A stretch of 64,000 nucleotides of DNA from Pseudomonas entomophila (lineage in GTDB: Bacteria > Pseudomonadota > Gammaproteobacteria > Pseudomonadales > Pseudomonadaceae). This document shows, piece by piece, positions 1-64,000 of the stretch (the first letter of the stretch is position 1; each line of letters opens with the position of its first letter). A model generated the notes under the pieces. It saw only the letters and a list, made by a program, of their open reading frames with translations, was not told the DNA's origin and made no database searches. The stretch is taken from positions 868,001 to 932,000 of the forward strand of contig NZ_CP063832.1 of the NCBI RefSeq assembly GCF_023277925.1, read 5' to 3'. Made by a program: the position numbers and the translations under genes.

Positions 1-329
1 GCCGCCTGTGCATCGAACTGCCTGGCGATCCCGGCTTGCACGAGCGCCTGCGCATCGACGGGGGGCACCTGGACAAGGTGGGCGGATACCCGCTGATCGC
101 GACGTTCTGCGCAACGCCGGCCGACCAGGCCGTGCTGGAGCAGGTCCGCCAACAGCTAGAGGCCCTCGACACCCCGGCTGGCGCGACCTTGCTCGGCCCG
201 CTGCTGGTGATCCGCCTACTCGACCACGACAACCAACACCTGCAACACAACCTGCAGCGCCTCTGGCACCTGCTGCGCCCGGCCGTGCTCGGCCTGGCGC
301 CGTGCCCGCCGCGCATCTGGGCCACTTGA
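1..329 (+). CDS. ureD: Urease accessory protein UreD, C-terminal part (cut by window edge)
   Basis: The frame is open from the left edge (codons in phase with base 3) and ends at 329. The visible 108 residues finish with [17 protein letters not shown], the usual end of UreD/UreH. UreD is the scaffold on which UreF and UreG load nickel and CO2 into the urease active site. It sits 10 bp upstream of ureA, the normal order in Pseudomonas. The start and promoter lie outside the window, so completeness cannot be judged. Confidence 0.93.
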
Positions 330-339
330 GAGAGCCGCC

Positions 340-642
340 ATGGAGCTGACCCCGCGAGAGAAAGACAAACTGCTGCTGTTCACCGCCGCGCTGCTGGCCG
401 AACGGCGCCTGGCCCGTGGCCTGCGGCTGAATTATCCGGAAGCGGTGGCACTGATCAGCGCCGCGGTGCTGGAGGGCGCCCGTGACGGTCGCAGCGTGGC
501 CGAACTGATGAGTCTCGGGCGCGAGGTGCTGGTGCGCGAACAGGTCATGGACGGCGTGCCGGAAATGCTCCATGACGTCCAGGTCGAGGCGACCTTCCCC
601 GACGGCACCAAGCTGGTGACCGTGCATGACCCTATTGTCTGA
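340..642 (+). CDS. ureA: Urease subunit gamma
   Basis: A 100-residue protein beginning [20 protein letters not shown] and ending LVTVHDPIV, the full length and both ends expected of UreA. It is the small structural subunit of the cytoplasmic (UreABC)3 nickel urease that hydrolyses urea to ammonia and carbamate. It contains the conserved [10 protein letters not shown] segment. The ATG is preceded by GAGAG within 10 bp. It is followed by ureB after 10 bp that hold the ureB ribosome site GAGGAG. Confidence 0.98.
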
Positions 643-652
643 GGAGCCCCGC

Positions 653-970
653 ATGATTCCCGGAGAGGTCCAGGTCGCCGCAGGCGACATCGAACTCAAT
701 GTCGGCCGAGAAACGCTCAGCGTCAGTGTCGCCAACCACGGTGACCGCCCTGTGCAAGTCGGTTCGCACTACCACTTTTTCGAGGTCAACGACGCCCTGG
801 TGTTCGAGCGCGCGCCGACGCGCGGCTATCGCCTGGACATCCCGGCCGGCACCGCGGTGCGCTTCGAGCCGGGCCAGGCGCGGACCGTGCAACTGGTGGC
901 CTACGCCGGCAAGCGCGAGGTGTACGGCTTCCAGGGCAAGGTGATGGGTGCGCTGGAGGGCAGGGCATGA
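653..970 (+). CDS. ureB: Urease subunit beta
   Basis: A 105-residue protein starting [16 protein letters not shown]. An upstream in-frame start at 626 would overlap ureA and lacks a ribosome site, whereas the ATG at 653 has GAGGAG 6 bp upstream, so 653 is chosen. The protein contains the family motifs [21 protein letters not shown] and [15 protein letters not shown]. It packs against UreC in the trimer. Its stop overlaps the ureC start (ATGA at 967-970), implying translational coupling. Confidence 0.98.
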
Positions 971-2670
971 GCCGCATTTCCCGGCAGGCCTACGCCGACA
1001 TGTTCGGCCCCACCGTCGGTGACCGCGTGCGCCTGGCCGACACCGCGCTGTGGGTGGCGGTGGAGAAGGACTTCACCATTTATGGTGAAGAGGTCAAGTT
1101 CGGTGGCGGCAAAGTCATCCGCGACGGCATGGGGCAAGGCCAGATGCTCGCCGCCGAGGCCATGGACCTGGTCCTGACCAACGCCCTGATCATCGACCAC
1201 TGGGGTATCGTCAAGGCCGACATCGGTGTCAAGCACGGGCGCATCGCCGCCATCGGCAAGGCCGGCAACCCTGACGTGCAACCCGGCGTCACCGTGCCCG
1301 TCGGCCCGGGCACTGAAGTGATCGCGGCCGAAGGCAAGATCGTCACGGCGGGCGGTATCGACTCGCATATCCATTTCATCTGCCCGCAGCAGGTGGAAGA
1401 GGCGCTGACCAGTGGCGTCACCACCTTCATCGGCGGCGGCACCGGGCCGGCCACCGGCACCAACGCCACTACCTGTACCCCCGGCCCCTGGTACCTGGCG
1501 CGCATGCTCCAGGCCGCCGATTGCCTGCCGATCAATATCGGCCTGTTGGGCAAGGGCAATGCCTCGCGCCCCGAAGCCTTGCGCGAGCAGATCGCCGCGG
1601 GTGCCGTGGGCCTGAAACTGCACGAGGACTGGGGCTCGACGCCCGCGGCCATCGATTGCTGCCTGGGCGTGGCCGAAGAGATGGATATTCAGGTGGCGAT
1701 CCACACCGACACGCTCAACGAGTCGGGCTGCATCGAGGATACCCTGGCCGCCATCGGTGACCGCACCATCCACACCTTCCACACCGAAGGTGCCGGCGGC
1801 GGCCATGCCCCGGACATCATTCGCGCGGCGGGGCAGGCCAACGTGCTGCCGTCATCGACCAACCCGACCCTGCCGTACACGGTCAATACCGTCGACGAGC
1901 ATCTGGACATGCTGATGGTCTGCCATCACCTGGACCCGAGCATCGCCGAGGACGTGGCCTTCGCCGAATCACGCATCCGCCGCGAAACCATCGCCGCCGA
2001 GGACATCCTCCACGACATGGGCGCGTTCGCCATGACCTCGTCCGACTCCCAGGCCATGGGCCGGGTCGGCGAAGTGGTGTTGCGCACCTGGCAGGTCGCT
2101 CACCAGATGAAGTTGCGCCGTGGGCCGTTGGCGCCAGACTGCCGCTACAGCGACAACTTCCGGGTCAAGCGCTACATCGCCAAGTACACGATCAACCCGG
2201 CGCTGACTCACGGCATTGCCCACGAAGTGGGCTCGGTGGAAGTGGGCAAACTCGCCGACCTGGTGCTCTGGGCCCCGGCGTTCTTCGCGGTCAAGCCTGC
2301 GCTGGTGCTCAAGGGCGGGATGATCGTCACCGCGCCCATGGGCGATATCAACGGCTCGATCCCGACGCCGCAACCGGTGCACTACCGGCCGATGTTCGGC
2401 GCCCTTGGCGCGGCCCGGCATGCCACGCGGATGACCTTCCTGCCCCAGGCGGCCATGGACCGTGGCCTGGCCGAGGAACTCAACCTGCGCAGCCTGATCG
2501 GCGTGGCCCACGGCTGCCGACGGGTGCGCAAGGCCGACATGCTCCACAACACGTTGCAACCACGGATCGAAGTCGATGCGCAGACCTACCAGGTGCGTGC
2601 CGATGGTGAGCTGCTGGTTTGCGAACCGGCCCATGAATTGCCACTGGCCCAGCGCTATTTCCTGTTCTGA
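967..2670 (+). CDS. ureC: Urease subunit alpha (catalytic)
   Basis: A 567-residue amidohydrolase of the usual UreC length. Visible active-site elements include the metal ligands HIHFICPQQ, the carbamylated-lysine segment GLKLHEDWG, the catalytic flap [14 protein letters not shown] and the late metal-ligand segment [11 protein letters not shown]. It hydrolyses urea at a di-nickel centre in the cytoplasm. It overlaps ureB by 4 bp and is followed 10 bp later by ureE, all in one operon with the maturation genes. Nothing suggests inactivation. Confidence 0.99.
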
Positions 2671-2680
2671 AGGAGCGAAC

Positions 2681-3166
2681 ATGATCGTACTCACCCGACG
2701 GGTCCCTGAAGCCGCACTGGTCACCGGCACCCTCACGCTCGATGTCGACAGCCGTATCAAGAGCCGTCTACGGGTCAAGCTGGACGATGGCCGCGAGGCA
2801 GGGTTGATGCTCGAGCGTGGGCACCTGTTGCGCGGTGGCGAGCTGCTTGCCGACGCCGATGGCCGCCAGGTAGTCCGCGTGCTGGCGGCGCCCGAGGCGG
2901 TGTCGACGGTACGTTGCGCCGACCCGCACCTGTTGGCCCGCGCCGCTTATCACCTGGGCAACCGCCATGTGCCGCTGCAGATCGAGCCCAACCTGTTGCG
3001 TTACCAGCATGACCATGTGCTTGACGACATGCTGCGTGGCCTGGGCCTGGAGGTGCTCGAAGAGCAGGCACCATTCGAGCCCGAGGCTGGCGCCTACCAA
3101 AGCGTATCCCATGGTCATTCCCACGGCCACGATCATCCCTTCGTGCGTGTGCCAGCCCATTCCTGA
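2681..3166 (+). CDS. ureE: Urease accessory protein UreE (nickel metallochaperone)
   Basis: A 161-residue protein starting [13 protein letters not shown]. The open frame extends upstream into ureC, but the ATG at 2681 has AGGAG 5 bp before it and matches the family start. The C-terminus is a short histidine tail (HGHSHGHDH), which in UreE binds nickel for delivery to the UreDFG complex. The central segment [20 protein letters not shown] is characteristic of UreE. It lies 10 bp after ureC and 19 bp before the nickel permease gene. Confidence 0.96.
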
Positions 3167-3185
3167 CCTCACCCTGGAGCCAACC

Positions 3186-3731
3186 ATGAAAAAGCTTTTC
3201 GCCCTGGTATTGCTGATGGTGGCCTTGCCGGCCTTCGCCCACCCTGGTCACGACGCCAACCCGTTGCAGGATGGCCTGCTGCATCCGCTGACTGGCCTCG
3301 ATCACTTGCTGATGCTGATCGGCACGGGTGTGCTCGCGGCCTTGACTCGGCGCACCCTCATGCTGCCGCTGGCCACTCTGGTGGCCATGTTCGCAGGTGC
3401 AGTGTGCGGCCACCTGTTCGGCGATGTGCTGGGCATGGAGCAGATGATCGTCGCGTCGCTGCTGGTGGCCGCCGCTGCCATGCTGCTACCGAGCCGTCAG
3501 CTGCTGCTGTCACTGATCATGCCGGTATTCGCCTTGTTCCATGGCTGGGCCCACGGCGTCGAGGCCACGCCCAGCGCATTCTGGCTGTTCAGCGCCGGTT
3601 TCGTCACGGTCAGTGGCGTGCTGCTGGTGGTCGGTTTCGCTGTGGGCTGCCTGCTGCGACGCCATGCCCGTCTGCAGAAAGCCTTCGGTGGCGGCCTGCT
3701 GGCCGGTGCCGCACTCGTGCTGGCTGGCTGA
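3186..3731 (+). CDS. ureJ: HupE/UreJ family nickel permease
   Basis: A 181-residue membrane protein starting MKKLFALVLLMVALPAFAHP, which looks like a signal peptide followed by the metal-binding motif HPGH and the family segment HPLTGLDHLLM. About six further hydrophobic helices follow. HupE/UreJ proteins import nickel, and placement between ureE and ureF supports nickel supply for urease. The ATG at 3186 follows a GGAG 8 bp upstream. The stop overlaps the ureF start by one base (TGATG). Confidence 0.92.
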   Translation: MKKLFALVLLMVALPAFAHPGHDANPLQDGLLHPLTGLDHLLMLIGTGVLAALTRRTLMLPLATLVAMFAGAVCGHLFGDVLGMEQMIVASLLVAAAAMLLPSRQLLLSLIMPVFALFHGWAHGVEATPSAFWLFSAGFVTVSGVLLVVGFAVGCLLRRHARLQKAFGGGLLAGAALVLAG

Positions 3732-4405
3732 TGAGCACTGACCTGGCGCTGCTGCGCTTGCTGCAGTTGGCAAGCCCAGGCCTGCCGGTGGGGGGCTTTA
3801 CGTACTCGCAAGGCCTGGAGTGGGCCGTCGAGGCCGGTTGGGTGAGGGATGCCGCAGGTTTCGCCGCCTGGCAGCGCGAGCAACTGCGCGAGACCCTTGG
3901 CTGCCTCGACTGGCCGGTGCTGGCACGCTTGTACCGAGCTTGCCTGGCCGATGATGCCGAGGCGTTCGGCCGCTGGAGCCGTTTCCTGCTGGCCAATCGC
4001 GAGACGGCTGAGTTGCGTCTGGAGGAGACCCAGCGCGGCAGTGCTCTGGCGCGCCTGCTCGATGGCTGGCAGCTGGGCCAGGACTCAGCTTGGCGCTCCA
4101 GCCTTGGGCTCAGCCAGCTCGGCGGCATGGCCTGGCTCGGCGCGTACTGGTCGATCCCGTTGCGCCAGCTTGCCTTGGGCCATGGCTTCGCCTGGCTGGA
4201 AGGCGCGGTGATGGCCGGGGTGAAGCTGGTGCCGTTCGGCCAGCAGGCCGCCCAGACCCTGCTGCGCGACCTCGGCGAGGCGTTGCCCGCCGTGTTCGAT
4301 CACGCCTTGACGCTCGATGATGACCAGATAGGCGGTGGCCTGCCCATGCTGGCCATTGCCTCATCGCGCCACGAAACCCAATACACCCGATTGTTCCGTT
4401 CCTGA
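3731..4405 (+). CDS. ureF: Urease accessory protein UreF
   Basis: A 224-residue protein starting [20 protein letters not shown] and carrying the family signature [18 protein letters not shown]. UreF bridges UreD and UreG and checks GTP hydrolysis during metallocentre assembly. It starts on the last base of the ureJ stop codon, so translation is coupled, and ends 11 bp before ureG. A longer frame upstream runs through ureJ and is not coding. Length is normal for the family. Confidence 0.97.
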
Positions 4406-4416
4406 GGATTGCCACG

Positions 4417-5091
4417 ATGCAAAACTACCAGCAACCCCTGCGTGTCGGTGTCGGCGGCCCGGTTGGCTCCGGCAAGACCGCGCTGCTAGAAGCCCTGTGC
4501 AAGGCCATGCGCGACAGCTATCAGATCGCCGTGGTCACCAACGACATCTATACCAAGGAAGACCAGCGCATCCTCACCGAAGCCGGTGCCCTGGAGCCCG
4601 AGCGCATCGTCGGTGTCGAGACCGGTGGTTGCCCGCACACCGCGATCCGCGAGGACGCCTCGATGAACCTGGCCGCTGTCGAGGCGCTGGCACGCAAGTT
4701 CGGCAACCTCGAAGTGATCTTCGTTGAGAGTGGCGGCGACAACCTCAGTGCGACATTCAGCCCCGAGCTGGCCGACTTGACCATCTATGTGATCGATGTC
4801 GCCGAAGGCGAGAAGATCCCGCGCAAGGGGGGGCCTGGTATCACCAAGTCGGACTTCCTGGTGATCAACAAGACCGACCTGGCGCCGTACGTCGGCGCCT
4901 CATTGGAGGTGATGGAGCGTGATACCCGGCGCATGCGCCCTGAACGGCCGTGGACGTTCAGCAACCTGAAGCGGGGCGACGGCTTGCAGGCGGTGATCGA
5001 TTTCATCGTCGAGCGAGGCATGCTCGGCGAAAGACGTGGCGGGGGCGAGGGTGTGCCATCCGGCAATTTAACGGGCCAAGAGCCTGCGTAA
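4417..5091 (+). CDS. ureG: Urease accessory GTPase UreG with a C-terminal extension
   Basis: A SIMIBI-class GTPase. The P-loop is [14 protein letters not shown], the nickel motif is [13 protein letters not shown], a G3-like stretch is [15 protein letters not shown] and the base motif is NKTDLAP. It powers nickel insertion into urease. The protein is 224 residues, whereas UreG is usually about 204-210. Family homology seems to stop at [11 protein letters not shown], and the last 17 or so residues are a Gly/Arg-rich tail ending [10 protein letters not shown] ribosome site GAGGA lies 7 bp before the ATG. It is the last gene of the urease operon. Confidence 0.97.
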
Positions 5092-5242
5092 CGGTTGGCT
5101 GACGAGGTCTCCTACGTGGTTGCCGGCATCTGTGCTCAATCAATGGGTGGCACAGGGTTGTACAGTTTTATAGTGCTGAACGCGCAGTGGTGCCCTTCAC
5201 GTCCAGCACATGGCGGCGGAGCCCTCATTCAAGGAGAGAACT

Positions 5243-5491
5243 ATGAAAAGGATCGTATCGATCGCACTATTGGCCACTGTAAGCCTGGCCCAGATGACCT
5301 ATGGCAACGAGTACATGCACTCAACTGACCCGGTGATGGCTGTCGCATCACCGTGCAACTGGGGCGATACCATGACGACCGCTGACCTTCGGCCCGTCGG
5401 CTATATTGGCAACATTGCCCCCATCGCATGTACGGAGGGCACGTTTCTTACTGGGGCCGGGCACTGCCAGCCAAGCTTTGAATTTGACTGA
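5243..5491 (+). CDS. Small secreted Cys-containing peptide, copy 1
   Basis: An 82-residue protein with a clear signal peptide (MKRIVSIALLATVSLAQMTYG) and a strong ribosome site AAGGAGAG 6 bp before the ATG. The mature part has three cysteines and ends ACTEGTFLTGAGHCQPSFEFD. The last 21 residues match those of the peptide encoded at 5992 at about 15 positions. No enzyme domain is visible and the family was not recognised. A longer frame starting at 5210 lacks a ribosome site. It is likely periplasmic or secreted; function unknown. Confidence 0.75.
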   Translation: MKRIVSIALLATVSLAQMTYGNEYMHSTDPVMAVASPCNWGDTMTTADLRPVGYIGNIAPIACTEGTFLTGAGHCQPSFEFD

Positions 5492-5991
5492 CCGACTCCG
5501 CGTCTTATGACCTTCATGCACCTGCGTCTGCGAATACCGTTCCCAGGCGTTGGTGTGTTCGTGCTCCTGTCGCTACCACCCACACCCCAGCCAATCGGTA
5601 TCAGCACCTGACCCGACAACACGCGCCAGTGTTTGAAAATGGGCAGTATCGTGCTTCCAGGCTCTGTGCCAACCCTGTCTGAGCGCCTGCTCCAGGCGAG
5701 TGTTGTCGACCCTGTTCCTCATCCGGCCAGAACAGCCAGAGGTGCTGAGCTTAAGCCCAGGCCTGGCGTACGAGCAGCCCAGGGGAAAGTCCTTGTAGGC
5801 TCATCGCTGCGTGAGTTGGTTGGCGGGGATTTTGCCTGCGAAGCTGAGATAAATTTTCGGGGTATTCCTGAGGTTTGAGCTAACGCTTGTGCCGGGGACG
5901 TTGCGTAAAGTTTGTCGGGCTGACGGCAGGGATGGGCAGGATTAATCACCTGTCGCAGTTTGAGTCCCGAAATTTCACCCAGGAAACATGT
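5492..5991. other. 500-bp gap between the two small-peptide genes
   Basis: No gene is supported here. One open frame at 5633-5878 (81 codons) has no convincing ribosome site, no hydrophobic or domain signature and proline/arginine-rich composition typical of chance GC-rich frames. The last 40 bp hold the leader of the second peptide gene. No third copy of the shared C-terminal motif was seen by eye. Confidence 0.5.
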
Positions 5992-6150
5992 ATGAAGAAG
6001 TTCGCACTGATCGCCCTCATCGCAACCGCAGGCCTAATTCCGGTTGCCCATGCCGCTGGGGGGTGGTCGCCTGTTCCGGCGATCCCATGCCCAGAAGGCA
6101 CCTATCTGACAAGTGCTGGACATTGCCAGCCGCCCTTTGATTTCGACTGA
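5992..6150 (+). CDS. Small secreted Cys-containing peptide, copy 2
   Basis: A 52-residue protein. The signal peptide MKKFALIALIATAGLIPVAHA is followed by only about 31 mature residues that contain two cysteines and end PCPEGTYLTSAGHCQPPFDFD. The C-terminal 21 residues repeat those of the peptide at 5243. The ATG at 5992 follows AGGAAAC; an upstream in-frame start at 5887 would place a non-signal extension ahead of the signal peptide and is rejected. The two cysteines could form one disulfide. Family not recognised. Confidence 0.72.
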   Translation: MKKFALIALIATAGLIPVAHAAGGWSPVPAIPCPEGTYLTSAGHCQPPFDFD

Positions 6151-6176
6151 TTGCCCTCAGGTCCAGCGGACCTTGT

Positions 6177-6212
6177 AGATCACTGTCAGTGGGGCCCCAC
6201 TGACAGTGATCT
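6177..6212. terminator. Perfect 36-bp palindrome, probable terminator
   Basis: Each 18-base arm reads AGATCACTGTCAGTGGGG and its exact complement follows with no spacer, centred between 6194 and 6195. The right side continues with TTTGG. It lies 26 bp after the second small-peptide gene and before the LysR gene. It would form a very stable hairpin in RNA and could act as a terminator, or as a binding site or cruciform in DNA. Confidence 0.7.
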
Positions 6213-6347
6213 TTGGAGCAAGGCCACTGAAAATATCCTCAACGTCCAGCTAAATCCTTGGCTGGGCCATCCCCGCACCTCACCGACGACGAGGTAAGCT
6301 GACAGGAAAATTCCCCGCGCGTCGGCAGTGGCGCCAGAGAGGTACCC

Positions 6348-7253
6348 GTGGCTTCCTACACCTTGCGTCAACTGAAGTACTTCGTCACCACGGTGGAGGC
6401 CGGCAGCGTCGCCGAGGCATCGCGCCAGCTCTATATCGCCCAGCCTTCGATCTCCACGGCGATCAAGAGCCTGGAAGAGAGCTTCGGTGTCCAGCTGTTC
6501 ATTCGCCATCACGCCCAGGGCGTGTCGCTGACCCCTGGCGGCAAGCGTTTCTACGCCAAGGCCAAGTCGCTGCTGCAGATGGCCCATGAATTCGAGCAGA
6601 ACGCCCTGGCCGACAACGATACCGTGGCCGGCCAGATCGATATCGGCTGCTTCGAGACCGTGGCGCCGTTGTACCTGCCCAGGTTGATCGCGGGCTTTCG
6701 CGAGCGCTACCCAGGGGTGGACATCCGCCTGCGTGACGGTGAACAGCAGGATTTGATTCAGGGGCTGACCGCAGGCACCTTCGACCTGGCCTTTCTCTAT
6801 GACCACGACCTGGACGGCACCATCGAGACCGAGCCGTTGATGCCACCCCAGAAACCCTATGTTCTGCTGCCGGACAAGCACCGTTTTGCCGGGCAGGCCC
6901 AGGTGTCGCTGCGCGACCTGTGCCCGGAGCCGATGATCTTGCTCGACGTGGCGCCCAGCCGCACTTACTTCGTCAGCCTGTTCAACGAGCTGGGGCTGAC
7001 GCCCAACATCGTCTTCAGCTCACCCTCCATCGAGATGGTGCGAGGCATGGTGGGGCAGGGCTTCGGCTTTTCGCTGCTGGTCACCCGGCCCTGCTCGGAG
7101 TTCACCTACGACGGGCAGCGCCTCGTGATGCTGGATATCGTCGAGCCCGTGGCCTTGTCGGGGTTGGCGGCGGCGCACCTCAAGCGTGTGCAGTTGACCA
7201 AGCCGGCGCAGTTGTTCGTGGAGTTCTGCCGGGAGGAACTGGCGCGGTTGTAG
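6348..7253 (+). CDS. LysR-family transcriptional regulator
   Basis: A 301-residue LysR-type regulator. Residues 1-60 form the winged helix-turn-helix (LRQLKYFVTTVEAGSVAEAS, then QPSISTAIKSLEESFGVQLF) and the rest is a periplasmic-binding-protein-like effector domain. The start is GTG at 6348 with GAGAGG just upstream. No divergent target gene is adjacent: the urease and small-peptide genes lie upstream on the same strand beyond a terminator. The target and effector are unknown. Confidence 0.93.
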   Translation: MASYTLRQLKYFVTTVEAGSVAEASRQLYIAQPSISTAIKSLEESFGVQLFIRHHAQGVSLTPGGKRFYAKAKSLLQMAHEFEQNALADNDTVAGQIDIGCFETVAPLYLPRLIAGFRERYPGVDIRLRDGEQQDLIQGLTAGTFDLAFLYDHDLDGTIETEPLMPPQKPYVLLPDKHRFAGQAQVSLRDLCPEPMILLDVAPSRTYFVSLFNELGLTPNIVFSSPSIEMVRGMVGQGFGFSLLVTRPCSEFTYDGQRLVMLDIVEPVALSGLAAAHLKRVQLTKPAQLFVEFCREELARL

Positions 7254-7503
7254 CGCCGATATGGCAGCGCCTGCACCAGGCCGCTCATCGTCCTGTTTCC
7301 GACCACCCGTCGCGCCGTTCGCGCAAATGATCGAACGAACACTGCCTGGCAGGATTCTTCCACTAAGGTGCTAGAGGATCTTGCATGCCTGCATTAGGCG
7401 CGACGCATGGAGCACCGCTTGGGCATGGGCAATATCAATTGGCGCTCGGCCACGCGAAAGCGTACTCACATCACAGGCCATCCAGCATAGAGAGGGTCGT
7501 ACC

Positions 7504-7764
7504 ATGTCGTTGATAGGAGTTTCAGTGCTTGAGATGCGGCAGATGATCGAGCAGGCCTGCCTGCCGGATCGCTGCGAGGTAAGCTGCCCGGACGGCGAAA
7601 ACCTCACCATCCGCCTGGGCCAGGGGCAGAACCTGGACGACTGCCTGACCCTGACCGGCGTTCCGCTCGCCAGCCTCAACAGTTGCCGCGACCTGGTAGG
7701 TTTGGTGACGCAGTTGAAGGCGCAGCGTCAAGCGCATCCATCCGCACTCAAGGCCATCGCCTGA
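7504..7764 (+). CDS. DUF1652 family protein
   Basis: An 86-residue protein starting MSLIGVSVLEMRQMIEQACL. The pattern LEMRQMIEQACLPDRCEVSC, then LTIRLGQGQ and LASLNSCRDLVGLVTQLKAQ matches the DUF1652 family that is common in Pseudomonas. Function is unknown. The open frame continues upstream to 7381, but the ATG at 7504 matches the family start and has GAGAGGG upstream. It appears monocistronic. The 250 bp before it, after the LysR gene, contain nothing else recognisable. Confidence 0.88.
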   Translation: MSLIGVSVLEMRQMIEQACLPDRCEVSCPDGENLTIRLGQGQNLDDCLTLTGVPLASLNSCRDLVGLVTQLKAQRQAHPSALKAIA

Positions 7765-7816
7765 GCATCAGGCCAACCCGGCCGACCAAGGTTGGCCGGG
7801 TGCACACCGGGTTGCT

Positions 7817-8104
7817 TCATTGCAGTTCGAGCAGAAGGTTCAGCCCGCCATCCCCACATTTGACGTGATCGCGAACGACGCCCCGATAGCTTCGCCCCTC
7901 CCAGGTGAACGACACACTGTGCGCACGGTCGACCTTGCCAGGCAGCGGCGGCTCGATATGCAGGCGCAGGGCCGGGCGGCCCTGGAGGCTGAGGGCGGCG
8001 ATCTGGACCTGGCATTCGGCGTGTTGCGCCACCGAGCCAAACAGGGTGTCGCGTACGTAGTCCAGTTCCAGGCAGGCGCAGGGGGCACGGCAGGACATGC
8101 GCAT
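7817..8104 (-). CDS. Hypothetical protein (95 aa)
   Basis: A minus-strand frame starting MRMSCRAPCACLELDYVRDT. The ATG at 8104 has GGAG 9 bp upstream and is preferred over the longer frame from 8125. The C-terminal half (HSVSFTWEGRSYRGVVRDHV) has alternating hydrophobic and polar residues and looks like beta-structure. No signal peptide or known motif was recognised. Two competing frames overlap on the same strand, so the gene is probable rather than certain. Confidence 0.55.
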   Translation of the reverse strand: MRMSCRAPCACLELDYVRDTLFGSVAQHAECQVQIAALSLQGRPALRLHIEPPLPGKVDRAHSVSFTWEGRSYRGVVRDHVKCGDGGLNLLLELQ

Positions 8105-8235
8105 GGCGGAGCTCCGGATGAACAAGGGCAGTCATCAATCATTGGAAGCTTGCCGCGCTCAAACGTTCAAATTGTTTCAATGCCAATGGGCGAACATCCC
8201 CTGTGGGGGCCGCCGCCTTGTGTTGATTGCACTGG

Positions 8236-8266
8236 CCCACTCGCCGGCAAGGCCGGCTCCTGCAGG
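8236..8266. repeat. REP element (GCCGGCAAGGCCGGC type)
   Basis: The sequence reads CACTCGCCGGCAAGGCCGGC followed by TCCTGCAGG, the form of the short palindromic REP sequences of P. putida-type genomes. It lies between two minus-strand small genes. Confidence 0.75.
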
Positions 8267-8282
8267 GGTGGCGCACTTGATT

Positions 8283-8594
8283 TCAAGGTCGTTGCGGTAT
8301 CACCGAGCCACCGAATGCATTACCCATCCGTGTCGAAGTCGCCGCCGGCGTGGCCAACCCCTTCTGGTTCGGCGCCTGGCGTTGCAATTGCTGCACCGGA
8401 TCAAGCCGCTCCCGCAGCCCTTTGGCCGCCCGCGGATCGCTGCCTTGCAGCTGCTGGCTCAGGCAGTCATAGGCCAATGCCCGTGACTGGCCTACCTGCA
8501 CGTCGATACAGCCTTGGCCGGCCTTGGGCCCCTCGGCGAGCGCTGGCCACGCACAGGCCAGCAGCGCGAAGGTAGCCAGCGACATTTTGCCCAT
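8283..8594 (-). CDS. Putative periplasmic protein (103 aa)
   Basis: The protein starts MGKMSLATFALLACAWPALA, a signal peptide, and then has a short domain with two cysteines in GCIDVQVGQSRALAYDCLSQ followed by a Gln/Arg-rich region. A ribosome site GAGGAG lies 7 bp before the ATG at 8594, which is preferred over the GTG six bases earlier. The Cys-flanked DVQV-YDCLSQQL block resembles a small periplasmic family seen in Pseudomonas, but no function is known. It is transcribed divergently from vreA. Confidence 0.65.
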   Translation of the reverse strand: MGKMSLATFALLACAWPALAEGPKAGQGCIDVQVGQSRALAYDCLSQQLQGSDPRAAKGLRERLDPVQQLQRQAPNQKGLATPAATSTRMGNAFGGSVIPQRP

Positions 8595-8674
8595 GGGCAC
8601 ACTCCTCGAACCATTCCTGGCCGAAGTCTAGCCCGTGCTATGTCGAACCCGGGTGAAGCTTTGGTTGCGGCACG

Positions 8675-8692
8675 CTGTCACCACAGCGTCAT
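8675..8692 (+). promoter_or_regulatory. Putative PHO box and promoter upstream of vreA
   Basis: CTGTCAC-CACA-GCGTCAT fits the 18-bp PhoB box layout (two 7-bp repeats of CTGTCAT separated by 4 bp) with 11 of 14 repeat positions matched. A possible -10 hexamer CAGGAT starts 10 bp downstream at 8703, the usual spacing in Pho promoters where the box replaces the -35. In P. aeruginosa the vre genes are induced by phosphate starvation through PhoB. The match was found by eye. Confidence 0.6.
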
Positions 8693-8753
8693 GCACAAGC
8701 CCCAGGATGACGTTTCCCCGGCAGCGGCGGCCAGCAAGGAGGCTCGTTCATCC

Positions 8754-9407
8754 ATGCGTGCATTGCGTGTGACCGGCCTGGTAGCCCTGGCCTGGTTGCT
8801 GGTTTCGCTGCCCGCGCGCAGCCAGGTGTTGTTGGCCCTGGTTATTCCGGCACAGCCTTTGAACCTGGCCCTGGACAGCTTCGCCAGGCAGAGCGGCCTG
8901 GCGGTGCTGGTCGACCGGGCGCTGCTGGCCGGGCAACGCTCAAGCCCGGTACAGGGGCGTTACACCGCGCGGGAAGGCCTGCAGCGCCTGTTGCAAGGCA
9001 CCGGTTTGCAAGCCCACTACAGCGGGGCGGGTGGTTTCACCTTGCAGCCAGTGCGCCAGGCAAGGGGGACGGGAAGGGGGCGCGGCAACCCGACAACAAC
9101 GGTGGGCAACAGTTATGCCCTGGCATTGCAACAAGCGGTGGAGCAGGCCTTGTGCAGTTCCGCGCTGACCCGCCCCGGTAGCTATCGGGCGGCCGTGCAG
9201 GTGTGGATCGACGCAGGTGGCCAACTGGTGCAGAGCCGGCTGCTGGCCTCGACCGGCGATTTCCTCCGCGATGCCGAACTGGTCGAACGTTTGCGCGCGG
9301 TGCGCCTGCAACGCGCACCGCCGACATCCCTGGCGCAGCCGGTCACCCTGCTGTTGCGCCCGGTACCCATGGATTGCCCTTTATCGCAAGGAGCTGCGGC
9401 GGCATGA
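8754..9407 (+). CDS. vreA: VreA-like signalling protein (STN domain plus TonB-like C-terminus)
   Basis: A 217-residue protein with a signal peptide (residues 1-23), a secretin/TonB short N-terminal domain around residues 30-98 (IPAQPLNLALDSFARQSGLA) and a TonB C-terminal-like domain around 119-203 (WIDAGGQLVQSRLLASTGD). It lacks the beta-barrel of FecA-type receptors. This architecture, with a sigma factor and FecR-like gene directly downstream, is that of P. aeruginosa VreA. The ATG at 8754 has AGGAGG upstream; the longer frame would start inside the PHO box. Its stop overlaps vreI (ATGA). Confidence 0.78.
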   Translation: MRALRVTGLVALAWLLVSLPARSQVLLALVIPAQPLNLALDSFARQSGLAVLVDRALLAGQRSSPVQGRYTAREGLQRLLQGTGLQAHYSGAGGFTLQPVRQARGTGRGRGNPTTTVGNSYALALQQAVEQALCSSALTRPGSYRAAVQVWIDAGGQLVQSRLLASTGDFLRDAELVERLRAVRLQRAPPTSLAQPVTLLLRPVPMDCPLSQGAAAA

Positions 9408-9946
9408 ACACACCTCGGGACAGTGCGTTACTCAAGCTGTTTCTGAATTCCTACGATGCCCTCAGGCTGCGTCTGAAGCGTCGGTTCGGTTGCGATGACC
9501 TGGCCCATGATGTGCTCCAGGAAACCTACCTGCGGGTCGACCGCATGGAGGCTGTGCACAACCTGCAGAAGCCGGACGCCTATCTGTACCGCATGGCCCT
9601 GAACGTCGCCGCCGACCGCCGCGAGGCCGACGCACGGCTGCTTACCGGGGCCGAGATCGAAGCCCTGCTGCAAGTGGCCGAGGATCAAGACCCGGCGCGC
9701 ATCGTCGGTGGCCAGCGCGAGATTCAGAACCTGCTGGGTGCGCTTTACGAGCTGCCGGCCAGGCGCCGCAGAATCTTTATCGCCGCGCGTCTGGAGGAGG
9801 CTTCGCACCTGGAAATTTCACAGCGTTTCGGCATATCCACGCGCACTGTGGAAAAAGAGCTCAAGGCCGCCCTGGGGCATTGCGCGATGCGTCTGGACCG
9901 AAAAGCGTTCCAGCGGTTCGGTCCAGGGGCGGGAAAACCGTCTTGA
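9404..9946 (+). CDS. vreI: VreI-like ECF sigma factor (FecI type)
   Basis: A 180-residue ECF sigma factor. Region 2 includes CDDLAHDVLQETYLRVDRME and region 4 includes LPARRRRIFIAARLEEASHL with the recognition helix ISTRTVEKELKAAL, as in iron-starvation or FecI-like sigma factors. It overlaps the vreA stop by 4 bp and runs into vreR, giving a three-gene signalling operon. In P. aeruginosa VreI controls hxc and neighbouring virulence genes; here the adjacent hxcWUP genes are the obvious candidates. Confidence 0.82.
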   Translation: MNTPRDSALLKLFLNSYDALRLRLKRRFGCDDLAHDVLQETYLRVDRMEAVHNLQKPDAYLYRMALNVAADRREADARLLTGAEIEALLQVAEDQDPARIVGGQREIQNLLGALYELPARRRRIFIAARLEEASHLEISQRFGISTRTVEKELKAALGHCAMRLDRKAFQRFGPGAGKPS

Positions 9947-9975
9947 TCAATAGTCGACTCTTTCATGTGAGCACC

Positions 9976-10878
9976 ATGGCCCAGATTTCGCCCGATCCCG
10001 ACTTGCAGCGCCAGGCCCAGGCCTGGCTCGTGCGGCTGACCTCCGGCCAAGCCACCGAGGCCGATGCCTGCGCCCTGCGGCAATGGTGCGCGCGCAGCCC
10101 GGCGCATGCCGAAGCCTTCGCCCAGGCACGTCGCTTGTGGCGGCTGCTGGAACCTGCCGCACAGCAGGCCAACCCAGTGATGCCGAGCCTGGGGCGCCGC
10201 GCCTTGCTCGGTGGCGCGGTGGCGGCCACGGCGGCGTTCGTTGCCTGGAACACCGGCCTGTTGGGCGACGCGGATGCCCAGCCGGCGGCCTTCGAGACGG
10301 CATTGGGGGAGCAGCGTCGTGTCGAACTGGCACCGGGGATCGACCTGGAAATGAATGTACGCACTCGTGTAAGCCGCCAGGCTCACGGTATCGCGCTGTT
10401 GGGGGGCGAGATCGAGGTGTTTGCCCGTCATGCCGTGCAGGTGAGCGCGGGCGAGGGGGTGATCAGTGCCGAGCAGGCGCGTTTCAACGTGCGTGAGGAC
10501 GACGACGGCGTCTGCGTCACCTGCCTGAATGGTGAGCTGCGCATTACCGTGCTGGGGCGTGTCGAGGCGTTGCCGGCTGGGCGCCAGCTGCGTTTTGGCG
10601 CCCGGCATATCGGCGAGCCCCAGGCCTTCGACAGCCGCCAGGTGATGGCCTGGCGCGAGCGTATGCTGGTGTTCAACGACGCACCCTTGGCCCTGGTGAT
10701 CGACGAGATCAACCGCTACCGGCCCGGGCGCCTGCTGCTGCTCAACCCATCCCTGGGGCGTCGCCGGGTACAGGCACGCTTGAGCTTCGAGCAGTTGCCC
10801 CAGGCCGCCGAGTTGATTCGCGCCGCCTACGGTGCCCGCTGCCTGGAGTTGCCAGGTGGCGTGGTGCTGGTCAGTTGA
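9976..10878 (+). CDS. vreR: VreR-like anti-sigma factor (FecR family)
   Basis: About 300 residues. A cytoplasmic anti-sigma domain (DLQRQAQAWLVRLTSGQATE, CALRQWCARSPAHAEAFAQA) is followed by a hydrophobic helix (LLGGAVAATAAFVAW) and a FecR periplasmic domain, with TALGEQRRVELAPGIDLEMN and a C-terminal STN-like region (LALVIDEINRYRPGRLLL). The ATG at 9976 lacks a clear ribosome site. A TTG at 9943 overlapping the vreI stop is an alternative that would allow translational coupling. The gene converges on hxcW with an 8-bp overlap. Confidence 0.82.
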   Translation: MAQISPDPDLQRQAQAWLVRLTSGQATEADACALRQWCARSPAHAEAFAQARRLWRLLEPAAQQANPVMPSLGRRALLGGAVAATAAFVAWNTGLLGDADAQPAAFETALGEQRRVELAPGIDLEMNVRTRVSRQAHGIALLGGEIEVFARHAVQVSAGEGVISAEQARFNVREDDDGVCVTCLNGELRITVLGRVEALPAGRQLRFGARHIGEPQAFDSRQVMAWRERMLVFNDAPLALVIDEINRYRPGRLLLLNPSLGRRRVQARLSFEQLPQAAELIRAAYGARCLELPGGVVLVS

Positions 10879-11467
10879 AGGGGCCCAGTACCTGGCGGTA
10901 ACGTTCCTCGCCCTGGGGGCCGCGCCAGGCCAGGCGCACTTCCAGGCCGGCAGGGGCGTCTTGAGGCTGGCTCCCCGGTGCCTGCCACCCGCCCTTGGCC
11001 TGCCAGCCACGCAGGCTGAAAGCCGTCACGTTGGCCAGTACCGCCGTCGCCGTCTTGGGCGCCGGCAGCGGGTAGCGGTCACTTGCAGGTGCGGTGGCGC
11101 GATACAGGGTGCCGCCGCGTAGGTACCAGCGTACGCGTTGCAGGCCGCTGCCTGGCACGGCGCCGTTGCGTATCAGCTCGAGGCGGTCGATACGGGCACG
11201 CAATGCCGGCAGTGGCGCTTTGTCGGGCGGCTCGCGCCCTGGCAGGGGCGGTTCGGCCAGCTCCAGGGTCGCGCGCAGCGCCAGGTCGCGCTCCAGTTGC
11301 TGGAACACCCGCAGCACCGCCTGGCTGTCCTCGCTGGCCTGGCGCACATGGCGGTCGGCGCGGCTGACGCTATCCAGCCCGCGCCAGGCAATCAGGCTGA
11401 CCACCGCCATCAGCAGGATGGCGATCATCACTTCGATCAGGGTGAAACCTTGGGCGCGGCGCGTCAT
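10871..11467 (-). CDS. hxcW: Type II secretion minor pseudopilin GspJ (HxcW-like)
   Basis: A 198-residue prepilin with a type IV prepilin-peptidase site: MTRRAQG | FTLIEVMIAILLMAVVSLIA. The charged leader, the Phe after the cleavage site and Glu at +5 are all present. Residues after the helix (WRGLDSVSRADRHVRQASED, FQQLERDLALRATLELAEPP) match GspJ. It forms part of the pseudopilus tip. It overlaps hxcU by 4 bp. It is named hxcW by analogy with P. aeruginosa, where GspJ lies next to vreR. Confidence 0.78.
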   Translation of the reverse strand: MTRRAQGFTLIEVMIAILLMAVVSLIAWRGLDSVSRADRHVRQASEDSQAVLRVFQQLERDLALRATLELAEPPLPGREPPDKAPLPALRARIDRLELIRNGAVPGSGLQRVRWYLRGGTLYRATAPASDRYPLPAPKTATAVLANVTAFSLRGWQAKGGWQAPGSQPQDAPAGLEVRLAWRGPQGEERYRQVLGPFN

Positions 11468-11898
11468 GGCTGGCTCACCCGGACCTGACCGCTGCCTGTG
11501 CGCGTCAGTTGCACCGTGGCCTGGCCGCTGTGCAGGCGCAAGCTCAGGGGCGCCGTGACCCATTCACCGTCCAGCCACAGTGGGCCGCGCGGCTCGACCT
11601 GGACCTTGACCGCCTCGGCCTGCCAGCGCCGAGGCCGCAACGGGCCCTCTGCAAGTACCTGCCCGTCGGGCCTGACGAAGCGATAGCCCCCCGGCTCGCG
11701 TTGCCAGCGCAGGGGCTGGCCGTCAGCCTGGGCCTCGCCTTGCGCCAGTTCCAGCAATTGCGCCAGGCGTTCGCCGTCGGCGTGCAGGCGCTTGCCTGGG
11801 GCGGGGCGGATGTTCAGGCTGATAGCGGCACTGGCGATCCCGACGATCACCAGCACGACCATCAGCTCGATCAGGGTGAAACCGCGTTGTCCATTCAT
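11464..11898 (-). CDS. hxcU: Type II secretion minor pseudopilin GspH (HxcU-like)
   Basis: A 144-residue prepilin starting MNGQRG | FTLIELMVVLVIVGIASAAI, with the prepilin-peptidase motif after residue 6 and a GspH-type body (KRLHADGERLAQLLELAQGE). The ATG at 11898 has AAGGAG 7 bp upstream. It is first in a two-gene operon with hxcW and is divergent from hxcP across a 116-bp gap that must carry both promoters. GspH is a minor pseudopilin of the type II secretion pseudopilus. Confidence 0.78.
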   Translation of the reverse strand: MNGQRGFTLIELMVVLVIVGIASAAISLNIRPAPGKRLHADGERLAQLLELAQGEAQADGQPLRWQREPGGYRFVRPDGQVLAEGPLRPRRWQAEAVKVQVEPRGPLWLDGEWVTAPLSLRLHSGQATVQLTRTGSGQVRVSQP

Positions 11899-12014
11899 GG
11901 GGTGGCTCCTTGTCCTGCAAGGCAGCATGCCCGACGAAGATGATCGTGATGTGAAACAAAACCGTGAGAATTGGCCGCTATGCTCGGGCGCTGGTACACA
12001 AGGAGCCCGTGACC

Positions 12015-12461
12015 ATGCAGATAGCCCACATCACCGTTTCCCCCAACCTGCTGCTGCAAGGGGTGGGGGCACTGGCCGCGGTCGCCGGCGTGCTCGCCTG
12101 GGTCTGGGTATTGTTGCCGTCGGCTCCGTTGGCCGGCCCGGTCGAACCCGCTTCCGCGCAGGCCATGGGCGAGGTGCCTGCTGCCCGTTGGTTCGCCGAT
12201 ATCCCCGTTCAGGTGGACATCAAGGTCAGTGGGGTGATGGCGGGTAGCCAGGGGGCCGTGGCCATCGTCAGCCTGGACGGCGGCCCGGCCCGTGCAATGC
12301 GCAGTGGCGAGGAACTGGCCCGCGGCGTGCGCCTGGTCGCCATCGAAGCCGACGGGCTGTTGATCGAGCGTGCAGGGCAGCGCAGCCGCGTCGAGGTGCC
12401 TGTACTGGCGCGCACATCGTCCTGGAGCAATGACAATCTGAACGCAAAAAGCGAACTATAG
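12015..12461 (+). CDS. hxcP: Type II secretion inner-membrane protein GspC (HxcP-like)
   Basis: A 148-residue protein with one N-terminal transmembrane helix (GVGALAAVAGVLAWVWVLLP) and a periplasmic homology region (KVSGVMAGSQGAVAIVSLDG, then LARGVRLVAIEADGLLIERA). No PDZ or coiled coil follows, so it is a short GspC. GspC links the inner-membrane platform to the GspD secretin. AAGGAG lies 9 bp before the ATG. The secretin, ATPase and major pseudopilin genes expected after it are missing; an Rhs locus begins 167 bp later. Confidence 0.75.
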   Translation: MQIAHITVSPNLLLQGVGALAAVAGVLAWVWVLLPSAPLAGPVEPASAQAMGEVPAARWFADIPVQVDIKVSGVMAGSQGAVAIVSLDGGPARAMRSGEELARGVRLVAIEADGLLIERAGQRSRVEVPVLARTSSWSNDNLNAKSEL

Positions 12462-12627
12462 TTGTGACGCCCCGTGTAACCCCGCTTGTTTTTGTCGATT
12501 GGCGCTCACCTGTCGCAGGCCAAGCATGGAACCATGACCTGCCAGGTTCGCGCGGTAAGTCACGGGGACTGTTTGCGCCATCTCGTTTACTGGAGGTGGC
12601 ATGGATTGAACAGCAAGAGGGATAAGG

Positions 12628-12702
12628 ATGATCGCCTCAGTCGTTCGTACCCACGCAAGCCTGCGCTTCGACGGCCCGCTGAGCCATGAGGTGCTGGCAT
12701 GA
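12628..12702 (+). CDS. 24-residue leader ORF coupled to rhs1
   Basis: ATG at 12628 with GAGGGA upstream encodes MIASVVRTHASLRFDGPLSH then EVLA, and its stop overlaps the rhs1 start codon (ATGA at 12699-12702). It may be a translational-coupling leader or the stump of a gene cut when the Rhs island formed. No family was recognised. Confidence 0.4.
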   Translation: MIASVVRTHASLRFDGPLSHEVLA

Positions 12703-12839
12703 CCGAAGCCAAACAACGCGAACCGCAGGTCGCCGTCGCCCCGCTCAACACCATCGATGCCAAGGACGTCGGCCGCGGCGCCGCGGCCTTTGACGCCTGG
12801 CTGCAGTCGGTCAGCGGCGGCTACGTCACCCTCGAACGC

Positions 12840-15800
12840 ATCAAGACCGTGGCCGGCGCGCTGCCGGTGGTGGGCAACATCATGGCCCTGGTCGACGCCC
12901 TGGGCGACGTGGTGACCCTGGTCAAGAGCAAGAACCGCCAACTGCTCGACTGGGTGAGCCTGGGCATCAACCTGATCGGCGTACTGCCGGCGCCACCGAC
13001 CATGGCCGCAGCGCGCATGAGCCTGCGCCCGACCCTGTTCCTGGTGCGCCAGGAGCTGCGCAACAGCGCCAAGATGCTGCTGGGGGATTCGCTGATCCAG
13101 GTGCTGATCGGTCATCTCAACGCCACCATCGCCGGGACTATCGACGATTTCGTAGCCAAGGCCCAACCGAAGATCGCCAGCATTCTGGCCGACGCCGGTG
13201 CGCTAGGTACCAAGATGACCAGCGAGATCGCCACCGGCCTGGAGAAGGTTGCCCTGAGCCAGCTAGACGCCAAGGGCGACATGTCGAAGGCGGGCAAACA
13301 GGCGTCTGCCGCCGCCGACAAGCTGCTCAACGACCCCAAGGCCGCCTTCAGCAACTTCTTAGGTGCCGTACATAGCGCCTACAAGGCTGCGGGCAAGGGG
13401 CTGGCCAACAGCGCCACCAGTAAACTGCTGCCGGACGAGATCAAGACCAAGGTCTTGGCCAACACCGGCCAACTGCGCGCACTAGGGCCGGAGATGGCCC
13501 GGCAATTCGCCAAGCTGGCGGACCCCGGCACACAGATGAGCATCGGCTGGATGCTGACGGTGCTGGGCGGGGCGGTGAAGGGCTTCCGCAAGCGCAACAA
13601 GAATGGGCAGCCGGGGGTGAGCAAGCCGGGGACCACCACGCAGGTGGAGCGAGAGAAGGGCAAAGGGGAGTTGGCGGTCAGTGGCTCGCAAGCGAAGGCG
13701 GAAGGGACAGCCAGCCCCAAGCGTAAGCCTTGCCCTCCCGAACCCAAGGCACGTACAGGCCATAGCATCAGTTTCTCGCTGGGCTCCGAATTCATCCTGC
13801 ATACCGATTTCAGTCTGCCCGGACCATTCCCCATCGAATGGGAGCGGACCTACCACTCGCGCCTGGCCGAATACGATCAAGGCACCCTCGGTGCGCGCTG
13901 GGTCACCGAGTTCACCACCCGTATCGACGTAGTGGGCAAGGGGCTGGTGTTCCATGACCACGACGGTCGAAGCCACGCGTTCGAACTGCCGAAATTAGAG
14001 CAGTCGCTGTTCAATGCCATCGAGGACCTGCTGCTGGTTCGCAGCCGCGAAAACGAACTGGTGATCTGCCGAGGCTTCGAGCGCAAGGAATACTACCTGC
14101 GGGTTGAGGAACGCTATTACCTGCAGAAGATCACGCTCGCCAGTGGCGCCAGCTGCATGCTGCATTACGAGCACCGCCACAATGGCCGGCCGGTGCTCTC
14201 GGACGTCATCACCTATCAGGATGACCCGAGCCAGATTCACCGCCACCTCGGCACCTTGATCGATGACCACGGCCATGTCATCGGCCTGTGGGAAATGCGT
14301 GACGGTCAACCACTGCGCCAGCTGTGTGCCTACCACTACGATGATCAGGGCGACCTGACCGCCGTCCAGGATGAGCACGGCGCGGCCTGGCATTACCATT
14401 ATCAGAACCACCTGGTGACCCGTTACACCGACCGTACCGGCAGGGGCATGAACCTGCACTGGGACGGCAGCGCCTTCGACGCCAAGGCCATTCGCGAATG
14501 GGCCGATGATGGCAGTTACGACACCCGCCTGGAGTGGGACGAGAACATTCGCCTCACCTACGTCACCGACGCCCACGGCCAGGAGACCTGGTACTACTAC
14601 GACATCCAGGGCCACCTCTATCGGGTTCGCCACCCCGACGAACGTTCGGAATGGTTGTTCCGCGATGAGCGCAAGAAGCTGCTGCGTCACGTTCACCCGG
14701 ATGGCAGCGAAGACCGCTATGACTACGACCAGCAAGGCAGTGTCATCCGCCATATCCGCGCGGACCATACCCAGACGCACTTTGCCTACGACGACCGCCG
14801 TCACCTGATCAAGATACGCGACGCCGAAGGCGGCCTGTGGCTGCGGGACTACGACCAGAAGGGCAACTTGGTCGAGACCACCGACCCGCTGGGTAACAAG
14901 ACCGAATTTGCCTACACGTCTTCCGGGCTGGTGAAGGCAATCAAGGACGCCAGCGGCAACGAGAAGAAACTGGCGTACAACGCGGCGGATCAATTGGTCG
15001 AGTACACCGATTGTTCGGGCAAGACCAGTCAATGGGAATACGACGACTTCGGCTATCTGACCCAGTTCATCGATGCGGCGGGCAGCAAGACGGCTTATGA
15101 ATACAAGACTGGCCAGCTCGCAAAAGTCATTCACCCGGACAATACCGAAGAGCGTTTCGAACGCGATGCTGAAGGCCGTTTGCTGGCTCATGCTGATGCA
15201 CTGGACCGTTGCACCACCTGGGCCTATAACGCAGTGGGCCTGCTGGCCGAGCGGGTGGATGCGGCCGAGCACACTTTGCGTTACCGCTGGGACAAACTGG
15301 GTCGCCTGATTGGGCTGGAGAACGAAAACGAAAGCAAGGCCACCTTCCTCTTCGATCCTGTGGGGCGTCTGTTGGAGGAAAAGGGCTTTGATGGCCTGGT
15401 CACGCGGTACGAGTACGATGCTGAAAGCGGTCGCTTGAGCAGTACCTATGTCGGACAGCGTCGTACCCAGGTGTCCTTTGATGCCGTGGGGCGTATCGTT
15501 TCCCGGGTTGCTAGCCTGGGTGATCAACGTCAGGAAGAAACCTTTGCCTACGACGGCAACGGCAAGCTCGTGCAGGCGGTCAACGCCGACAGCAAGCTGC
15601 AGTGGTTCCATGACGAGGCGGGCAACCTGACCCGCGAGCACCAGTACTACCTCGGTACCGAGGTGCCGATGGTCGCAGTGTGGAAGCATGAGTACGACGC
15701 GCTGAACCTGCGCACGGCGACCATTCGCCCGGATGGCCACAAAGTCAGCACGCTCACCTACGGCAGCGGTCACGTGCTCGGCATGACCCTCGACCAGCAT

Positions 15801-16955
15801 GAGTTGCTGGCCTACGAGCGCGATGACCTGCACCGTGAAGTGGTGCGTCATCAGGGCAACCAGTTGATGCAGACCCAGAGCTGGGACCCGGCAGGGCGTC
15901 TGCAAGAGCAACTGTTGGGCAGTCATGATGGCCAGTCCACCCTGCTCAAGCGCCAGTACCAATACGATGCCGTGGGCCAGTTGACCGATATCCACGACAC
16001 CCGTCGCGGGCACCTGGCCTATCAGTACGATCCGGTGGGACGGTTGCTGCAAGCCACCAGCCGTCTCGGCGTGGAGACCTTCGCCTTCGACCCGGCCGGC
16101 AACCTGCTGGATGACAAGACCCAGGAACTGAATCGTCCGCTGGAAAGCGACCCGCGTCGCAACAAGCTGATGGACAACCTGCTGCGTGAATACGCCGGTA
16201 CTCATTACCAGTACGACGACCGTGGCAACCTGATCCATCGCCTGCACAACGGCGAACAGGCGCGCCTGAGCTGGGACTTGTTCGACCGATTAGTCCGTTT
16301 CGACGATAGCAAGCTCAGCGTGGCGTACAGCTACGACGCCTTGGGCCGCCGTCTGCACAAACACTCCACCGCGCACCATCAGGATGATCCGCGTGCGGGC
16401 AGTGGTTGGAACCAGATGCAGCGGGCCAAGCGCCAACGCGAACTGGGCTGTGGTTACACCTTGTACGGCTGGGATGGCGATAACCTGGCCTGGGAAAGCT
16501 CGCCGCCACAGGATGAAGGCGACACCGGGCGGACCGTGCATTACCTGTACGAGCCGGGCAGTTTCGTGCCGGTTGCCCAGGCGCTGCGCAAGAGCCCGAT
16601 CCGCTTGCTACGCCAGCCGGACTGGCGCGACCGGGAGTACGACTTCGATCAGGACCCGCTGTAGCAACACGAGGTGAAGCCGCAGCCAATCGACGCCATC
16701 GCCTGGTACCAGTGTGACCACCTCGGTACGCCGATGGAGCTCACCGACCACCATGGTGAAGTGGCGTGGACGGCGCAGTACAAGGCGTGGGGGGAGATCA
16801 AGGAGGCCCGTTCGGAGTGGGCGAAGCAGATTGGCCTGAGCAACCCGATCCGCTTCCAGGGCCAGTACCACGACCCTGAGACCGGGCTGCATTACAACCG
16901 CTATCGGTACTATGATCCGAGGGCCGGGCGGTTCATCAACCAGGACCCGATCAGT
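12840..16955. repeat. 4.1-kb direct repeat, left copy (rhs1 core)
   Basis: Bases from 12840 to about 16955 match 18119 to about 22234 in the same orientation, with an offset of 5279 bp rising to 5288 bp because of a 9-bp length difference near 13690/18970. Long stretches are identical, for example around 15950-16000 versus 21238-21288. Homologous recombination between the copies would delete imm1 and fuse the rhs1 start to the rhs2 tip. Confidence 0.9.
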
Positions 16956-17393
16956 TACGCAGGGGGTATAAATCTCTATTCCTATGGAGATAACCCAGTT
17001 TATTGGTCTGATCCGTTAGGGCTGGCGGGGAATCCCGCGACTGCTACCCACATAACCTATAGAGGTCTAGATGCTAAAACTGGTAAGCCTTACATTGGCT
17101 ATGCCAGTATGCAAGGCCAGCAGTCTCCAGAGAAGGTGCTGAATTACCGATACAGTAGCTTTGACAGGTTTGGAGGTAATGCGCCTGAAATTCTTTACAG
17201 CGGTTATGGACAGCAGGGGAAGGACACTGCCCGAGGTTTGGAGCAGCGCTACTACGAACGCTACGAGAAGGTGGAAAAAGGCTCAACTGCGAATAGGCAG
17301 AACCCGGTTGGCGCGCAGAATCAAAGGCGAGATAAGTATCTAGCCGCTGCAGACTCGCACCTATCGGGTGCTTCGAAAGTTTGTCCGATTTAA
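16674..17393 (+). CDS. C-terminal Rhs fragment with GIY-YIG/URI-like toxin domain
   Basis: The in-frame remainder of rhs1 after the amber codon; a GTG 10 bases after the stop could restart translation. It contains the last Rhs core repeats, the DPLGL cleavage-type motif and a variable C-terminal domain of about 120 residues. The motifs YRGLDAKTGKPYIGYAS, RGLEQRYYERY and NRQNPVGAQNQRRDKYL fit GIY-YIG/URI-fold nuclease toxins seen at the ends of other polymorphic toxins. The domain assignment is by pattern only. The final 100 codons are more AT-rich than the core. Confidence 0.65.
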   Translation: MKPQPIDAIAWYQCDHLGTPMELTDHHGEVAWTAQYKAWGEIKEARSEWAKQIGLSNPIRFQGQYHDPETGLHYNRYRYYDPRAGRFINQDPISYAGGINLYSYGDNPVYWSDPLGLAGNPATATHITYRGLDAKTGKPYIGYASMQGQQSPEKVLNYRYSSFDRFGGNAPEILYSGYGQQGKDTARGLEQRYYERYEKVEKGSTANRQNPVGAQNQRRDKYLAAADSHLSGASKVCPI

Positions 17394-17402
17394 GGTAGAG
17401 GA

Positions 17403-18017
17403 ATGGTCGTGGGGAAGAGAATTATTTGGAGAGACGGTGATTTCATTGTTCTCAGGCTGAGAGACGATCTTTTTACTGTCGCGCGTATGGAAAGGCAGGC
17501 GGAAATGTGTTTTTTCGACATTTTTCAATCTCACGATGATTGGAATAATGTTGATTGGGATAGTGTTTTGCCGATATTTCATGGGTTTGTTGGGTCCGTT
17601 GTGTTAAAGCGCCTTGGTCATAGAAAGCTTGATGTGGTTGGCTCGATTTTAGGAGTTCGCCCCCAGGATCTTTGGATTAAATCATACTCTATATTTGATT
17701 CTGGGCACTTTGAGGGTGATGTTGAATCGTTTCCGATGCTAGGGGGAAGGTTGATTGACTTGAGGGGGGGCATGTTTGATACGTATAGTGCACCTGTTGT
17801 TAAGCACGATCTGAAGGTCTTGCAAGATAGGGAGCAGATCGAAAGGTATGAGCTTGTTAATATGTGGGGAGATTTGGATCTTGCAGATCGACTTGTACGC
17901 TATCATGAGACTGGTGTTAATAGAGATGATCTTAAATTTGAAGTGTTTCCGGGTCTTTGGGATGATAGGGAGCAATTGCGCCCGTTGACAAGAAGGTTGC
18001 CTGTTCCATTTCGCTAG
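17403..18017 (+). CDS. Putative immunity protein, Imm26-like
   Basis: A 204-residue protein 9 bp after the rhs1 stop. The N-terminus (KRIIWRDGDFIVLRLRDDLF, then TVARMERQAEMCFFDIF) resembles the Imm26 family that neutralises polymorphic toxins. Base composition is clearly AT-richer than the flanking Rhs core, as is usual for toxin-immunity modules acquired by transfer. No signal peptide is seen, so it acts in the cytoplasm, consistent with a nuclease partner. The ribosome site is GAGGA just before the ATG. Confidence 0.7.
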   Translation: MVVGKRIIWRDGDFIVLRLRDDLFTVARMERQAEMCFFDIFQSHDDWNNVDWDSVLPIFHGFVGSVVLKRLGHRKLDVVGSILGVRPQDLWIKSYSIFDSGHFEGDVESFPMLGGRLIDLRGGMFDTYSAPVVKHDLKVLQDREQIERYELVNMWGDLDLADRLVRYHETGVNRDDLKFEVFPGLWDDREQLRPLTRRLPVPFR

Positions 18018-18117
18018 GTATTTGTGTCTGAGATAAGTCTGCAAATGGTAGGTGGCGGTAAAGTTATGTAATTCTCACAAGCCGAGTTGTAACTTTTTCA
18101 AGGTTTTGCCATCGAGC

Positions 18118-21100
18118 GATCAAGACCGTGGCCGGTGCCTTGCCGGTGGTGGGCAACATCATGGCCCTGGTCGACGCCCTGGGCGACGTGGTGACCCTGG
18201 TCAAGAGCAAGAACCGCCAGCTGCTCGACTGGGTGAGCCTGGGCATCAACCTGATCGGCGTGCTGCCGGCGCCACCGACCATGGCCGCGGCGCGCATGAG
18301 CCTGCGCCCGACCCTGTTCCTGGTGCGCCAGGAGCTGCGCAACAGCGCCAAGATGCTGTTGGGGGATTCGCTGATCACGGTGCTGATCGGCCACCTCAAC
18401 GCCACTATCGCCGGGACCATCGACGACTTCGTCAAACAGGCCCAGCCGAAGATCGCCGAGATCCTCGCCGACGCCGGCGCGCTGGGCACCAAGATGACCA
18501 GAGAGATCGCCACCGGCCTGGAGAAGGTCACCCTCGGGCAACTGGACGCCAAGGGCGACCGTGACAAGGCGGGCAAGCAGATGTCGGCTGCCGCCGACAA
18601 ACTGCTCAACGACCCCAAGGCCGCCTTCAGCAACTTCTTTGGCGCCGTGCACAGCGCCTACAAGGCTGCCGGCAAGGGGCTGGCCAACAGCGCGACGAGC
18701 AAACTGCTGCCGGATGAGATCAAGACCAAAGTCTTGGCCAACACCGGCCAGTTGCGCGCCCTGGGCCCGGAGATGGCCCGGCAATTGAACAAGCTGGCCG
18801 ACCCTGCCACGCAGATGAGCATCGGCTGGATGCTGACGGTGCTGGGCGGGGCGGTGAAGGGCTTCCGCAAGCGCAACAAGAATGGGCAGCCGGGGGTGAG
18901 CAAGCCGGGGACGACCACGCAGGTGGAGCGGGAGAAGGGCAAGGGCGAGTTAGCGGTCAGTGGTTCGCAGGCGAATGCCACCCAGACGCCGAGCCCGATT
19001 GAGCCCAGTTGCCCAATCCCAAGACCGATTCCGAAGTCCACGACGGGGCGCAGTATCAGCTTTGCCCTGGGTTCGGAGTTCATCATCCATACGGACTTTA
19101 GCCTGCCCGGTGCATTCCCCCTTCAGTGGCAGCGGATCTACCACTCGCGCCTGACCCAGTACGACAAAGGCTGTCTAGGTGCACGTTGGATCACCGAATT
19201 CACCACGTGTATCGATGTGGTCGATAAGGGTTTGTTGCTCCATGACTTCGATGGCCGCAGCCATGAATTTGAACTACCCAAGGTAGGCAAGTCATTGTTC
19301 AACGCCATCGAGGACTTGCTGCTGGTACGCAGCAGCGACGATGAGCTGGTGATCTGCCGTGGCTTCGTGCGCAAGGAGTACTACCTGCGCGTGGGTGACC
19401 GTTACTACCTGCGCAAGATCCTGCTGCAGAACGATGCCGGTTGCATGCTGCACTACGAGCATCGCCACGAGGGGCGTCCGGTGCTGTCGGACATCATCAC
19501 CTTCCTGGGCGATGTGAAAGACGTCCTACGCCACCTGGGCACGCTGACCGACGAACAGGGCCATATCACCGGGCTGTGGGAAATGCAGGACGGTCAGCCG
19601 CTGCGTCAGATGTGCGCCTACCACTACGATGATCAGGGTGACCTCGTCGCCGCCCAGGATGAACACGGCGCGGCCTGGCATTACCAGTACCAGAACCACC
19701 TGGTAACGCGTTACACCGACCGTACCGGTCGGGGCATGAACCTGCAGTGGGACGGCAGCGCTTTCGACGCCAAGGCCATTCGCGAATGGGCCGATGACGG
19801 CAGTTACGACACGCGTCTGGAATGGGACGAGAACATCCGCCTCACCTACGTCACCGACGCCCATGGCCAGGAGACCTGGTACTACTACGACATCCTCGGT
19901 CACCTGTACCGCGTGCGTTACCCGGACGAGCGCTCGGAGTGGATCTTCCGTGACGAGCGCAAGAATGTGGTGCGCCATGTACACGCCGACGGCAGTGAAG
20001 ACCGCTACGACTATGATGAGCAAGGCAGTGTCATTCGTCATATCCGTGCTGATCACAGTCAGACACATTTCTCTTACGATGATCACCGCCACCCTATAAA
20101 GCTTCGTGATGCCGAAGGCGGTCTGTGGCTGCGGGACTATGACCAGAAGGGCAACCTGGTCGAGACAACCGACCCATTGGGCAACAAGACCGAATTTGCC
20201 TACACGCCTTCTGGGCTAGTCAAGGCGATCAAGGACGCCAATGGCAACGAGAAGAAGCTGGCGTACAACGCGGCGGGTCAGTTGGTCGCGTACACCGACT
20301 GCTCGGGCAAGACCAGCCAGTGGGCATACGACGCCTTCGGTCAGTTGGTGCTGTTCACCGATGCGGCGGGTAATAAGACAGCTTACGAATACAAAGCCGG
20401 CCAACTGGCAAAAGTCATCCACCCGGACGCCACTGAAGAGCGTTTCGAGCGTGATGCCGAAGGTCGTCTGCTGGCTCACGTCGATGCACTGGACCGTTGC
20501 ACTACTTGGACCTACAACGCTGTGGGCCTGCTGGCCGAGCGGGTGGATGCCAACGAACACACGCTGCGTTATCGATGGGACAAGTTGGGCCGACTGATCG
20601 GCCTGGAAAACGAGAACGAGAGCAAGGCCAACTTCCTTTACGACCCGGTCGGGCGCCTGCTGCAAGAGCAAGGCTTCGATGGCCTGGTGACGCGTTACCA
20701 GTACGATCCTGATACGGGCCGGCTGGCCAGCACCCAAGTCGGTCAGCGCCGCATCGACATCACCTTCGACCCGGTGGGGCGTCTGATTTCACGTGCGGCC
20801 AGCTTGGGTGACCAGCGCCAGGAAGAAACCTTCGCTTACGACGGCAACGGCAATCTGATCCAGGCGATCAACGCGGCTAGCAAGCTGCAATGGTTCCACG
20901 ACGAAGCCGGTAACCTGACCCGTGAGCACCAGTACTACCTCGGTACCGAGGTGCCGATGGTTGCGGTGTGGCAGCATGAGTACGACGCACTGAACCTGCG
21001 CACGGCGACGATTCGCCCGGATGGCCACAAGGTCAGTGTGCTCACCTACGGCAGTGGTCACGTGCTGGGCATGACCCTCGATCAGCATGAGTTGCTCGCC

Positions 21101-22660
21101 TACGAGCGCGATGACCTGCACCGTGAAGTGGTCCGGCATCAGGGCAACCAGCTGATGCAGACCCAGAGCTGGGACCCGGCAGGGCGTCTGCAAGAGCAAC
21201 TGCTGGGCAGCCACGATGGCCAGTCGACCCTGCTCAAGCGCCAGTACCAATACGATGCCGTGGGCCAGTTGACCGATATCCACGACACCCGTCGCGGGCA
21301 CCTGGCCTATCAGTACGACCCGGTTGGCCGCCTGCTGCAGGCCACCAGCCGCCTCGGTGTCGAGACCTTTGCCTTCGACCCGGCCGGCAACCTGTTGGAC
21401 GACAAGACCCAGGAACTGAACCGTCCGCTGGAAAGCGATCCGCGCCGCAACAAGCTGATGGACAACCTGCTGCGTGAATACGCCGGGACCCATTACCAGT
21501 ACGACGAACGTGGCAACCTGATCCATCGTTTGCACAATGGCGAACAGGCGCGCCTGAGCTGGGACCTGTTCGACCGTCTCACGCGTTTTGGCAATGACAA
21601 GCTCACGGTGCTGTACAGCTACGACGCCCTGGGCCGCCGTTTGCACAAACACTCCACCGCACACCACCAGGACGATCCGCGGGCCGGCAGTGGCTGGAAC
21701 CAGATGCAGAGGGCCAAGCGTCAGCGCGAACTGGGTTGTGGTTACACCTTGTACGGCTGGGATGGTGACAACCTGGCCTGGGAAAGCTCACCGCCACAGG
21801 ATGAAGGAGACACCGGGCGCACCGTGCATTACCTGTACGAGCCGGGCAGTTTCGTGCCGGTTGCCCAAGCGCTGCGCAAGAGCCCGATCCGTTTGCTACG
21901 CCAGCCGGACTGGCGCGACCGGGATTACGACTTCGATCAGGACCCGTTGTGGCAGCACGAGGTCAAACCGCAGGCGATCGACGCCATTGCCTGGTACCAG
22001 TGCGACCACCTCGGCACGCCGATGGAGCTCACCGACCACAACGGTGAGGTGGCGTGGACGGCGCAGTACAAGGCGTGGGGGGAGATCAAGGAGGCCCGCT
22101 CGGAGTGGGCGAAGCAGGTCGGCCTGACCAACCCGATCCGCTTCCAGGGTCAGTACCACGATCACGAGACCGGGCTGCATTACAACCGCTATCGGTACTA
22201 TGATCCGAGGGCTGGGCGCTTTATCAGTCAGGACCCAATAAGCTACCTGGGTGGGGTCAACCTCTATCAGTACGTGCCGAACCCGATTGATTGGATTGAC
22301 CCGTGGGGGCTGAAGCGGATCAAGAACGCGGTTGAAGGAGATCGTCGTCACCAGGAATTTAATGCTGAGATTAAAACGAAGCATCCGAATGCGACGATAC
22401 AAAGTGAGTGTTACCTGCGAGATGCAAGCGGGAAGTCAGTCAAAGACCCTCGTACCGGAGAACGCCGTCGGGTAGACACGGCTGTGATTGAGAACGGACA
22501 GGCGAAGATCTATGAGGTTACGAGTATGACGGCTGATAAAACGGATCAAATTCTTAAAGAGCGTCGAATATTAGCGACGGGTGGTACATTTGTTAAAGAT
22601 CGCTCTACTGGGAAGCTAGTACCTGTGGTGGGCGTTTCAGAGGTGGTTAGGAGAGATTGA
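18118..22660 (+). CDS. rhs2: N-terminally truncated Rhs gene with a different toxin tip
   Basis: Homology to rhs1 starts abruptly at 18118, equivalent to rhs1 codon 48, so the first 47 or so residues are missing. The in-frame region upstream to the stop at 18059 contains no ATG; the first usable start is a GTG at 18128 without a ribosome site (1510 residues). The core is intact, with TGG where rhs1 has TAG. The tip after DPWGL (about 115 residues) reads RRHQEFNAEIKTKHPNATIQ, then RRVDTAVIENGQAKIYEVTS, suggestive of a PD-(D/E)xK nuclease. It is probably a silent cassette that becomes expressed by recombination with rhs1. Confidence 0.8.
18119..22234. repeat. 4.1-kb direct repeat, right copy (rhs2 core)
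   Basis: The second copy of the Rhs core repeat described at 12840. Similarity starts sharply at ATCAAGACCGTGGCCGG, directly after AT-rich sequence, which marks the recombination or duplication junction. It ends where the two variable tips diverge. Confidence 0.9.
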
Positions 22661-22993
22661 ATGAGCGACTATCCGGTATGGGATATAGATGGTGTGCTTG
22701 AAGCATATACTGATATTCCAGAGTGGCATGCAAGTATTGGTAGAGCCCTTGAAAACCTATTTCTTTTCATGGAGCGTAACGGTCTGTTGACTTGTAGGGT
22801 AAGTGATGAAAGTGGAAAAATAGTAAAGCGTGTGATTATGAGTAGCGAAATTACTGCGGAGGGCGATCTGCTATCAAGTGGTCGTAATAATGCAGTCGAT
22901 AAGTGGTTGCGCTCAAAAGCAAGATTCAAAGACCCAGATGACTTAAGGTCTCTTGAGAAGGCCTTGGCGGATGTTCGAACTAAGAAGCACTAG
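22661..22993 (+). CDS. Putative immunity protein for the rhs2 toxin
   Basis: A 110-residue protein starting MSDYPVWDIDGVLEAYTDIP immediately after the rhs2 stop (TGA then ATG), with AGGAG upstream inside the rhs2 end. It is acidic and AT-rich relative to the core, has no signal peptide and matches no family recognised here. Position directly after a polymorphic toxin tip is the main evidence for an immunity role. Confidence 0.6.
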   Translation: MSDYPVWDIDGVLEAYTDIPEWHASIGRALENLFLFMERNGLLTCRVSDESGKIVKRVIMSSEITAEGDLLSSGRNNAVDKWLRSKARFKDPDDLRSLEKALADVRTKKH

Positions 22994-23025
22994 TTGCGCT
23001 ACTTTCTGAGCTGGCTAACCTATAG

Positions 23026-23291
23026 GTGAGATTAAGACGAAGCATCCGAATGCGACGATACAAAGTGAGTGTTATCTGCGAGATGCGAGCGGGAAATCTG
23101 TCAGGGATCCTGAAAGCGGTGAGCGGCGCAGGGTGGACACGGCTGTTATTGAAAATGGGCAGGCAACGACTTACGAAGTGACGAGCTTGAATGCATCTAA
23201 GTTTGAGCAACAGCAGAAAGAAAGTCGAATTCTCGCAAATGGCGTTCTACAAGGAACTGCCGGAGTGTTTGGAAGCGGTCGATGTCAGTGA
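23026..23291 (+). pseudogene. Decayed orphan copy of the rhs2 toxin domain
   Basis: In the frame of 23028 the sequence reads EIKTKHPNATIQSECYLRDA, continues with RRVDTAVIENGQATTYEVTS, and stops at 23289-23291. This parallels the rhs2 tip from 22367. The first 70 bp are almost identical to rhs2; later codons differ at many third positions and some residues. It lacks a start, the Rhs core and the first part of the domain, so it is a displaced toxin fragment. Confidence 0.8.
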
Positions 23292-23703
23292 GCGTCTATT
23301 CCGGCCTGTGCTCTGTTCGTTCAATTTCGCCGAAATCCCTCGGTGGCGGGTCTTGTTTCAGGATGATGCATACGAGAAGGCACAGTCTTCCTTCGCGGAC
23401 ATCGTTCTGGAGTTCGTACCGTATCTTTGGGTTGGTGGAGAGAAACGCCCCAAGGGCAGCGTGGCGCAGGGGAAAGGGCTCGAGCGCTCGGTGTGTTGGC
23501 GGACGCTGCATTTGATATTCAGGGTGAACGCGCATCTGGCGGGCATCTTCAAGCAGGACGAACCCTACGATTACCATCGTTTGCCGGCTGACATGCGAGT
23601 GGATGACGATGCGGCTATTCAGGCTGTTATCGCGCTTGCGGCATCGGTGGAAAAAACGCTGGCCATGAAGGAAGCGGCCTGGAAGAAAAGGGTCAAGGCA
23701 TGA
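23239..23703 (+). CDS. Hypothetical protein overlapping the orphan toxin fragment
   Basis: An open frame of 154 codons starting MAFYKELPECLEAVDVSERL, in a different frame from the orphan toxin and overlapping its last 53 bp. It has no signal peptide and no recognised domain. Composition returns to high GC within it. Position at the end of a polymorphic-toxin array suggests an immunity or passenger gene, but the start is uncertain. A bidirectional terminator follows 18 bp later. Confidence 0.5.
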   Translation: MAFYKELPECLEAVDVSERLFRPVLCSFNFAEIPRWRVLFQDDAYEKAQSSFADIVLEFVPYLWVGGEKRPKGSVAQGKGLERSVCWRTLHLIFRVNAHLAGIFKQDEPYDYHRLPADMRVDDDAAIQAVIALAASVEKTLAMKEAAWKKRVKA

Positions 23704-23721
23704 GCACACCGTGACGAAAAA

Positions 23722-23747
23722 GCCGCTTTCATCGTTGCGAAAGCGGC
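23722..23747. terminator. Bidirectional rho-independent terminator
   Basis: GCCGCTTTC, an 8-base loop, then GAAAGCGGC, with AAAAA before the stem and GTTTC after it. It lies between the end of the Rhs island (plus strand) and the decarboxylase gene (minus strand) and can serve both. Confidence 0.8.
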
Positions 23748-23769
23748 GTTTCACGTCGATCTAAGAGGG

Positions 23770-25449
23770 TTAGCTCACCATCGCCAACCGCTTGATCTGC
23801 TCGGCCAGGTCCTTCTCGGCGATCTTGATCTCCACCAGCACCGGCCGGCCCACGACCGTCAGCAATTGCGGCAGCAGTTGCTCCAGCTGGTCCACCGTTT
23901 CCACCCGATACCCCAACGCGCCATACCCCGTGGCCAACGCGGTGTAGTCCAGCGTGGGCAGGGTGTCGAACGGCGCGAACTCACCGCCTGGGGTAAACGC
24001 ATCGGGATCGACGAACGCCTGCTCGATCGCATACACCTGGTTGCTCATCACGAACACCACGGCGTTGACCTGGTTGCGCGCCAGCGCTGCCAGTGACTGG
24101 CTGACCATCATGAACCCACCATCGCCGGCCACTACCACCGGGCGGCGGCCGCTGCCCAGCGCCACGCCAAGGGCGCAGCCAGTCTCGTGGCCGAGCGAGC
24201 CCCAGATGGCGTCGGAGATGAAGCTGCCGCGGGGCATGCCGTTGATGTTGCTGGCCACGTACAGCGACGAGCTTTCCCCCAGGATCAGCGTGCTGCTTTG
24301 CCACAGGCGGTGTTCCTGGGCGAAGTTCACCAGGCTGTCGAAGAAGCTCGCGTAGCTCAGCACGCTGGGCAGCGCGCCGCTGCCCAGCAGCGGGCGCGAG
24401 GCGTTGAGTGCCATGCCCTGGCGGGGGAACTGGGTGTCGACCTTCAGGGCCTTGAGCAGGGCGTCGACGTAGTCCGGCAGGCGCACATTGGGGTAGTTGT
24501 CGCCGCCGGCGCGGGCCAGCTCGCAGTTCACCTGGATGATCTGGCCGTAGCGGGCATTCAGCAGGTCGAGGTAGTCGTCAGTGAAGATCACGCCGATGGC
24601 CAGGATGCAGTCGCAGGAGTCCACCCGCGCCGAGGTTTCCGGGCGCGAGGCGGGGCCGGCGTAGGTGCCGATGAAGGGCGCCTGGCTTTCGTCGAGCACG
24701 GTCTTGGCGTCGAGGGTGGTGGAGAAGGGCAGGCCGCAACTGTCGATCAGGTGTTGCACGGCATCCTGCAGGCCGTAGCGGATCACCTCCACGCCCAGCA
24801 ACACCAGGGGCTGGCACGCCGTGGCCAGGCGCTGGACGGTGGCGTCGACCAGCTCCTGCAGGGCCTGTGGGTTGGACGGGCGCGGGGCCGGGGTCAGTTG
24901 GCCATGGGGGCGGTTGACCTCTTCGCCCCAGATGTCCTGGTAGGCCTCCAGGTAGATGGGTTGGCGGTGGGTGAGCGCAGCGATCAGGGCGTTGTCGATC
25001 TGCCAGGGCGCGCGGTGCGGGTCGGACAGGATCTCGCAGGCCACGGTCACCTGTTCCAGTACGTTGCGGTCGGCTTCGAAGTCGCCGGTGGAGTGGTGGA
25101 ACAGCACGTTCTGGCTACTGGCCTTGCGGCGGTCCTGAGTCGAGGGGCTGGCGGAAATCACCACCACCGGGTTGCGTTCCACAAACGCGCCGGCGATGGC
25201 GTTCACCGCGCTGAAGGTGCCCACGCCATATTGCAGCGACACGGCACCCAGGCCATGCACCCGGGCGTAACCATCGGCGCTGTAGGCGGCGCCCATCTCG
25301 TAGATTTCGCCCACGGCGTCGATACCTTCGAAGGCATCCAGCGCGCTCATGAAGTTCGAGCAATAGTCCCCCGGTACCTGGAACACCTTGTCCAGGCCCA
25401 GTTGCTTGAGCCGGGTGAGCAAGTAGTCGGCTACGGTGAATTGACTCAT
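23770..25449 (-). CDS. ThDP-dependent 2-keto-acid decarboxylase (pyruvate/indolepyruvate decarboxylase family)
   Basis: A 559-residue enzyme starting MSQFTVADYLLTRLKQLGLD. The N-terminal Pyr domain has the catalytic Glu in GEIYEMGAAYSADGYAR and the HHSTGDFEADRNVLEQVTVA segment typical of pyruvate and indolepyruvate decarboxylases. The C-terminal PP domain has GDGGFMMVSQSLAAL, then SNQVYAIEQ for ThDP-Mg binding. It should turn a 2-keto acid into an aldehyde and CO2. Its start overlaps the stop of the upstream amine oxidase (ATGA), so the two likely act in sequence: amino acid, keto acid, aldehyde. The substrate cannot be told from sequence alone. Confidence 0.85.
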   Translation of the reverse strand: MSQFTVADYLLTRLKQLGLDKVFQVPGDYCSNFMSALDAFEGIDAVGEIYEMGAAYSADGYARVHGLGAVSLQYGVGTFSAVNAIAGAFVERNPVVVISASPSTQDRRKASSQNVLFHHSTGDFEADRNVLEQVTVACEILSDPHRAPWQIDNALIAALTHRQPIYLEAYQDIWGEEVNRPHGQLTPAPRPSNPQALQELVDATVQRLATACQPLVLLGVEVIRYGLQDAVQHLIDSCGLPFSTTLDAKTVLDESQAPFIGTYAGPASRPETSARVDSCDCILAIGVIFTDDYLDLLNARYGQIIQVNCELARAGGDNYPNVRLPDYVDALLKALKVDTQFPRQGMALNASRPLLGSGALPSVLSYASFFDSLVNFAQEHRLWQSSTLILGESSSLYVASNINGMPRGSFISDAIWGSLGHETGCALGVALGSGRRPVVVAGDGGFMMVSQSLAALARNQVNAVVFVMSNQVYAIEQAFVDPDAFTPGGEFAPFDTLPTLDYTALATGYGALGYRVETVDQLEQLLPQLLTVVGRPVLVEIKIAEKDLAEQIKRLAMVS

Positions 25450-27200
25450 GGCTTGATCCCCGCACAGATGTTCTGGGTGATGCCGTCGAGCAATTGTGCA
25501 GGATGCGTGGGCATGGGCGGTTTGCTGTAGTCGATCTCCTCCGGCGCCGGGGTCGGCAGCAACTGGTAGCTGGCGGGTAGCCAGCTGGGGCGCGGCAGTT
25601 CGAAGAACTCCTGCAGGGCGGACTCGGCGGTGGTCAGCGCGCCCTCGACCCAGCCCTGGCCGTAGGAGTAGGCCTCGCCGACGATGAACACCTGTTGGTC
25701 CTTCACCGGATGGCGCATCTTCTGGATGATCAGGTCCACGCGGTAGTTGGCCTTCCACTCGTGCCAGCCGCCGCCGTATGGGTCGGCGTCCCAGGCGTGG
25801 TAAACGGCCGAATACGGCGCCGGCAGCTCGACCTGTGCATGCAGCTGGGTGACCTGGCGCTGGGCGATGCGCACCATCTCGTCACTGATCTGGAATTGCG
25901 TGCGCGGCACCACCGCGTCGTTGGCGATGCGCCCTTCGAGGCTGCGCGGGGTGTAGCCGACGAACTCGGGGCCGTCTTCCAGGCCTTTCCAGAACGGCAC
26001 GGTGCCGATGTCGTTGTAGGAGGCCATCAGCAGCGAGTTGAAGGTCTGTTCGCCACCTGGTTGATCGCACTCGGTACCCATGTAGTAGCACTGGCGGATC
26101 GGCAGGTCGGTGACCGAACGCCCGGCGACCAGGCCGAGGTTGCGCCACCAGGGTTGCTCGTAGGCCAGGAACAGCTTGAACGCCGACTGCACCAGCACCG
26201 ATTTCAGGTTGTCCTTCAGCCACGGATCGTCGAACAGCGGTGAGTCGATCAGCTCCAGTGAGCGGCGCGGCAGGGCCAGGATCACCTGGCGGGCCTCGAC
26301 GATATCCTCGCCGTCGAGGTCGTGGGTCTTGCCGTTGATGGTCTCGGTGTGGCGCAGGTGCAAGCGGTAGGGGTACTCGCTGTTGCCGCTGTAGCTCAGG
26401 CTGGCCAGGCGGCGGTTCATCTGGATGCGCTGGTCGCCGGGCACCAGCCCTCCGGCGTGCTCGACGAAGCGCTGGGCCAGGGTCAGCGGCAGGCTTTGGA
26501 AGCCGTCCTTGAGCGTGCGGAACTCGGTGGCGTCGCTGTACTCGGTGGCGGGCAACTGGGTCACGGCGCTGGCGTTGGCGACGTTGGCGTCGTAGCCGCC
26601 GGCGTCCTTCATGAACTGGTAGCCCTCGTTGCTCAGCACGCGGTAGAGCAGGTCCCAGAAGCCGTAGCGCCAGATCGGCTTGCCGAACACCTGCACTTGC
26701 ATCTGCTCGGCCAGGCTCAGTTTGTCGAAGCCGGGGTAGAGGCTGTTCATCACGTTGACCTGGAGGTCTTCGGGGTTGTAGCCGCGCTCGGTCCAGCCCA
26801 GGTCGTAGGGGATCTTGTGCGGCGCCTCGACGAAGTCGCGGAAGCGGAAGCGCTGGCCGCGCAGGTAGAACAGATTATCCTTGGCGCCGATGGGGGCACC
26901 TTTTGGCTGTTCATTGCCCATGGGAAAATCCTTGCTTGGCAGACCCAGGTGCTGGACCAGGGTGTCGACCATCACATGGCCATCGGCGCCGGGCATGTAG
27001 CGCATGCCGCCCACTTCGGCGACCACATTGGGCAGGCCGGGCAGGTTGATGCTGAACAGGCGCCCGCCGATGCGATCACCGTATTCGAAGAGTTGGATGC
27101 GTTGGCTGGTGCCATGGGCCTGTTGCAGGCGCCAGGCGCTGTAGGTACCGGAGACACCGCCGCCGATGATGGCGACGTCCAGGGGGTGGTTTTGGCTCAT
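25446..27200 (-). CDS. Flavin amine oxidase / L-amino acid oxidase-like
   Basis: A 584-residue FAD enzyme. The N-terminal Rossmann motif is DVAIIGGGVSGTYSAWRL, followed by GDRIGGRLFS and EVGGMRYMPGADGH. The C-terminal FAD-binding end is VFIVGEAYSYGQGWVEGALT. These place it in the amine oxidase family with L-amino acid oxidases and tryptophan 2-monooxygenase. The ATG at 27200 has AAAGGGAA upstream. No signal peptide is seen. Coupling with a keto-acid decarboxylase suggests oxidative deamination of an L-amino acid (aromatic or basic) as its job. Confidence 0.82.
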   Translation of the reverse strand: MSQNHPLDVAIIGGGVSGTYSAWRLQQAHGTSQRIQLFEYGDRIGGRLFSINLPGLPNVVAEVGGMRYMPGADGHVMVDTLVQHLGLPSKDFPMGNEQPKGAPIGAKDNLFYLRGQRFRFRDFVEAPHKIPYDLGWTERGYNPEDLQVNVMNSLYPGFDKLSLAEQMQVQVFGKPIWRYGFWDLLYRVLSNEGYQFMKDAGGYDANVANASAVTQLPATEYSDATEFRTLKDGFQSLPLTLAQRFVEHAGGLVPGDQRIQMNRRLASLSYSGNSEYPYRLHLRHTETINGKTHDLDGEDIVEARQVILALPRRSLELIDSPLFDDPWLKDNLKSVLVQSAFKLFLAYEQPWWRNLGLVAGRSVTDLPIRQCYYMGTECDQPGGEQTFNSLLMASYNDIGTVPFWKGLEDGPEFVGYTPRSLEGRIANDAVVPRTQFQISDEMVRIAQRQVTQLHAQVELPAPYSAVYHAWDADPYGGGWHEWKANYRVDLIIQKMRHPVKDQQVFIVGEAYSYGQGWVEGALTTAESALQEFFELPRPSWLPASYQLLPTPAPEEIDYSKPPMPTHPAQLLDGITQNICAGIKP

Positions 27201-27370
27201 CGCAAATTCCCTTTTGTTGTGTGTGTGGACAAGGAAATCCATGTGACGAGCCAGTATCGTCGAGGTTTGCCGGAATGCCAGTTTGCCATCATCGATTTTT
27301 GGGGCGGACTAGCTTCACCCCTTGCACGCTGCCATGGAACAAAACATATCCCATTGATTTGGCAAAACTT

Positions 27371-27460
27371 CTGTAGGAGCGGCTGAAGCCGCGATCACCC
27401 GCGAAGCGGGTACCAGACACCGCGTTGTCTGCATCGCGGCTGAAGCCGCTCCTACGGAGG
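27371..27460. repeat. REP pair (GGCTGAAGCC type)
   Basis: Two outward-facing copies of GTAGGAGCGGCTGAAGCCGC separated by about 40 bp, forming an inverted pair. It lies upstream of the amine oxidase and just after the end of the next minus-strand gene. Confidence 0.85.
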
Positions 27461-28228
27461 GCTCTGTTTCTTGCGTGACAGCGCCGCCAGCCCGACAGTC
27501 AGCACCACTGCGATCGCCATGGCCAGGCTGATGGTCACTGCCACGCCCAGCCGCTCCAACAGTCCCGCCATTGTCAGGTAGAACGCGATCACCCCCACCG
27601 CGCCGATGGCATTGCCCCGCACCATCGCCGCCATCCCGGCCCGCCCGCCCTGCACATGGGCGAACACCACCAACGGCCAGGCGATCACCGGGATCGGCGC
27701 GAGCATGCCGCTGGTCGCCGGGCCCAGCCAGCTGGCCAGGTGGGTGGTGATCATCAGCAGCGAGGTGGCGGACACCATGCGCAGAGGGATCTCCCAATAA
27801 CGGTGCCGGGGGCGGGCGAGGGTATCGGGGCTGGGCTCCTGCCCACTGACGCGTATCAGAACGCCGATCAGCACCAGCGCCACCGCAATCGACAGGTGCA
27901 AGCTGCCCCAGTGGGTGAAGGCATGGGCCGCCAGGCCATAGAACAGGATCGCCAAGGCGACTGCCGGGGCGATACCGAACCTACGTGTGGCAAACAGGTA
28001 GAACGTGTAGGTTGCCTGCACCGCCGCCAGCCCTCCGAGCGCGCCGGGCACCGCGGCCAGGGCGAAGCCCGTGCCTTGTTCCAGGCACAGGAAGGTCATC
28101 ACCAGGGCCGAGGTGATCGGCAGCCCGGACAGCAATCCGCCCAACAAGCCACCCCAACGGCGTGAGGCAAGGGAAATGGCCCACATCAGCAGCGGTGTGA
28201 CGATGAGTTTCAGATAGAAAAGGGTCAT
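27452..28228 (-). CDS. Hypothetical multi-pass membrane protein
   Basis: A 258-residue protein starting MTLFYLKLIVTPLLMWAISL with eight or so hydrophobic helices and short polar loops (for example RKKQSPP at the end). The GGLLGGLLSGLPITSALVM segment suggests a transporter-like fold, but no family was recognised. The long frame upstream of 28228 runs through the metY end and is not coding. It may be transcribed with metY, whose stop lies 64 bp upstream. Confidence 0.8.
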   Translation of the reverse strand: MTLFYLKLIVTPLLMWAISLASRRWGGLLGGLLSGLPITSALVMTFLCLEQGTGFALAAVPGALGGLAAVQATYTFYLFATRRFGIAPAVALAILFYGLAAHAFTHWGSLHLSIAVALVLIGVLIRVSGQEPSPDTLARPRHRYWEIPLRMVSATSLLMITTHLASWLGPATSGMLAPIPVIAWPLVVFAHVQGGRAGMAAMVRGNAIGAVGVIAFYLTMAGLLERLGVAVTISLAMAIAVVLTVGLAALSRKKQSPP

Positions 28229-28292
28229 TGTGCGGGGTTCCGGTTCTGCAAGGTGCGCGCCCGCCGTTGGCATTGGGTGGGGCGCGGGTGAC

Positions 28293-29570
28293 TCAAGCGC
28301 GGCTGGCCTCCAGTGCCTGCGCGAGGTCGGCGATGATGTCGTCGCTGTGCTCGATGCCGATCGACAGCCGCACCATGTCCCGTGGTGCGCCGGCCTTTTC
28401 CAGCTCTTCGTCGTTGAGCTGGCGGTGGGTGGTGGAGGCGGGGTGGCAGGCCAGCGACTTGGCGTCACCGATGTTTACCAGGCGCACCACCAGCTGCAGC
28501 GCATCGATGAAGCGCGCCCCGGCCGCCTGGCCGCCCTTGATGCCGAACGACAGGATCGACGCCGGCTTGCCGCCGGTGTAACGCCGGGCCAGCTCATGCT
28601 CGGGGTGGTCGGGCAGGCCGGCGTACTTCACCCAGGCCACCTGGTCGTGTTGCTGCAAGTAGCGGGCGACCTTGAGCGCGTTCTCGGTGTGGCGCTCCAT
28701 GCGCAGGGCCAGCGTCTCCAGGCCTTGCAGGATCAGGAAGGCATTGAACGGCGACAGCGCGGCACCGGTGTTGCGCAGCGGCACCACGCGGCAGCGGCCG
28801 ATGAAGGCGGCGGGGCCGAAGGCTTCGGTGTAGGTGACGCCGTGGTAGGAGGGGTCGGGGGTGTTGAGCAGGGCGAAACGTGCCTTGTTGTCGGCCCAGG
28901 GGAACTTGCCCGAGTCGATGACGATGCCGCCGATGCTGGTGCCATGGCCGCCGATGTACTTGGTCAGCGAGTGCACGACGATATCGGCGCCGTGCTCGAA
29001 CGGGCGGCAGAGGATCGGCGTGGCCACGGTGTTGTCGACGATCAGCGGCACGCCATGGCGGTGGGCGGCTTCGGCCAGGGCCGCGATGTCGACGATATTG
29101 CCGGCGGGGTTGCCGATGGACTCGCAGAACACTGCCTTGGTGCGTTCGTCGATCAGCGCTTCGAGGGCGGCGATGTCGTCGTGGGCGGCGAAGCGGGTGG
29201 TGATGCCCATGCGCGGCAGGGTGTGGGCCAGCAGGTTGTAGGTGCCGCCATACAGCTTGGCCACCGAGACGATGTTGTCGCCGGCTTCGGCGACGGTCTG
29301 CAGGGCGTAGGTGATGGCGGCCATGCCGGAGGCCACGGCCAGCGCGCCGACCCCGCCTTCGAGGGCGGCCATGCGCTGTTCGAGCACGTCGTTGGTGGGG
29401 TTCATGATGCGCGAGTAGATGTTGCCGGCCACCTTCAGGTCGAACAGGTCGGCGCCGTGCTGGGTGTCGTCGAAGGCGAACGAGGTGGTCTGGTAGATGG
29501 GGACGGCCACGGCTTTGGTGGTCGGGTCGGGGCTGAAGCCCGCGTGGATGGCGAGTGTTTCCAGCTTCAT
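28293..29570 (-). CDS. metY: O-acetylhomoserine aminocarboxypropyltransferase (sulfhydrylase)
   Basis: A 425-residue PLP enzyme of the Cys/Met metabolism family. MKLETLAIHAGFSPDPTTKA is the standard MetY start, PIYQTTSFAFDD and YSRIMNPTNDVLEQRMAALE follow, and the PLP lysine sits in VVHSLTKYIGGHG. It makes homocysteine (or methionine) from O-acetylhomoserine and sulfide (or methanethiol) in the cytoplasm. The ATG at 29570 is selected because the 27 residues upstream in the frame are not family-like. It is divergent from hcp. Confidence 0.95.
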   Translation of the reverse strand: MKLETLAIHAGFSPDPTTKAVAVPIYQTTSFAFDDTQHGADLFDLKVAGNIYSRIMNPTNDVLEQRMAALEGGVGALAVASGMAAITYALQTVAEAGDNIVSVAKLYGGTYNLLAHTLPRMGITTRFAAHDDIAALEALIDERTKAVFCESIGNPAGNIVDIAALAEAAHRHGVPLIVDNTVATPILCRPFEHGADIVVHSLTKYIGGHGTSIGGIVIDSGKFPWADNKARFALLNTPDPSYHGVTYTEAFGPAAFIGRCRVVPLRNTGAALSPFNAFLILQGLETLALRMERHTENALKVARYLQQHDQVAWVKYAGLPDHPEHELARRYTGGKPASILSFGIKGGQAAGARFIDALQLVVRLVNIGDAKSLACHPASTTHRQLNDEELEKAGAPRDMVRLSIGIEHSDDIIADLAQALEASRA

Positions 29571-29701
29571 GCGGTCATTCCTTGAGCGTGGGGTGGAAGC
29601 GGCTGAGCATGGGGCGGGAGGTGTAAGGCGGTCAAGCGCGTGGGGTGGCACACCAGGGCGCGGCTGTCTGTCGTACTTAGTAACTTTTCATTGGCGTAAT
29701 T

Positions 29702-29715
29702 TCGGACGCGTCCGA
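29702..29715. promoter_or_regulatory. 14-bp perfect palindrome in the hcp upstream region
   Basis: TCGGACGCGTCCGA lies 58 bp before the hcp start, within an otherwise AT-rich 100-bp stretch that must hold the hcp promoter and, on the other strand, possibly part of the metY promoter. It could be an operator; no matching regulator is known. Confidence 0.4.
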
Positions 29716-29772
29716 CATACAACAAGGTTTTACGTTTTTTACAGTGCGAACTTTTTACAGGGAGTTCGCAGC

Positions 29773-30255
29773 ATGGCGTATCACGGCTACATGACGATCA
29801 CGGGCGCGCTTCAGGGCCTGATTTCGGCGGGGTGTTCCACCCAGGATTCCATCGGCAACAAATGCCAGGCGGGCCATCGGGACCAGATCATGGTCCTGGC
29901 CTTCGATCACAGCCTTTCCAACCTCGACAACGTCAGCCGGGCGCTGCACCGGCCGGTCTACCTCACCAAGTTCGTCGACAAGTCCACCCCGTTGCTGGCG
30001 CAGGCGCTCGATTCGCGGGAGCGGGTGGAGTGTGATCTCACCTTTTTCCGCACCAGTGCTGCGGGCCTGCAGGAAAGGTACTACTCGGTAAGGCTCGGCG
30101 GCGGGCTGATCGTCCAACAGAACGTGGCCATGCCCCATGCCGTCCTGCTCAATGAGCAGGAACCGCAGGAGCACCTGGCGATCCGTTATCGGGAGATTTC
30201 CTGGGTGCACCATGCGGCGGGGACCACCGGCTATGCGACCTGGGGTGAGGAATGA
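29773..30255 (+). CDS. hcp: Type VI secretion tube protein Hcp
   Basis: A 160-residue Hcp. MAYHGYMTITGALQGLISAG, then QAGHRDQIMVLAFDHSLSN and HRPVYLTKFVDKSTPLLAQAL are typical of the Hcp group linked to downstream effectors. Hcp hexamers stack into the T6SS tube and can carry small effectors in the lumen. CAGGGAG precedes the ATG. No other T6SS structural gene is in the window, so it is an orphan hcp relying on an apparatus elsewhere. Its stop overlaps the effector start (ATGA). Confidence 0.93.
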   Translation: MAYHGYMTITGALQGLISAGCSTQDSIGNKCQAGHRDQIMVLAFDHSLSNLDNVSRALHRPVYLTKFVDKSTPLLAQALDSRERVECDLTFFRTSAAGLQERYYSVRLGGGLIVQQNVAMPHAVLLNEQEPQEHLAIRYREISWVHHAAGTTGYATWGEE

Positions 30256-30968
30256 CGGCGCGCAGCGAGCACGAGGTCCCGTGGGATGACGACTTCTGGG
30301 AAGTGAGCCATGCGGCGGCCCGGCTGACCCAATATGCCTGCGAGGTGGCCGCGCGGTGTTTGGATGAGGGGATGCTGCGGCTGCAGTTCACGCAGGAGAT
30401 GGCGTATGTCGGGAAGGGCATTGTGGAGGAGGTTCGGACGGGGAAAATATCTTCAGCTGAAGGGCTGAAAAAAATAAGGGATGAGCATGTACTCTTGGTT
30501 GATCAACTATCGACGTATTTACGGATAGTTGCTGTGTTTGCATCGGGTGTTTTAGTCGCCGGGACAGGTGTCGCTGTCTGCAAAATGTCATTGGGATTGG
30601 CATGTGGAGGATTCGGTGTGCCTATGATGCTTCATGGCATTAATGCAATGTTTGAAAGCGGGCTAAATATTTATCTGGGGCGTTCTAATGTTGAAGGTCC
30701 TGTGAGGAAAGCTTATCAAGAAGTGGCGGTTCGGATGGGGGGGGAGGCTTCTCACGGAAATATAGCTTATGGAGTTGTTGATCTAGGACTTTCAGCGTAT
30801 GGGCTTGGAAGAAAGGTAATTGCTCCGGGTGCTAGGCGCCTTTGGCATTACATTGATTCGGATAAAGTAAGAGCATACAGGACGATGGGGGTTGGGAGCA
30901 AAGCTTTTGAGCTTGGAATTGATGTGATGACTGGGCAGCAAATCTGGGTGGAGATTGAAAAACAATAA
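30252..30968 (+). CDS. DUF4225 family putative T6SS effector
   Basis: A 238-residue protein coupled to hcp. A polar N-terminal helical half is followed by hydrophobic helices (LRIVAVFASGVLVAGTGVAV, then MSLGLACGGFGVPMMLHGIN) and the DUF4225 pattern GPVRKAYQEVAVRMGG, GNIAYGVVDLGLSAYGLGRK, RAYRTMGVGSKAFELGIDV. DUF4225 proteins are often found behind hcp genes. The hydrophobic hairpin suggests a membrane-acting toxin. The GC content falls sharply after about 30,420, marking a transferred toxin module joined to a conserved N-terminus. Confidence 0.75.
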   Translation: MTARSEHEVPWDDDFWEVSHAAARLTQYACEVAARCLDEGMLRLQFTQEMAYVGKGIVEEVRTGKISSAEGLKKIRDEHVLLVDQLSTYLRIVAVFASGVLVAGTGVAVCKMSLGLACGGFGVPMMLHGINAMFESGLNIYLGRSNVEGPVRKAYQEVAVRMGGEASHGNIAYGVVDLGLSAYGLGRKVIAPGARRLWHYIDSDKVRAYRTMGVGSKAFELGIDVMTGQQIWVEIEKQ

Positions 30969-31039
30969 ATTTTTTGTTTTGCCCATCAGCGTGAATGTTC
31001 GGGAATTGTGTTTTTGACTTTTAGAGAAGGCGGGTGTGT

Positions 31040-31360
31040 ATGCTGGCAATTTACATGATTTTTTCAGTCGTCGGTCTTGCTGGTTCCCGCCTTATTCGTT
31101 GCTTGGTCACGGTAAGGGGAGAAGAGCATCTGAGGCATGGGTTGGTCATTTTTTACAATTTTATTTTTGCTTTTATGCACATGGCAGTGATAGCGCAGGA
31201 TAAATATTTTTATGTTTATAGGCGGCCGGATCTGGTGGAAATTCATCCTTGGTTGGTTTGGTTTGCCTGGTTGTTTATGGTTTTGCACTTCTGGGCTAAA
31301 TATCGTGATAATGATGTCAATTGCTTTCGCTGGAAAAAAGATATGGATCGGCTTAGGTGA
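31040..31360 (+). CDS. Putative immunity membrane protein, copy 1
   Basis: A 106-residue, AT-rich membrane protein starting MLAIYMIFSVVGLAGSRLIR with about three transmembrane helices. AAGG lies 9 bp before the ATG, which is preferred to the GTG six bases earlier. It shares the pattern FYN..FA and HPW(L/I)VW with the next gene. An inner-membrane location fits protection against a membrane-acting DUF4225 toxin encoded just upstream. Confidence 0.65.
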   Translation: MLAIYMIFSVVGLAGSRLIRCLVTVRGEEHLRHGLVIFYNFIFAFMHMAVIAQDKYFYVYRRPDLVEIHPWLVWFAWLFMVLHFWAKYRDNDVNCFRWKKDMDRLR

Positions 31361-31373
31361 TAGTGAGGCGAAA

Positions 31374-31712
31374 ATGAGTGTTGTGGTATTTGTTCTTATC
31401 GTGATGTGGAGTTTTATTTCTTCACCTCTTTTGGTTTTTGTGCTTTCGGGAGCTGATCTGACCGAGGGCAAAGAAGTTATCGGCATTTTTTACAATAGCT
31501 CGTTCGCGGCTTTTTACTACTTCAATGTATTCCCTGGGGAGCATGGTGGCTTCGGCCCACCTCCTGACGTCATCTTGGATCATCCCTGGATCGTATGGCT
31601 CTCCATCCCGATGATCCTTTTCCACCTCTGGATGTTCCCTGGTCTGCGCCCCTCTCCTCTTCGTCTACGCCGAAAATGGAACTCCACGTTCAAACGCCAC
31701 GGTGAACCATAG
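31374..31712 (+). CDS. Putative immunity membrane protein, copy 2
   Basis: A 112-residue protein starting MSVVVFVLIVMWSFISSPLL with about three membrane helices. It parallels copy 1 (IFYNSSFAAF against IFYNFIFAFM; DHPWIVWLSIPMILFHLW against IHPWLVWFAWLFMVLHFW), so the two are diverged tandem duplicates. The ATG at 31374 is 14 bp after copy 1. Its C-terminus (RPSPLRLRRKWNSTFKRHGE) is a basic cytoplasmic tail absent from copy 1. Confidence 0.62.
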   Translation: MSVVVFVLIVMWSFISSPLLVFVLSGADLTEGKEVIGIFYNSSFAAFYYFNVFPGEHGGFGPPPDVILDHPWIVWLSIPMILFHLWMFPGLRPSPLRLRRKWNSTFKRHGEP

Positions 31713-31722
31713 CCTCGCCACC

Positions 31723-32670
31723 TCACCGCCCCTGCACCCGCACGGTCTCCTCCTCCAGATACGCCAGCAACGCCGCCACCTCCGTCTTCCCCAACCGCAG
31801 GTTGGGCATCGCCAGCTGGTTGTACTGCCCGTACAGCAGCATCGCCAGCGGATCGCGCTCGGCCAGCATCTGGTCTGGCGCTATCAGCCAGCGTTTCAAC
31901 CACGCCTGCTCCCGCTGCCGGGTGACACCGAGCAGATCGGGCCCGATGCCGCGGGAGGCGCCGGGTACGGCCTCTCCGACGGTGTGGCAGGACGAACAGC
32001 GGGTGCGGAACAACTGCTCGCCCGCACTGGGTGGGCGGACTTCGGGGGCCTGGGTGTAGTCGCGGTGCTGGGTGCTGGCGGCCTTCCAGTTGTGCAGGCT
32101 GTTGGCCAGGCGGTCGGCGAGGATGTATGGGCTCTCGAACGGCGACGCCTTCATCCAGCGACCGGTGGCCTGGTTACCAATGATCAGGCTGAGGTTGTGG
32201 TCCCTGCTGCGGCCGTTCTCCAACCCTTCGATATACAGGCCGAGGCTACGACGCAGTTGCTCGATGTCGGCGGCTTCGCCGGTGAGCAGGGTCCAGCCGG
32301 GGCCGATGGCGAATTTCTCGGCGTAGCGTTTCAGGGTGGTTGGGGTGTCGTTGTAGGGGTCGATGCTGATCGAGTAGAAGAAGATGTCCTGGCCGACGCG
32401 CTCGCCCAGCAGCTTTTGCACCTGGCGCAGGCGGGCGGTTTCCACCGGGCAGGCGTCGCCGCAGCCGGTGAAGATGAAATTGATGGCGACCACCTTGCCC
32501 TGGATCAGGTCGTCGTAGAAATGCACTTGTTGGCCGTCCTGGGTGAGCAGGGGGATGTTAGGGAAGTAGTCGGCGCCCCAGGGGCTGGGGTCGGCGTTGG
32601 TGGCGGGAAGGGCGCCGGGGAGGGTGAGGAGGATCAGCAGGGGGAGCAGCAGGCGCCAGTGGCGGGGCAT
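31723..32670 (-). CDS. SCO1/SenC-cytochrome c fusion protein
   Basis: A 315-residue exported protein. The signal peptide MPRHWRLLLPLLILLTLPGA is followed by a SCO1/SenC thioredoxin-like domain with the copper motif TGCGDACPVE and the distal His in SRDHNLSLIIG. A C-terminal cytochrome c domain has CSSCH and a candidate Met ligand in MPNLRLGKTEV. Such fusions handle copper and electrons in the periplasm. AAAGGA precedes the ATG. It lies downstream of the multicopper oxidase on the same strand and may deliver copper to it. Confidence 0.88.
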   Translation of the reverse strand: MPRHWRLLLPLLILLTLPGALPATNADPSPWGADYFPNIPLLTQDGQQVHFYDDLIQGKVVAINFIFTGCGDACPVETARLRQVQKLLGERVGQDIFFYSISIDPYNDTPTTLKRYAEKFAIGPGWTLLTGEAADIEQLRRSLGLYIEGLENGRSRDHNLSLIIGNQATGRWMKASPFESPYILADRLANSLHNWKAASTQHRDYTQAPEVRPPSAGEQLFRTRCSSCHTVGEAVPGASRGIGPDLLGVTRQREQAWLKRWLIAPDQMLAERDPLAMLLYGQYNQLAMPNLRLGKTEVAALLAYLEEETVRVQGR

Positions 32671-32712
32671 GGTGGTCGTCCTTTGTCGCGTGCATTGGGC
32701 CTGCTGCGCAGG

Positions 32713-32742
32713 CCATCGCCGGCAAGGCCGGCTCCTACAAGG
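32713..32742. repeat. REP element (GCCGGCAAGGCCGGC type)
   Basis: CATCGCCGGCAAGGCCGGCT followed by CCTACAAGG, between the SCO-cytochrome and multicopper oxidase genes. Same core as the element at 8236. Confidence 0.8.
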
Positions 32743-32761
32743 AGCAGGCCTTGCCAGGGCG

Positions 32762-36157
<3,396 letters not shown>

Positions 36158-36607
36158 AGCTGTGTGCCCCATGTTGTGCAGCCTGGCATCTGCTACCACC
36201 GGCGAAGGTGGCGATGTGCCTTGTTTCAAATGGGCTGAGCAACGGTTATGCCAAGGTGAAAACGGCTGGAAGGCACATGTTTCAAGATGTTGCGGTGGTG
36301 CGAAATAGAACCGATCCGGTCTGCCCCGCAAACCTGGGGCTGGACACCCACTCCTGGGTGGGGAATGCTGCCCACGACCACCCTGCAGGGAGCACCCAAG
36401 GCCCCGTTGACCTCATCGCACGCGGGGCCATCGTCGCCGGTTTCGTCCAGGGCCTGCTGACCTTGTCGGGGTGGCGATGCTGGTGGTAGCGGTGCCGGGC
36501 TTGCTGGCGCGGGGGTGAGTGGCCAACCCTTGCTCCGCACTCTGCTTCTTGGCACCCTTTGCCGGCCTTTGCTGGTCATCGACACCGTAGAACAAGGAAA
36601 CACCAAG
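36158..36607. other. 450-bp divergent intergenic region
   Basis: Upstream region of the multicopper oxidase (minus) and of the membrane-protein gene (plus). The small open frames here show no ribosome site, signal peptide or domain. GC-rich inverted segments are visible around 36345-36365 but no clear operator. Nothing else is supported. Confidence 0.4.
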
Positions 36608-37339
36608 GTGAGCTGGGAAAAAGTCGGTAAATCTCTCGTGGGCCTGCTAGTGGTCGCCATCATCGCAGCCGTGCTTTATGCGGTGCTGCGCAATGCCGAC
36701 CGCCTCGAGGCGCGCCTCACCTATGCCTACCTCACCTACCCGGGCCAGTTCAGCGAACGCATCAGCCAGACCAACGAATTGCTCAAGTACGAGCGCTTGC
36801 ATGCGCGCGTCAGTGAGGTCAGCGACGGGGCGCTGAGCCATCCGCAGATCGAACGTCTGGTCGAGCTGGCACAGGCGCCGTACCTGCAGCTGTTCGCCAA
36901 ACCGTTCGAGGCTGGCCTGGTGGACCACCGTACCGGGTTGCTCATCGAGCTGGTCAACCACCGCAAGGCACCGGTCAAGGCCGTGAAGATCCGTCTGCCG
37001 GCCAAGGGGTTGGTGCAGGTTCGTGACGATGCTGGCAACGACAGACTGATCCCGGCGCCGACCGGCATCGTCGAAATCCCTGCCATCGATGCGGCAGGCC
37101 AGAGCAAGGTATGGGTGTATTTCGACTCGGACTACTCGTTGGTTCGCCACGGCGGGGTCAACATTCGTTACGCCGGTGGCACGGCCGATATCCAGGTGTA
37201 CCGTGAGGTGATCGGTTTCCCGGCGCTGGTGGCGCGCTACAGCCGGGAACTGATGGTGCTGTTGGTGGTACTGGTGGCCTGCGTGCTGGGGCTCGGTTAT
37301 TACAGCCTTGGACCGCGCCGCGCCAGAGCTTCCCTGTAA
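36608..37339 (+). CDS. Hypothetical membrane protein with extracytoplasmic domain
   Basis: A 243-residue protein read from GTG at 36608 with AAGGA 10 bp upstream. One helix lies near the N-terminus (SLVGLLVVAIIAAVLYAVL) and one at the C-terminus (LMVLLVVLVACVLGLGYYSL). Between them is a soluble domain with beta-rich stretches (TGLLIELVNHRKAPVKAVKI). No family was recognised. An upstream in-frame ATG at 36515 would add an unlikely Leu/Arg-rich extension. Confidence 0.72.
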   Translation: MSWEKVGKSLVGLLVVAIIAAVLYAVLRNADRLEARLTYAYLTYPGQFSERISQTNELLKYERLHARVSEVSDGALSHPQIERLVELAQAPYLQLFAKPFEAGLVDHRTGLLIELVNHRKAPVKAVKIRLPAKGLVQVRDDAGNDRLIPAPTGIVEIPAIDAAGQSKVWVYFDSDYSLVRHGGVNIRYAGGTADIQVYREVIGFPALVARYSRELMVLLVVLVACVLGLGYYSLGPRRARASL

Positions 37340-37340
37340 A

Positions 37341-37362
37341 CCTGTAGGAGCCGGCCCCTACA
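37341..37362. terminator. REP-derived hairpin between convergent genes
   Basis: CTGTAGG, AGCCGGC, CCCTACAG: a short hairpin carrying REP-like bases, placed between the convergent membrane-protein and GNAT genes. It probably terminates or insulates transcription. Confidence 0.45.
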
Positions 37363-37369
37363 GTGGCAG

Positions 37370-37939
37370 TTACCGGCCGCGTCGGCGGGAAACCCGTGCC
37401 TCGATATTCTTGCGGCCGATCAGCAACGGCGGCTTCTCCACCACGGGCTCATCAGCCAGCCACTTGTACATCACCAGGCAATCCACCAACCCATGCTCGG
37501 CATGGCGATAGGCCTTGGGCAGTCGCCCGACGGTCTCGAAGCCCAACGCATGCCACAGCGCCACGGCCACTTCGTTGGTGGCCACCACTGAATTGAACTG
37601 CAGGGCCAGGAAGCCTTCCTGGCGCGCCAGCTTCTGCGAGTGTTCGCACATCAGCCTGGCCACGCCACGGCCACGGGCCTGCTCGCAGACCATGTAGCCG
37701 CAGTTGCCCACGTGCGCGCCGGGGCCGGCGGCATTGGCCTTGAGAAAGTAGGAGCCGAGCAGTTCGCCGTCTTCCTCGGCGACCAGGGTGCGCAAGGGCA
37801 GTTCCAGCCACAGCTGACGGGCCCGGTCAATGTCGAGTCCGGGGTCAAAGGCGTAGGTCTGGCGTGCCTGGACGATGGCCTGGAAGGTGGGCCAGAAGCG
37901 CTCGAAGTCTTCCGGGGTCATGGGGCGAATGTGGATCAT
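37370..37939 (-). CDS. GNAT family N-acetyltransferase
   Basis: A 189-residue acetyltransferase starting MIHIRPMTPEDFERFWPTFQ. The acetyl-CoA loop is seen in CEQARGRGVARLMCEHSQKL, followed by FLALQFNSVVATNEVAVALW and LGFETVGRLPKAYRH, typical of GNAT proteins. Substrate unknown. The ATG at 37939 has AGGT upstream; the longer frame from 37996 adds non-family residues. It precedes the CMD gene on the same strand by 78 bp in gene order. Confidence 0.9.
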   Translation of the reverse strand: MIHIRPMTPEDFERFWPTFQAIVQARQTYAFDPGLDIDRARQLWLELPLRTLVAEEDGELLGSYFLKANAAGPGAHVGNCGYMVCEQARGRGVARLMCEHSQKLARQEGFLALQFNSVVATNEVAVALWHALGFETVGRLPKAYRHAEHGLVDCLVMYKWLADEPVVEKPPLLIGRKNIEARVSRRRGR

Positions 37940-38017
37940 GGTGATACCTGCACGGGCTGGGCCGCCCAGTCTGGGTATCGCGGCGCCGTCGCGCAAGGGC
38001 GGCGACGCCGCGCGGGG

Positions 38018-38362
38018 TCAGGCGCCGGCCTTGCCGACGGCATCCAGCGCCCGTGCCGAGTAGACCAGCGCCGCGCCGGCGTTCATCGCCACGGCGACGC
38101 CGAGCGCTTCGGCGATTTCTTCGCGGGTGGCGCCGTGCTTGACCGCCTGCTGCGAATGCACGGCGATGCAGCCATCGCATCGGGTGGTTACAGCCACGGC
38201 CAAGGAGATCAGCTCGCGGGTCTTGGCGTCCAGGTGATTGGTCTTGGTGCCGGCGCCGCTGGCGGTCATGTAGCCGGCCACGGTGTCGGGGGAGAGTTGC
38301 TTGAGATCGCCGATGCCGGCCATCAACTGCTTACGGTAGGCGTCCCAGTCCATCATGCTCAT
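38018..38362 (-). CDS. Carboxymuconolactone decarboxylase / AhpD-like family protein
   Basis: A 114-residue protein with the redox motif TTRCDGCIAVHSQQAVKHGA (CxxCxxxH) and EEIAEALGVAVAMNAGAALV. Proteins of this group act as AhpD-like peroxidase partners or small decarboxylases in the cytoplasm. The ATG at 38362 has AAGGTG 8 bp upstream and is preferred over the GTG nine bases earlier. It follows lpxO on the same strand, separated by a hairpin. Confidence 0.9.
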   Translation of the reverse strand: MSMMDWDAYRKQLMAGIGDLKQLSPDTVAGYMTASGAGTKTNHLDAKTRELISLAVAVTTRCDGCIAVHSQQAVKHGATREEIAEALGVAVAMNAGAALVYSARALDAVGKAGA

Positions 38363-38421
38363 CGTCTTCACCTTGTCAGGTTGGCAACAGGAGCTATCAG
38401 GCTAGTCGAAGTTGAGGTCCT

Positions 38422-38442
38422 TGGGGCTGCGTGGCAGCCCCA
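38422..38442 (-). terminator. Hairpin after lpxO
   Basis: TGGGGCTGC, GTG, GCAGCCCCA: a perfect 9-bp stem with a 3-base loop directly after the lpxO stop. It lacks a long T-run, so termination is likely but not certain. Confidence 0.5.
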
Positions 38443-38450
38443 GGAGGCAA

Positions 38451-39350
38451 TCAGATATAGATGAACACCAGTACCAGCGCCGCGACCACCGCCCACTTCT
38501 CCAGGTAGTAGCGGGTGCGGTTGCGCTTCTTCATCGCCTTGCCGCGCTCACGGATCTTGTAGATGCGGGTGAACAGGCGGTTGATGCCGCCGGTCTTGTC
38601 ATTGGCGTCATTGGGCGCGGCGGCGGCGGCCATCACGTTGCGGCTGAACCAGCGGTTGAAGGCGCTCGCCCAACGGTACTTGAGCGGGCGCTCGACGTCG
38701 CAGAACAGGATGATGCGGTTGTGCTCGGTGGTGTTGGCGGCGTAGTGGATATAGGTTTCGTCGAACACCACGGCCTGGCCGTCACGCCACGAGTACTTCT
38801 CGCCGTCGACGTCGATGTAGCAGCCGTCATCGTTGGGTGTGTCCAGGCCCAGGTGGTAGCGGTACGAACCGGCATAGGGGTCGCGGTGGCGCACCAGCTT
38901 GGCGCCCGGTGGCAGGGTGGCGAACATCGCCGCCTTGACCGAGCCGATACCCTGCAGCAGCTCGGTGGTGCGTGGGCACAGGGTCATCGCCGATGGGTGG
39001 CTCTCGCCGTACCACTTCAGGTAGAAACGCTTCCAGCCGGTCTTGAAGAATGAGTTGAAACCGACATCGTCGTAGTTGTCGGACTTCTTGATCTCGCCCG
39101 CGTGCAACAGTTGCTGCGCCTCTTCGCGGATTTCCTGCCAGTGGTCCTGGAGCGTCTGCAGCTCGGGGAACGCCTCGACCGGCAGGTAGGGCTTGGCCGG
39201 ATGTCTGGAGAACAGGTAGAGGAAGCTGTTGACCGGCGCCAGGAAGCTGGAGTGGTCGCCCAACTGGCGGGTCAGCTTGTGACGCACCCGACCGCGTAGG
39301 TGAACATAGGCGATCGAGAGGACGAAGATCAGTACGAGTGCGATTTTCAT
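38451..39350 (-). CDS. lpxO: Lipid A hydroxylase LpxO (aspartyl/asparaginyl beta-hydroxylase family)
   Basis: A 299-residue Fe(II)/2-oxoglutarate dioxygenase of the LpxO type. An N-terminal membrane helix (MKIALVLIFVLSIAYVHLRG) and a C-terminal one (KWAVVAALVLVFIYI) flank the catalytic part. The metal and oxoglutarate ligands are in LVRHRDPYAGSYRYHLGL and YIHYAANTTEHNRIILF. LpxO 2-hydroxylates a secondary acyl chain of lipid A at the inner membrane. Length and both ends match the Pseudomonas family. Confidence 0.92.
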   Translation of the reverse strand: MKIALVLIFVLSIAYVHLRGRVRHKLTRQLGDHSSFLAPVNSFLYLFSRHPAKPYLPVEAFPELQTLQDHWQEIREEAQQLLHAGEIKKSDNYDDVGFNSFFKTGWKRFYLKWYGESHPSAMTLCPRTTELLQGIGSVKAAMFATLPPGAKLVRHRDPYAGSYRYHLGLDTPNDDGCYIDVDGEKYSWRDGQAVVFDETYIHYAANTTEHNRIILFCDVERPLKYRWASAFNRWFSRNVMAAAAAPNDANDKTGGINRLFTRIYKIRERGKAMKKRNRTRYYLEKWAVVAALVLVFIYI

Positions 39351-39632
39351 GGACGGTTACTTGTCTAAAAAATGGCCATGCGCCATGGCTTGAGCCCGCC
39401 AGCATAAACAATCGTGACCTGGGTTTGTACTTATTGTTACGACAATTCCGGGCGACTTAGGTGTAATGGCCTACAGGTTGCGTAAACGATTCAACTGGAG
39501 GTGGGCCGGTCATTTGTGCTGCGAGCCAGCACTTTGCAGGTGCCTGGCAAAGGTTCACCGGGGCTGCTGCGCGCCCCCGGCATTGGCAGAATTTGTACAC
39601 TCGAACATCCCTCCGCGCCCAAGGAGTTTCAT

Positions 39633-40178
39633 ATGGTCCAGGATGCACGCCCCAGCGGCGCCCCGTTCAAGCGGCTGTTCTTCGCCCTGTCGGTGAACGA
39701 TACCCAGCGCCGCGCCCTGGCCCAGTGGCGGCGCGAACTGAACCTGCGCAGCGGCAAACCGGTACTGGCGGATAACTTCCATGTCACCTTGCTGTTCCTT
39801 GGCGATGTGGATACTGCCCAGGTGCCGGCGATCTGCGCCGCGGTCGATCAGTTGCAGCACCCGCAGGCACCGCTGCACTTGCTGCTCGACCGCTTGCAGG
39901 TTTGGCCGCGCGCCAATGCCCTGGTGCTGGCGCCGCAGGACACGCCAATGCCCTTGCGGCAACTGGTGTATGGCTTGCACCAGGCGCTGCTGCCGCTAGG
40001 GGTGGAGGTCGCGAGCCGTGAGTACCGGCCACACCTGACCTTGTCCAGGGACTATCGTGGCCAACCACCGGAGGCCGGCACGGCACCGGAGTTCTTCCTC
40101 ACGCCCCGACAGTTCACGCTGTACGAGTCGCGCAAGGGCCGCTACTGGCCACTGGCACAGTGGCCATTGCCGAAGTAA
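39633..40178 (+). CDS. thpR: RNA 2',3'-cyclic phosphodiesterase ThpR
   Basis: A 181-residue 2H phosphoesterase. The two catalytic HxT motifs are NFHVTLLFLGDV and YRPHLTLSRDY. The N-terminus FKRLFFALSVNDTQRRAL is typical of LigT/ThpR proteins, which open 2',3'-cyclic RNA ends. The ATG at 39633 follows AAGGAG at 39621-39626; the longer frame from 39501 is not family-like. It stands alone on the plus strand between minus-strand neighbours. Confidence 0.93.
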   Translation: MVQDARPSGAPFKRLFFALSVNDTQRRALAQWRRELNLRSGKPVLADNFHVTLLFLGDVDTAQVPAICAAVDQLQHPQAPLHLLLDRLQVWPRANALVLAPQDTPMPLRQLVYGLHQALLPLGVEVASREYRPHLTLSRDYRGQPPEAGTAPEFFLTPRQFTLYESRKGRYWPLAQWPLPK

Positions 40179-40281
40179 GGTCGTGCTCGGAACTGTGGCG
40201 TGTAGTTGACCGAGAGCATGAGGTTGCGTGGCTCGCCATAGGCTGTTGCTGCCGATCACCGGCTTGAGCGGCGCGCAAGCC

Positions 40282-40881
40282 TCACGCCGCCGCTTCGTGG
40301 TCTTCGAACAGTGCCTGGCCCAGTGCGTGAGCCGGCGCCAGGAAACTGGAGCCGGGCTCGATCTCACTGTCGGTGAACAGGGTCGAACTCAGGACCTTGG
40401 CACCGCAGTAGTCAAAAATGCCGTGCTCGATCTGCACGCGCATCGCCTCGCCATAGCCATGCCGGTCGAAGGTACCGGCGTCGGCGCCGGCCACGCCGAC
40501 CAGGTGCGCGGTCCGGCCCTTGAGCAGCTTGTTGATCTTGCCTTCAGCGGTATAGGCGAACGCCCAGCCATGGCTGAACACCCGCTCGACCCAGCCCTTG
40601 AGCAGGGCGGGCAGCGACCACCAGTAGACCGGGTAGACCAGCACCAGGGTGTCGGCGCGGTCGATGCGCGCCTGTTCGGCCAGCACATCCGCAGGTGGTG
40701 CGGCCTGTAGGCGGTGGACGGCGTGGTCGGCCAGGCTAAAGCGCGGGTCGAAGCCTTCGCCAGCCAGGTCGGCTAGTTCGCTGGTGTGGCCGGCGGCGCG
40801 CAGGCCGGCGGCGATCTGCTCGGCGATGGCGTGGGTGAGGGAGTCGGGGTCATGGTGACCGATGACGATCAGGGCATGCAT
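40282..40881 (-). CDS. NAD(P)H:quinone oxidoreductase, flavodoxin-like fold
   Basis: A 199-residue flavodoxin-fold reductase starting MHALIVIGHHDPDSLTHAIA. ADTLVLVYPVYWWSLPALLK, then GWVERVFSHGWAFAY match the NQO1/KefF group, which reduce quinones by two electrons using FMN or FAD. The ATG at 40881 has GGAGAA upstream. It is divergent from a TetR gene across 93 bp containing a strong palindrome, so it is probably the regulator's target. Confidence 0.9.
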   Translation of the reverse strand: MHALIVIGHHDPDSLTHAIAEQIAAGLRAAGHTSELADLAGEGFDPRFSLADHAVHRLQAAPPADVLAEQARIDRADTLVLVYPVYWWSLPALLKGWVERVFSHGWAFAYTAEGKINKLLKGRTAHLVGVAGADAGTFDRHGYGEAMRVQIEHGIFDYCGAKVLSSTLFTDSEIEPGSSFLAPAHALGQALFEDHEAAA

Positions 40882-40934
40882 GGCGGGTTCTCCAGATGCA
40901 GGGTGCACGGATGGGGCGAGCGCTATATACTCGC

Positions 40935-40959
40935 AGTAAGTTACCCTTGGTAAGTTACT
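40935..40959. promoter_or_regulatory. TetR-type operator between the quinone reductase and its regulator
   Basis: AGTAAGTTACC, CTT, GGTAAGTTACT is a 25-bp inverted repeat with one mismatch, and also contains the 9-bp direct repeat GTAAGTTAC twice at a 14-bp period. It lies 15 bp before the tetR start, in the divergent promoter region. It is the likely binding site of the adjacent TetR protein. Confidence 0.75.
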
Positions 40960-40974
40960 TTTGGTAGGTAAGCG

Positions 40975-41571
40975 ATGTCAAGCGATGACAAACCAACGGC
41001 GCGCAAGCGCCTGTCCCGCGAGGAGCGTCGCCGCCAGTTGCTGGACATGGCCTGGCGGCTGGTGCGCGAGGAGGGGACTGATGCCTTGAGCCTGGGGCGC
41101 CTGGCCGAACAGGCCGGGGTTACCAAGCCAGTGGTGTACGACCATTTCGAAACCCGCACCGGGCTGCTGGTGGCGCTGTACCAGGAGTACGACGCGCGCC
41201 AGACCGCCATGCTCGACAGCGCCCTGGCGGGCTGCGCGGCCGATCTGCCGGGCAGGGCCTGGGTGATCGCCGAGGCGTATGTGGATTGCGTGATGAGCCA
41301 GGGCCGGGAGATTCCCGGCGTGAGCGCGGCGCTGGCCGGCTCGCCGGAACTGGAGGCGCTCAAGCGTATCTATGAAGGGCCGTTCCTCGCCAAGTGCCGG
41401 GAGGCGTTGCAGCCGTTCTCGGCCGGGGGCAGGATTGGCCAGGCCGGGATGCGGGCGCTGGTGGGGGCGGCGGAGGCGTTGTCCCAGGGCGCGGCGGCCG
41501 GTGAGCTGGGGGCGCGGGAAGCCAAGGAGGAATTGCAGGCGACCATTGTCGCGATGGTGGGCCGGCATTGA
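40975..41571 (+). CDS. TetR family transcriptional regulator
   Basis: A 198-residue TetR regulator. The N-terminal helix-turn-helix reads REERRRQLLDMAWRLVREEG, SLGRLAEQAGVTKPVVYDHF. The C-terminal part is a ligand-binding helical domain. It probably represses the divergent quinone reductase and itself through the palindrome at 40935. The inducer is unknown, though quinones or electrophiles would fit the target. Confidence 0.92.
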   Translation: MSSDDKPTARKRLSREERRRQLLDMAWRLVREEGTDALSLGRLAEQAGVTKPVVYDHFETRTGLLVALYQEYDARQTAMLDSALAGCAADLPGRAWVIAEAYVDCVMSQGREIPGVSAALAGSPELEALKRIYEGPFLAKCREALQPFSAGGRIGQAGMRALVGAAEALSQGAAAGELGAREAKEELQATIVAMVGRH

Positions 41572-41583
41572 TCTGGCCTGGCA

Positions 41584-41632
41584 TCTGTAGGAGCCGGCTG
41601 GGCCGGCGAACACCGGCAAGGCCGGTGCCAGG
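41584..41632. repeat. REP elements (CCGGC type)
   Basis: CTGTAGGAGCCGGCTGGGCC followed by GGCGAACACCGGCAAGGCCGG, a compound REP element between the convergent tetR and LysR genes. Confidence 0.7.
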
Positions 41633-41682
41633 CACTGTGCGCCTCGCGGGGGTGAGTCCATTTGATCGCAGGCGATCGAGCC

Positions 41683-42576
41683 TCACCAGTTGAACAGCTC
41701 CCGCCGCGCCCCCTCGGTGATCGCGATGATCCCGGGGTGCTTGACCTTCCTCTCCACCGAGATGGCATAGAACGACTCGTTCACCGCCTCGGTCTGGCCG
41801 ATCAGGCGCACGCCATATTGCCGGCACACCTCCTCGGTGATCACGCTGGGGGCGACGAAGATCCCGCTGCCGGACTGCCCGAACGCCTGCATCAATGCGC
41901 TGTCATCGAACTCGCCGACGATCCGTGGCTGCACCTGCTGCTCGGCCAGCCAGCGCAGCAGTCGGCTGCGCACCACGGTTTCCTGGCCAGGGATCAGCAG
42001 CGGCGCGTCGTCCAGGCAGGCGGGGAAGGGCTTGTCGAGCAACTCGGCCAGGGCGTGGGTGGCGAAGAAGCTCAGGCCGCATTCGCCGAGCTTCTGGCTG
42101 TAGCCCTTGATGTCCAGGTGGCTGGGCATCGGGCTGTCGGAGATCACCAGGTCCAGGCGCTGGATCGCAAGGTCCGCGAGCAGGCGCTCGAACTTGTCCT
42201 CGCGGCAATTGATGCGCAGCACCTCGTCCAGCTCCATGGTCGGTGCCAGCAGGCGATAGACGATGGACTTGGGCACCACATCGGCTACCCCGACGCGGAA
42301 CAGGATCTGTTCCTGCGGCCCGGACCGCAGCATGGCTTCCAGCTCGCCGCCGATCTGGAACATCTGCTCGGCGTAGACCAGGGTCTGGCGTCCTGTCTCG
42401 GTGAGCTCCAGTTGGCGGCCGACGCGCTGGAACAGTTCGAGGTTCCAGGTTTGCTCGAACAGGCTGATCTGGCCGCTGATGGTCTGCGGGGTGAGGTTCA
42501 GTTGCTCGCTGGCGCGGGCGATGCTGCCGGTCTTGGCCACGGCCCAGAAATAGTGGAGCTGGCGGTAGTTGAGCAT
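41683..42576 (-). CDS. LysR-family regulator, NhaR-like
   Basis: A 297-residue LysR protein starting MLNYRQLHYFWAVAKTGSIA, with QTISGQISLFEQTWNLELFQ in the recognition region. The N-terminus LNYRQLHYFWAVAKTGSI is the form seen in NhaR, the sodium-responsive activator, rather than in most LysR proteins. No Na+/H+ antiporter gene lies next to it here; the divergent neighbours are a lipoprotein and TerC, which may be the targets. Confidence 0.85.
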   Translation of the reverse strand: MLNYRQLHYFWAVAKTGSIARASEQLNLTPQTISGQISLFEQTWNLELFQRVGRQLELTETGRQTLVYAEQMFQIGGELEAMLRSGPQEQILFRVGVADVVPKSIVYRLLAPTMELDEVLRINCREDKFERLLADLAIQRLDLVISDSPMPSHLDIKGYSQKLGECGLSFFATHALAELLDKPFPACLDDAPLLIPGQETVVRSRLLRWLAEQQVQPRIVGEFDDSALMQAFGQSGSGIFVAPSVITEEVCRQYGVRLIGQTEAVNESFYAISVERKVKHPGIIAITEGARRELFNW

Positions 42577-42708
42577 GGCGCGTCCATATTCGTAAAAACC
42601 GAAGTATATACGCTGAAAATACGAATTTTCCGGATGTTTCAGTCTCTCTAGAATGCGACCCCATCAGGCGCATGACGCGCCGCATGCAATTCGACAAGCG
42701 AGGACTCC

Positions 42709-42948
42709 ATGCTACAACTCAAATCCATTGGTACACCGCTGGTGCTGGCGCTGGCACTGTTCGCCATGTCCGGCTGCGACCAGGCCGAGAAGTCCGCCCA
42801 GCAGATGCTCGACCAGGCAGCGGAAACCGCCAAGCAGGCCATCGACAAGACCAACGACGCCGCCCAGGAGGCCCTGAGCGAGGCTATCGGCAGCGATGGC
42901 GATAAAGCCAAGGCCGAAGACGACAAGAAAGACACCCAGGACATCTGA
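42709..42948 (+). CDS. Small putative lipoprotein (79 aa)
   Basis: MLQLKSIGTPLVLALALFAM then SGC gives a type II signal peptide with the lipobox MSGC; Asp follows the Cys, suggesting inner-membrane retention if the E. coli rule holds. The mature part is a charged helix rich in Ala, Lys and Asp (DQAAETAKQAIDKTNDAAQE) with a regular heptad-like pattern. It is 15 bp upstream of the TerC gene and probably in the same operon. Confidence 0.85.
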   Translation: MLQLKSIGTPLVLALALFAMSGCDQAEKSAQQMLDQAAETAKQAIDKTNDAAQEALSEAIGSDGDKAKAEDDKKDTQDI

Positions 42949-42963
42949 GAGCAGGACTGACCA

Positions 42964-43716
42964 ATGGAATATTTGCTGGAACTCGCCGCAAGCCCCACCG
43001 CCTGGGTTGCCCTCGCCACCCTGGTGGCCATGGAGGTCGTGCTCGGCATCGACAACCTGATCTTCATCTCCATCCTCACTAACAAGCTGCCTGAGCAATA
43101 CCGTTCCAAGGCCCGCCGCATCGGTATCAGCATGGCCCTGGTCATGCGCCTGGCGCTGCTCAGCACCGTGGCCTGGATCGTCCAGCTGACGGAGCCTGTG
43201 ATCGAGGTGTTCGGCCATACGTTCTCGTGGAAGGACATGATCCTCATCGCCGGTGGCCTGTTCCTGCTGTGGAAGGCGACCAAGGAAATCCACGAAAGCG
43301 TCGACCCCCATGGCGCCAAGGAAGAGGCCAAGGTCGGCAGCACCGTGACCATTGGCTTCACCGCGGCGATCTTCCAGATCCTGCTGCTGGACATCGTCTT
43401 CTCGATCGACAGCATCATCACCGCCGTGGGCATGACCGAGCACCTGCCGATCATGATCATCGCCGTGATCAGTGCCGTGATCGTGATGTTGGTGGCCGCC
43501 GACCCGCTGGCCAAGTTCATCAACGACAACCCGACGGTGGTGATGCTGGCCCTGGGCTTCCTGATCATGATCGGCATGACCCTGATCGCCGAAGGTTTCG
43601 GCGCCCATGTACCGAAGGGTTACGTGTACGCGGCCATGGCCTTCTCGACGGCTATCGAGATCCTCAACATCTTGGCGCGTCGGGCACGCTTGAAGCGTGA
43701 AGCGGCTGAAGGGTAA
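42964..43716 (+). CDS. TerC family integral membrane protein
   Basis: A 250-residue protein with seven or so membrane helices and the family motifs [16 protein letters not shown] and [18 protein letters not shown], each with acidic residues inside the membrane. TerC/Alx/YgdQ proteins are linked to manganese or other metal export and to tellurite resistance. The ATG follows GAGCAGGA. It is preceded by a lipoprotein gene and followed by a bidirectional hairpin. Confidence 0.93.
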
Positions 43717-43749
43717 CTGAACTGCAAGCGACGAGCTTCAGGTGAAAAG

Positions 43750-43775
43750 CAAGAGGGGGCCGCGGCTCCCTCTTG
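43750..43775. terminator. Bidirectional terminator between terC and a small membrane gene
   Basis: CAAGAGGGGGCC and GGCTCCCTCTTG form a near-perfect 12-bp stem. On the minus strand the stem is followed by CTTTTC, which suits the convergent small gene. Confidence 0.65.
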
Positions 43776-43805
43776 TCGTTCATGGCGTGTAGCTCGAAGC
43801 GGCTG

Positions 43806-43985
43806 TCAATGCGCCCCGGCATGGCGCCGGGCACGGCGCACAGGTTGCGGTTTGGCCAGGGGCTTGGGGGGCAGATGGTGAGGGTGGGCATGCCGCCGCA
43901 CGATGCGCAGCACGCCCCAGAGCATGGCGGCCGCGACGCTCAGCCACATGCCGACCAGTATGAGGATTGCCATTGTCAGGCTCAT
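43806..43985 (-). CDS. Small membrane protein (59 aa)
   Basis: The ATG at 43985 has a strong ribosome site AAGGAGG 6 bp upstream. The protein is a single transmembrane helix (MSLTMAILILVGMWLSVAAA, then MLWGVLRIV) followed by a basic His/Pro/Arg tail of about 30 residues. The longer frame from 44030 is not needed. Function is unknown; the start and terminator signals make it a convincing small gene. Confidence 0.7.
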   Translation of the reverse strand: MSLTMAILILVGMWLSVAAAMLWGVLRIVRRHAHPHHLPPKPLAKPQPVRRARRHAGAH

Positions 43986-44196
43986 GTGTGCCTCCTTCGT
44001 GCTGGCGAGCCGGGCTCGCCATCCGGACACAGCTTCAGTCTAGCGCGATGCCTGTGACGTTCCATTGACCGAAGGTCTAGTGCTTGGGCCATTTCGCTCC
44101 AAGCCCGTGCCGGGCTATACCCGCAGGCGCCCGACGCCTATGATCTGTGCCCAGGGCCGGGCGTCGCCTGCCTGGCATCGGAACAAGCGAGTGCCC

Positions 44197-44883
44197 ATGT
44201 TGCAACATTTACCCAACTCCCGAGTCTTCGGCCCACGCCGCCTGCTGGCCGCCTGCCTGGTGGCCGTCGTGTTGTCCGGTTGCGCCAGTGCGCCGCCGGC
44301 ATCGCTCAACAGCCTGCCGCAACGGGTCGAGATCAGTAGCGTGCCGTTCTACCGCGGCAATGCCAACCACAGTGGCTCGATGGCCTTGGCCGCGGTGCTG
44401 TCGCAGAAAGGCGCGCCGATCACCCCGGGGCTGCTGGACAAGTCGCTGGGCCTACCCAAGGCCGCTGATGCGCTGGACATCGGCATCCCACGGGTGGCCC
44501 GCGAGTACGGCATGGTCGTTTATCCCTTGGACAAGCGCATCGATGCCTTGCTGGCGCAGGTGGCCGCGGGCTATCCGGTGTTGCTGCGCTACCAGGAGGG
44601 TTCGGCCTGGTGGAGCGAGACGCGCTATGCGGTGTTGATCGGTTATGACCGTTACAAACAGCGCGTACTGCTGCGTTCGGGCATGCATCGACGCCAGCTG
44701 CTGAGCTTTGCTGACTTCGAGTCGGCGTGGGCGAAGGAGGGGCGTTGGGCGGTGCTGGTGCAATCGCCAAGGCAGTTGCCGGCTCAGGTGGATCGCCAGC
44801 GCTGGTTGCAGGCGGCCGATGAACTGGCCCGCGCCGGGCAGGAGATCGCGGCGAAGCAGGCGGTCGGCAGCCTGGGGCATTGA
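44197..44883 (+). CDS. C39-peptidase-like lipoprotein lacking catalytic residues
   Basis: A 228-residue lipoprotein (lipobox LSGC after LLAACLVAVV) with a papain-like C39 fold: VPFYRGNANHSGSMALAAVL, PKAADALDIGIPRVAREYGM, TRYAVLIGYDRYKQRVLLRS. In related Pseudomonas C39-type lipoproteins the first block reads CGPxALA and the second WHYAVLVGYD. Here the Cys is Ser59 and the His is Arg143, so it should be proteolytically inactive. A C-terminal helix (WLQAADELARAGQEIAAKQA) follows. The start is ATG 44197, or GTG six bases earlier. Confidence 0.75.
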   Translation: MLQHLPNSRVFGPRRLLAACLVAVVLSGCASAPPASLNSLPQRVEISSVPFYRGNANHSGSMALAAVLSQKGAPITPGLLDKSLGLPKAADALDIGIPRVAREYGMVVYPLDKRIDALLAQVAAGYPVLLRYQEGSAWWSETRYAVLIGYDRYKQRVLLRSGMHRRQLLSFADFESAWAKEGRWAVLVQSPRQLPAQVDRQRWLQAADELARAGQEIAAKQAVGSLGH

Positions 44884-44893
44884 GGTTGAAATG

Positions 44894-44948
44894 ATCGCGG
44901 GGCAAGCCCGCTCCCACGAGGTGCGTGGAAGCGGGCTTGCCCCGCGAT
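44894..44948. repeat. REP-type inverted repeat / terminator
   Basis: ATCGCGGGGCAAGCCCGCTC and, after a short loop, GAAGCGGGCTTGCCCCGCGAT: a long, almost perfect stem between the convergent C39-like lipoprotein and PuuB-like genes. It likely terminates both transcripts. Confidence 0.85.
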
Positions 44949-44957
44949 GGCGTTACC

Positions 44958-46241
44958 TCAGAAGCCCAGGCGGTCGCGCAGGCTGTAGTACCAGGCACCG
45001 ATGGCGCTGAACGGCACACGCAGCATCTGCCCACCCGGGAACGGGTAGTGCGGCAGGCCGGCGAACGCGTCGAAGCGTTCGGCCTGGCCGCGCAGGGCCT
45101 CGGCCAGCACCTTCCCCGCCAGGTGGGTGTAGGTCACGCCGTGGCCCGAGCAACCTTGCGAGTAATAGATGTTGTCGCCGATACGGCCGACCTGCGGCAG
45201 GCGCGACAGGGTCAGCAGGAAGTTGCCGGTCCAGGCGTAGTCGATCTTGACGTCCTTCAGTTGCGGGAAGGCCTTGAGCATCTTCGGACGGATGATCGCC
45301 TCGATGTTCGCCGGGTCGCGCGCGCCGTACACCACGCCACCGCCGAAGATCAGGCGCTTGTCGCCGGTCAGGCGGTAGTAGTCGAGCAGGTAGTTGCAGT
45401 CTTCGACGCAGTAGTCCTGTGGCAGCAGGGTGCGGGCCAGTTCTTCGCCCAGCGGCTCGGTGGTGATCACCTGGGTGCCGCAAGGCATGGACTTGGCGGC
45501 CAGCTCCGGCACCAGGTTGCCCAGGTAGGCGTTGCCGGCGACGATGATGAACTTGGCGCGGACCTTGCCTTGCGGGGTGTGCACCACCGGGTTGGCGCCA
45601 CGCTCGATGCGCACGGCCGGGGTCTGCTCATAGATGATGCCGCCCAGCGACTCGACCGCGGCGGCTTCGCCCAGGGCCAGGTTCAGCGGGTGGATGTGGC
45701 CGCCGCTCATGTCGAGCATGCCGCCGACATAGCTGTCGCAAGCCACCACTTCACGGATGCGCTTCTGGTCCATCAGCTCGAGCTGAGTGTGGCCAAAACG
45801 TTCCCACAGGCGTTTCTGCGATTCCAGGTGGCCCATCTGTTTGCTGGTCAGCGCGGCGAACACGCCGCCGTCCTTCAGGTCGCACTGAATGTTGTACTTG
45901 GCCACGCGCTCACGGATGATGCGCCCGCCTTCGAAGGCCATCTGGCCAAGCAGTTGTGCCTGCTTGGGGCCGACGGTGCGTTCGATGACGTCGATGTCGC
46001 GGCTGTAGCTGTTGACGATCTGGCCGCCATTGCGGCCCGAGGCGCCGAAACCGACCTTGGCGGCCTCGACGATGCTCACCGTGAAGCCGTTCTCCAGCAG
46101 GAACAGGGCGCTGGACAGGCCGGTGTAGCCGGCACCGATGATGCACACATCGGTTTCCACCTCACCCTGCAGCGCCGGACGTGGCGGCACCGGGTTGGCC
46201 GAGGCGGCGTAGTAGGACTGGGGGTAGGGGGTGTTGGCCAT
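44958..46241 (-). CDS. FAD-dependent oxidoreductase, PuuB/PauB-like (gamma-glutamylpolyamine oxidase)
   Basis: A 427-residue DAO-family flavoenzyme. MANTPYPQSYYAASANPVPP is a typical start, the FAD motif is CIIGAGYTGLSSALFLLENG, and GFGASGRNGGQIVNSYSRD and YYSQGCSGHGVTYTHLAGKV follow. These match gamma-glutamylputrescine oxidases that act in polyamine degradation in the cytoplasm. The specific substrate is not certain. No gamma-glutamylpolyamine synthetase or aldehyde dehydrogenase gene is next to it. Confidence 0.85.
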   Translation of the reverse strand: MANTPYPQSYYAASANPVPPRPALQGEVETDVCIIGAGYTGLSSALFLLENGFTVSIVEAAKVGFGASGRNGGQIVNSYSRDIDVIERTVGPKQAQLLGQMAFEGGRIIRERVAKYNIQCDLKDGGVFAALTSKQMGHLESQKRLWERFGHTQLELMDQKRIREVVACDSYVGGMLDMSGGHIHPLNLALGEAAAVESLGGIIYEQTPAVRIERGANPVVHTPQGKVRAKFIIVAGNAYLGNLVPELAAKSMPCGTQVITTEPLGEELARTLLPQDYCVEDCNYLLDYYRLTGDKRLIFGGGVVYGARDPANIEAIIRPKMLKAFPQLKDVKIDYAWTGNFLLTLSRLPQVGRIGDNIYYSQGCSGHGVTYTHLAGKVLAEALRGQAERFDAFAGLPHYPFPGGQMLRVPFSAIGAWYYSLRDRLGF

Positions 46242-46401
46242 GCTCGAGGAACCTCGTGTTTTATATTTTTAACGAATGTACCGATGCTATCAATAATAAT
46301 AAACACCCGCTAGTCGTCCGGTGAAAATCCTTTACGGGTACATGCAACCTGGCCTTTCTATAAATATTTTAAGATTCAGTGAGTTAGCGTGAAAAAAACG
46401 G

Positions 46402-46429
46402 TTGACACCGGTTTTGGATCGCGTAGAAT
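46402..46429 (+). promoter_or_regulatory. Sigma-70 promoter of the first tRNA-Val gene
   Basis: TTGACA (46402) and TAGAAT (46424) are spaced by 16 bp and followed 14 bp later by the tRNA start, with GCGCC in the discriminator as expected for stringently controlled stable RNA promoters. Confidence 0.8.
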
Positions 46430-46443
46430 GCGCCCCACACGAC

Positions 46444-46520
46444 AGGCACATAGCTCAGTTGGTTAGAGCACCACCTTGACATGGTGGGGGTCGTTGGTTC
46501 GAGTCCAATTGTGCCTACCA
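46444..46520 (+). tRNA. tRNA-Val (anticodon GAC), copy 1
   Basis: A 77-base tRNA. Acceptor arms AGGCACA and TGTGCCT, D-loop AGCTCAGTTGGTTAGAGC, anticodon loop TTGACAT (anticodon GAC, valine), T-arm GTTGGTTCGAGTCCAAT and encoded CCA end. It is followed 10 bp later by a strong terminator and is identical to the copy at 46761. Confidence 0.97.
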
Positions 46521-46530
46521 AATCAGAAGA

Positions 46531-46557
46531 GGGCGACCCGCAAGGGTCGCCCTTTTT
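46531..46557 (+). terminator. Terminator of tRNA-Val copy 1
   Basis: GGGCGACCC, GCAA, GGGTCGCCC, TTTTT: a 9-bp stem with a GNRA loop and a T-run. Confidence 0.93.
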
Positions 46558-46581
46558 GCATTCTGGCGTTCTCACGCACCC

Positions 46582-46667
46582 CGTGGGAGCGGCTTCAGCC
46601 GCGAAACCCGCCAAGCGGGTGCCAGCCGCCACGGTGCTTGCTTCGCGGTCGCAACAGGTCCCACAGA
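46582..46667. repeat. REP elements between the two tRNA genes
   Basis: GTGGGAGCGGCTTCAGCCGC followed by GAAACCCGCCAAGCGGGTGCC and a reverse-oriented remnant ending GGTCCCACAG. Same GGCT(T/G)(C/A)AGCC core as the pair at 27371. Confidence 0.7.
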
Positions 46668-46717
46668 GGTGGCGTGAAGCTGTTTCGCAAAGTTTTTGAT
46701 TTTTTTGAAAAAAACGC

Positions 46718-46746
46718 TTTACAGGTGTGCATTCGCTCACTAATAT
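46718..46746 (+). promoter_or_regulatory. Sigma-70 promoter of the second tRNA-Val gene
   Basis: TTTACA (46718) and TAATAT (46741), 17 bp apart, followed 14 bp later by the tRNA. The 18 bp just before the tRNA (GCGCCCCACACGAC and neighbours) match those of copy 1, while the -35 and spacer differ. Confidence 0.78.
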
Positions 46747-46760
46747 GCGCCCCACACGAC

Positions 46761-46837
46761 AGGCACATAGCTCAGTTGGTTAGAGCACCACCTTGACATG
46801 GTGGGGGTCGTTGGTTCGAGTCCAATTGTGCCTACCA
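46761..46837 (+). tRNA. tRNA-Val (anticodon GAC), copy 2
   Basis: A 77-base tRNA identical to copy 1 including CCA. It has its own promoter and terminator, so the pair is two separate transcription units rather than a polycistronic cluster. Confidence 0.97.
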
Positions 46838-46847
46838 AATCAGAAGA

Positions 46848-46874
46848 GGGCGATCCGAAAGGATCGCCCTTTTT
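46848..46874 (+). terminator. Terminator of tRNA-Val copy 2
   Basis: GGGCGATCC, GAAA, GGATCGCCC, TTTTT. Compared with copy 1 the stem differs at two bases that compensate each other and the loop is GAAA instead of GCAA, so the structure is conserved by covariation. Confidence 0.93.
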
Positions 46875-46992
46875 GCTTTCTGCGTTGTTGTTGCTGCGGA
46901 CACACGCTGCAACCTTCCACCTTCGCCACCTCTCCCCGGCAACCCCCTCCCGCCATGCTAGAATCCGCCCCTTCGAATCTGGAGGTACAGGC

Positions 46993-47562
46993 GTGCGCAA
47001 ACTGGCGGTGGTAATGGCGGTGTTGGCCCTGGCGGGCTGTAACAACGAGGTCGAGGGCGTGCACAAGCAGGTGGCCGAACACCTGCACAACCCCAAGACG
47101 GCCAAGTTCGCCAACGTGCGTTTCGACACGCAAGGCTCGATCTGCGGCCAGGTGCGTGGCAAGGACGATGCGGGGCAGTACGAACCCTACCGCAGCTACG
47201 TGGCGATCAAGCATGACGGCCAGTACGAGATCCTCATCGACGAGACCGGCAACAACCTGCGCATCCGCGAGGTTTGCGGTGGCGCCGACCTGCAGCGTCG
47301 CGCCGAGGCGCTGGCCGAGCAGCCGGCACCGGAAGGTTGGGATGTCGAGGTGATCCAGGGCCCGAACATGGGCGCCCTGACCGACATGACCGCGCGCCTG
47401 ATCGAGAAGGGCATACCGTCCTGGGTCGAGTACCGCGACGGCAAGCCGGTGGTGCTGATGGGCCCGTTCCCGGCCAAGGCCGAGGCCGACGCGCGCAAGG
47501 CTGAGGTCATGGCCAAGCTCGGTACCGACTCGATCGTCATCCAGCACGGCGCCAAGCGCTGA
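46993..47562 (+). CDS. Putative lipoprotein with SPOR-like C-terminus
   Basis: A 189-residue protein read from GTG at 46993 with GGAGG 7 bp upstream. MRKLAVVMAVLALAGC gives a lipobox with Cys at residue 16. The mature part has a domain starting HKQVAEHLHNPKTAKFANVR and a C-terminal stretch GIPSWVEYRDGKPVVLMGPF, PAKAEADARKAEVMAKLGTD resembling a SPOR peptidoglycan-binding repeat. It may bind cell wall at the outer membrane. Function is otherwise unknown. Confidence 0.8.
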   Translation: MRKLAVVMAVLALAGCNNEVEGVHKQVAEHLHNPKTAKFANVRFDTQGSICGQVRGKDDAGQYEPYRSYVAIKHDGQYEILIDETGNNLRIREVCGGADLQRRAEALAEQPAPEGWDVEVIQGPNMGALTDMTARLIEKGIPSWVEYRDGKPVVLMGPFPAKAEADARKAEVMAKLGTDSIVIQHGAKR

Positions 47563-47574
47563 CCTTTATTGTGC

Positions 47575-47880
47575 TCAGCCAAGCATCGGGCGCAGGAAAC
47601 TGCGCTCGTAGCTGAGGATGAAGCGCTGCTCCTCGGCCAGGGCGAAGGCGGCGATGCACTCAGGGTCGGTTTGCGACGCCTTGCGGTACTGTTCGTAGGT
47701 TGCAAGGCTTTCGAAGCTGAACAGTGCGTAGGCAATGTTGTTGGCGCCTTCGCTGGGCAGGAAGTAGCCGTGGTGCACACCGCCCATGCGGTTGACCAGG
47801 TCGATCCATAGCTTGCCGTAGGCTTCGAAGGCCGGGAGCTGGTACGGGTCGATGACGTACTTGAGGTGGCAGGTGATCAT
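47575..47880 (-). CDS. NIPSNAP family protein
   Basis: A 101-residue protein starting MITCHLKYVIDPYQLPAFEA and containing GGVHHGYFLPSEGANNIAYA and AEEQRFILSYERSFLRP, the standard NIPSNAP dimeric alpha-beta barrel sequence. Role unknown; members are small cytoplasmic proteins sometimes linked to detoxification. The ATG at 47880 has AAAGGA at proper spacing; the ATG three codons earlier would be too close. Confidence 0.92.
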   Translation of the reverse strand: MITCHLKYVIDPYQLPAFEAYGKLWIDLVNRMGGVHHGYFLPSEGANNIAYALFSFESLATYEQYRKASQTDPECIAAFALAEEQRFILSYERSFLRPMLG

Positions 47881-47956
47881 GGCGGGCATTCCTTTGAGTG
47901 GGCCGGGTGGCCCACCTTACAGGCAACGCCCCGCCGGGGCGAGGGCGCGAACACTT

Positions 47957-48535
47957 CTAGCGCGAGGTCTCCACGCGCAGTACCTCCGTGTAGATGGCGT
48001 CGACGGTCTGGCCGACTTTGAGGTTTTTCATGCGGGCCTGGAGCTCGGGTTTCTCGACCTTGACCACCTGCACCTTGCCCTCGGGCGGTAGCAGGGTTAC
48101 CTCGTGAGTCTTCAGGTCGATCTTTTCGATTTTCGAGGTGACCCGCACCTGGCGGAACGCCTCGCCACCGGGGTGGGGGTTATCCTTGGTGGCGCGGAGG
48201 GTGCCGGACTCCTCACTGGCCTTCGGCGCGCCCCCCACCTCGGTGTCCAGCACATAGGCGATGGCCCGGGTCACATAAATGTCGACCTGGTCGCCGACCT
48301 TGAGGTTGGGCAGGGCCTTGGCCTTTTCGGTGAGCTGGAAGGTCACGTCCTTCTCATGGGGGCCCTTGACCGTTACCTGACGGTTGGCCAGGTCGATGGC
48401 GGTCACCTGGGTAGTGATGTGGCTTTCCAGGGCTTCGCTGGCGATGGGCAGTTCGGCGGCATGGGCGGTGAAACTGGCGGCGGACACCAGTGAAGCGAGC
48501 GCGATGGCACGAGCGAGGGAGCGGGTGGGTTTCAT
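47957..48535 (-). CDS. Hypothetical periplasmic protein
   Basis: A 192-residue exported protein. The signal peptide MKPTRSLARAIALASLVSAA ends at AHA-AE. The mature part contains two similar beta-rich units (TTQVTAIDLANRQVTVKGPH with LPNLKVGDQVDIYVTRAI; TSKIEKIDLKTHEVTLLPPE with MKNLKVGQTVDAIYTEVL), so it is an internal duplication. No known family was assigned. The ATG at 48535 has AGGAAGAC upstream. Confidence 0.85.
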   Translation of the reverse strand: MKPTRSLARAIALASLVSAASFTAHAAELPIASEALESHITTQVTAIDLANRQVTVKGPHEKDVTFQLTEKAKALPNLKVGDQVDIYVTRAIAYVLDTEVGGAPKASEESGTLRATKDNPHPGGEAFRQVRVTSKIEKIDLKTHEVTLLPPEGKVQVVKVEKPELQARMKNLKVGQTVDAIYTEVLRVETSR

Positions 48536-48629
48536 GGGCCTGTCTTCCTTGTGGTCGATACCGGTGGGTTTTTGCGAGGTGAAGCATAGCCACTGGCAGG
48601 CAGAACGGGAGCAACGGCCCAAATTCTGC

Positions 48630-48717
48630 TGTAGGAGCCAGCCTTGCTGGCGAACAGAGGCCGCACAGATTTCAGAACGGAGTGGGCTTCTTCGCCAGCA
48701 AGGCTGGCCCCTACAGG
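48630..48717. repeat. REP pair (CCAGCCTTGCTGG type) overlapping the xdhC end
   Basis: CTGTAGGAGCCAGCCTTGCT followed by GGCGAAC, and about 40 bp later the inverted partner TTCGCCAGCAAGGCTGGCCCCTACAGG. The right arm contains the xdhC stop codon at 48711-48713. Confidence 0.85.
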
Positions 48718-49727
48718 TGCATGTCTTCAAGCTCGCCCTTTGCCTGGGACACGTCGACCGCACCTGGCAAGCTGACGGCGTTCTTCGCCGCAAGCACTTC
48801 GGCCATCACGCTGACCGCGATCTCCGCCGGGGTCTTGCTGCCGATATAGATGCCAATGGGGCCGTGCAGGCGTTCGAGCGAGGCTTCGCTTTCCCCGAAA
48901 TGCTCGATCAGCCGCTCGCGGCGCAGCTGGCTGTTGCGCCGCGAGCCGATGGCACCAATGTAGAAGGCCGGGCTGTGCAAGGCTTCGAGCAGGGCCAGGT
49001 CGTCAAGCTTGGGGTCGTGGCTGACGGCGATGATGCAGGTGCGCAGGTCGGACCTGAACTCACGTACCACGTCGTCCGGCATGCCCTTGAGGTGCTCCAC
49101 GCCCGCGACCGACCAGGTGGCCATGTGCTCGGGGCGCGGGTCGCACACGGCCACCTTGAAACCGTTGAACAGCGCCATCGTCGCCAGGTATTCGGCCAGG
49201 GCGCCGGCGCCGATCAGCAGCATGCGGTAGCCGGGGCCGAGGGTAGTGATCATGTGTCGGCCGTCGAAGCTGAACTGTTCGGGCTTGGACGTGCATTCGA
49301 GATGGGTCGCGCCATCGGCCAATGCCAGGTGGCGGCGTATCAGGTTGCCGCTGTCGAGTTGATCGAGCAGCCGTTGCAGCGGCTCTGGCGTGGGACTGAA
49401 CTCCAGGACCAGCTCCAGGGTGCCGCCACACGGCAAGCCAAAACGGTGGGCTTCATCGGCGCTGACGCCATAACGGACTACCTCGGGAACCCCTTCGGGT
49501 AATCCGTTACCGCCGTACGCCGTGGTGTAGCGGTGGATCAGGTCATCCTCGATGCAACCGCCGGATACGCTGCCGACCACCCGCCCATCATTGCGCAGGG
49601 CCATCATCGAACCGACCGGTCGGGGCGATGAGCCCCAGGTGCGGGCGACAGTGGCCAGCAGCACGCGGTGGCCGGCCTGGAGCCAGTGGTGGGTGGTGCG
49701 CAGGACCAGCAGGTCGATGCTTTCCAT
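48711..49727 (-). CDS. xdhC: XdhC-family molybdoenzyme maturation factor
   Basis: A 338-residue protein starting MESIDLLVLRTTHHWLQAGH. TVARTWGSSPRPVGSMMALR, GSVSGGCIEDDLIHRY and the Rossmann part MLLIGAGALAEYLATMALFN match XdhC/CoxI proteins, which sulfurate and insert the molybdenum cofactor into xanthine-dehydrogenase-type enzymes. AAGGAGG lies 6 bp before the ATG. It is the last gene of the ior operon and presumably matures IorB. The stop lies inside a REP element. Confidence 0.92.
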   Translation of the reverse strand: MESIDLLVLRTTHHWLQAGHRVLLATVARTWGSSPRPVGSMMALRNDGRVVGSVSGGCIEDDLIHRYTTAYGGNGLPEGVPEVVRYGVSADEAHRFGLPCGGTLELVLEFSPTPEPLQRLLDQLDSGNLIRRHLALADGATHLECTSKPEQFSFDGRHMITTLGPGYRMLLIGAGALAEYLATMALFNGFKVAVCDPRPEHMATWSVAGVEHLKGMPDDVVREFRSDLRTCIIAVSHDPKLDDLALLEALHSPAFYIGAIGSRRNSQLRRERLIEHFGESEASLERLHGPIGIYIGSKTPAEIAVSVMAEVLAAKNAVSLPGAVDVSQAKGELEDMHL

Positions 49728-49749
49728 GGTGTCCTCCTTTGTCTGCAGG

Positions 49750-51084
49750 TCAGCGCATGTGCAGGATGATCGGGCTGCTGCTGGCCGGGTTGGTATGGCC
49801 ACGCAGCTTGCCGACTGCCTGGGCATCCACCGCGCCACCCTGGTTGCCCCAGGTGGCGCGGGCAAAACTCAGTACCGCGGCGATCTCCTGGTCTGACAAC
49901 TGTTCGCGAAATGCCGGCATGCGATAGGCGTCCGGCACGCCGGCCGCGACGATGCGCTGCGAACCATTGAGGGTGATGTTGATCGCCGAGGCGTTCTCCT
50001 TCGCCAGCATCGAGGTGGCGCCCGCCAGCGGCGGCATCCACTCGGCCTGGCCCTTGCCATCCAGGCCATGGCAGCTGGCGCAACGGGTCGTATAGGTATG
50101 AGCCCCCAGCGTGTCGAGGCCTGCGGACATCGTCTGGTACTGCCAGGGTGTGCCGTCACGTCGCGGGTCGCCGGGCAGTGACTTGAGGTAGCGGGCGATC
50201 GCAGCCAGGTCTTCATCGGTCATGAACTGCGTGGAGTTGTTGAACGCCTCGGTCATCGAGCCGTATACCACCGCATGCGGGTTGCGCCCGGTCTTGAGAA
50301 ACTGCACGATCTGCGCTTCGCTCCAGCGCCCGAGCCCGGTGTTGTGATCCTGGCGCAAGCTGGGCGCGTACCAGCCATCGAGCAGGGCGCCGGCCAGGAA
50401 CGGGGCGCCTGCTTCGTCCAGGGCCTTCTCGTTGAAGGCCAGGCCACGCGGCGTATGGCAGCTGCCACAGTGGCCAGGGCCCTGGACGATATAGGCGCCG
50501 CGATTCCACAGCGGGTCCTGTTCGGTTTTCCGTGCATAGGGCGTGGTCGGCGCGAACAGGCCGTTCCACAGGGCGATGGGCCAGCGCAGGTTCAACGGCC
50601 AGGGAATAGCAGCGGGGATGTTGGCCTCGGCGGCCGGTTGCACACCCTTCATGAAGAACGCATAGAGCGCGCGTATGTCATCGTCGCTGAGCTTGACGTA
50701 TGAGGGGTAGGGCATGGCCGGATACAAACGTCGCCCACCCGGCGCGACACCATGGCGCACGGCGCGGTCGAAGTCGGCCAGGCTGTAGGCGCCGATGCCC
50801 TGCGTCGGGTCGGGGGTGATGTTGGTGGCATGGATCGCCCCCAGCGGTGTGGCCATCTCCAGCCCACCGGCGAAGGGCGCCTTGCCGGGCAGGCTGTGGC
50901 AGGCCACGCAATCGCTGAGGCGGGCGACGTATTCGCCACGGCTGACCAGTGCCGCATCGGCGCTGTCTTCAGGGGTGAACGGCGAGGCGGGCTCGCGGGT
51001 GACATACCAGGCCAGCAGGCCTGCCGCGACCAGGCACGGCAGGGCCAGCCAGCCGGCGGCTCTGGCGAATCGGCTATTGCTCAT
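49750..51084 (-). CDS. Tri-heme c-type cytochrome, electron acceptor of the molybdenum hydroxylase
   Basis: A 444-residue protein with an N-terminal membrane anchor or signal (GWLALPCLVAAGLLAWYVTR) and three heme sites: DCVACHSLPG, HCGSCHTPRG and RCASCHGLDG. It matches the membrane-bound cytochrome subunits found with alcohol dehydrogenases and with periplasmic isoquinoline or nicotinate-type hydroxylases. It should pass electrons from IorAB to the respiratory chain. It lies 18 bp after iorB. Confidence 0.92.
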   Translation of the reverse strand: MSNSRFARAAGWLALPCLVAAGLLAWYVTREPASPFTPEDSADAALVSRGEYVARLSDCVACHSLPGKAPFAGGLEMATPLGAIHATNITPDPTQGIGAYSLADFDRAVRHGVAPGGRRLYPAMPYPSYVKLSDDDIRALYAFFMKGVQPAAEANIPAAIPWPLNLRWPIALWNGLFAPTTPYARKTEQDPLWNRGAYIVQGPGHCGSCHTPRGLAFNEKALDEAGAPFLAGALLDGWYAPSLRQDHNTGLGRWSEAQIVQFLKTGRNPHAVVYGSMTEAFNNSTQFMTDEDLAAIARYLKSLPGDPRRDGTPWQYQTMSAGLDTLGAHTYTTRCASCHGLDGKGQAEWMPPLAGATSMLAKENASAINITLNGSQRIVAAGVPDAYRMPAFREQLSDQEIAAVLSFARATWGNQGGAVDAQAVGKLRGHTNPASSSPIILHMR

Positions 51085-51102
51085 TGGGCGGTCCTTGTCG
51101 TG

Positions 51103-53349
51103 TCAGCTGAACGTATGGCGGCTCAGGGGCATGCTGCGCACGCGCTTGCCGGTCAGTTGCGCCACGGCGTTGGCCACCGCGGGTGCCACGGCCGGCAGCG
51201 GCGGTTCACCGATGCCGCCCATTTTCGCGCCGCTTTCGACGATGCGTACATGCACCCGCGCCATGCGCGATGGTGGCAGCACCGGGTACAAGTCGTAGTT
51301 GCGCGCCCGTGGCATGCCGTTCAGCCACACCGCCTCTTCCAGCAGCACCTGGGACAGCCCCAGGGATACCGCACCGTTGACCTGCGCCTCGATGATCGCC
51401 GGGTTGACGATGCTGCCTGGGTCGATGGCCTGCCAGATGTCGTGCACCTTGACCTGGCCACCCTCCAGCGAGACTTCGGCGATCACCGCCGCTTCAGAGC
51501 CGAACGGCGAGGCCATGGCCACGCCACGGGCGCGCTTGCTGCCGTCCTCGGCGGTGAACGGGCCACGCTTCCAGCCACCGGACAACTCGCCCACCGCCTG
51601 CAGCAGCGTGGTCAGGCGCGGATTGTCGCGCAGCAGGTGCAGGCGCAGTTCGAAGGGGTCATGACCACCCTTGTCGGCGAGCTCATCGAGGAACGATTCG
51701 TAGAAGAAATCGTTCAGCGAATTGCCCACCGAGCGCCAGTAGCCCAGCATGGCCGGGCCCTTGACGTAGATCTGCGCGATGCGTTTGTTGGCGATGGCGT
51801 AGGCCTTGCCCGACAGCCCTTCCAGGGCGGTGGGGTCGACTTTGTCGCCTTGCTTGCCGGCGATGGCTTCGGTCGGGCCTTCGGTGGCGCTGACCGCCTC
51901 GATGGCCACCGGCAGGCCCTTGTCGTCCAGCCCGGCGCGAAACTTGACCACGGCCATGGGCCGCATGGCGTCGCGCAGGAACTCCTCTTCACGGCTCCAG
52001 ATCAGTTTCACTGGTCGGCCCACTGCCTTGGCCAGGGCGATGGCCTGTGGGTAGGGGTTGGCCGAGTCGTAAAGGAAGTGCCGGCCGAAGAAGCCGCCGA
52101 GCAATGGCGAGTGCAGGGTGATCCGCGCCGGCTCCAGGCCGGTGCGCCTGGCGATGTCGTCGCGGAACATGTCCTGCGCCTGGTTGGGCAGCCACACCTC
52201 CAGCGAACCGTCGGGGTTGAAACGGGCGGTGGCGGAGGGCGGTTCCAGCTGTGCATGGTTGAGGAACTGGTTGTGGTAGGTGGCCTCGACCGTGGTCTTG
52301 GCGCCGGCCAGGGCGGCGGCGACGTCGCCGTCGTTTTCCTCGTCGCGGCTTGGCCCGGTCTGGGCGGCCAGGTGGTCGCGCCAGCCGTCGCTGGAGAAGT
52401 CGGCGGGCATTGGCCGCACCTGGCTGTCGGCGCCGGGCGCCTGCCAGTCCACCTGTAGTGCTTCCACGGCGCGCTTGGCGTGCCACCAGCGCTCGGCGAC
52501 CACTGCCACCGCGCCGGGCAACTGATGCACCGAGTGCACGCCTTTCATGGCCTTGACCTGGTCTTCGTTGCGCAGGCTGCCCACGCTCATGCCCAGGCGT
52601 GGCGCGTGCTGCACGGCGGCGTGGAGCATGCCGTCGACCTTGATGTCGATGCTGTAGATCGCCTTGCCGGTGGACTTGTCGTGGGCGTCGAGGCGCTGCA
52701 CCGGCTTGCCGATCCAGCGGAACTGGCCGGGGTCGCGCAGCGTGACGCTGGCCGGGTCCGGCACCGGCAGGTCCAGGGCCTTGCCGGCCAGTTCGCCATA
52801 GCCCAGCTCACGGCCCGAAGCCGTGTGCACTACCTTGCCGGGCTTCGTGGTCAGTTCACTGACCGGCACACCCCATTGCGCGGCGCCGGCCTGCAGCAGC
52901 ATGGCCCGGGCCAGGGCGCCGAGGCGGCGCATGGTCGGGTAGCTCATGCGCACCGACATGCTGCCGCCGGTGATGCGCCAACCGTTTTCCATCACCACGT
53001 AGGCTTCCCCAGGTGGCGCACTGTCGACCACAAAGGTGGCAGGGTCGGCATCCAGCTCCTCGCCGATGATCTGCGCCATGGCGGTATTGATGCCTTGCCC
53101 GCCTTCCATGAACGGGCTGAGCAGGTGGACGCTGCCGTCCGGGCGGATTTCCAGGAAGGCCGGCACCTGGGTGCCGCGTTCGGTGGTGGCCGCAGCGGCC
53201 TGGACCCGTGGCGAGCCCAGTGGCAGCCCGAAGCCCAGCACCAGTGCGCCAATGGCAGTGCCGGCGAGGAAGCGCCGGCGCGACAGGTTGACGGTTTCGC
53301 CGTTGCGCAGGCGCAGCAGGTCATCGGGGCAATCGATACGCGCGTTCAT
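51103..53349 (-). CDS. iorB: Molybdopterin-binding aldehyde/isoquinoline oxidoreductase large subunit (IorB-like)
   Basis: A 748-residue molybdenum hydroxylase. The N-terminus [20 protein letters not shown], then SRRRFLAGTAIGALVLGFGL holds a twin-arginine signal, so it is exported folded. LSPFMEGGQGINTAMAQIIG, PHLGEAYVV-type and GGFFGRHFLYD blocks match the large subunit of isoquinoline 1-oxidoreductase-like enzymes. It would oxidise an aldehyde or N-heterocycle in the periplasm. It shares one base with the iorA stop (TGATG); the longer upstream frame is iorA antiphase. Confidence 0.92.
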   Translation of the reverse strand: MNARIDCPDDLLRLRNGETVNLSRRRFLAGTAIGALVLGFGLPLGSPRVQAAAATTERGTQVPAFLEIRPDGSVHLLSPFMEGGQGINTAMAQIIGEELDADPATFVVDSAPPGEAYVVMENGWRITGGSMSVRMSYPTMRRLGALARAMLLQAGAAQWGVPVSELTTKPGKVVHTASGRELGYGELAGKALDLPVPDPASVTLRDPGQFRWIGKPVQRLDAHDKSTGKAIYSIDIKVDGMLHAAVQHAPRLGMSVGSLRNEDQVKAMKGVHSVHQLPGAVAVVAERWWHAKRAVEALQVDWQAPGADSQVRPMPADFSSDGWRDHLAAQTGPSRDEENDGDVAAALAGAKTTVEATYHNQFLNHAQLEPPSATARFNPDGSLEVWLPNQAQDMFRDDIARRTGLEPARITLHSPLLGGFFGRHFLYDSANPYPQAIALAKAVGRPVKLIWSREEEFLRDAMRPMAVVKFRAGLDDKGLPVAIEAVSATEGPTEAIAGKQGDKVDPTALEGLSGKAYAIANKRIAQIYVKGPAMLGYWRSVGNSLNDFFYESFLDELADKGGHDPFELRLHLLRDNPRLTTLLQAVGELSGGWKRGPFTAEDGSKRARGVAMASPFGSEAAVIAEVSLEGGQVKVHDIWQAIDPGSIVNPAIIEAQVNGAVSLGLSQVLLEEAVWLNGMPRARNYDLYPVLPPSRMARVHVRIVESGAKMGGIGEPPLPAVAPAVANAVAQLTGKRVRSMPLSRHTFS

Positions 53350-53804
53350 CAGGCGTTCTCCCCTTGGGCCAGGTCGTGCACGGCGGCATGGATGGCATTG
53401 TAGGTGCCGCAGCGGCACAGGTTGACCATGGCCGCGTCGATCTGCGCATCGCTCGGTTTGGGGGTGTGCTTGAGCAGCGCGGTGGCCGCCATCACCTGGC
53501 CGGACTGGCAGTAGCCGCACTGGGCCACCTGGTGCTCGACCCAGGCGGCGACCACGCGCTTGCCGACCGCGTCTTGCTCGATGGCTTCGATGGTGGTGAC
53601 CTCGCGGCCGACCACGCCGGCCACCGGGGTGACGCAGGCGCGCACCACGTTGCCGTCCACCAGCACCGAGCAAGCGCCGCATTGGGCCAGGCCGCAGCCA
53701 TATTTGGTGCCGGTCAGGCCGAGGTCGTCGCGGATCACCCAGAGCAAGGGCGTGTCGGCGTCGGCCTCGACCTGATAGGTCTGCTGGTTGATGCGTAGTT
53801 CCAT
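53349..53804 (-). CDS. iorA: 2Fe-2S subunit of the molybdenum hydroxylase (IorA-like)
   Basis: A 151-residue iron-sulfur protein. The plant-type cluster is [16 protein letters not shown] and the second cluster is [16 protein letters not shown] with [16 protein letters not shown]. Both clusters are intact. It transfers electrons from the molybdopterin subunit to the cytochrome. It has no signal of its own and is presumably carried out with IorB. It is the first gene of the iorA-iorB-cytochrome-xdhC operon. Confidence 0.94.
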
Positions 53805-53975
53805 GGGCTCACCTGCTGATCATCGGTTGGTTTCGCGGCAGGGGAATACGTTGTTCCCCAATCTGGAAACGCTAGCACAGGGGGAGCGTTGCGGAACCGA
53901 TCCAGCCTTTATGCCAGAGGATCAGGCAAGCAATTCGGCGGAATGCGCAAGCGCAGCCCATTGGGCCGCGCAATA

Positions 53976-54004
53976 CCTGTAGGAGCCGGCTTGCCGGCGA
54001 AAGG
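53976..54004. repeat. REP element (GCCGGCTTGCCGGC type)
   Basis: CTGTAGGAGCCGGCTTGCCG followed by GCGAAAGG, between iorA and a GNAT gene. The remaining 250 bp of this gap show no gene. Confidence 0.78.
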
Positions 54005-54053
54005 GCCAGTACAGTCAACCCAGGACAGTGGCTCGCGCAGGGGGCATGGCATG

Positions 54054-54527
54054 TCAGGGAGCAGTGGCGGCAAGGTCACGAGACATGAGCCATTGCCCCT
54101 CGCCCCATGCCTCGAACCGTTCCAACAGGTGCCATCCACGCTTCGCGTAATAGGCGTGCTGGTCATGGGTATGCAGGTACAGCGTCGAGACCCCGCCGTC
54201 ACGGGCGTGATTGCAGATCCCTTCGATCAACCGTTCGGCGAGCCCCTGGCCACGTGCCTGCGGGCTGACGAACACGCAAGCCAGCCAGGGCCCGAGTTCC
54301 GGTCGTTCGGGCAGGTCGTCGACGGCCAGTGCGGCACTGCCGAGCAAGCGGTCGCCATCCAGCGCCACCAGGCACTTCCATTTGCCATTGCGCTGCCCTT
54401 CGGCAAATTCACGTTGCCAGGCCGGCAGGGGGAAGTCCTGGAACTCGTAGTGGAACTGTTGGTGCAGCCATTGCGCCAAGGTGTCGCAATGGGCCATGTG
54501 GTGTTCGAGCCAATCCAGGCGGGGCAT
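54054..54527 (-). CDS. GNAT family N-acetyltransferase
   Basis: A 157-residue acetyltransferase starting MPRLDWLEHHMAHCDTLAQW. The acetyl-CoA site is in VSPQARGQGLAERLIEGICN, followed by STLYLHTHDQHAYYAKRGWH. Substrate unknown. The ATG at 54527 has AAGGA 8 bp upstream; the frame extends to 55034 but that part is unrelated. It is divergent from the LysE-type exporter with a REP pair between them. Confidence 0.9.
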   Translation of the reverse strand: MPRLDWLEHHMAHCDTLAQWLHQQFHYEFQDFPLPAWQREFAEGQRNGKWKCLVALDGDRLLGSAALAVDDLPERPELGPWLACVFVSPQARGQGLAERLIEGICNHARDGGVSTLYLHTHDQHAYYAKRGWHLLERFEAWGEGQWLMSRDLAATAP

Positions 54528-54610
54528 GGGCAGTTCCTTGTCGTGTTGTCGATTACAGGGCGGCATCATGGCGCACTTCTGGTGCCTGGTGTTGCTGCGG
54601 GGCATCTTTA

Positions 54611-54677
54611 AGAGCGGGTTTACCCGCGAAGACGGTAGTGTGTTCGCCGACGTAATCGCGGGTAAACCCGCTCCCCC
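54611..54677. repeat. REP pair (GGGTTTACCC type)
   Basis: AGAGCGGGTTTACCCGCGAA and, 25 bp later, ATCGCGGGTAAACCCGCTCC: an inverted pair between divergent genes. Confidence 0.85.
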
Positions 54678-54764
54678 GGTGACACGACATTGTCCGAGGG
54701 CCGCAGCTTTGCATGATGGCTCCGCTGTATGATGCGGGTTCCGTAGCCTTGCACGAGCCTGAAC

Positions 54765-55406
54765 ATGGACACTCACGCGCTTCTCGCCTTCACCCTGGTC
54801 GCCGCGATCGCCATCGCCAGCCCCGGGCCCGCCACGCTCATGGCGATCAACAACAGCCTGGCCCATGGTCAACGCAGCGCGGTGTGGTCGTCGCTGGGCA
54901 ACGCCACCGGGCTGTTCTGCCTGTCGGCGGCGGCGATGCTCGGGCTGGGGGCGTTGCTGGCCAGTTCGGAAATGCTGTTCAACGCAGTCAAGGTCATCGG
55001 CGCCGGCTACCTGTTCTACCTCGGCGCACGGCAACTGCTGAAGAAGAGCCCGATGCTGGTCGAGGGCGTGGAGGAGGGCGCGGGCAAGCGCCGGCCGACG
55101 CCGTTGAAACTGTACAAGTCAGCGTTCCTGACCGCGGTCACCAACCCCAAGGCGACGATGTTCTTCACCGCGCTGTTCCCGCAGTTCATCGACCAGGGCG
55201 CGGCGCTGCTGCCGCAGTTCCTGGTCCTCACCGGAATCTTCATCCTGCTGTCGCTGACCTCCCTGAGCCTTTACGCCGCGCTCGCCGCACGGGCCAAGGG
55301 CGTGTTGACCCGCCCGTCGCTGTCACGTTGGGTGGGCCGGGTGGTGGGCTCGACCTTCATCGGGTTTGGCGCGGCGATCCTGGCGATGCGTCGGCAGGCG
55401 GCCTGA
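54765..55406 (+). CDS. LysE/RhtB family amino acid exporter
   Basis: A 213-residue membrane protein with about six helices. IASPGPATLMAINNSLAHGQ, then GYLFYLGARQLLKKSP and FLTAVTNPKATMFFTALFPQ are the LysE/RhtB signatures. These exporters remove amino acids or homoserine lactones from the cytoplasm; the substrate is unknown here. It starts at the ATG at 54765 and is followed by a GC hairpin at 55421-55437. Confidence 0.93.
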   Translation: MDTHALLAFTLVAAIAIASPGPATLMAINNSLAHGQRSAVWSSLGNATGLFCLSAAAMLGLGALLASSEMLFNAVKVIGAGYLFYLGARQLLKKSPMLVEGVEEGAGKRRPTPLKLYKSAFLTAVTNPKATMFFTALFPQFIDQGAALLPQFLVLTGIFILLSLTSLSLYAALAARAKGVLTRPSLSRWVGRVVGSTFIGFGAAILAMRRQAA

Positions 55407-55783
55407 ACAACTTTTCTGACGGGGCGCCTGGCGCCCCGTACTGCAACTTTCCCGCGCAATGGTCTTCATGGCCGTCCCTCTTCGAATCCCGCTCTAAAGT
55501 TGTTGCCCGGTGATTCGTGTCTATGTGAAAGCGAGTGTTCTGCTTCTGCTGGATTGTCCGACAATCCTTGTCTCGTGTTTTATGGAACCTGCGAGGCAGG
55601 TGGGTTCGCGTAGGTTGCTATCAAAATGATGTGCAACTAATCGTCGAACTAATGACGCCAATTTTCCGAACTTTCTCAAGTTTCAAGACGAGGGCCGATA
55701 ACCTGAAGTAGGCGCGCCGGAAAGTTAAAAAATCCGACTGCCTGAATGCGTCAGTTGTGCAGCTCTGTCCGAATGGGTGTTGT
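55407..55783. other. 377-bp intergenic region upstream of tpsB
   Basis: It holds a GGGGCGCC-T-GGCGCCCC hairpin at 55421-55437 just after the exporter gene, and an inverted repeat GGATTGT-CCG-ACAATCC at 55552-55568 that may be an operator or terminator. The rest is more AT-rich than its surroundings and probably carries the promoter of the two-partner secretion operon. No gene is supported. Confidence 0.5.
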
Positions 55784-57505
55784 ATGTTGTACCTGCCTGC
55801 CATGTCCCGCCGTCCCGCCATGCCCAGCCGGTTGTTGCCTGCCATGTGGCTGTGCCTGTGTGCCGGTTTTGCGCACGCCGAAACAGTCGCCCCAGGGCAG
55901 GAAGTGCTGCGCCAACAGCAACAGCAGCAGACCGACCTGCAACAGTTGCAGTTGGAGCAACGCCGTCGACAACTGCAACGCGGAGCGTTTGGCCCCTCGG
56001 CGACGACAGCGCAGACGCCCCAGGCCGTGGCTCCGGATGCGCAGTGCTGGCCCCTGGCGGGCGTACGCGTCGGTGGCGTCACGCTGATCGACCGCGCCAC
56101 GCTCAACGCCCGTATCGAGCCCCTGGTCACCCCTTGCATGGGCGTGGGCCAGATCAATCACCTGCTGGCGACCCTCACCGCGCTGTATGTCGAGAAGGGC
56201 TATATCGCCAGCCGGCCTTACCTGAGCCGTGCGCCCGCCGCAGGGCATTCGCTGGATATCTTGGTCGACGAAGGCTACCTGGAAGCCATCGAACTGGCCG
56301 ACCAACGCCTGCCGGTGTCCCTGGCTGGCGCCTTCCCCGGCATGCTGGGCGAGCCGTTGAACCTGCGCGACCTGGAGCAGGGCCTGGACCAGCTCAACCG
56401 CCTGCGTTCGGTCGACCTGACCGCCGATATCGCCCCGGGCAGCCAGCCCGGCGCCTCGCGCATCGTTTTGCGTTCACGCAGCGCCGGGCAGGGGCGGGTG
56501 GCCGTGGGGCTGGGCCTGGACAACCTGGGCAGCGCCGGCACCGGGCGTGATCGCCAGGTGCTCAGCCTGAGCCTGGACAACCCGTTGGCGCTCAACGACC
56601 TGCTCAGCCTCAGCGCCAGCGACACCCTCAACCAGGGCGATCGCTACAGCCGCAATGCCAGCCTGTACTACGCCATCCCCTACGGCTACTGGACCTTCAG
56701 CCTGTTCGCCAGCCATGCCGAGTACCGCTCGCCGTTCAAGCTCAGCAGCGTCACCCTGCACAGCACCGGCATCACCGACCAGCTCAGCCTGCGCAGTGAG
56801 CGGGTGCTGTGGCGCGACCAGCAGCACCAGCTGAGCGCCAACCTGCAGTTGGCGCACAAGGAGGTCGACACTGAGTTCGCCAAGGTGCGGCTGGATGTGC
56901 AGAGCCCGACCCTGACGGTGGCCGAGGCCGGGGTCAACCTGTTCTGGCTCGACCGCGCCGTGTGGAACCTCGACGTCAACTATGCCCAGGGCCTGCGTTG
57001 GCTCGGCGCCGACGATGATGGTCGGCGCCTGAACGGTGACCTGCCCAAGGCGCAGTTCCACAAGTACCGCGCCAGCCTCGGCCAGTGGCGCAACGGCCAG
57101 CTCGGCGGGCAGGCCTGGCAATGGCAGAGCCAACTCAACTTGCAATACAGCCCCGACCCGCTGCCGGCCATCGAGCAGTTGCTCGGCACCGACGATTCCG
57201 CCGTGCGCGGCTATCGGGTCAACAGCGTGTCCGGGGCCAACGGGGCGATCTGGCGCAACACCTTGCGCCTGCCCCTGCGCCATGACGGGCCCTTTGCGAT
57301 CACCCCGCGCATTGGCCTCGACCATGGCTGGATCAAGGCCGACCACGGCGCTTCGAGCCAACGCCTGAGCGGCGCCAGTGTCGGCCTGAGCCTGGGCTAC
57401 AAGGCCCTGCAGATCGATGTCGACTACCAGCGTGGCCTGACCACGCCCAGTGGCCTGCGCCACGAACCCGAAGTCTGGCTGTTCCGGGCCGGCCTGCAGA
57501 TCTGA
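55784..57505 (+). CDS. TpsB outer-membrane transporter (ShlB/FhaC/HecB family)
   Basis: About 573 residues. A signal peptide (LLPAMWLCLCAGFAHA) is followed by a Gln-rich helix (LRQQQQQQTDLQQLQLEQRR), POTRA domains (GYIASRPYLSRAPAAGHSLD, NLRDLEQGLDQLNRLRSVDL) and a 16-strand barrel. The VRGY motif appears in DDSAVRGYRVNSVSG. It exports its TpsA partner encoded 45 bp downstream. The start is uncertain among ATG 55784, ATG 55802 and a GTG at 55757; none has a strong ribosome site. Confidence 0.92.
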   Translation: MLYLPAMSRRPAMPSRLLPAMWLCLCAGFAHAETVAPGQEVLRQQQQQQTDLQQLQLEQRRRQLQRGAFGPSATTAQTPQAVAPDAQCWPLAGVRVGGVTLIDRATLNARIEPLVTPCMGVGQINHLLATLTALYVEKGYIASRPYLSRAPAAGHSLDILVDEGYLEAIELADQRLPVSLAGAFPGMLGEPLNLRDLEQGLDQLNRLRSVDLTADIAPGSQPGASRIVLRSRSAGQGRVAVGLGLDNLGSAGTGRDRQVLSLSLDNPLALNDLLSLSASDTLNQGDRYSRNASLYYAIPYGYWTFSLFASHAEYRSPFKLSSVTLHSTGITDQLSLRSERVLWRDQQHQLSANLQLAHKEVDTEFAKVRLDVQSPTLTVAEAGVNLFWLDRAVWNLDVNYAQGLRWLGADDDGRRLNGDLPKAQFHKYRASLGQWRNGQLGGQAWQWQSQLNLQYSPDPLPAIEQLLGTDDSAVRGYRVNSVSGANGAIWRNTLRLPLRHDGPFAITPRIGLDHGWIKADHGASSQRLSGASVGLSLGYKALQIDVDYQRGLTTPSGLRHEPEVWLFRAGLQI

Positions 57506-57550
57506 CCGCGATCGCGCAGTGAATTGCAGCACCTACATGGAGAGTGACCT

Positions 57551-60500
57551 ATGCCAAAGCACACCTTTGCCTTCCACCTTTCGCCGCAGGGCAAACTGCG
57601 CTGGGCGATAGCCAGCCTGTTGCTCGCCGCCAGCCTGCCGCAGGCATTGGCCGAGGGCGTGGTGGTAGCGCCCGGCCCCGGTGGCACGGCGCAATTGCAG
57701 ACCCAGGGTGGCGTGCCCATCGTCAATATCGTCGCCCCCAATGGCGCGGGGCTGTCCCATAACCAGTTCCTCGACTACAACGTCGACCGCCAGGGCCTGG
57801 TACTGAACAACGCCTTGCAGGCTGGCAATTCCCAGCTCGCCGGCCAGCTGGCGGCCAACCCGCAGTTCCAGGGCCAGGCGGCGAGCGTGATCCTCAACGA
57901 AGTGGTCAGTCGCAACCCGTCGGCGATCAACGGCGCCCAGGAAATCTTCGGCCGCGCTGCCGACTATGTGCTGGCCAACCCCAATGGCATCTCGGTCAAT
58001 GGCGCCAGTTTCATCAACACGCCCAATGCCAGCCTGCTGGTCGGTCGCCCCGAGTTGAACGACGGCAAACTCAAGGCTCTGGGCACCCAGGACGCCAGCG
58101 GCCAACTGCAGGTGCAAGGTGGCGGGCTGCGTAACGACGGCGGCTCGGTCAACCTGATTGCCCCGCGCATCGACAGCCAAGGCCGCCTGGATGCGCGTGA
58201 CCAGCTCAACCTGACCGTGGGCCGCCAGCAGGTGGATTACGCCAGCGGGCAGGTCACTCACGTCGACCCAAGCGCCAACACCACCGAGCAACGCATCGAC
58301 GCCAGCCTGTTCGGCGCGATGCAGGCCGGGCGCATCAACATCGTCAGCACCGCGCAGGGTGCGGGCGTGCGTGTCGGCGCGGTGCAGGTCGAGGGGCGTG
58401 ACGGCGTGCGCATCGATTCGGCCGGCGACCTGAACATCAGTGGCGCGGCCGTGGCCGACAAGCTGGAGGCGACCCGTGCCGGCATCCACAGCAGCCAGGG
58501 CGATATCGGGTTGCGCAGCGGCCAGGACCTGACCCTGGCCGCCGCCGATGTCAGCGCACGCGACGTCGGCCTCGACGCCGGGCGCAACCTTACCCTGAGC
58601 ACCGTGCAAAGCCGCAAGCTCCAGGAAAAACGCGAGAACTGGCGCAGTGGCGCGCTGGGCATCGACTGGGAAACCTACCAGCGCACCCAGACCGACAGCG
58701 ACACCCGCGAGCACGGCACCCAGGTCGTGGCCCGGCGCGACGCCCAGCTGAAATCGGGGCAGGACACGCAGCTCAATGCCGCCAGCGTCGAGGCGCCGGG
58801 CCACTTGAGCGTGACCAGCGGCGCCGACCTGCGCGTGACCGCAGCCACCGAACGCCACGTGCAAACCGACCAGGGCAAACACACCAAGGGCTTCTGGAAG
58901 GCCGACTGGGACACCCGCAGCGAAGAGCAGCGCAGCGTCACCAGCCAGCTCAAGGGCGGCGACATCGAACTGCACGCCAAGGCGGCGGTGCTGGCCGAGG
59001 GCGCACAGCTGACCAGCGGCAAGGACATCCGCATCGCCGGCAAGCAGGTACAGATCAACAACGCCTCGCGCACCGACCAGCGCGACAGCCAGAACCAGCA
59101 GAGCAAGTTCTTCGGCGTCAGCCACAACGAAGCCAAGCAGAACACCCGGGAAAGCACCTCGGTGCGCAGCGAGCTGGTGGCCGGTGGCAACGTCGGCCTG
59201 AACAGTACTGAAGGCATCGATGTGGTCGGCTCGACGGTCAAGGCCAGCGGTACGCTGAACGCCGAGGCGGCGGGTGATGTGAAGGTCACCTCGGCCCAGG
59301 ACACCCGTGAACAAAGCAGCGCCAGCAGCAATCGAGGTTTCGTGGCCTCTGCCAAAGAGACGGCGCCTGGCGCCGGGCAGTACCGTGCGGGCGTGGGGTA
59401 TGCCAGCGAGCAGCAGGGGGCGACCCGCACCGACGTCAAGCAGCAGGGCTCGAGCCTCAGCGGCAGCGAGGTGCAGGTCAATGCCGGTGGCGAGCTGGCG
59501 CTCAAGGGCGCGACGGTGAAGTCCACTTCCGGCGACACCACCCTGACCGGCAAGCAGGTGTCTTTGCTGGCCGAGCAGGATCGCCACAGTGAATCCAGTG
59601 ACAGCAGCCGCACTTCAGGGGGTGTCTACCTCACCGCCGGCCTCGATCGCGCGGGCGCCGGGGTCGACTTCGCCCATGGCACGCAGCAGGACGCCTCGAG
59701 CACGACCACTGCGAAGACCACCGGCGTGGACAGCGCTGGCAAGCTGACGATCAAGGCCGACACCCTGGCCAGCGAAGGGGCGCAGGTGAACAGCGCCGGC
59801 CAATTGAGCGTCACCGCCAACCAGGTGGACAACCGCGCGGCCAGCGATACCACCCGCAGCAGCCACCAGCAGAGCAACTGGTCGGCGGATGTCGGTGTCA
59901 ACGTCGAGTACAAGGACATCGCCCGGCCGATCGCCGGCGTGGTCAAGGATGTGGTCGATGGCAAGGTCACGGTCAAGGATGCGCTCGACGGCAAGCTGCC
60001 GCTCAAGGACGTCAAGGATGTACTGGACGGCAAGACCTCGCTGACCGACGCCCTGGGTAAGCTGGGCACGCCGAACCTGGGCGTCGACCTGGCCGTTGGG
60101 CATGCCAGCGAGCAGCGCAGCGAACAGACCGGCACCGCGGTGGTCGGCCAGTTCAATGGCCAGGGCGTCGAACTGAACGTGGCCGGCGCAGTGAAGGACC
60201 AGGGCACCCAGTACAACGCCAACGGTGGCGTGCTGAGCGTCAAGGCGGGCTCGCTGCAGGCCGAGGCGGCCAGCAACACCCACAGCCGCACCGAGCAGCA
60301 GGTGACCGCCGATGTGTCCGCCCGGGTCTACACCAAGACCGGTGAGGACCTGAACGTGACGGCCAACGGTTCGGGGGGGAGCAAGTCCCTGGCCGAAGAC
60401 AAATCCACTGCCGTGGTGGGCAGCTACACCGGCAGCCACGGCTTGAACATCCAGGTCGGTGGCGATGCCCGCTTCGAAGGCAGCCGTATCGACGGTGGCC

Positions 60501-61795
60501 AGGGCGCCGTGGCCGTCACCACCGGTGGCAAGCTGGCCCTGGACCAGGCCAACAACCATGAGCGTCGCGACACCGGCAGCCTCGGTGGCAGCGGTTCGCT
60601 GACCGTGGGCACCTTGCCGGTGGGTGACAAGATCGACCTGGGGGCCGGGTTCCAGCTCGACCATGCTGGTGAGCACAGCGTCGACAGCAAGGCCCAGGTG
60701 GTGAGCGTCAAAGGCAATGGCCCGGTGCAATTGGGCAGTGCTGGCGACCTGACCCTGCAAGGCACGCGCATCGACGCGGGCGGCCCGGTCGAGGTCAAGG
60801 CCGGTGGCGCGCTCGACCTGCAAGCGGCCAGCGATACCCGTACCGTCACCGGCAGCCACCTGGGCGGCGGCCTCAACCTCGGCGGCAAGGCAGCCACCGG
60901 TGAGCAAGGCCGCGACCTGAGTGGCAAGCTGGGCGGCAACTTCAATGTGGGGCAGACCAACGAGCGCTCGCAGACCCTGACCGGTGGTCAGCTCGACAGC
61001 CGCGGCACCCTGGGCCTGGAAGGCCAGTCGGTCCACCTGCAGGGCACGCAGGTCGGCGCGGTGGGCGTCAATGTCGCGGCCGGCGAGGGTGGCCTGGTGC
61101 TGGAGTCGGCGCAGTCCACCCAGAGCCGCGGCAACTGGGGTGTCGACCTGAAGGCCGGCAGCAACCTGAGCCGCAACACGCCAGCGGATGCCGGGCAACA
61201 GGTCACCACGTCGAAAGATTTCGACCTGGGTGGCAAGGTGCACGTCGACTACCTGCAAGGCGCCACCCAGCAGAACAGCCACATCACCGCTGGCGAAGTG
61301 ACGCTGAACAGTGCCGGCACAGCGCAGCTCAGCGGCGCACGGGTCGATGGCCAGCAGGTCGGCGGCAAGCTGGCGGGTGGGCTGACGGTCCAGGACCGGC
61401 AGGACACCACCACGTCGGTTCGTCTTGACCTGGGCGCGGGCCTGGCCGGCAAGCCGGGCAAGGTGAAGGAGGACCAGGAAGGCCAGGAGAAGGCCGGCTT
61501 CGACTACACGCCATCGTTCAACGCCCAGGGCGAGTTCATGCGCAAGGCTTCGACGAAGGAGTCGTCGCACATCGCAAGTGAGCGCAACCTGGCGCTGGAA
61601 GGCAAGGGTGTCGAGCAGGCCGGGACGCAGATCGGTGCCGAGGTGAAGCCGCTGGGCTATGAGGTCAAGGCCACGCTGGACCTGCCCAAGCTGCCTGAGG
61701 GTGGCGTGCCGAGCGTTTCGCTGGACAACGGCAAGCTGAAGGTCGGGCCTGTCACGGTCGAAGGCCATGTTGACGGCCTGACCACCAAGGGCTGA
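57551..61795 (+). CDS. TpsA secreted filamentous hemagglutinin-like protein
   Basis: A 1414-residue exoprotein. The N-terminal signal (LRWAIASLLLAASLPQALA) precedes the TPS domain with NIVAPNGAGLSHNQFLDYNV and the NPNGI motif (VLANPNGISVNGASFINTPN). Degenerate hemagglutinin beta-helix repeats follow (RSGQDLTLAAADVSARDVGL, TSGKDIRIAGKQVQINN). No VENN or pre-toxin motif and no toxin domain are present, and no immunity gene follows, so it appears to be an adhesin rather than a CDI toxin. The last 60 residues are Lys/Pro-rich (TLDLPKLPEGGVPSVSLDNG). Confidence 0.92.
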   Translation: MPKHTFAFHLSPQGKLRWAIASLLLAASLPQALAEGVVVAPGPGGTAQLQTQGGVPIVNIVAPNGAGLSHNQFLDYNVDRQGLVLNNALQAGNSQLAGQLAANPQFQGQAASVILNEVVSRNPSAINGAQEIFGRAADYVLANPNGISVNGASFINTPNASLLVGRPELNDGKLKALGTQDASGQLQVQGGGLRNDGGSVNLIAPRIDSQGRLDARDQLNLTVGRQQVDYASGQVTHVDPSANTTEQRIDASLFGAMQAGRINIVSTAQGAGVRVGAVQVEGRDGVRIDSAGDLNISGAAVADKLEATRAGIHSSQGDIGLRSGQDLTLAAADVSARDVGLDAGRNLTLSTVQSRKLQEKRENWRSGALGIDWETYQRTQTDSDTREHGTQVVARRDAQLKSGQDTQLNAASVEAPGHLSVTSGADLRVTAATERHVQTDQGKHTKGFWKADWDTRSEEQRSVTSQLKGGDIELHAKAAVLAEGAQLTSGKDIRIAGKQVQINNASRTDQRDSQNQQSKFFGVSHNEAKQNTRESTSVRSELVAGGNVGLNSTEGIDVVGSTVKASGTLNAEAAGDVKVTSAQDTREQSSASSNRGFVASAKETAPGAGQYRAGVGYASEQQGATRTDVKQQGSSLSGSEVQVNAGGELALKGATVKSTSGDTTLTGKQVSLLAEQDRHSESSDSSRTSGGVYLTAGLDRAGAGVDFAHGTQQDASSTTTAKTTGVDSAGKLTIKADTLASEGAQVNSAGQLSVTANQVDNRAASDTTRSSHQQSNWSADVGVNVEYKDIARPIAGVVKDVVDGKVTVKDALDGKLPLKDVKDVLDGKTSLTDALGKLGTPNLGVDLAVGHASEQRSEQTGTAVVGQFNGQGVELNVAGAVKDQGTQYNANGGVLSVKAGSLQAEAASNTHSRTEQQVTADVSARVYTKTGEDLNVTANGSGGSKSLAEDKSTAVVGSYTGSHGLNIQVGGDARFEGSRIDGGQGAVAVTTGGKLALDQANNHERRDTGSLGGSGSLTVGTLPVGDKIDLGAGFQLDHAGEHSVDSKAQVVSVKGNGPVQLGSAGDLTLQGTRIDAGGPVEVKAGGALDLQAASDTRTVTGSHLGGGLNLGGKAATGEQGRDLSGKLGGNFNVGQTNERSQTLTGGQLDSRGTLGLEGQSVHLQGTQVGAVGVNVAAGEGGLVLESAQSTQSRGNWGVDLKAGSNLSRNTPADAGQQVTTSKDFDLGGKVHVDYLQGATQQNSHITAGEVTLNSAGTAQLSGARVDGQQVGGKLAGGLTVQDRQDTTTSVRLDLGAGLAGKPGKVKEDQEGQEKAGFDYTPSFNAQGEFMRKASTKESSHIASERNLALEGKGVEQAGTQIGAEVKPLGYEVKATLDLPKLPEGGVPSVSLDNGKLKVGPVTVEGHVDGLTTKG

Positions 61796-61867
61796 TCGAC
61801 ACCCGCCGCAGGCGCCGGCATGGCCGACTCCTGCGGTGGGGCGCTGATCTTGAGGGCGACGCGGTCC

Positions 61868-61943
61868 CTGTAGGAGCGGGTTTACCCGCGAATGCGCCAG
61901 TGAGTCCACCATCGCATCCGCGGGTAAACTCGTTCCCACAGGG
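61868..61943. repeat. REP pair (GGGTTTACCC type)
   Basis: CTGTAGGAGCGGGTTTACCC followed by GCGAATGCG, then the inverted arm GCGGGTAAACTCGTTCCCACAGGG. It lies between the convergent tpsA and DUF1275 genes and probably ends both transcripts. Confidence 0.82.
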
Positions 61944-61952
61944 CTTGGTCGC

Positions 61953-62654
61953 TCAACGTGGCATGTAGCCCAACTGCCAGGCCCTGGGGATGAACCGCGT
62001 CACCAGGGCCAACAGGCAGGCCAGGGCACAGCTGGCCGCCAATGCCCGCAACCCGAGCCGCTGCTCCAGCCAGGCGCCCACCGCCGCCCCCAGCAGCATG
62101 CCGCTCCACGGCACCAACTGCACGCGCCAGCCATGCCGGCGCTCGCCCAACAGCCAGCGCCCGAGCCCGCGCCCGAACCGCGAAAGCGCCCCGGTCACGT
62201 AGGTCAGGCCGATGGGCAGGCCATTCACCTGTTCGACCACGGCATTGAGCATGCCCATGGCGAGAATCGCCGCGACCAGCGCTGCAAAGGTCGAGGGGCC
62301 AGGCCAGGCGGCGGCGAAGGCAAGCAGCATGGCGACCAGCATCAGCAACGGCGATGCCTGGCGTTTGAACTGCCGGGCCAGCAATACGCCCAAGGCATTG
62401 CCCAGCACGAAGCTGAGGATCGCCAAGGCCAGGCGCAGCATCAGGGCGAAGTCCGCCTGGCTGATCGCCACGGCCAGGCGGGTGGTGTTGCCGCTCATGA
62501 ACGAGACGAAGTCCCCCAACGCCAGCAGGCCGATCGCGTCGGTCATGCCCGCCAACACCGAAAGCCCGGCCACCAGCCCAAGGCCGACCCGCCCGCGCAG
62601 TACTTGCAACCTGACCCGGCGGGCGCTGTGCAGGGAGGAAGCGGTGGGCAGCAT
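61953..62654 (-). CDS. YoaK/DUF1275 family membrane protein
   Basis: A 233-residue protein starting MLPTASSLHSARRVRLQVLR with six or so membrane helices. LSVLAGMTDAIGLLALGDFVSFMSGN and LNAVVEQVNGLPIGLTYVTG are the DUF1275 (YoaK) signatures. Function is unknown. The ATG at 62654 has GGAG 8 bp upstream; the frame continues upstream to 62696 without a better signal. Confidence 0.9.
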   Translation of the reverse strand: MLPTASSLHSARRVRLQVLRGRVGLGLVAGLSVLAGMTDAIGLLALGDFVSFMSGNTTRLAVAISQADFALMLRLALAILSFVLGNALGVLLARQFKRQASPLLMLVAMLLAFAAAWPGPSTFAALVAAILAMGMLNAVVEQVNGLPIGLTYVTGALSRFGRGLGRWLLGERRHGWRVQLVPWSGMLLGAAVGAWLEQRLGLRALAASCALACLLALVTRFIPRAWQLGYMPR

Positions 62655-62706
62655 GCGAGGTATCTCCGGTACAGGACGGGGCGGGACCCCAATCATATAC
62701 CTGGTG

Positions 62707-63216
62707 TCATGCGCTTGGACAAAGCGTCAGGCACATGCCTTGAACCTGCAGTTCGCTGTCCTCGCGCAATGGCTCCGGCGCACCGGAAGGGTAGAACCCA
62801 TTCGCCCGATACAAGCCCATGGCCGGACTGTCAGCCACTGTCACGCCCAGACGCACCTCGTGCACCTGGTGATCTCTACTCCAGTCCAGAGCCGCCCGCA
62901 GCAGCGCGCGGCCGGCACCTTGCCTGCGGGCCTCAGGGGCAACCCACATCTGATAGAGGTCGGCCGAGACTGGTTCGGTAGCGGACAAACGACACCATAC
63001 GAGCCCACATGGCAGGTGGTCGAGCACCGCGATCAATAACTGATCTTTGCCGGAGGCGAGGGCGGATTCGACTCGCGCTTGCCAGGCCTGATCGCTACGC
63101 AACGATTCCGTTGCGTAGGTGCTGCCGAATGCATCAGGCGTGTCGAGCAGGGCCTTGAGGCGCAAGTCGCGATAAATGGGCCAGTCGGCACTGCCCACGG
63201 TACGGATCCGGATCAT
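62707..63216 (-). CDS. GNAT family N-acetyltransferase
   Basis: A 169-residue acetyltransferase starting MIRIRTVGSADWPIYRDLRL. The acetyl-CoA loop is in MWVAPEARRQGAGRALLRAA, followed by VHEVRLGVTVADSPAMGLYR and ANGFYPSG. Substrate unknown. The ATG at 63216 has GAGG 7 bp upstream. It lies 52 bp upstream of the DUF1275 gene on the same strand and may be cotranscribed. Confidence 0.92.
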   Translation of the reverse strand: MIRIRTVGSADWPIYRDLRLKALLDTPDAFGSTYATESLRSDQAWQARVESALASGKDQLLIAVLDHLPCGLVWCRLSATEPVSADLYQMWVAPEARRQGAGRALLRAALDWSRDHQVHEVRLGVTVADSPAMGLYRANGFYPSGAPEPLREDSELQVQGMCLTLCPSA

Positions 63217-63373
63217 GCTTTGCCTCGGTTGTGTGAGGGTTAGTCGAGTGGCACGGGCTGAAATCGACAGGAGCACTGAACGATAGCTGGATATGGACGG
63301 CTGTCAGCCTTCTGGGACGGGGAGGGTGATCGTCTTGCAGTGCTCTCGAGATCGAGCGCCGCCCGTGCGGCGC

Positions 63374-63432
63374 ATCGCGGATGAATCCGCTCCTACAGGT
63401 TTGTTTCGGGTAGGAGCGGATTCATCCGCGAT
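63374..63432. repeat. REP pair (GGATGAATCC type), perfect 23-bp arms
   Basis: ATCGCGGATGAATCCGCTCC plus TAC, a 13-bp loop, and the exact reverse complement. It is the most perfect of the REP pairs in the window and lies between two minus-strand genes. Confidence 0.88.
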
Positions 63433-63501
63433 GGTGGCGCTCGATCTTGAATGCGCTGCAACGCCCCCGTCGCACACCCAGAAAGGGCAGCGACCACCTG
63501 C

Positions 63502-64000
63502 TCAAGGACGACCTGGCAGCAACGCGATCATTCGGTCGAAGGCTGCAATCGAATAGCGTTCAACCGGGCTTTCCAAGGCAGGCAATTGCGTGGGAAAGCC
63601 GAAATGGACACGCCCAGGCAGCACCTTGCCCAAGGCCGAGTACCATGCCATCAGCGCCGGTTGCAGACGCACATGCAGCTCGAAGCCGCTACGTCGGCGG
63701 GTACTGTCCGCCTGGGCTCGTTCCCGCGCCAGACGAGGGTCGATACGGCCGACAAGGTAGCGGTCGGCAAAACTGATACGCCCTTGCGCGATCGTTTTCC
63801 GGGTGGCCGCAAGCTCCAGGCGCCAGTCGTGCTCGCTCGCCTCGCCGATCTGCCAAAGGCTCCAGATGTAGTGCAACTTGAGCGGGTCGCTGTCGCACAC
63901 GGCCCATGTCGCGGTGCTTTCCATCGCCAGCGCCGCTTGCCAGCGATCCACGTTGCGCTCAGCCCAAAACGCTGCCGCGCCGACGGGGTCGGCCTGACGG
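63502..64000 (-). CDS. Hypothetical protein, C-terminal part (cut by window edge)
   Basis: The minus-strand frame is open from the right edge down to the stop at 63502, giving at least 166 residues. The segment CDSDPLKLHYIWSLWQIGEA, then RLARERAQADSTRRRSGFEL resembles the second half of nucleotide-binding AAA/kinase-like hypothetical proteins, where the DPLKLHY-type stretch recurs, but the P-loop would lie outside the window. The GTG at 63951 is an internal codon. Function cannot be assigned. Confidence 0.7.
   Translation of the reverse strand, partial: RQADPVGAAAFWAERNVDRWQAALAMESTATWAVCDSDPLKLHYIWSLWQIGEASEHDWRLELAATRKTIAQGRISFADRYLVGRIDPRLARERAQADSTRRRSGFELHVRLQPALMAWYSALGKVLPGRVHFGFPTQLPALESPVERYSIAAFDRMIALLPGRP

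What the first reader, a model, noticed from the sequence alone, without database searches (positions are those of the whole stretch)
5243..6150. Two tiny secreted peptides sharing a Cys-containing C-terminal signature
Two exported peptides of 82 and 52 residues, 500 bp apart, end with almost the same 21 residues: (A/P)C(T/P)EGT(F/Y)LT(G/S)AGHCQP(S/P)F(E/D)FD. The rest of the mature parts is unrelated in length and sequence. Strong conservation at the C-terminus with free N-terminal parts suggests a functional tip or recognition tag. I do not recognise the family, and both have good ribosome sites and signal peptides. This is a good candidate for an undescribed small secreted-peptide family.
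Basis: partly seen in the sequence, partly recalled or inferred. Interest (0 to 1): 0.7.

Follow-up and report, generated by a model that had tools for sequence, protein, structure and literature searches.

The report
Secreted Pseudomonas peptides with disulfide tip
Two tiny genes in this Pseudomonas genome belong to a fast-changing, apparently undescribed family of probably exported peptides that share one small loop-shaped tip, which resembles, but is not shown to imitate, an insect hormone-like signal peptide.

Summary
P1 (5243-5491, 82 aa) and P2 (5992-6150, 52 aa) end in 21 residues, 15 of them identical, and relatives exist. Between P1 and P2 the tail codons are near-saturated with silent changes while the residues are kept, so the tail is a selected protein. 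Relatives occur in 16 of 398 genus genomes with a type A profile and 19 of 388 with a sister 'type B' profile (16 credible). Of 23 type A genes, 19 lie just after ureG and 4 beside a START-domain gene. Type B genes use partly the same sites and carry a polybasic site (R-x-[KR]-R in 13 of 16) before a Cys-loop tail. No Pfam or NCBIfam family fits. Best reading: pro-peptides, mostly exported, whose C-terminal one-disulfide hairpin is the working part and acts outside the cytoplasm. The nearest solved sequences are insect growth-blocking (ENF) cytokines, but the [KR] of their consensus is missing, their Pfam model does not fire, one tail profile misses them, and similar loops arise elsewhere. Host mimicry is a testable minority reading (0.2).

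The parts
5243..5491 (+). P1, 'long' type A pre-peptide, 82 aa: signal-peptide-like start (candidate cut after residue 21), variable middle, Cys tail
   Evidence: homologues
5426..5488 (+). P1 C-terminal 21-residue tail (residues 62-82; Cys63 and Cys75), predicted beta-hairpin
   Evidence: alignments A3 and A4; AlphaFold2 strands 67-69 and 75-77, block pLDDT 78-80, whole model 57; codon data
5231..5236 (+). AAGGAG ribosome-binding site of P1
   Evidence: sequence; CATTCAAGGA is shared upstream of 5 of 24 genes; the ribosome-site region is the top upstream motif in a reduced set of 16
5992..6150 (+). P2, 'short' type A pre-peptide, 52 aa; about 31 aa left after the candidate signal-peptide cut
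6085..6147 (+). P2 C-terminal 21-residue tail (Cys33, Cys45)
   Evidence: AlphaFold2 of the 31-aa part, mean pLDDT 72, middle blocks 81-83
5906..5922 (+). possible promoter element, TAAAGT followed by a GTCGGGCTG-like stretch, upstream of P2; seen upstream of other members too, but weakly supported
   Evidence: upstream alignment; top motif in 20 regions but not in a reduced set of 16
4417..5091 (+). ureG, the upstream neighbour of 19 of 23 type A genes
6348..7253 (+). LysR-family regulator gene (GTG start as listed); follows the peptide genes in 11 of 13 ureG-linked type A genomes (SodC between in one) and lies beside the 11 type B genes of alignment A7
   Evidence: Pfam LysR_substrate and HTH_1; synteny

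Best explanation
These are two members of a lineage-restricted family of pro-peptides. Shown: the frames are selected proteins, and the C-terminal tail is the best-kept part while the middle is free. Inferred: (1) the Sec signal peptide takes the chain to the periplasm; (2) the two tail cysteines, 12 residues apart, form one disulfide that closes a small beta-hairpin; (3) in short forms signal peptidase alone leaves a hairpin peptide of about 23-33 residues, while in long forms and in the sister type B a further cut in the variable part (at a polybasic site in type B) frees the tail; (4) the hairpin acts outside the cytoplasm as an effector or signal by binding a partner on another cell or on the envelope. 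A receptor of a eukaryotic host or predator, insects first, is my leading single target, but no target is shown.
For: Homologues: 13 of 398 genus genomes with P2 alone (G000 itself and one spurious hit in G251 included), 16 of 398 with profile A1 (G000 included), 6 named loci out of 35 pattern matches in genomes of 84,980 species. All 23 type A rows of A4 have the two tail Cys. Tail constraint: P1 versus P2 synonymous 11.5 of 13.8 against non-synonymous 7.5 of 49.2 sites changed; long-form orthologue tails dN/dS 0.33, 0.16 and 0.40 against 0.60-1.06 in the middle; short-form tails 0.25, 0.23 and 0.80. A simple -3/-1 rule puts a candidate signal-peptide cut after residue 21 in 19 of 24 members. 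Type B: R-x-[KR]-R about ten residues before the first tail Cys in 13 of 16 proteins; pooled pN/pS 0.13 at the basic site, 0.26 in the tail, 0.53 in the leader (nine signal-less members, 36 non-independent pairs). Both types use the site after ureG: type B in G276 and G024. Predicted hairpin.
Against: Export, disulfide and processing are inferred. The 11 type B members of A7 appear to start without any signal peptide (start chosen by ribosome site and loss of conservation upstream) yet keep the polybasic site and tail, so at least these may act inside the cell or leave by another route. No outer-membrane exit is known. Type A and B tails match each other only weakly (hhalign probability 8.6%), so their common origin rests mainly on position. 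Some pairs show no tail constraint: G390/G157 dN/dS 1.11, G127/G190 short form 0.80 in the tail and 1.68 overall on seven changes; the signal region of two long pairs gives 1.35 and 1.81. AlphaFold confidence is modest (mean pLDDT 57 and 72, pTM 0.28 and 0.29). The shared promoter element did not hold up in a reduced set.
Confidence: 0.55

Rival explanations
1. Host-cytokine mimic: the released hairpin imitates insect growth-blocking/ENF peptides (or the EGF-like hairpin they share) and acts on a receptor of insects or other eukaryotes, altering blood-cell or stress responses.
For: With the family profile, 8 of 13 matches among 177,635 solved sequences are ENF peptides on the tail (E 0.16-1.3), the other 5 matching on the signal-peptide region; with the 31-column tail profile the first five of 11 rows are ENF (E 0.051-0.4). 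hhalign of A4 against three ENF segments: probability 94%, E 1.2e-7 for one comparison; 1 of 400 column-permuted controls scored as high. Position scores with both Cys fixed: 2, 2 and 15 of 20000 permuted profiles reach the real score for the three segments. Foldseek: 4 of 18 rows are ENF peptides, rmsd 1.2-1.5 over 17-18 columns. Spacing fits the published consensus C-x(2)-G-x(4,6)-G-x(1,2)-C up to its last place in 18 of 23 type A tails (consensus from PMC6439351, passages). Layout: signal peptide, variable pro-part, C-terminal hairpin; R-x-[KR]-R (the furin consensus, recalled) before the tail in type B. One named carrier is P. entomophila.
Against: The [KR] after the second Cys is Q in 22 of 23 and N in 1 of 23 type A rows. 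Pfam PF02425 gives no match at the peptide genes and none over its cut-off in 8 of 8 genomes (in which 150 of about 190-255 candidates per genome were scored). The 22-column tail profile A5 gives no ENF row at E 10. All Foldseek E-values are above 1, its score uses sequence too, and unrelated loops are also listed, among them an insect metalloproteinase inhibitor at rmsd 0.4 over 15 columns. ENF was picked after the fact as best of a large library, which the permutation controls do not correct. An unrelated bacterial repeat protein has the same loop and scores higher (27.6 against 24.5). Type B finds Sushi domains instead and matches ENF poorly (8.8%). Carriers are not only insect pathogens: RIT 623 comes from a pond (PMC7398229, abstract start in the listing).
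Confidence: 0.22
2. Bacterium-directed peptide: a pheromone or narrow antibacterial peptide processed from a precursor, with the tail as receptor-binding or killing part.
For: Tandem, fast-changing copies, patchy presence, a leader plus cleavage-like site plus tail in type B, and a regulator gene often adjacent.
Against: In the neighbourhoods I read and the ten neighbours given to Pfam I saw no gene that looks like an immunity protein, peptidase-transporter or receptor; this was not an exhaustive search. The tail is acidic, unlike most pore-forming bacteriocins (general knowledge).
Confidence: 0.2
3. Envelope housekeeping: a small periplasmic disulfide peptide that helps a neighbour such as the secreted START-domain protein, the SodC enzyme or metal handling near urease.
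For: 4 of 4 non-ureG type A genes lie beside the START gene; a SodC-like gene turns up at both sites, in the ureG-LysR spacer of L044 (Pfam), L083 and L114 (by likeness) and beside START in L079 and L165 (by likeness); 19 of 23 type A genes follow ureG.
Against: The START gene is present with no family member within its 1.5-kb flanks in 8 of 8 other genomes tested, and two ureG-LysR sites lack the peptide (G025, G364); patchy presence and a free middle do not look like the partner of a conserved enzyme.
Confidence: 0.18
4. Not genes: chance open frames whose tails look alike.
For: Both are very short, third-position GC is low (0.67 and 0.60 against 0.81 in ureG and 0.87 in lysR), and no library knows them.
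Against: Conserved frame, start, stop and tail in many species, and near-saturated silent change with kept residues between P1 and P2.
Confidence: 0.02

Closest known systems
Insect growth-blocking peptide / paralytic peptide / plasmatocyte-spreading peptide family (ENF peptides, Pfam PF02425)
   Same: Small size, two Cys with 11 residues between them, C-x2-G-x6-G-x-C-x-P-x-F pattern with T and P at shared places, predicted short hairpin; C-terminal position in a precursor (insect side recalled).
   Different: Bacterial; Q or N instead of K/R after the second Cys; no N-terminal ENF; acidic E/D-F-D end; not matched by PF02425.
EGF C-terminal loop and Sushi/CCP loops
   Same: C-x2-G-Y-x3-G pattern of type B tails (Sushi domains lead; EGF_MSP1_1 in 3 of 11 and Sushi in 2 of 11 members at best E 0.011 and 0.046).
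   Different: Those are parts of larger multi-disulfide domains; each single-loop match is at chance level.
Repeat protein of another proteobacterium (L146, 1050-codon open frame) with tandem C-P-A-G-T-x6-G-V-C-Q-P units
   Same: Same loop spacing and CPxGT...CQP letters.
   Different: Internal tandem repeats in a large frame, not a small pre-peptide.

Membership tests
Insect GBP/ENF cytokines | Motif C-x(2)-G-x(4,6)-G-x(1,2)-C | tested here: met
   18 of 23 type A tails fit C-x2-G-x6-G-x-C; the five that lack a Gly are RIT623 long, G346/Cy-639 long and short, G329 and G104. By eye 15 of 16 type B tails fit x4/x2 (G278 has S for the first G). Motif from PMC6439351 passages
Insect GBP/ENF cytokines | [KR] directly after the second Cys | tested here: not met
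   Q in 22 of 23, N in 1 of 23 type A; V or I in 16 of 16 type B
Insect GBP/ENF cytokines | Match to Pfam PF02425 | tested here: not met
   0 of 8 genomes over cut-off and no row at the peptide genes at E 10, with 150 candidates scored per genome; not among the families of 24 members by hmmscan at E 1
Insect GBP/ENF cytokines | Single-disulfide short beta-hairpin | tested here: inconclusive
   Predicted strands in the loop, modest confidence; Foldseek rows with rmsd 1.2-1.5 but E above 1; VIA-align could not align chains under 30 residues
Insect GBP/ENF cytokines | N-terminal E-N-F of lepidopteran peptides | tested here: not met
   not seen in any of the 24 aligned proteins
Insect GBP/ENF cytokines | Cytokine activity through an insect receptor | not testable with these tools
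   needs peptide and haemocytes
Sec-exported small peptide | Cleavable N-terminal signal peptide | tested here: inconclusive
   candidate cut after residue 21 in 19 of 24 by a simple rule without control; no predictor run; the 11 type B of A7 lack it
Bacteriocin with immunity gene | Adjacent immunity or dedicated export gene | tested here: inconclusive
   none recognised in the neighbourhoods read; only ten neighbours were given to Pfam

The most novel reading that the evidence does not exclude
Pseudomonads of this lineage make eukaryote-style prohormones (signal peptide, acidic pro-part, furin-like R-x-[KR]-R site in type B, one-disulfide C-terminal hairpin) that are cut, possibly by the host's own convertases, and act as growth-blocking-peptide/EGF-like ligands on insects or other eukaryotes. 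It would be bacterial peptide-cytokine mimicry of insects, comparable in kind to plant-peptide-hormone mimicry by plant pathogens.
Probability: 0.2. Interest if true: 0.92.

Novelty: new variant of a known kind. Interest (0 to 1): 0.57.

Why it matters
Small exported peptides are easily missed by annotation. This family has a clear constrained tip, fixed genomic sites and a sister type with a prohormone-like cleavage site, so its function can be tested directly in laboratory strains of Pseudomonas. If the tip acts on insect or other eukaryotic receptors it would open an unexpected route of bacterium-insect signalling; if not, it is still a new family of probably processed bacterial disulfide peptides.

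Tried and rejected
Chance frames: rejected by the codon data. Recent duplication or gene conversion of the tail: rejected, silent sites are near-saturated between P1 and P2. Plasmid or phage cargo: no tblastn match of P2 in 72,556 plasmid or 50,697 phage records at E 1; none confirmed among 28 pattern matches in viral contigs. Known family: Pfam, NCBIfam and PHROGs gave nothing convincing for 24 members (best row PHROGs E 0.0088 in 1 of 24 members), nor Pfam and NCBIfam for 11 type B members. Spread outside the genus: profile A4 over 299 genomes of the phylum matched 55 at E 0.1, of which only G000 is convincing; of 11 other matched loci that I read, one (L146, tandem loops) was of interest and the rest looked like chance. 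P1 as query over 95 relatives (59 of the genus, G000 included) found nothing beyond G000.

Shared promoter element: TAAAGT plus GTCGGGCTG was the top motif in 20 of 24 upstream regions (12.9 bits at width 20 against 8.3-8.8 in six shuffles), but the real run had 60 restarts and the shuffles 25, and related sequences were kept. A fairer rerun with 16 regions and equal restarts put the ribosome-site region on top instead (10.5 bits against 7.8-8.7 in ten shuffles). I therefore hold the promoter element as a weak lead only. Flagellar sigma-28 or ECF boxes: considered by eye against consensus recalled from memory, no fit.

Papers: searches (listings with abstract starts) and passages of PMC6439351 showed no description of this family and no bacterial GBP; only open-licence papers are held, so this is no proof of absence. 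The link between type A and type B first came from a profile that already held G276, a type B member, so it is partly circular.

Rows dropped before counts: 19 of 388 genomes matched; G003 and G093 (stops in frame) were treated as chance and G170's as a broken copy, leaving 16. The 16 type B proteins are another set: 11 of A7 plus G077, G311, G146, G024 and G276; G045, nearly identical to G077, was left out. One search's 16 of 398 include G000 and G276 (type B). One search's 13 include G000 and G251, whose hit had stops and was not counted as a member. The signal-peptide model left out 4 of 24 members with odd starts; a control, SodC of P. guariconensis, scored 15.3 bits, above some type B members, so likeness of signal peptides is weak evidence.

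Full report
1. What was checked. P1 (5243-5491) and P2 (5992-6150) are present as described. The window lies in a 5.76-Mb single-contig genome; five of the six named relatives are Pseudomonas records. P1 against its own genome returns only itself and P2 (E 9.8e-7). The last 21 residues agree at 15 of 21 places.

2. Is it a gene family? With P2 alone 13 of 398 genomes of the genus match, G000 and one spurious hit included; with a 15-row profile 16 of 398, G000 included. P1 alone found nothing beyond G000 among 95 relatives, 59 of them in the genus. The named collection gave 6 confirmed loci out of 35 pattern matches: P. entomophila COR5, Pseudomonas sp. GD03858, RIT623, P. guariconensis, P. sichuanensis and a record called Pantoea sp. 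Cy-639. 24 proteins were aligned: 23 of what I call type A and one, G276, of type B. Both tail cysteines are in all 23 type A rows; Q follows the second in 22 and N in 1.

3. Selection. Between P1 and P2, 11.5 of 13.8 synonymous tail sites changed against 7.5 of 49.2 non-synonymous; G170's own pair behaves alike (12.0 of 14.8 against 9.0 of 48.2). Among the long orthologues of G000, G127 and G190 tail dN/dS is 0.33, 0.16 and 0.40 against 0.60, 1.06 and 0.73 in the middle; short tails give 0.25, 0.23 and 0.80. Against this, G390/G157 tails give 1.11 (G390/G145 0.27), and the very close G127/G190 short pair 1.68 overall on seven changes. Third-position GC is 0.43-0.77 in the 24 genes against 0.81 (ureG) and 0.87 (lysR), as in young or fast-changing genes.

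4. Where the genes sit. In 6 of 6 named loci the genes lie between ureG and a LysR gene. Over the set, 19 of 23 type A genes, in 13 genomes, lie after ureG; the LysR gene follows in 11 of these 13, and in G102 and G329 it was not in the stretch fetched. 4 of 23 (G145, G390, G245, G157) lie beside a START-domain gene (Pfam START E 8.5e-12), with another LysR gene nearby in 3 of 4. The START gene has no family member within 1.5 kb in 8 of 8 other genomes. Two ureG-LysR sites lack the peptide (G025, G364). Six genomes carry a long-plus-short pair in the same order.

5. The sister type. Upstream of the same LysR gene, in genomes where LysR is not linked to ureG, lie 60-62-residue proteins with an acidic leader, a stretch like L-S-R-R-K-R-G, and a tail C-x2-G-Y-K-x-[IV]-G-D-[DE]-C-V. 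A profile of 11 of these matched 19 of 388 genomes, 16 credible. Five further proteins with a signal-peptide-like start were read: G077, G311, G146, G024 and G276 (G045 is nearly identical to G077). R-x-[KR]-R stands about ten residues before the first tail Cys in 13 of these 16 proteins. Pooled over 36 non-independent pairs of nine signal-less members, pN/pS is 0.53 in the leader, 0.13 in the basic site and 0.26 in the tail. Type B follows ureG directly in G276 and G024, lies about 95 bases past the LysR gene in G311, and is away from these genes in G077, G045 and G146. G157 and G390 carry both types. G170 has a third, broken copy with an in-frame stop beside its type A pair. Type A and B tails align only weakly to each other (8.6%), so I treat them as one system by position and layout; homology is likely but not shown.

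6. Upstream regions. A first motif search suggested a shared TAAAGT/GTCGGGCTG element; a fairer rerun on 16 regions instead put the ribosome-site region on top. The element (5906-5922 before P2) stays a weak lead, and P1's version is poor.

7. Structure and resemblance. AlphaFold2 gives the P1 tail a hairpin (strands 67-69 and 75-77, blocks 78-80; whole model 57, pTM 0.28) and the P2 mature part a similar small one (mean 72, pTM 0.29). Against solved sequences the family profile gives 13 rows: 8 ENF peptides on the tail and 5 chains on the signal-peptide region; the 31-column tail profile has ENF in the first five of 11 rows (E 0.051-0.4); the 22-column profile has no ENF row. hhalign gives 94% for the tail against three ENF segments, and 1 of 400 permuted controls is as high; with both Cys fixed 2, 2 and 15 of 20000 permuted profiles, and 2, 2 and 13 of 20000 shuffled segments, reach the real score. 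These controls do not correct for having picked ENF as the best of a library. Foldseek lists four ENF chains among 18 rows, all with E above 1; VIA-align reported no match, ENF chains being too short for it. The published insect consensus C-x(2)-G-x(4,6)-G-x(1,2)-C-[KR] (PMC6439351, passages) fits 18 of 23 type A tails but for its last place. PF02425 does not match. An unrelated bacterial repeat protein has the same loop, and type B tails resemble Sushi loops. So the loop is easy to invent.

8. Verdict. A real, apparently undescribed family of small pre-peptides with a constrained two-Cys tail; most likely exported and acting outside the cytoplasm (0.55). Mimicry of insect cytokines is a minority reading (about 0.2) that a haemocyte test would settle.

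Noticed in passing
   Followed up: partly
L044:6739-7251; L083:7140-8108 and L114:610-1170 (frames); L079:4347-5282 and L165:477-1340 (frames): A Cu/Zn superoxide dismutase (Pfam in L044; by likeness in the others) lies in the ureG-LysR spacer in three genomes and beside the START gene in two, i.e. at the same two sites as the peptides; its signal peptide resembles theirs.
   Followed up: partly
L192 (G170): Third copy with a family-like signal peptide and a type B tail end but an in-frame stop, beside the intact type A pair: a decayed relative.
   Followed up: partly
L146 (G691:C13): Long open frame (1050 codons) with tandem C-P-A-G-T-x6-G-V-C-Q-P loops, same spacing as the type A tail, in another proteobacterium.
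   Followed up: no
window 8757-10875: STN-domain protein, sigma-70-family factor and FecR-type regulator genes in a row, a likely cell-surface signalling set.
   Followed up: no
window 7489-7764: DUF1652 gene downstream of the LysR gene (Pfam E 1.7e-23).
   Followed up: no
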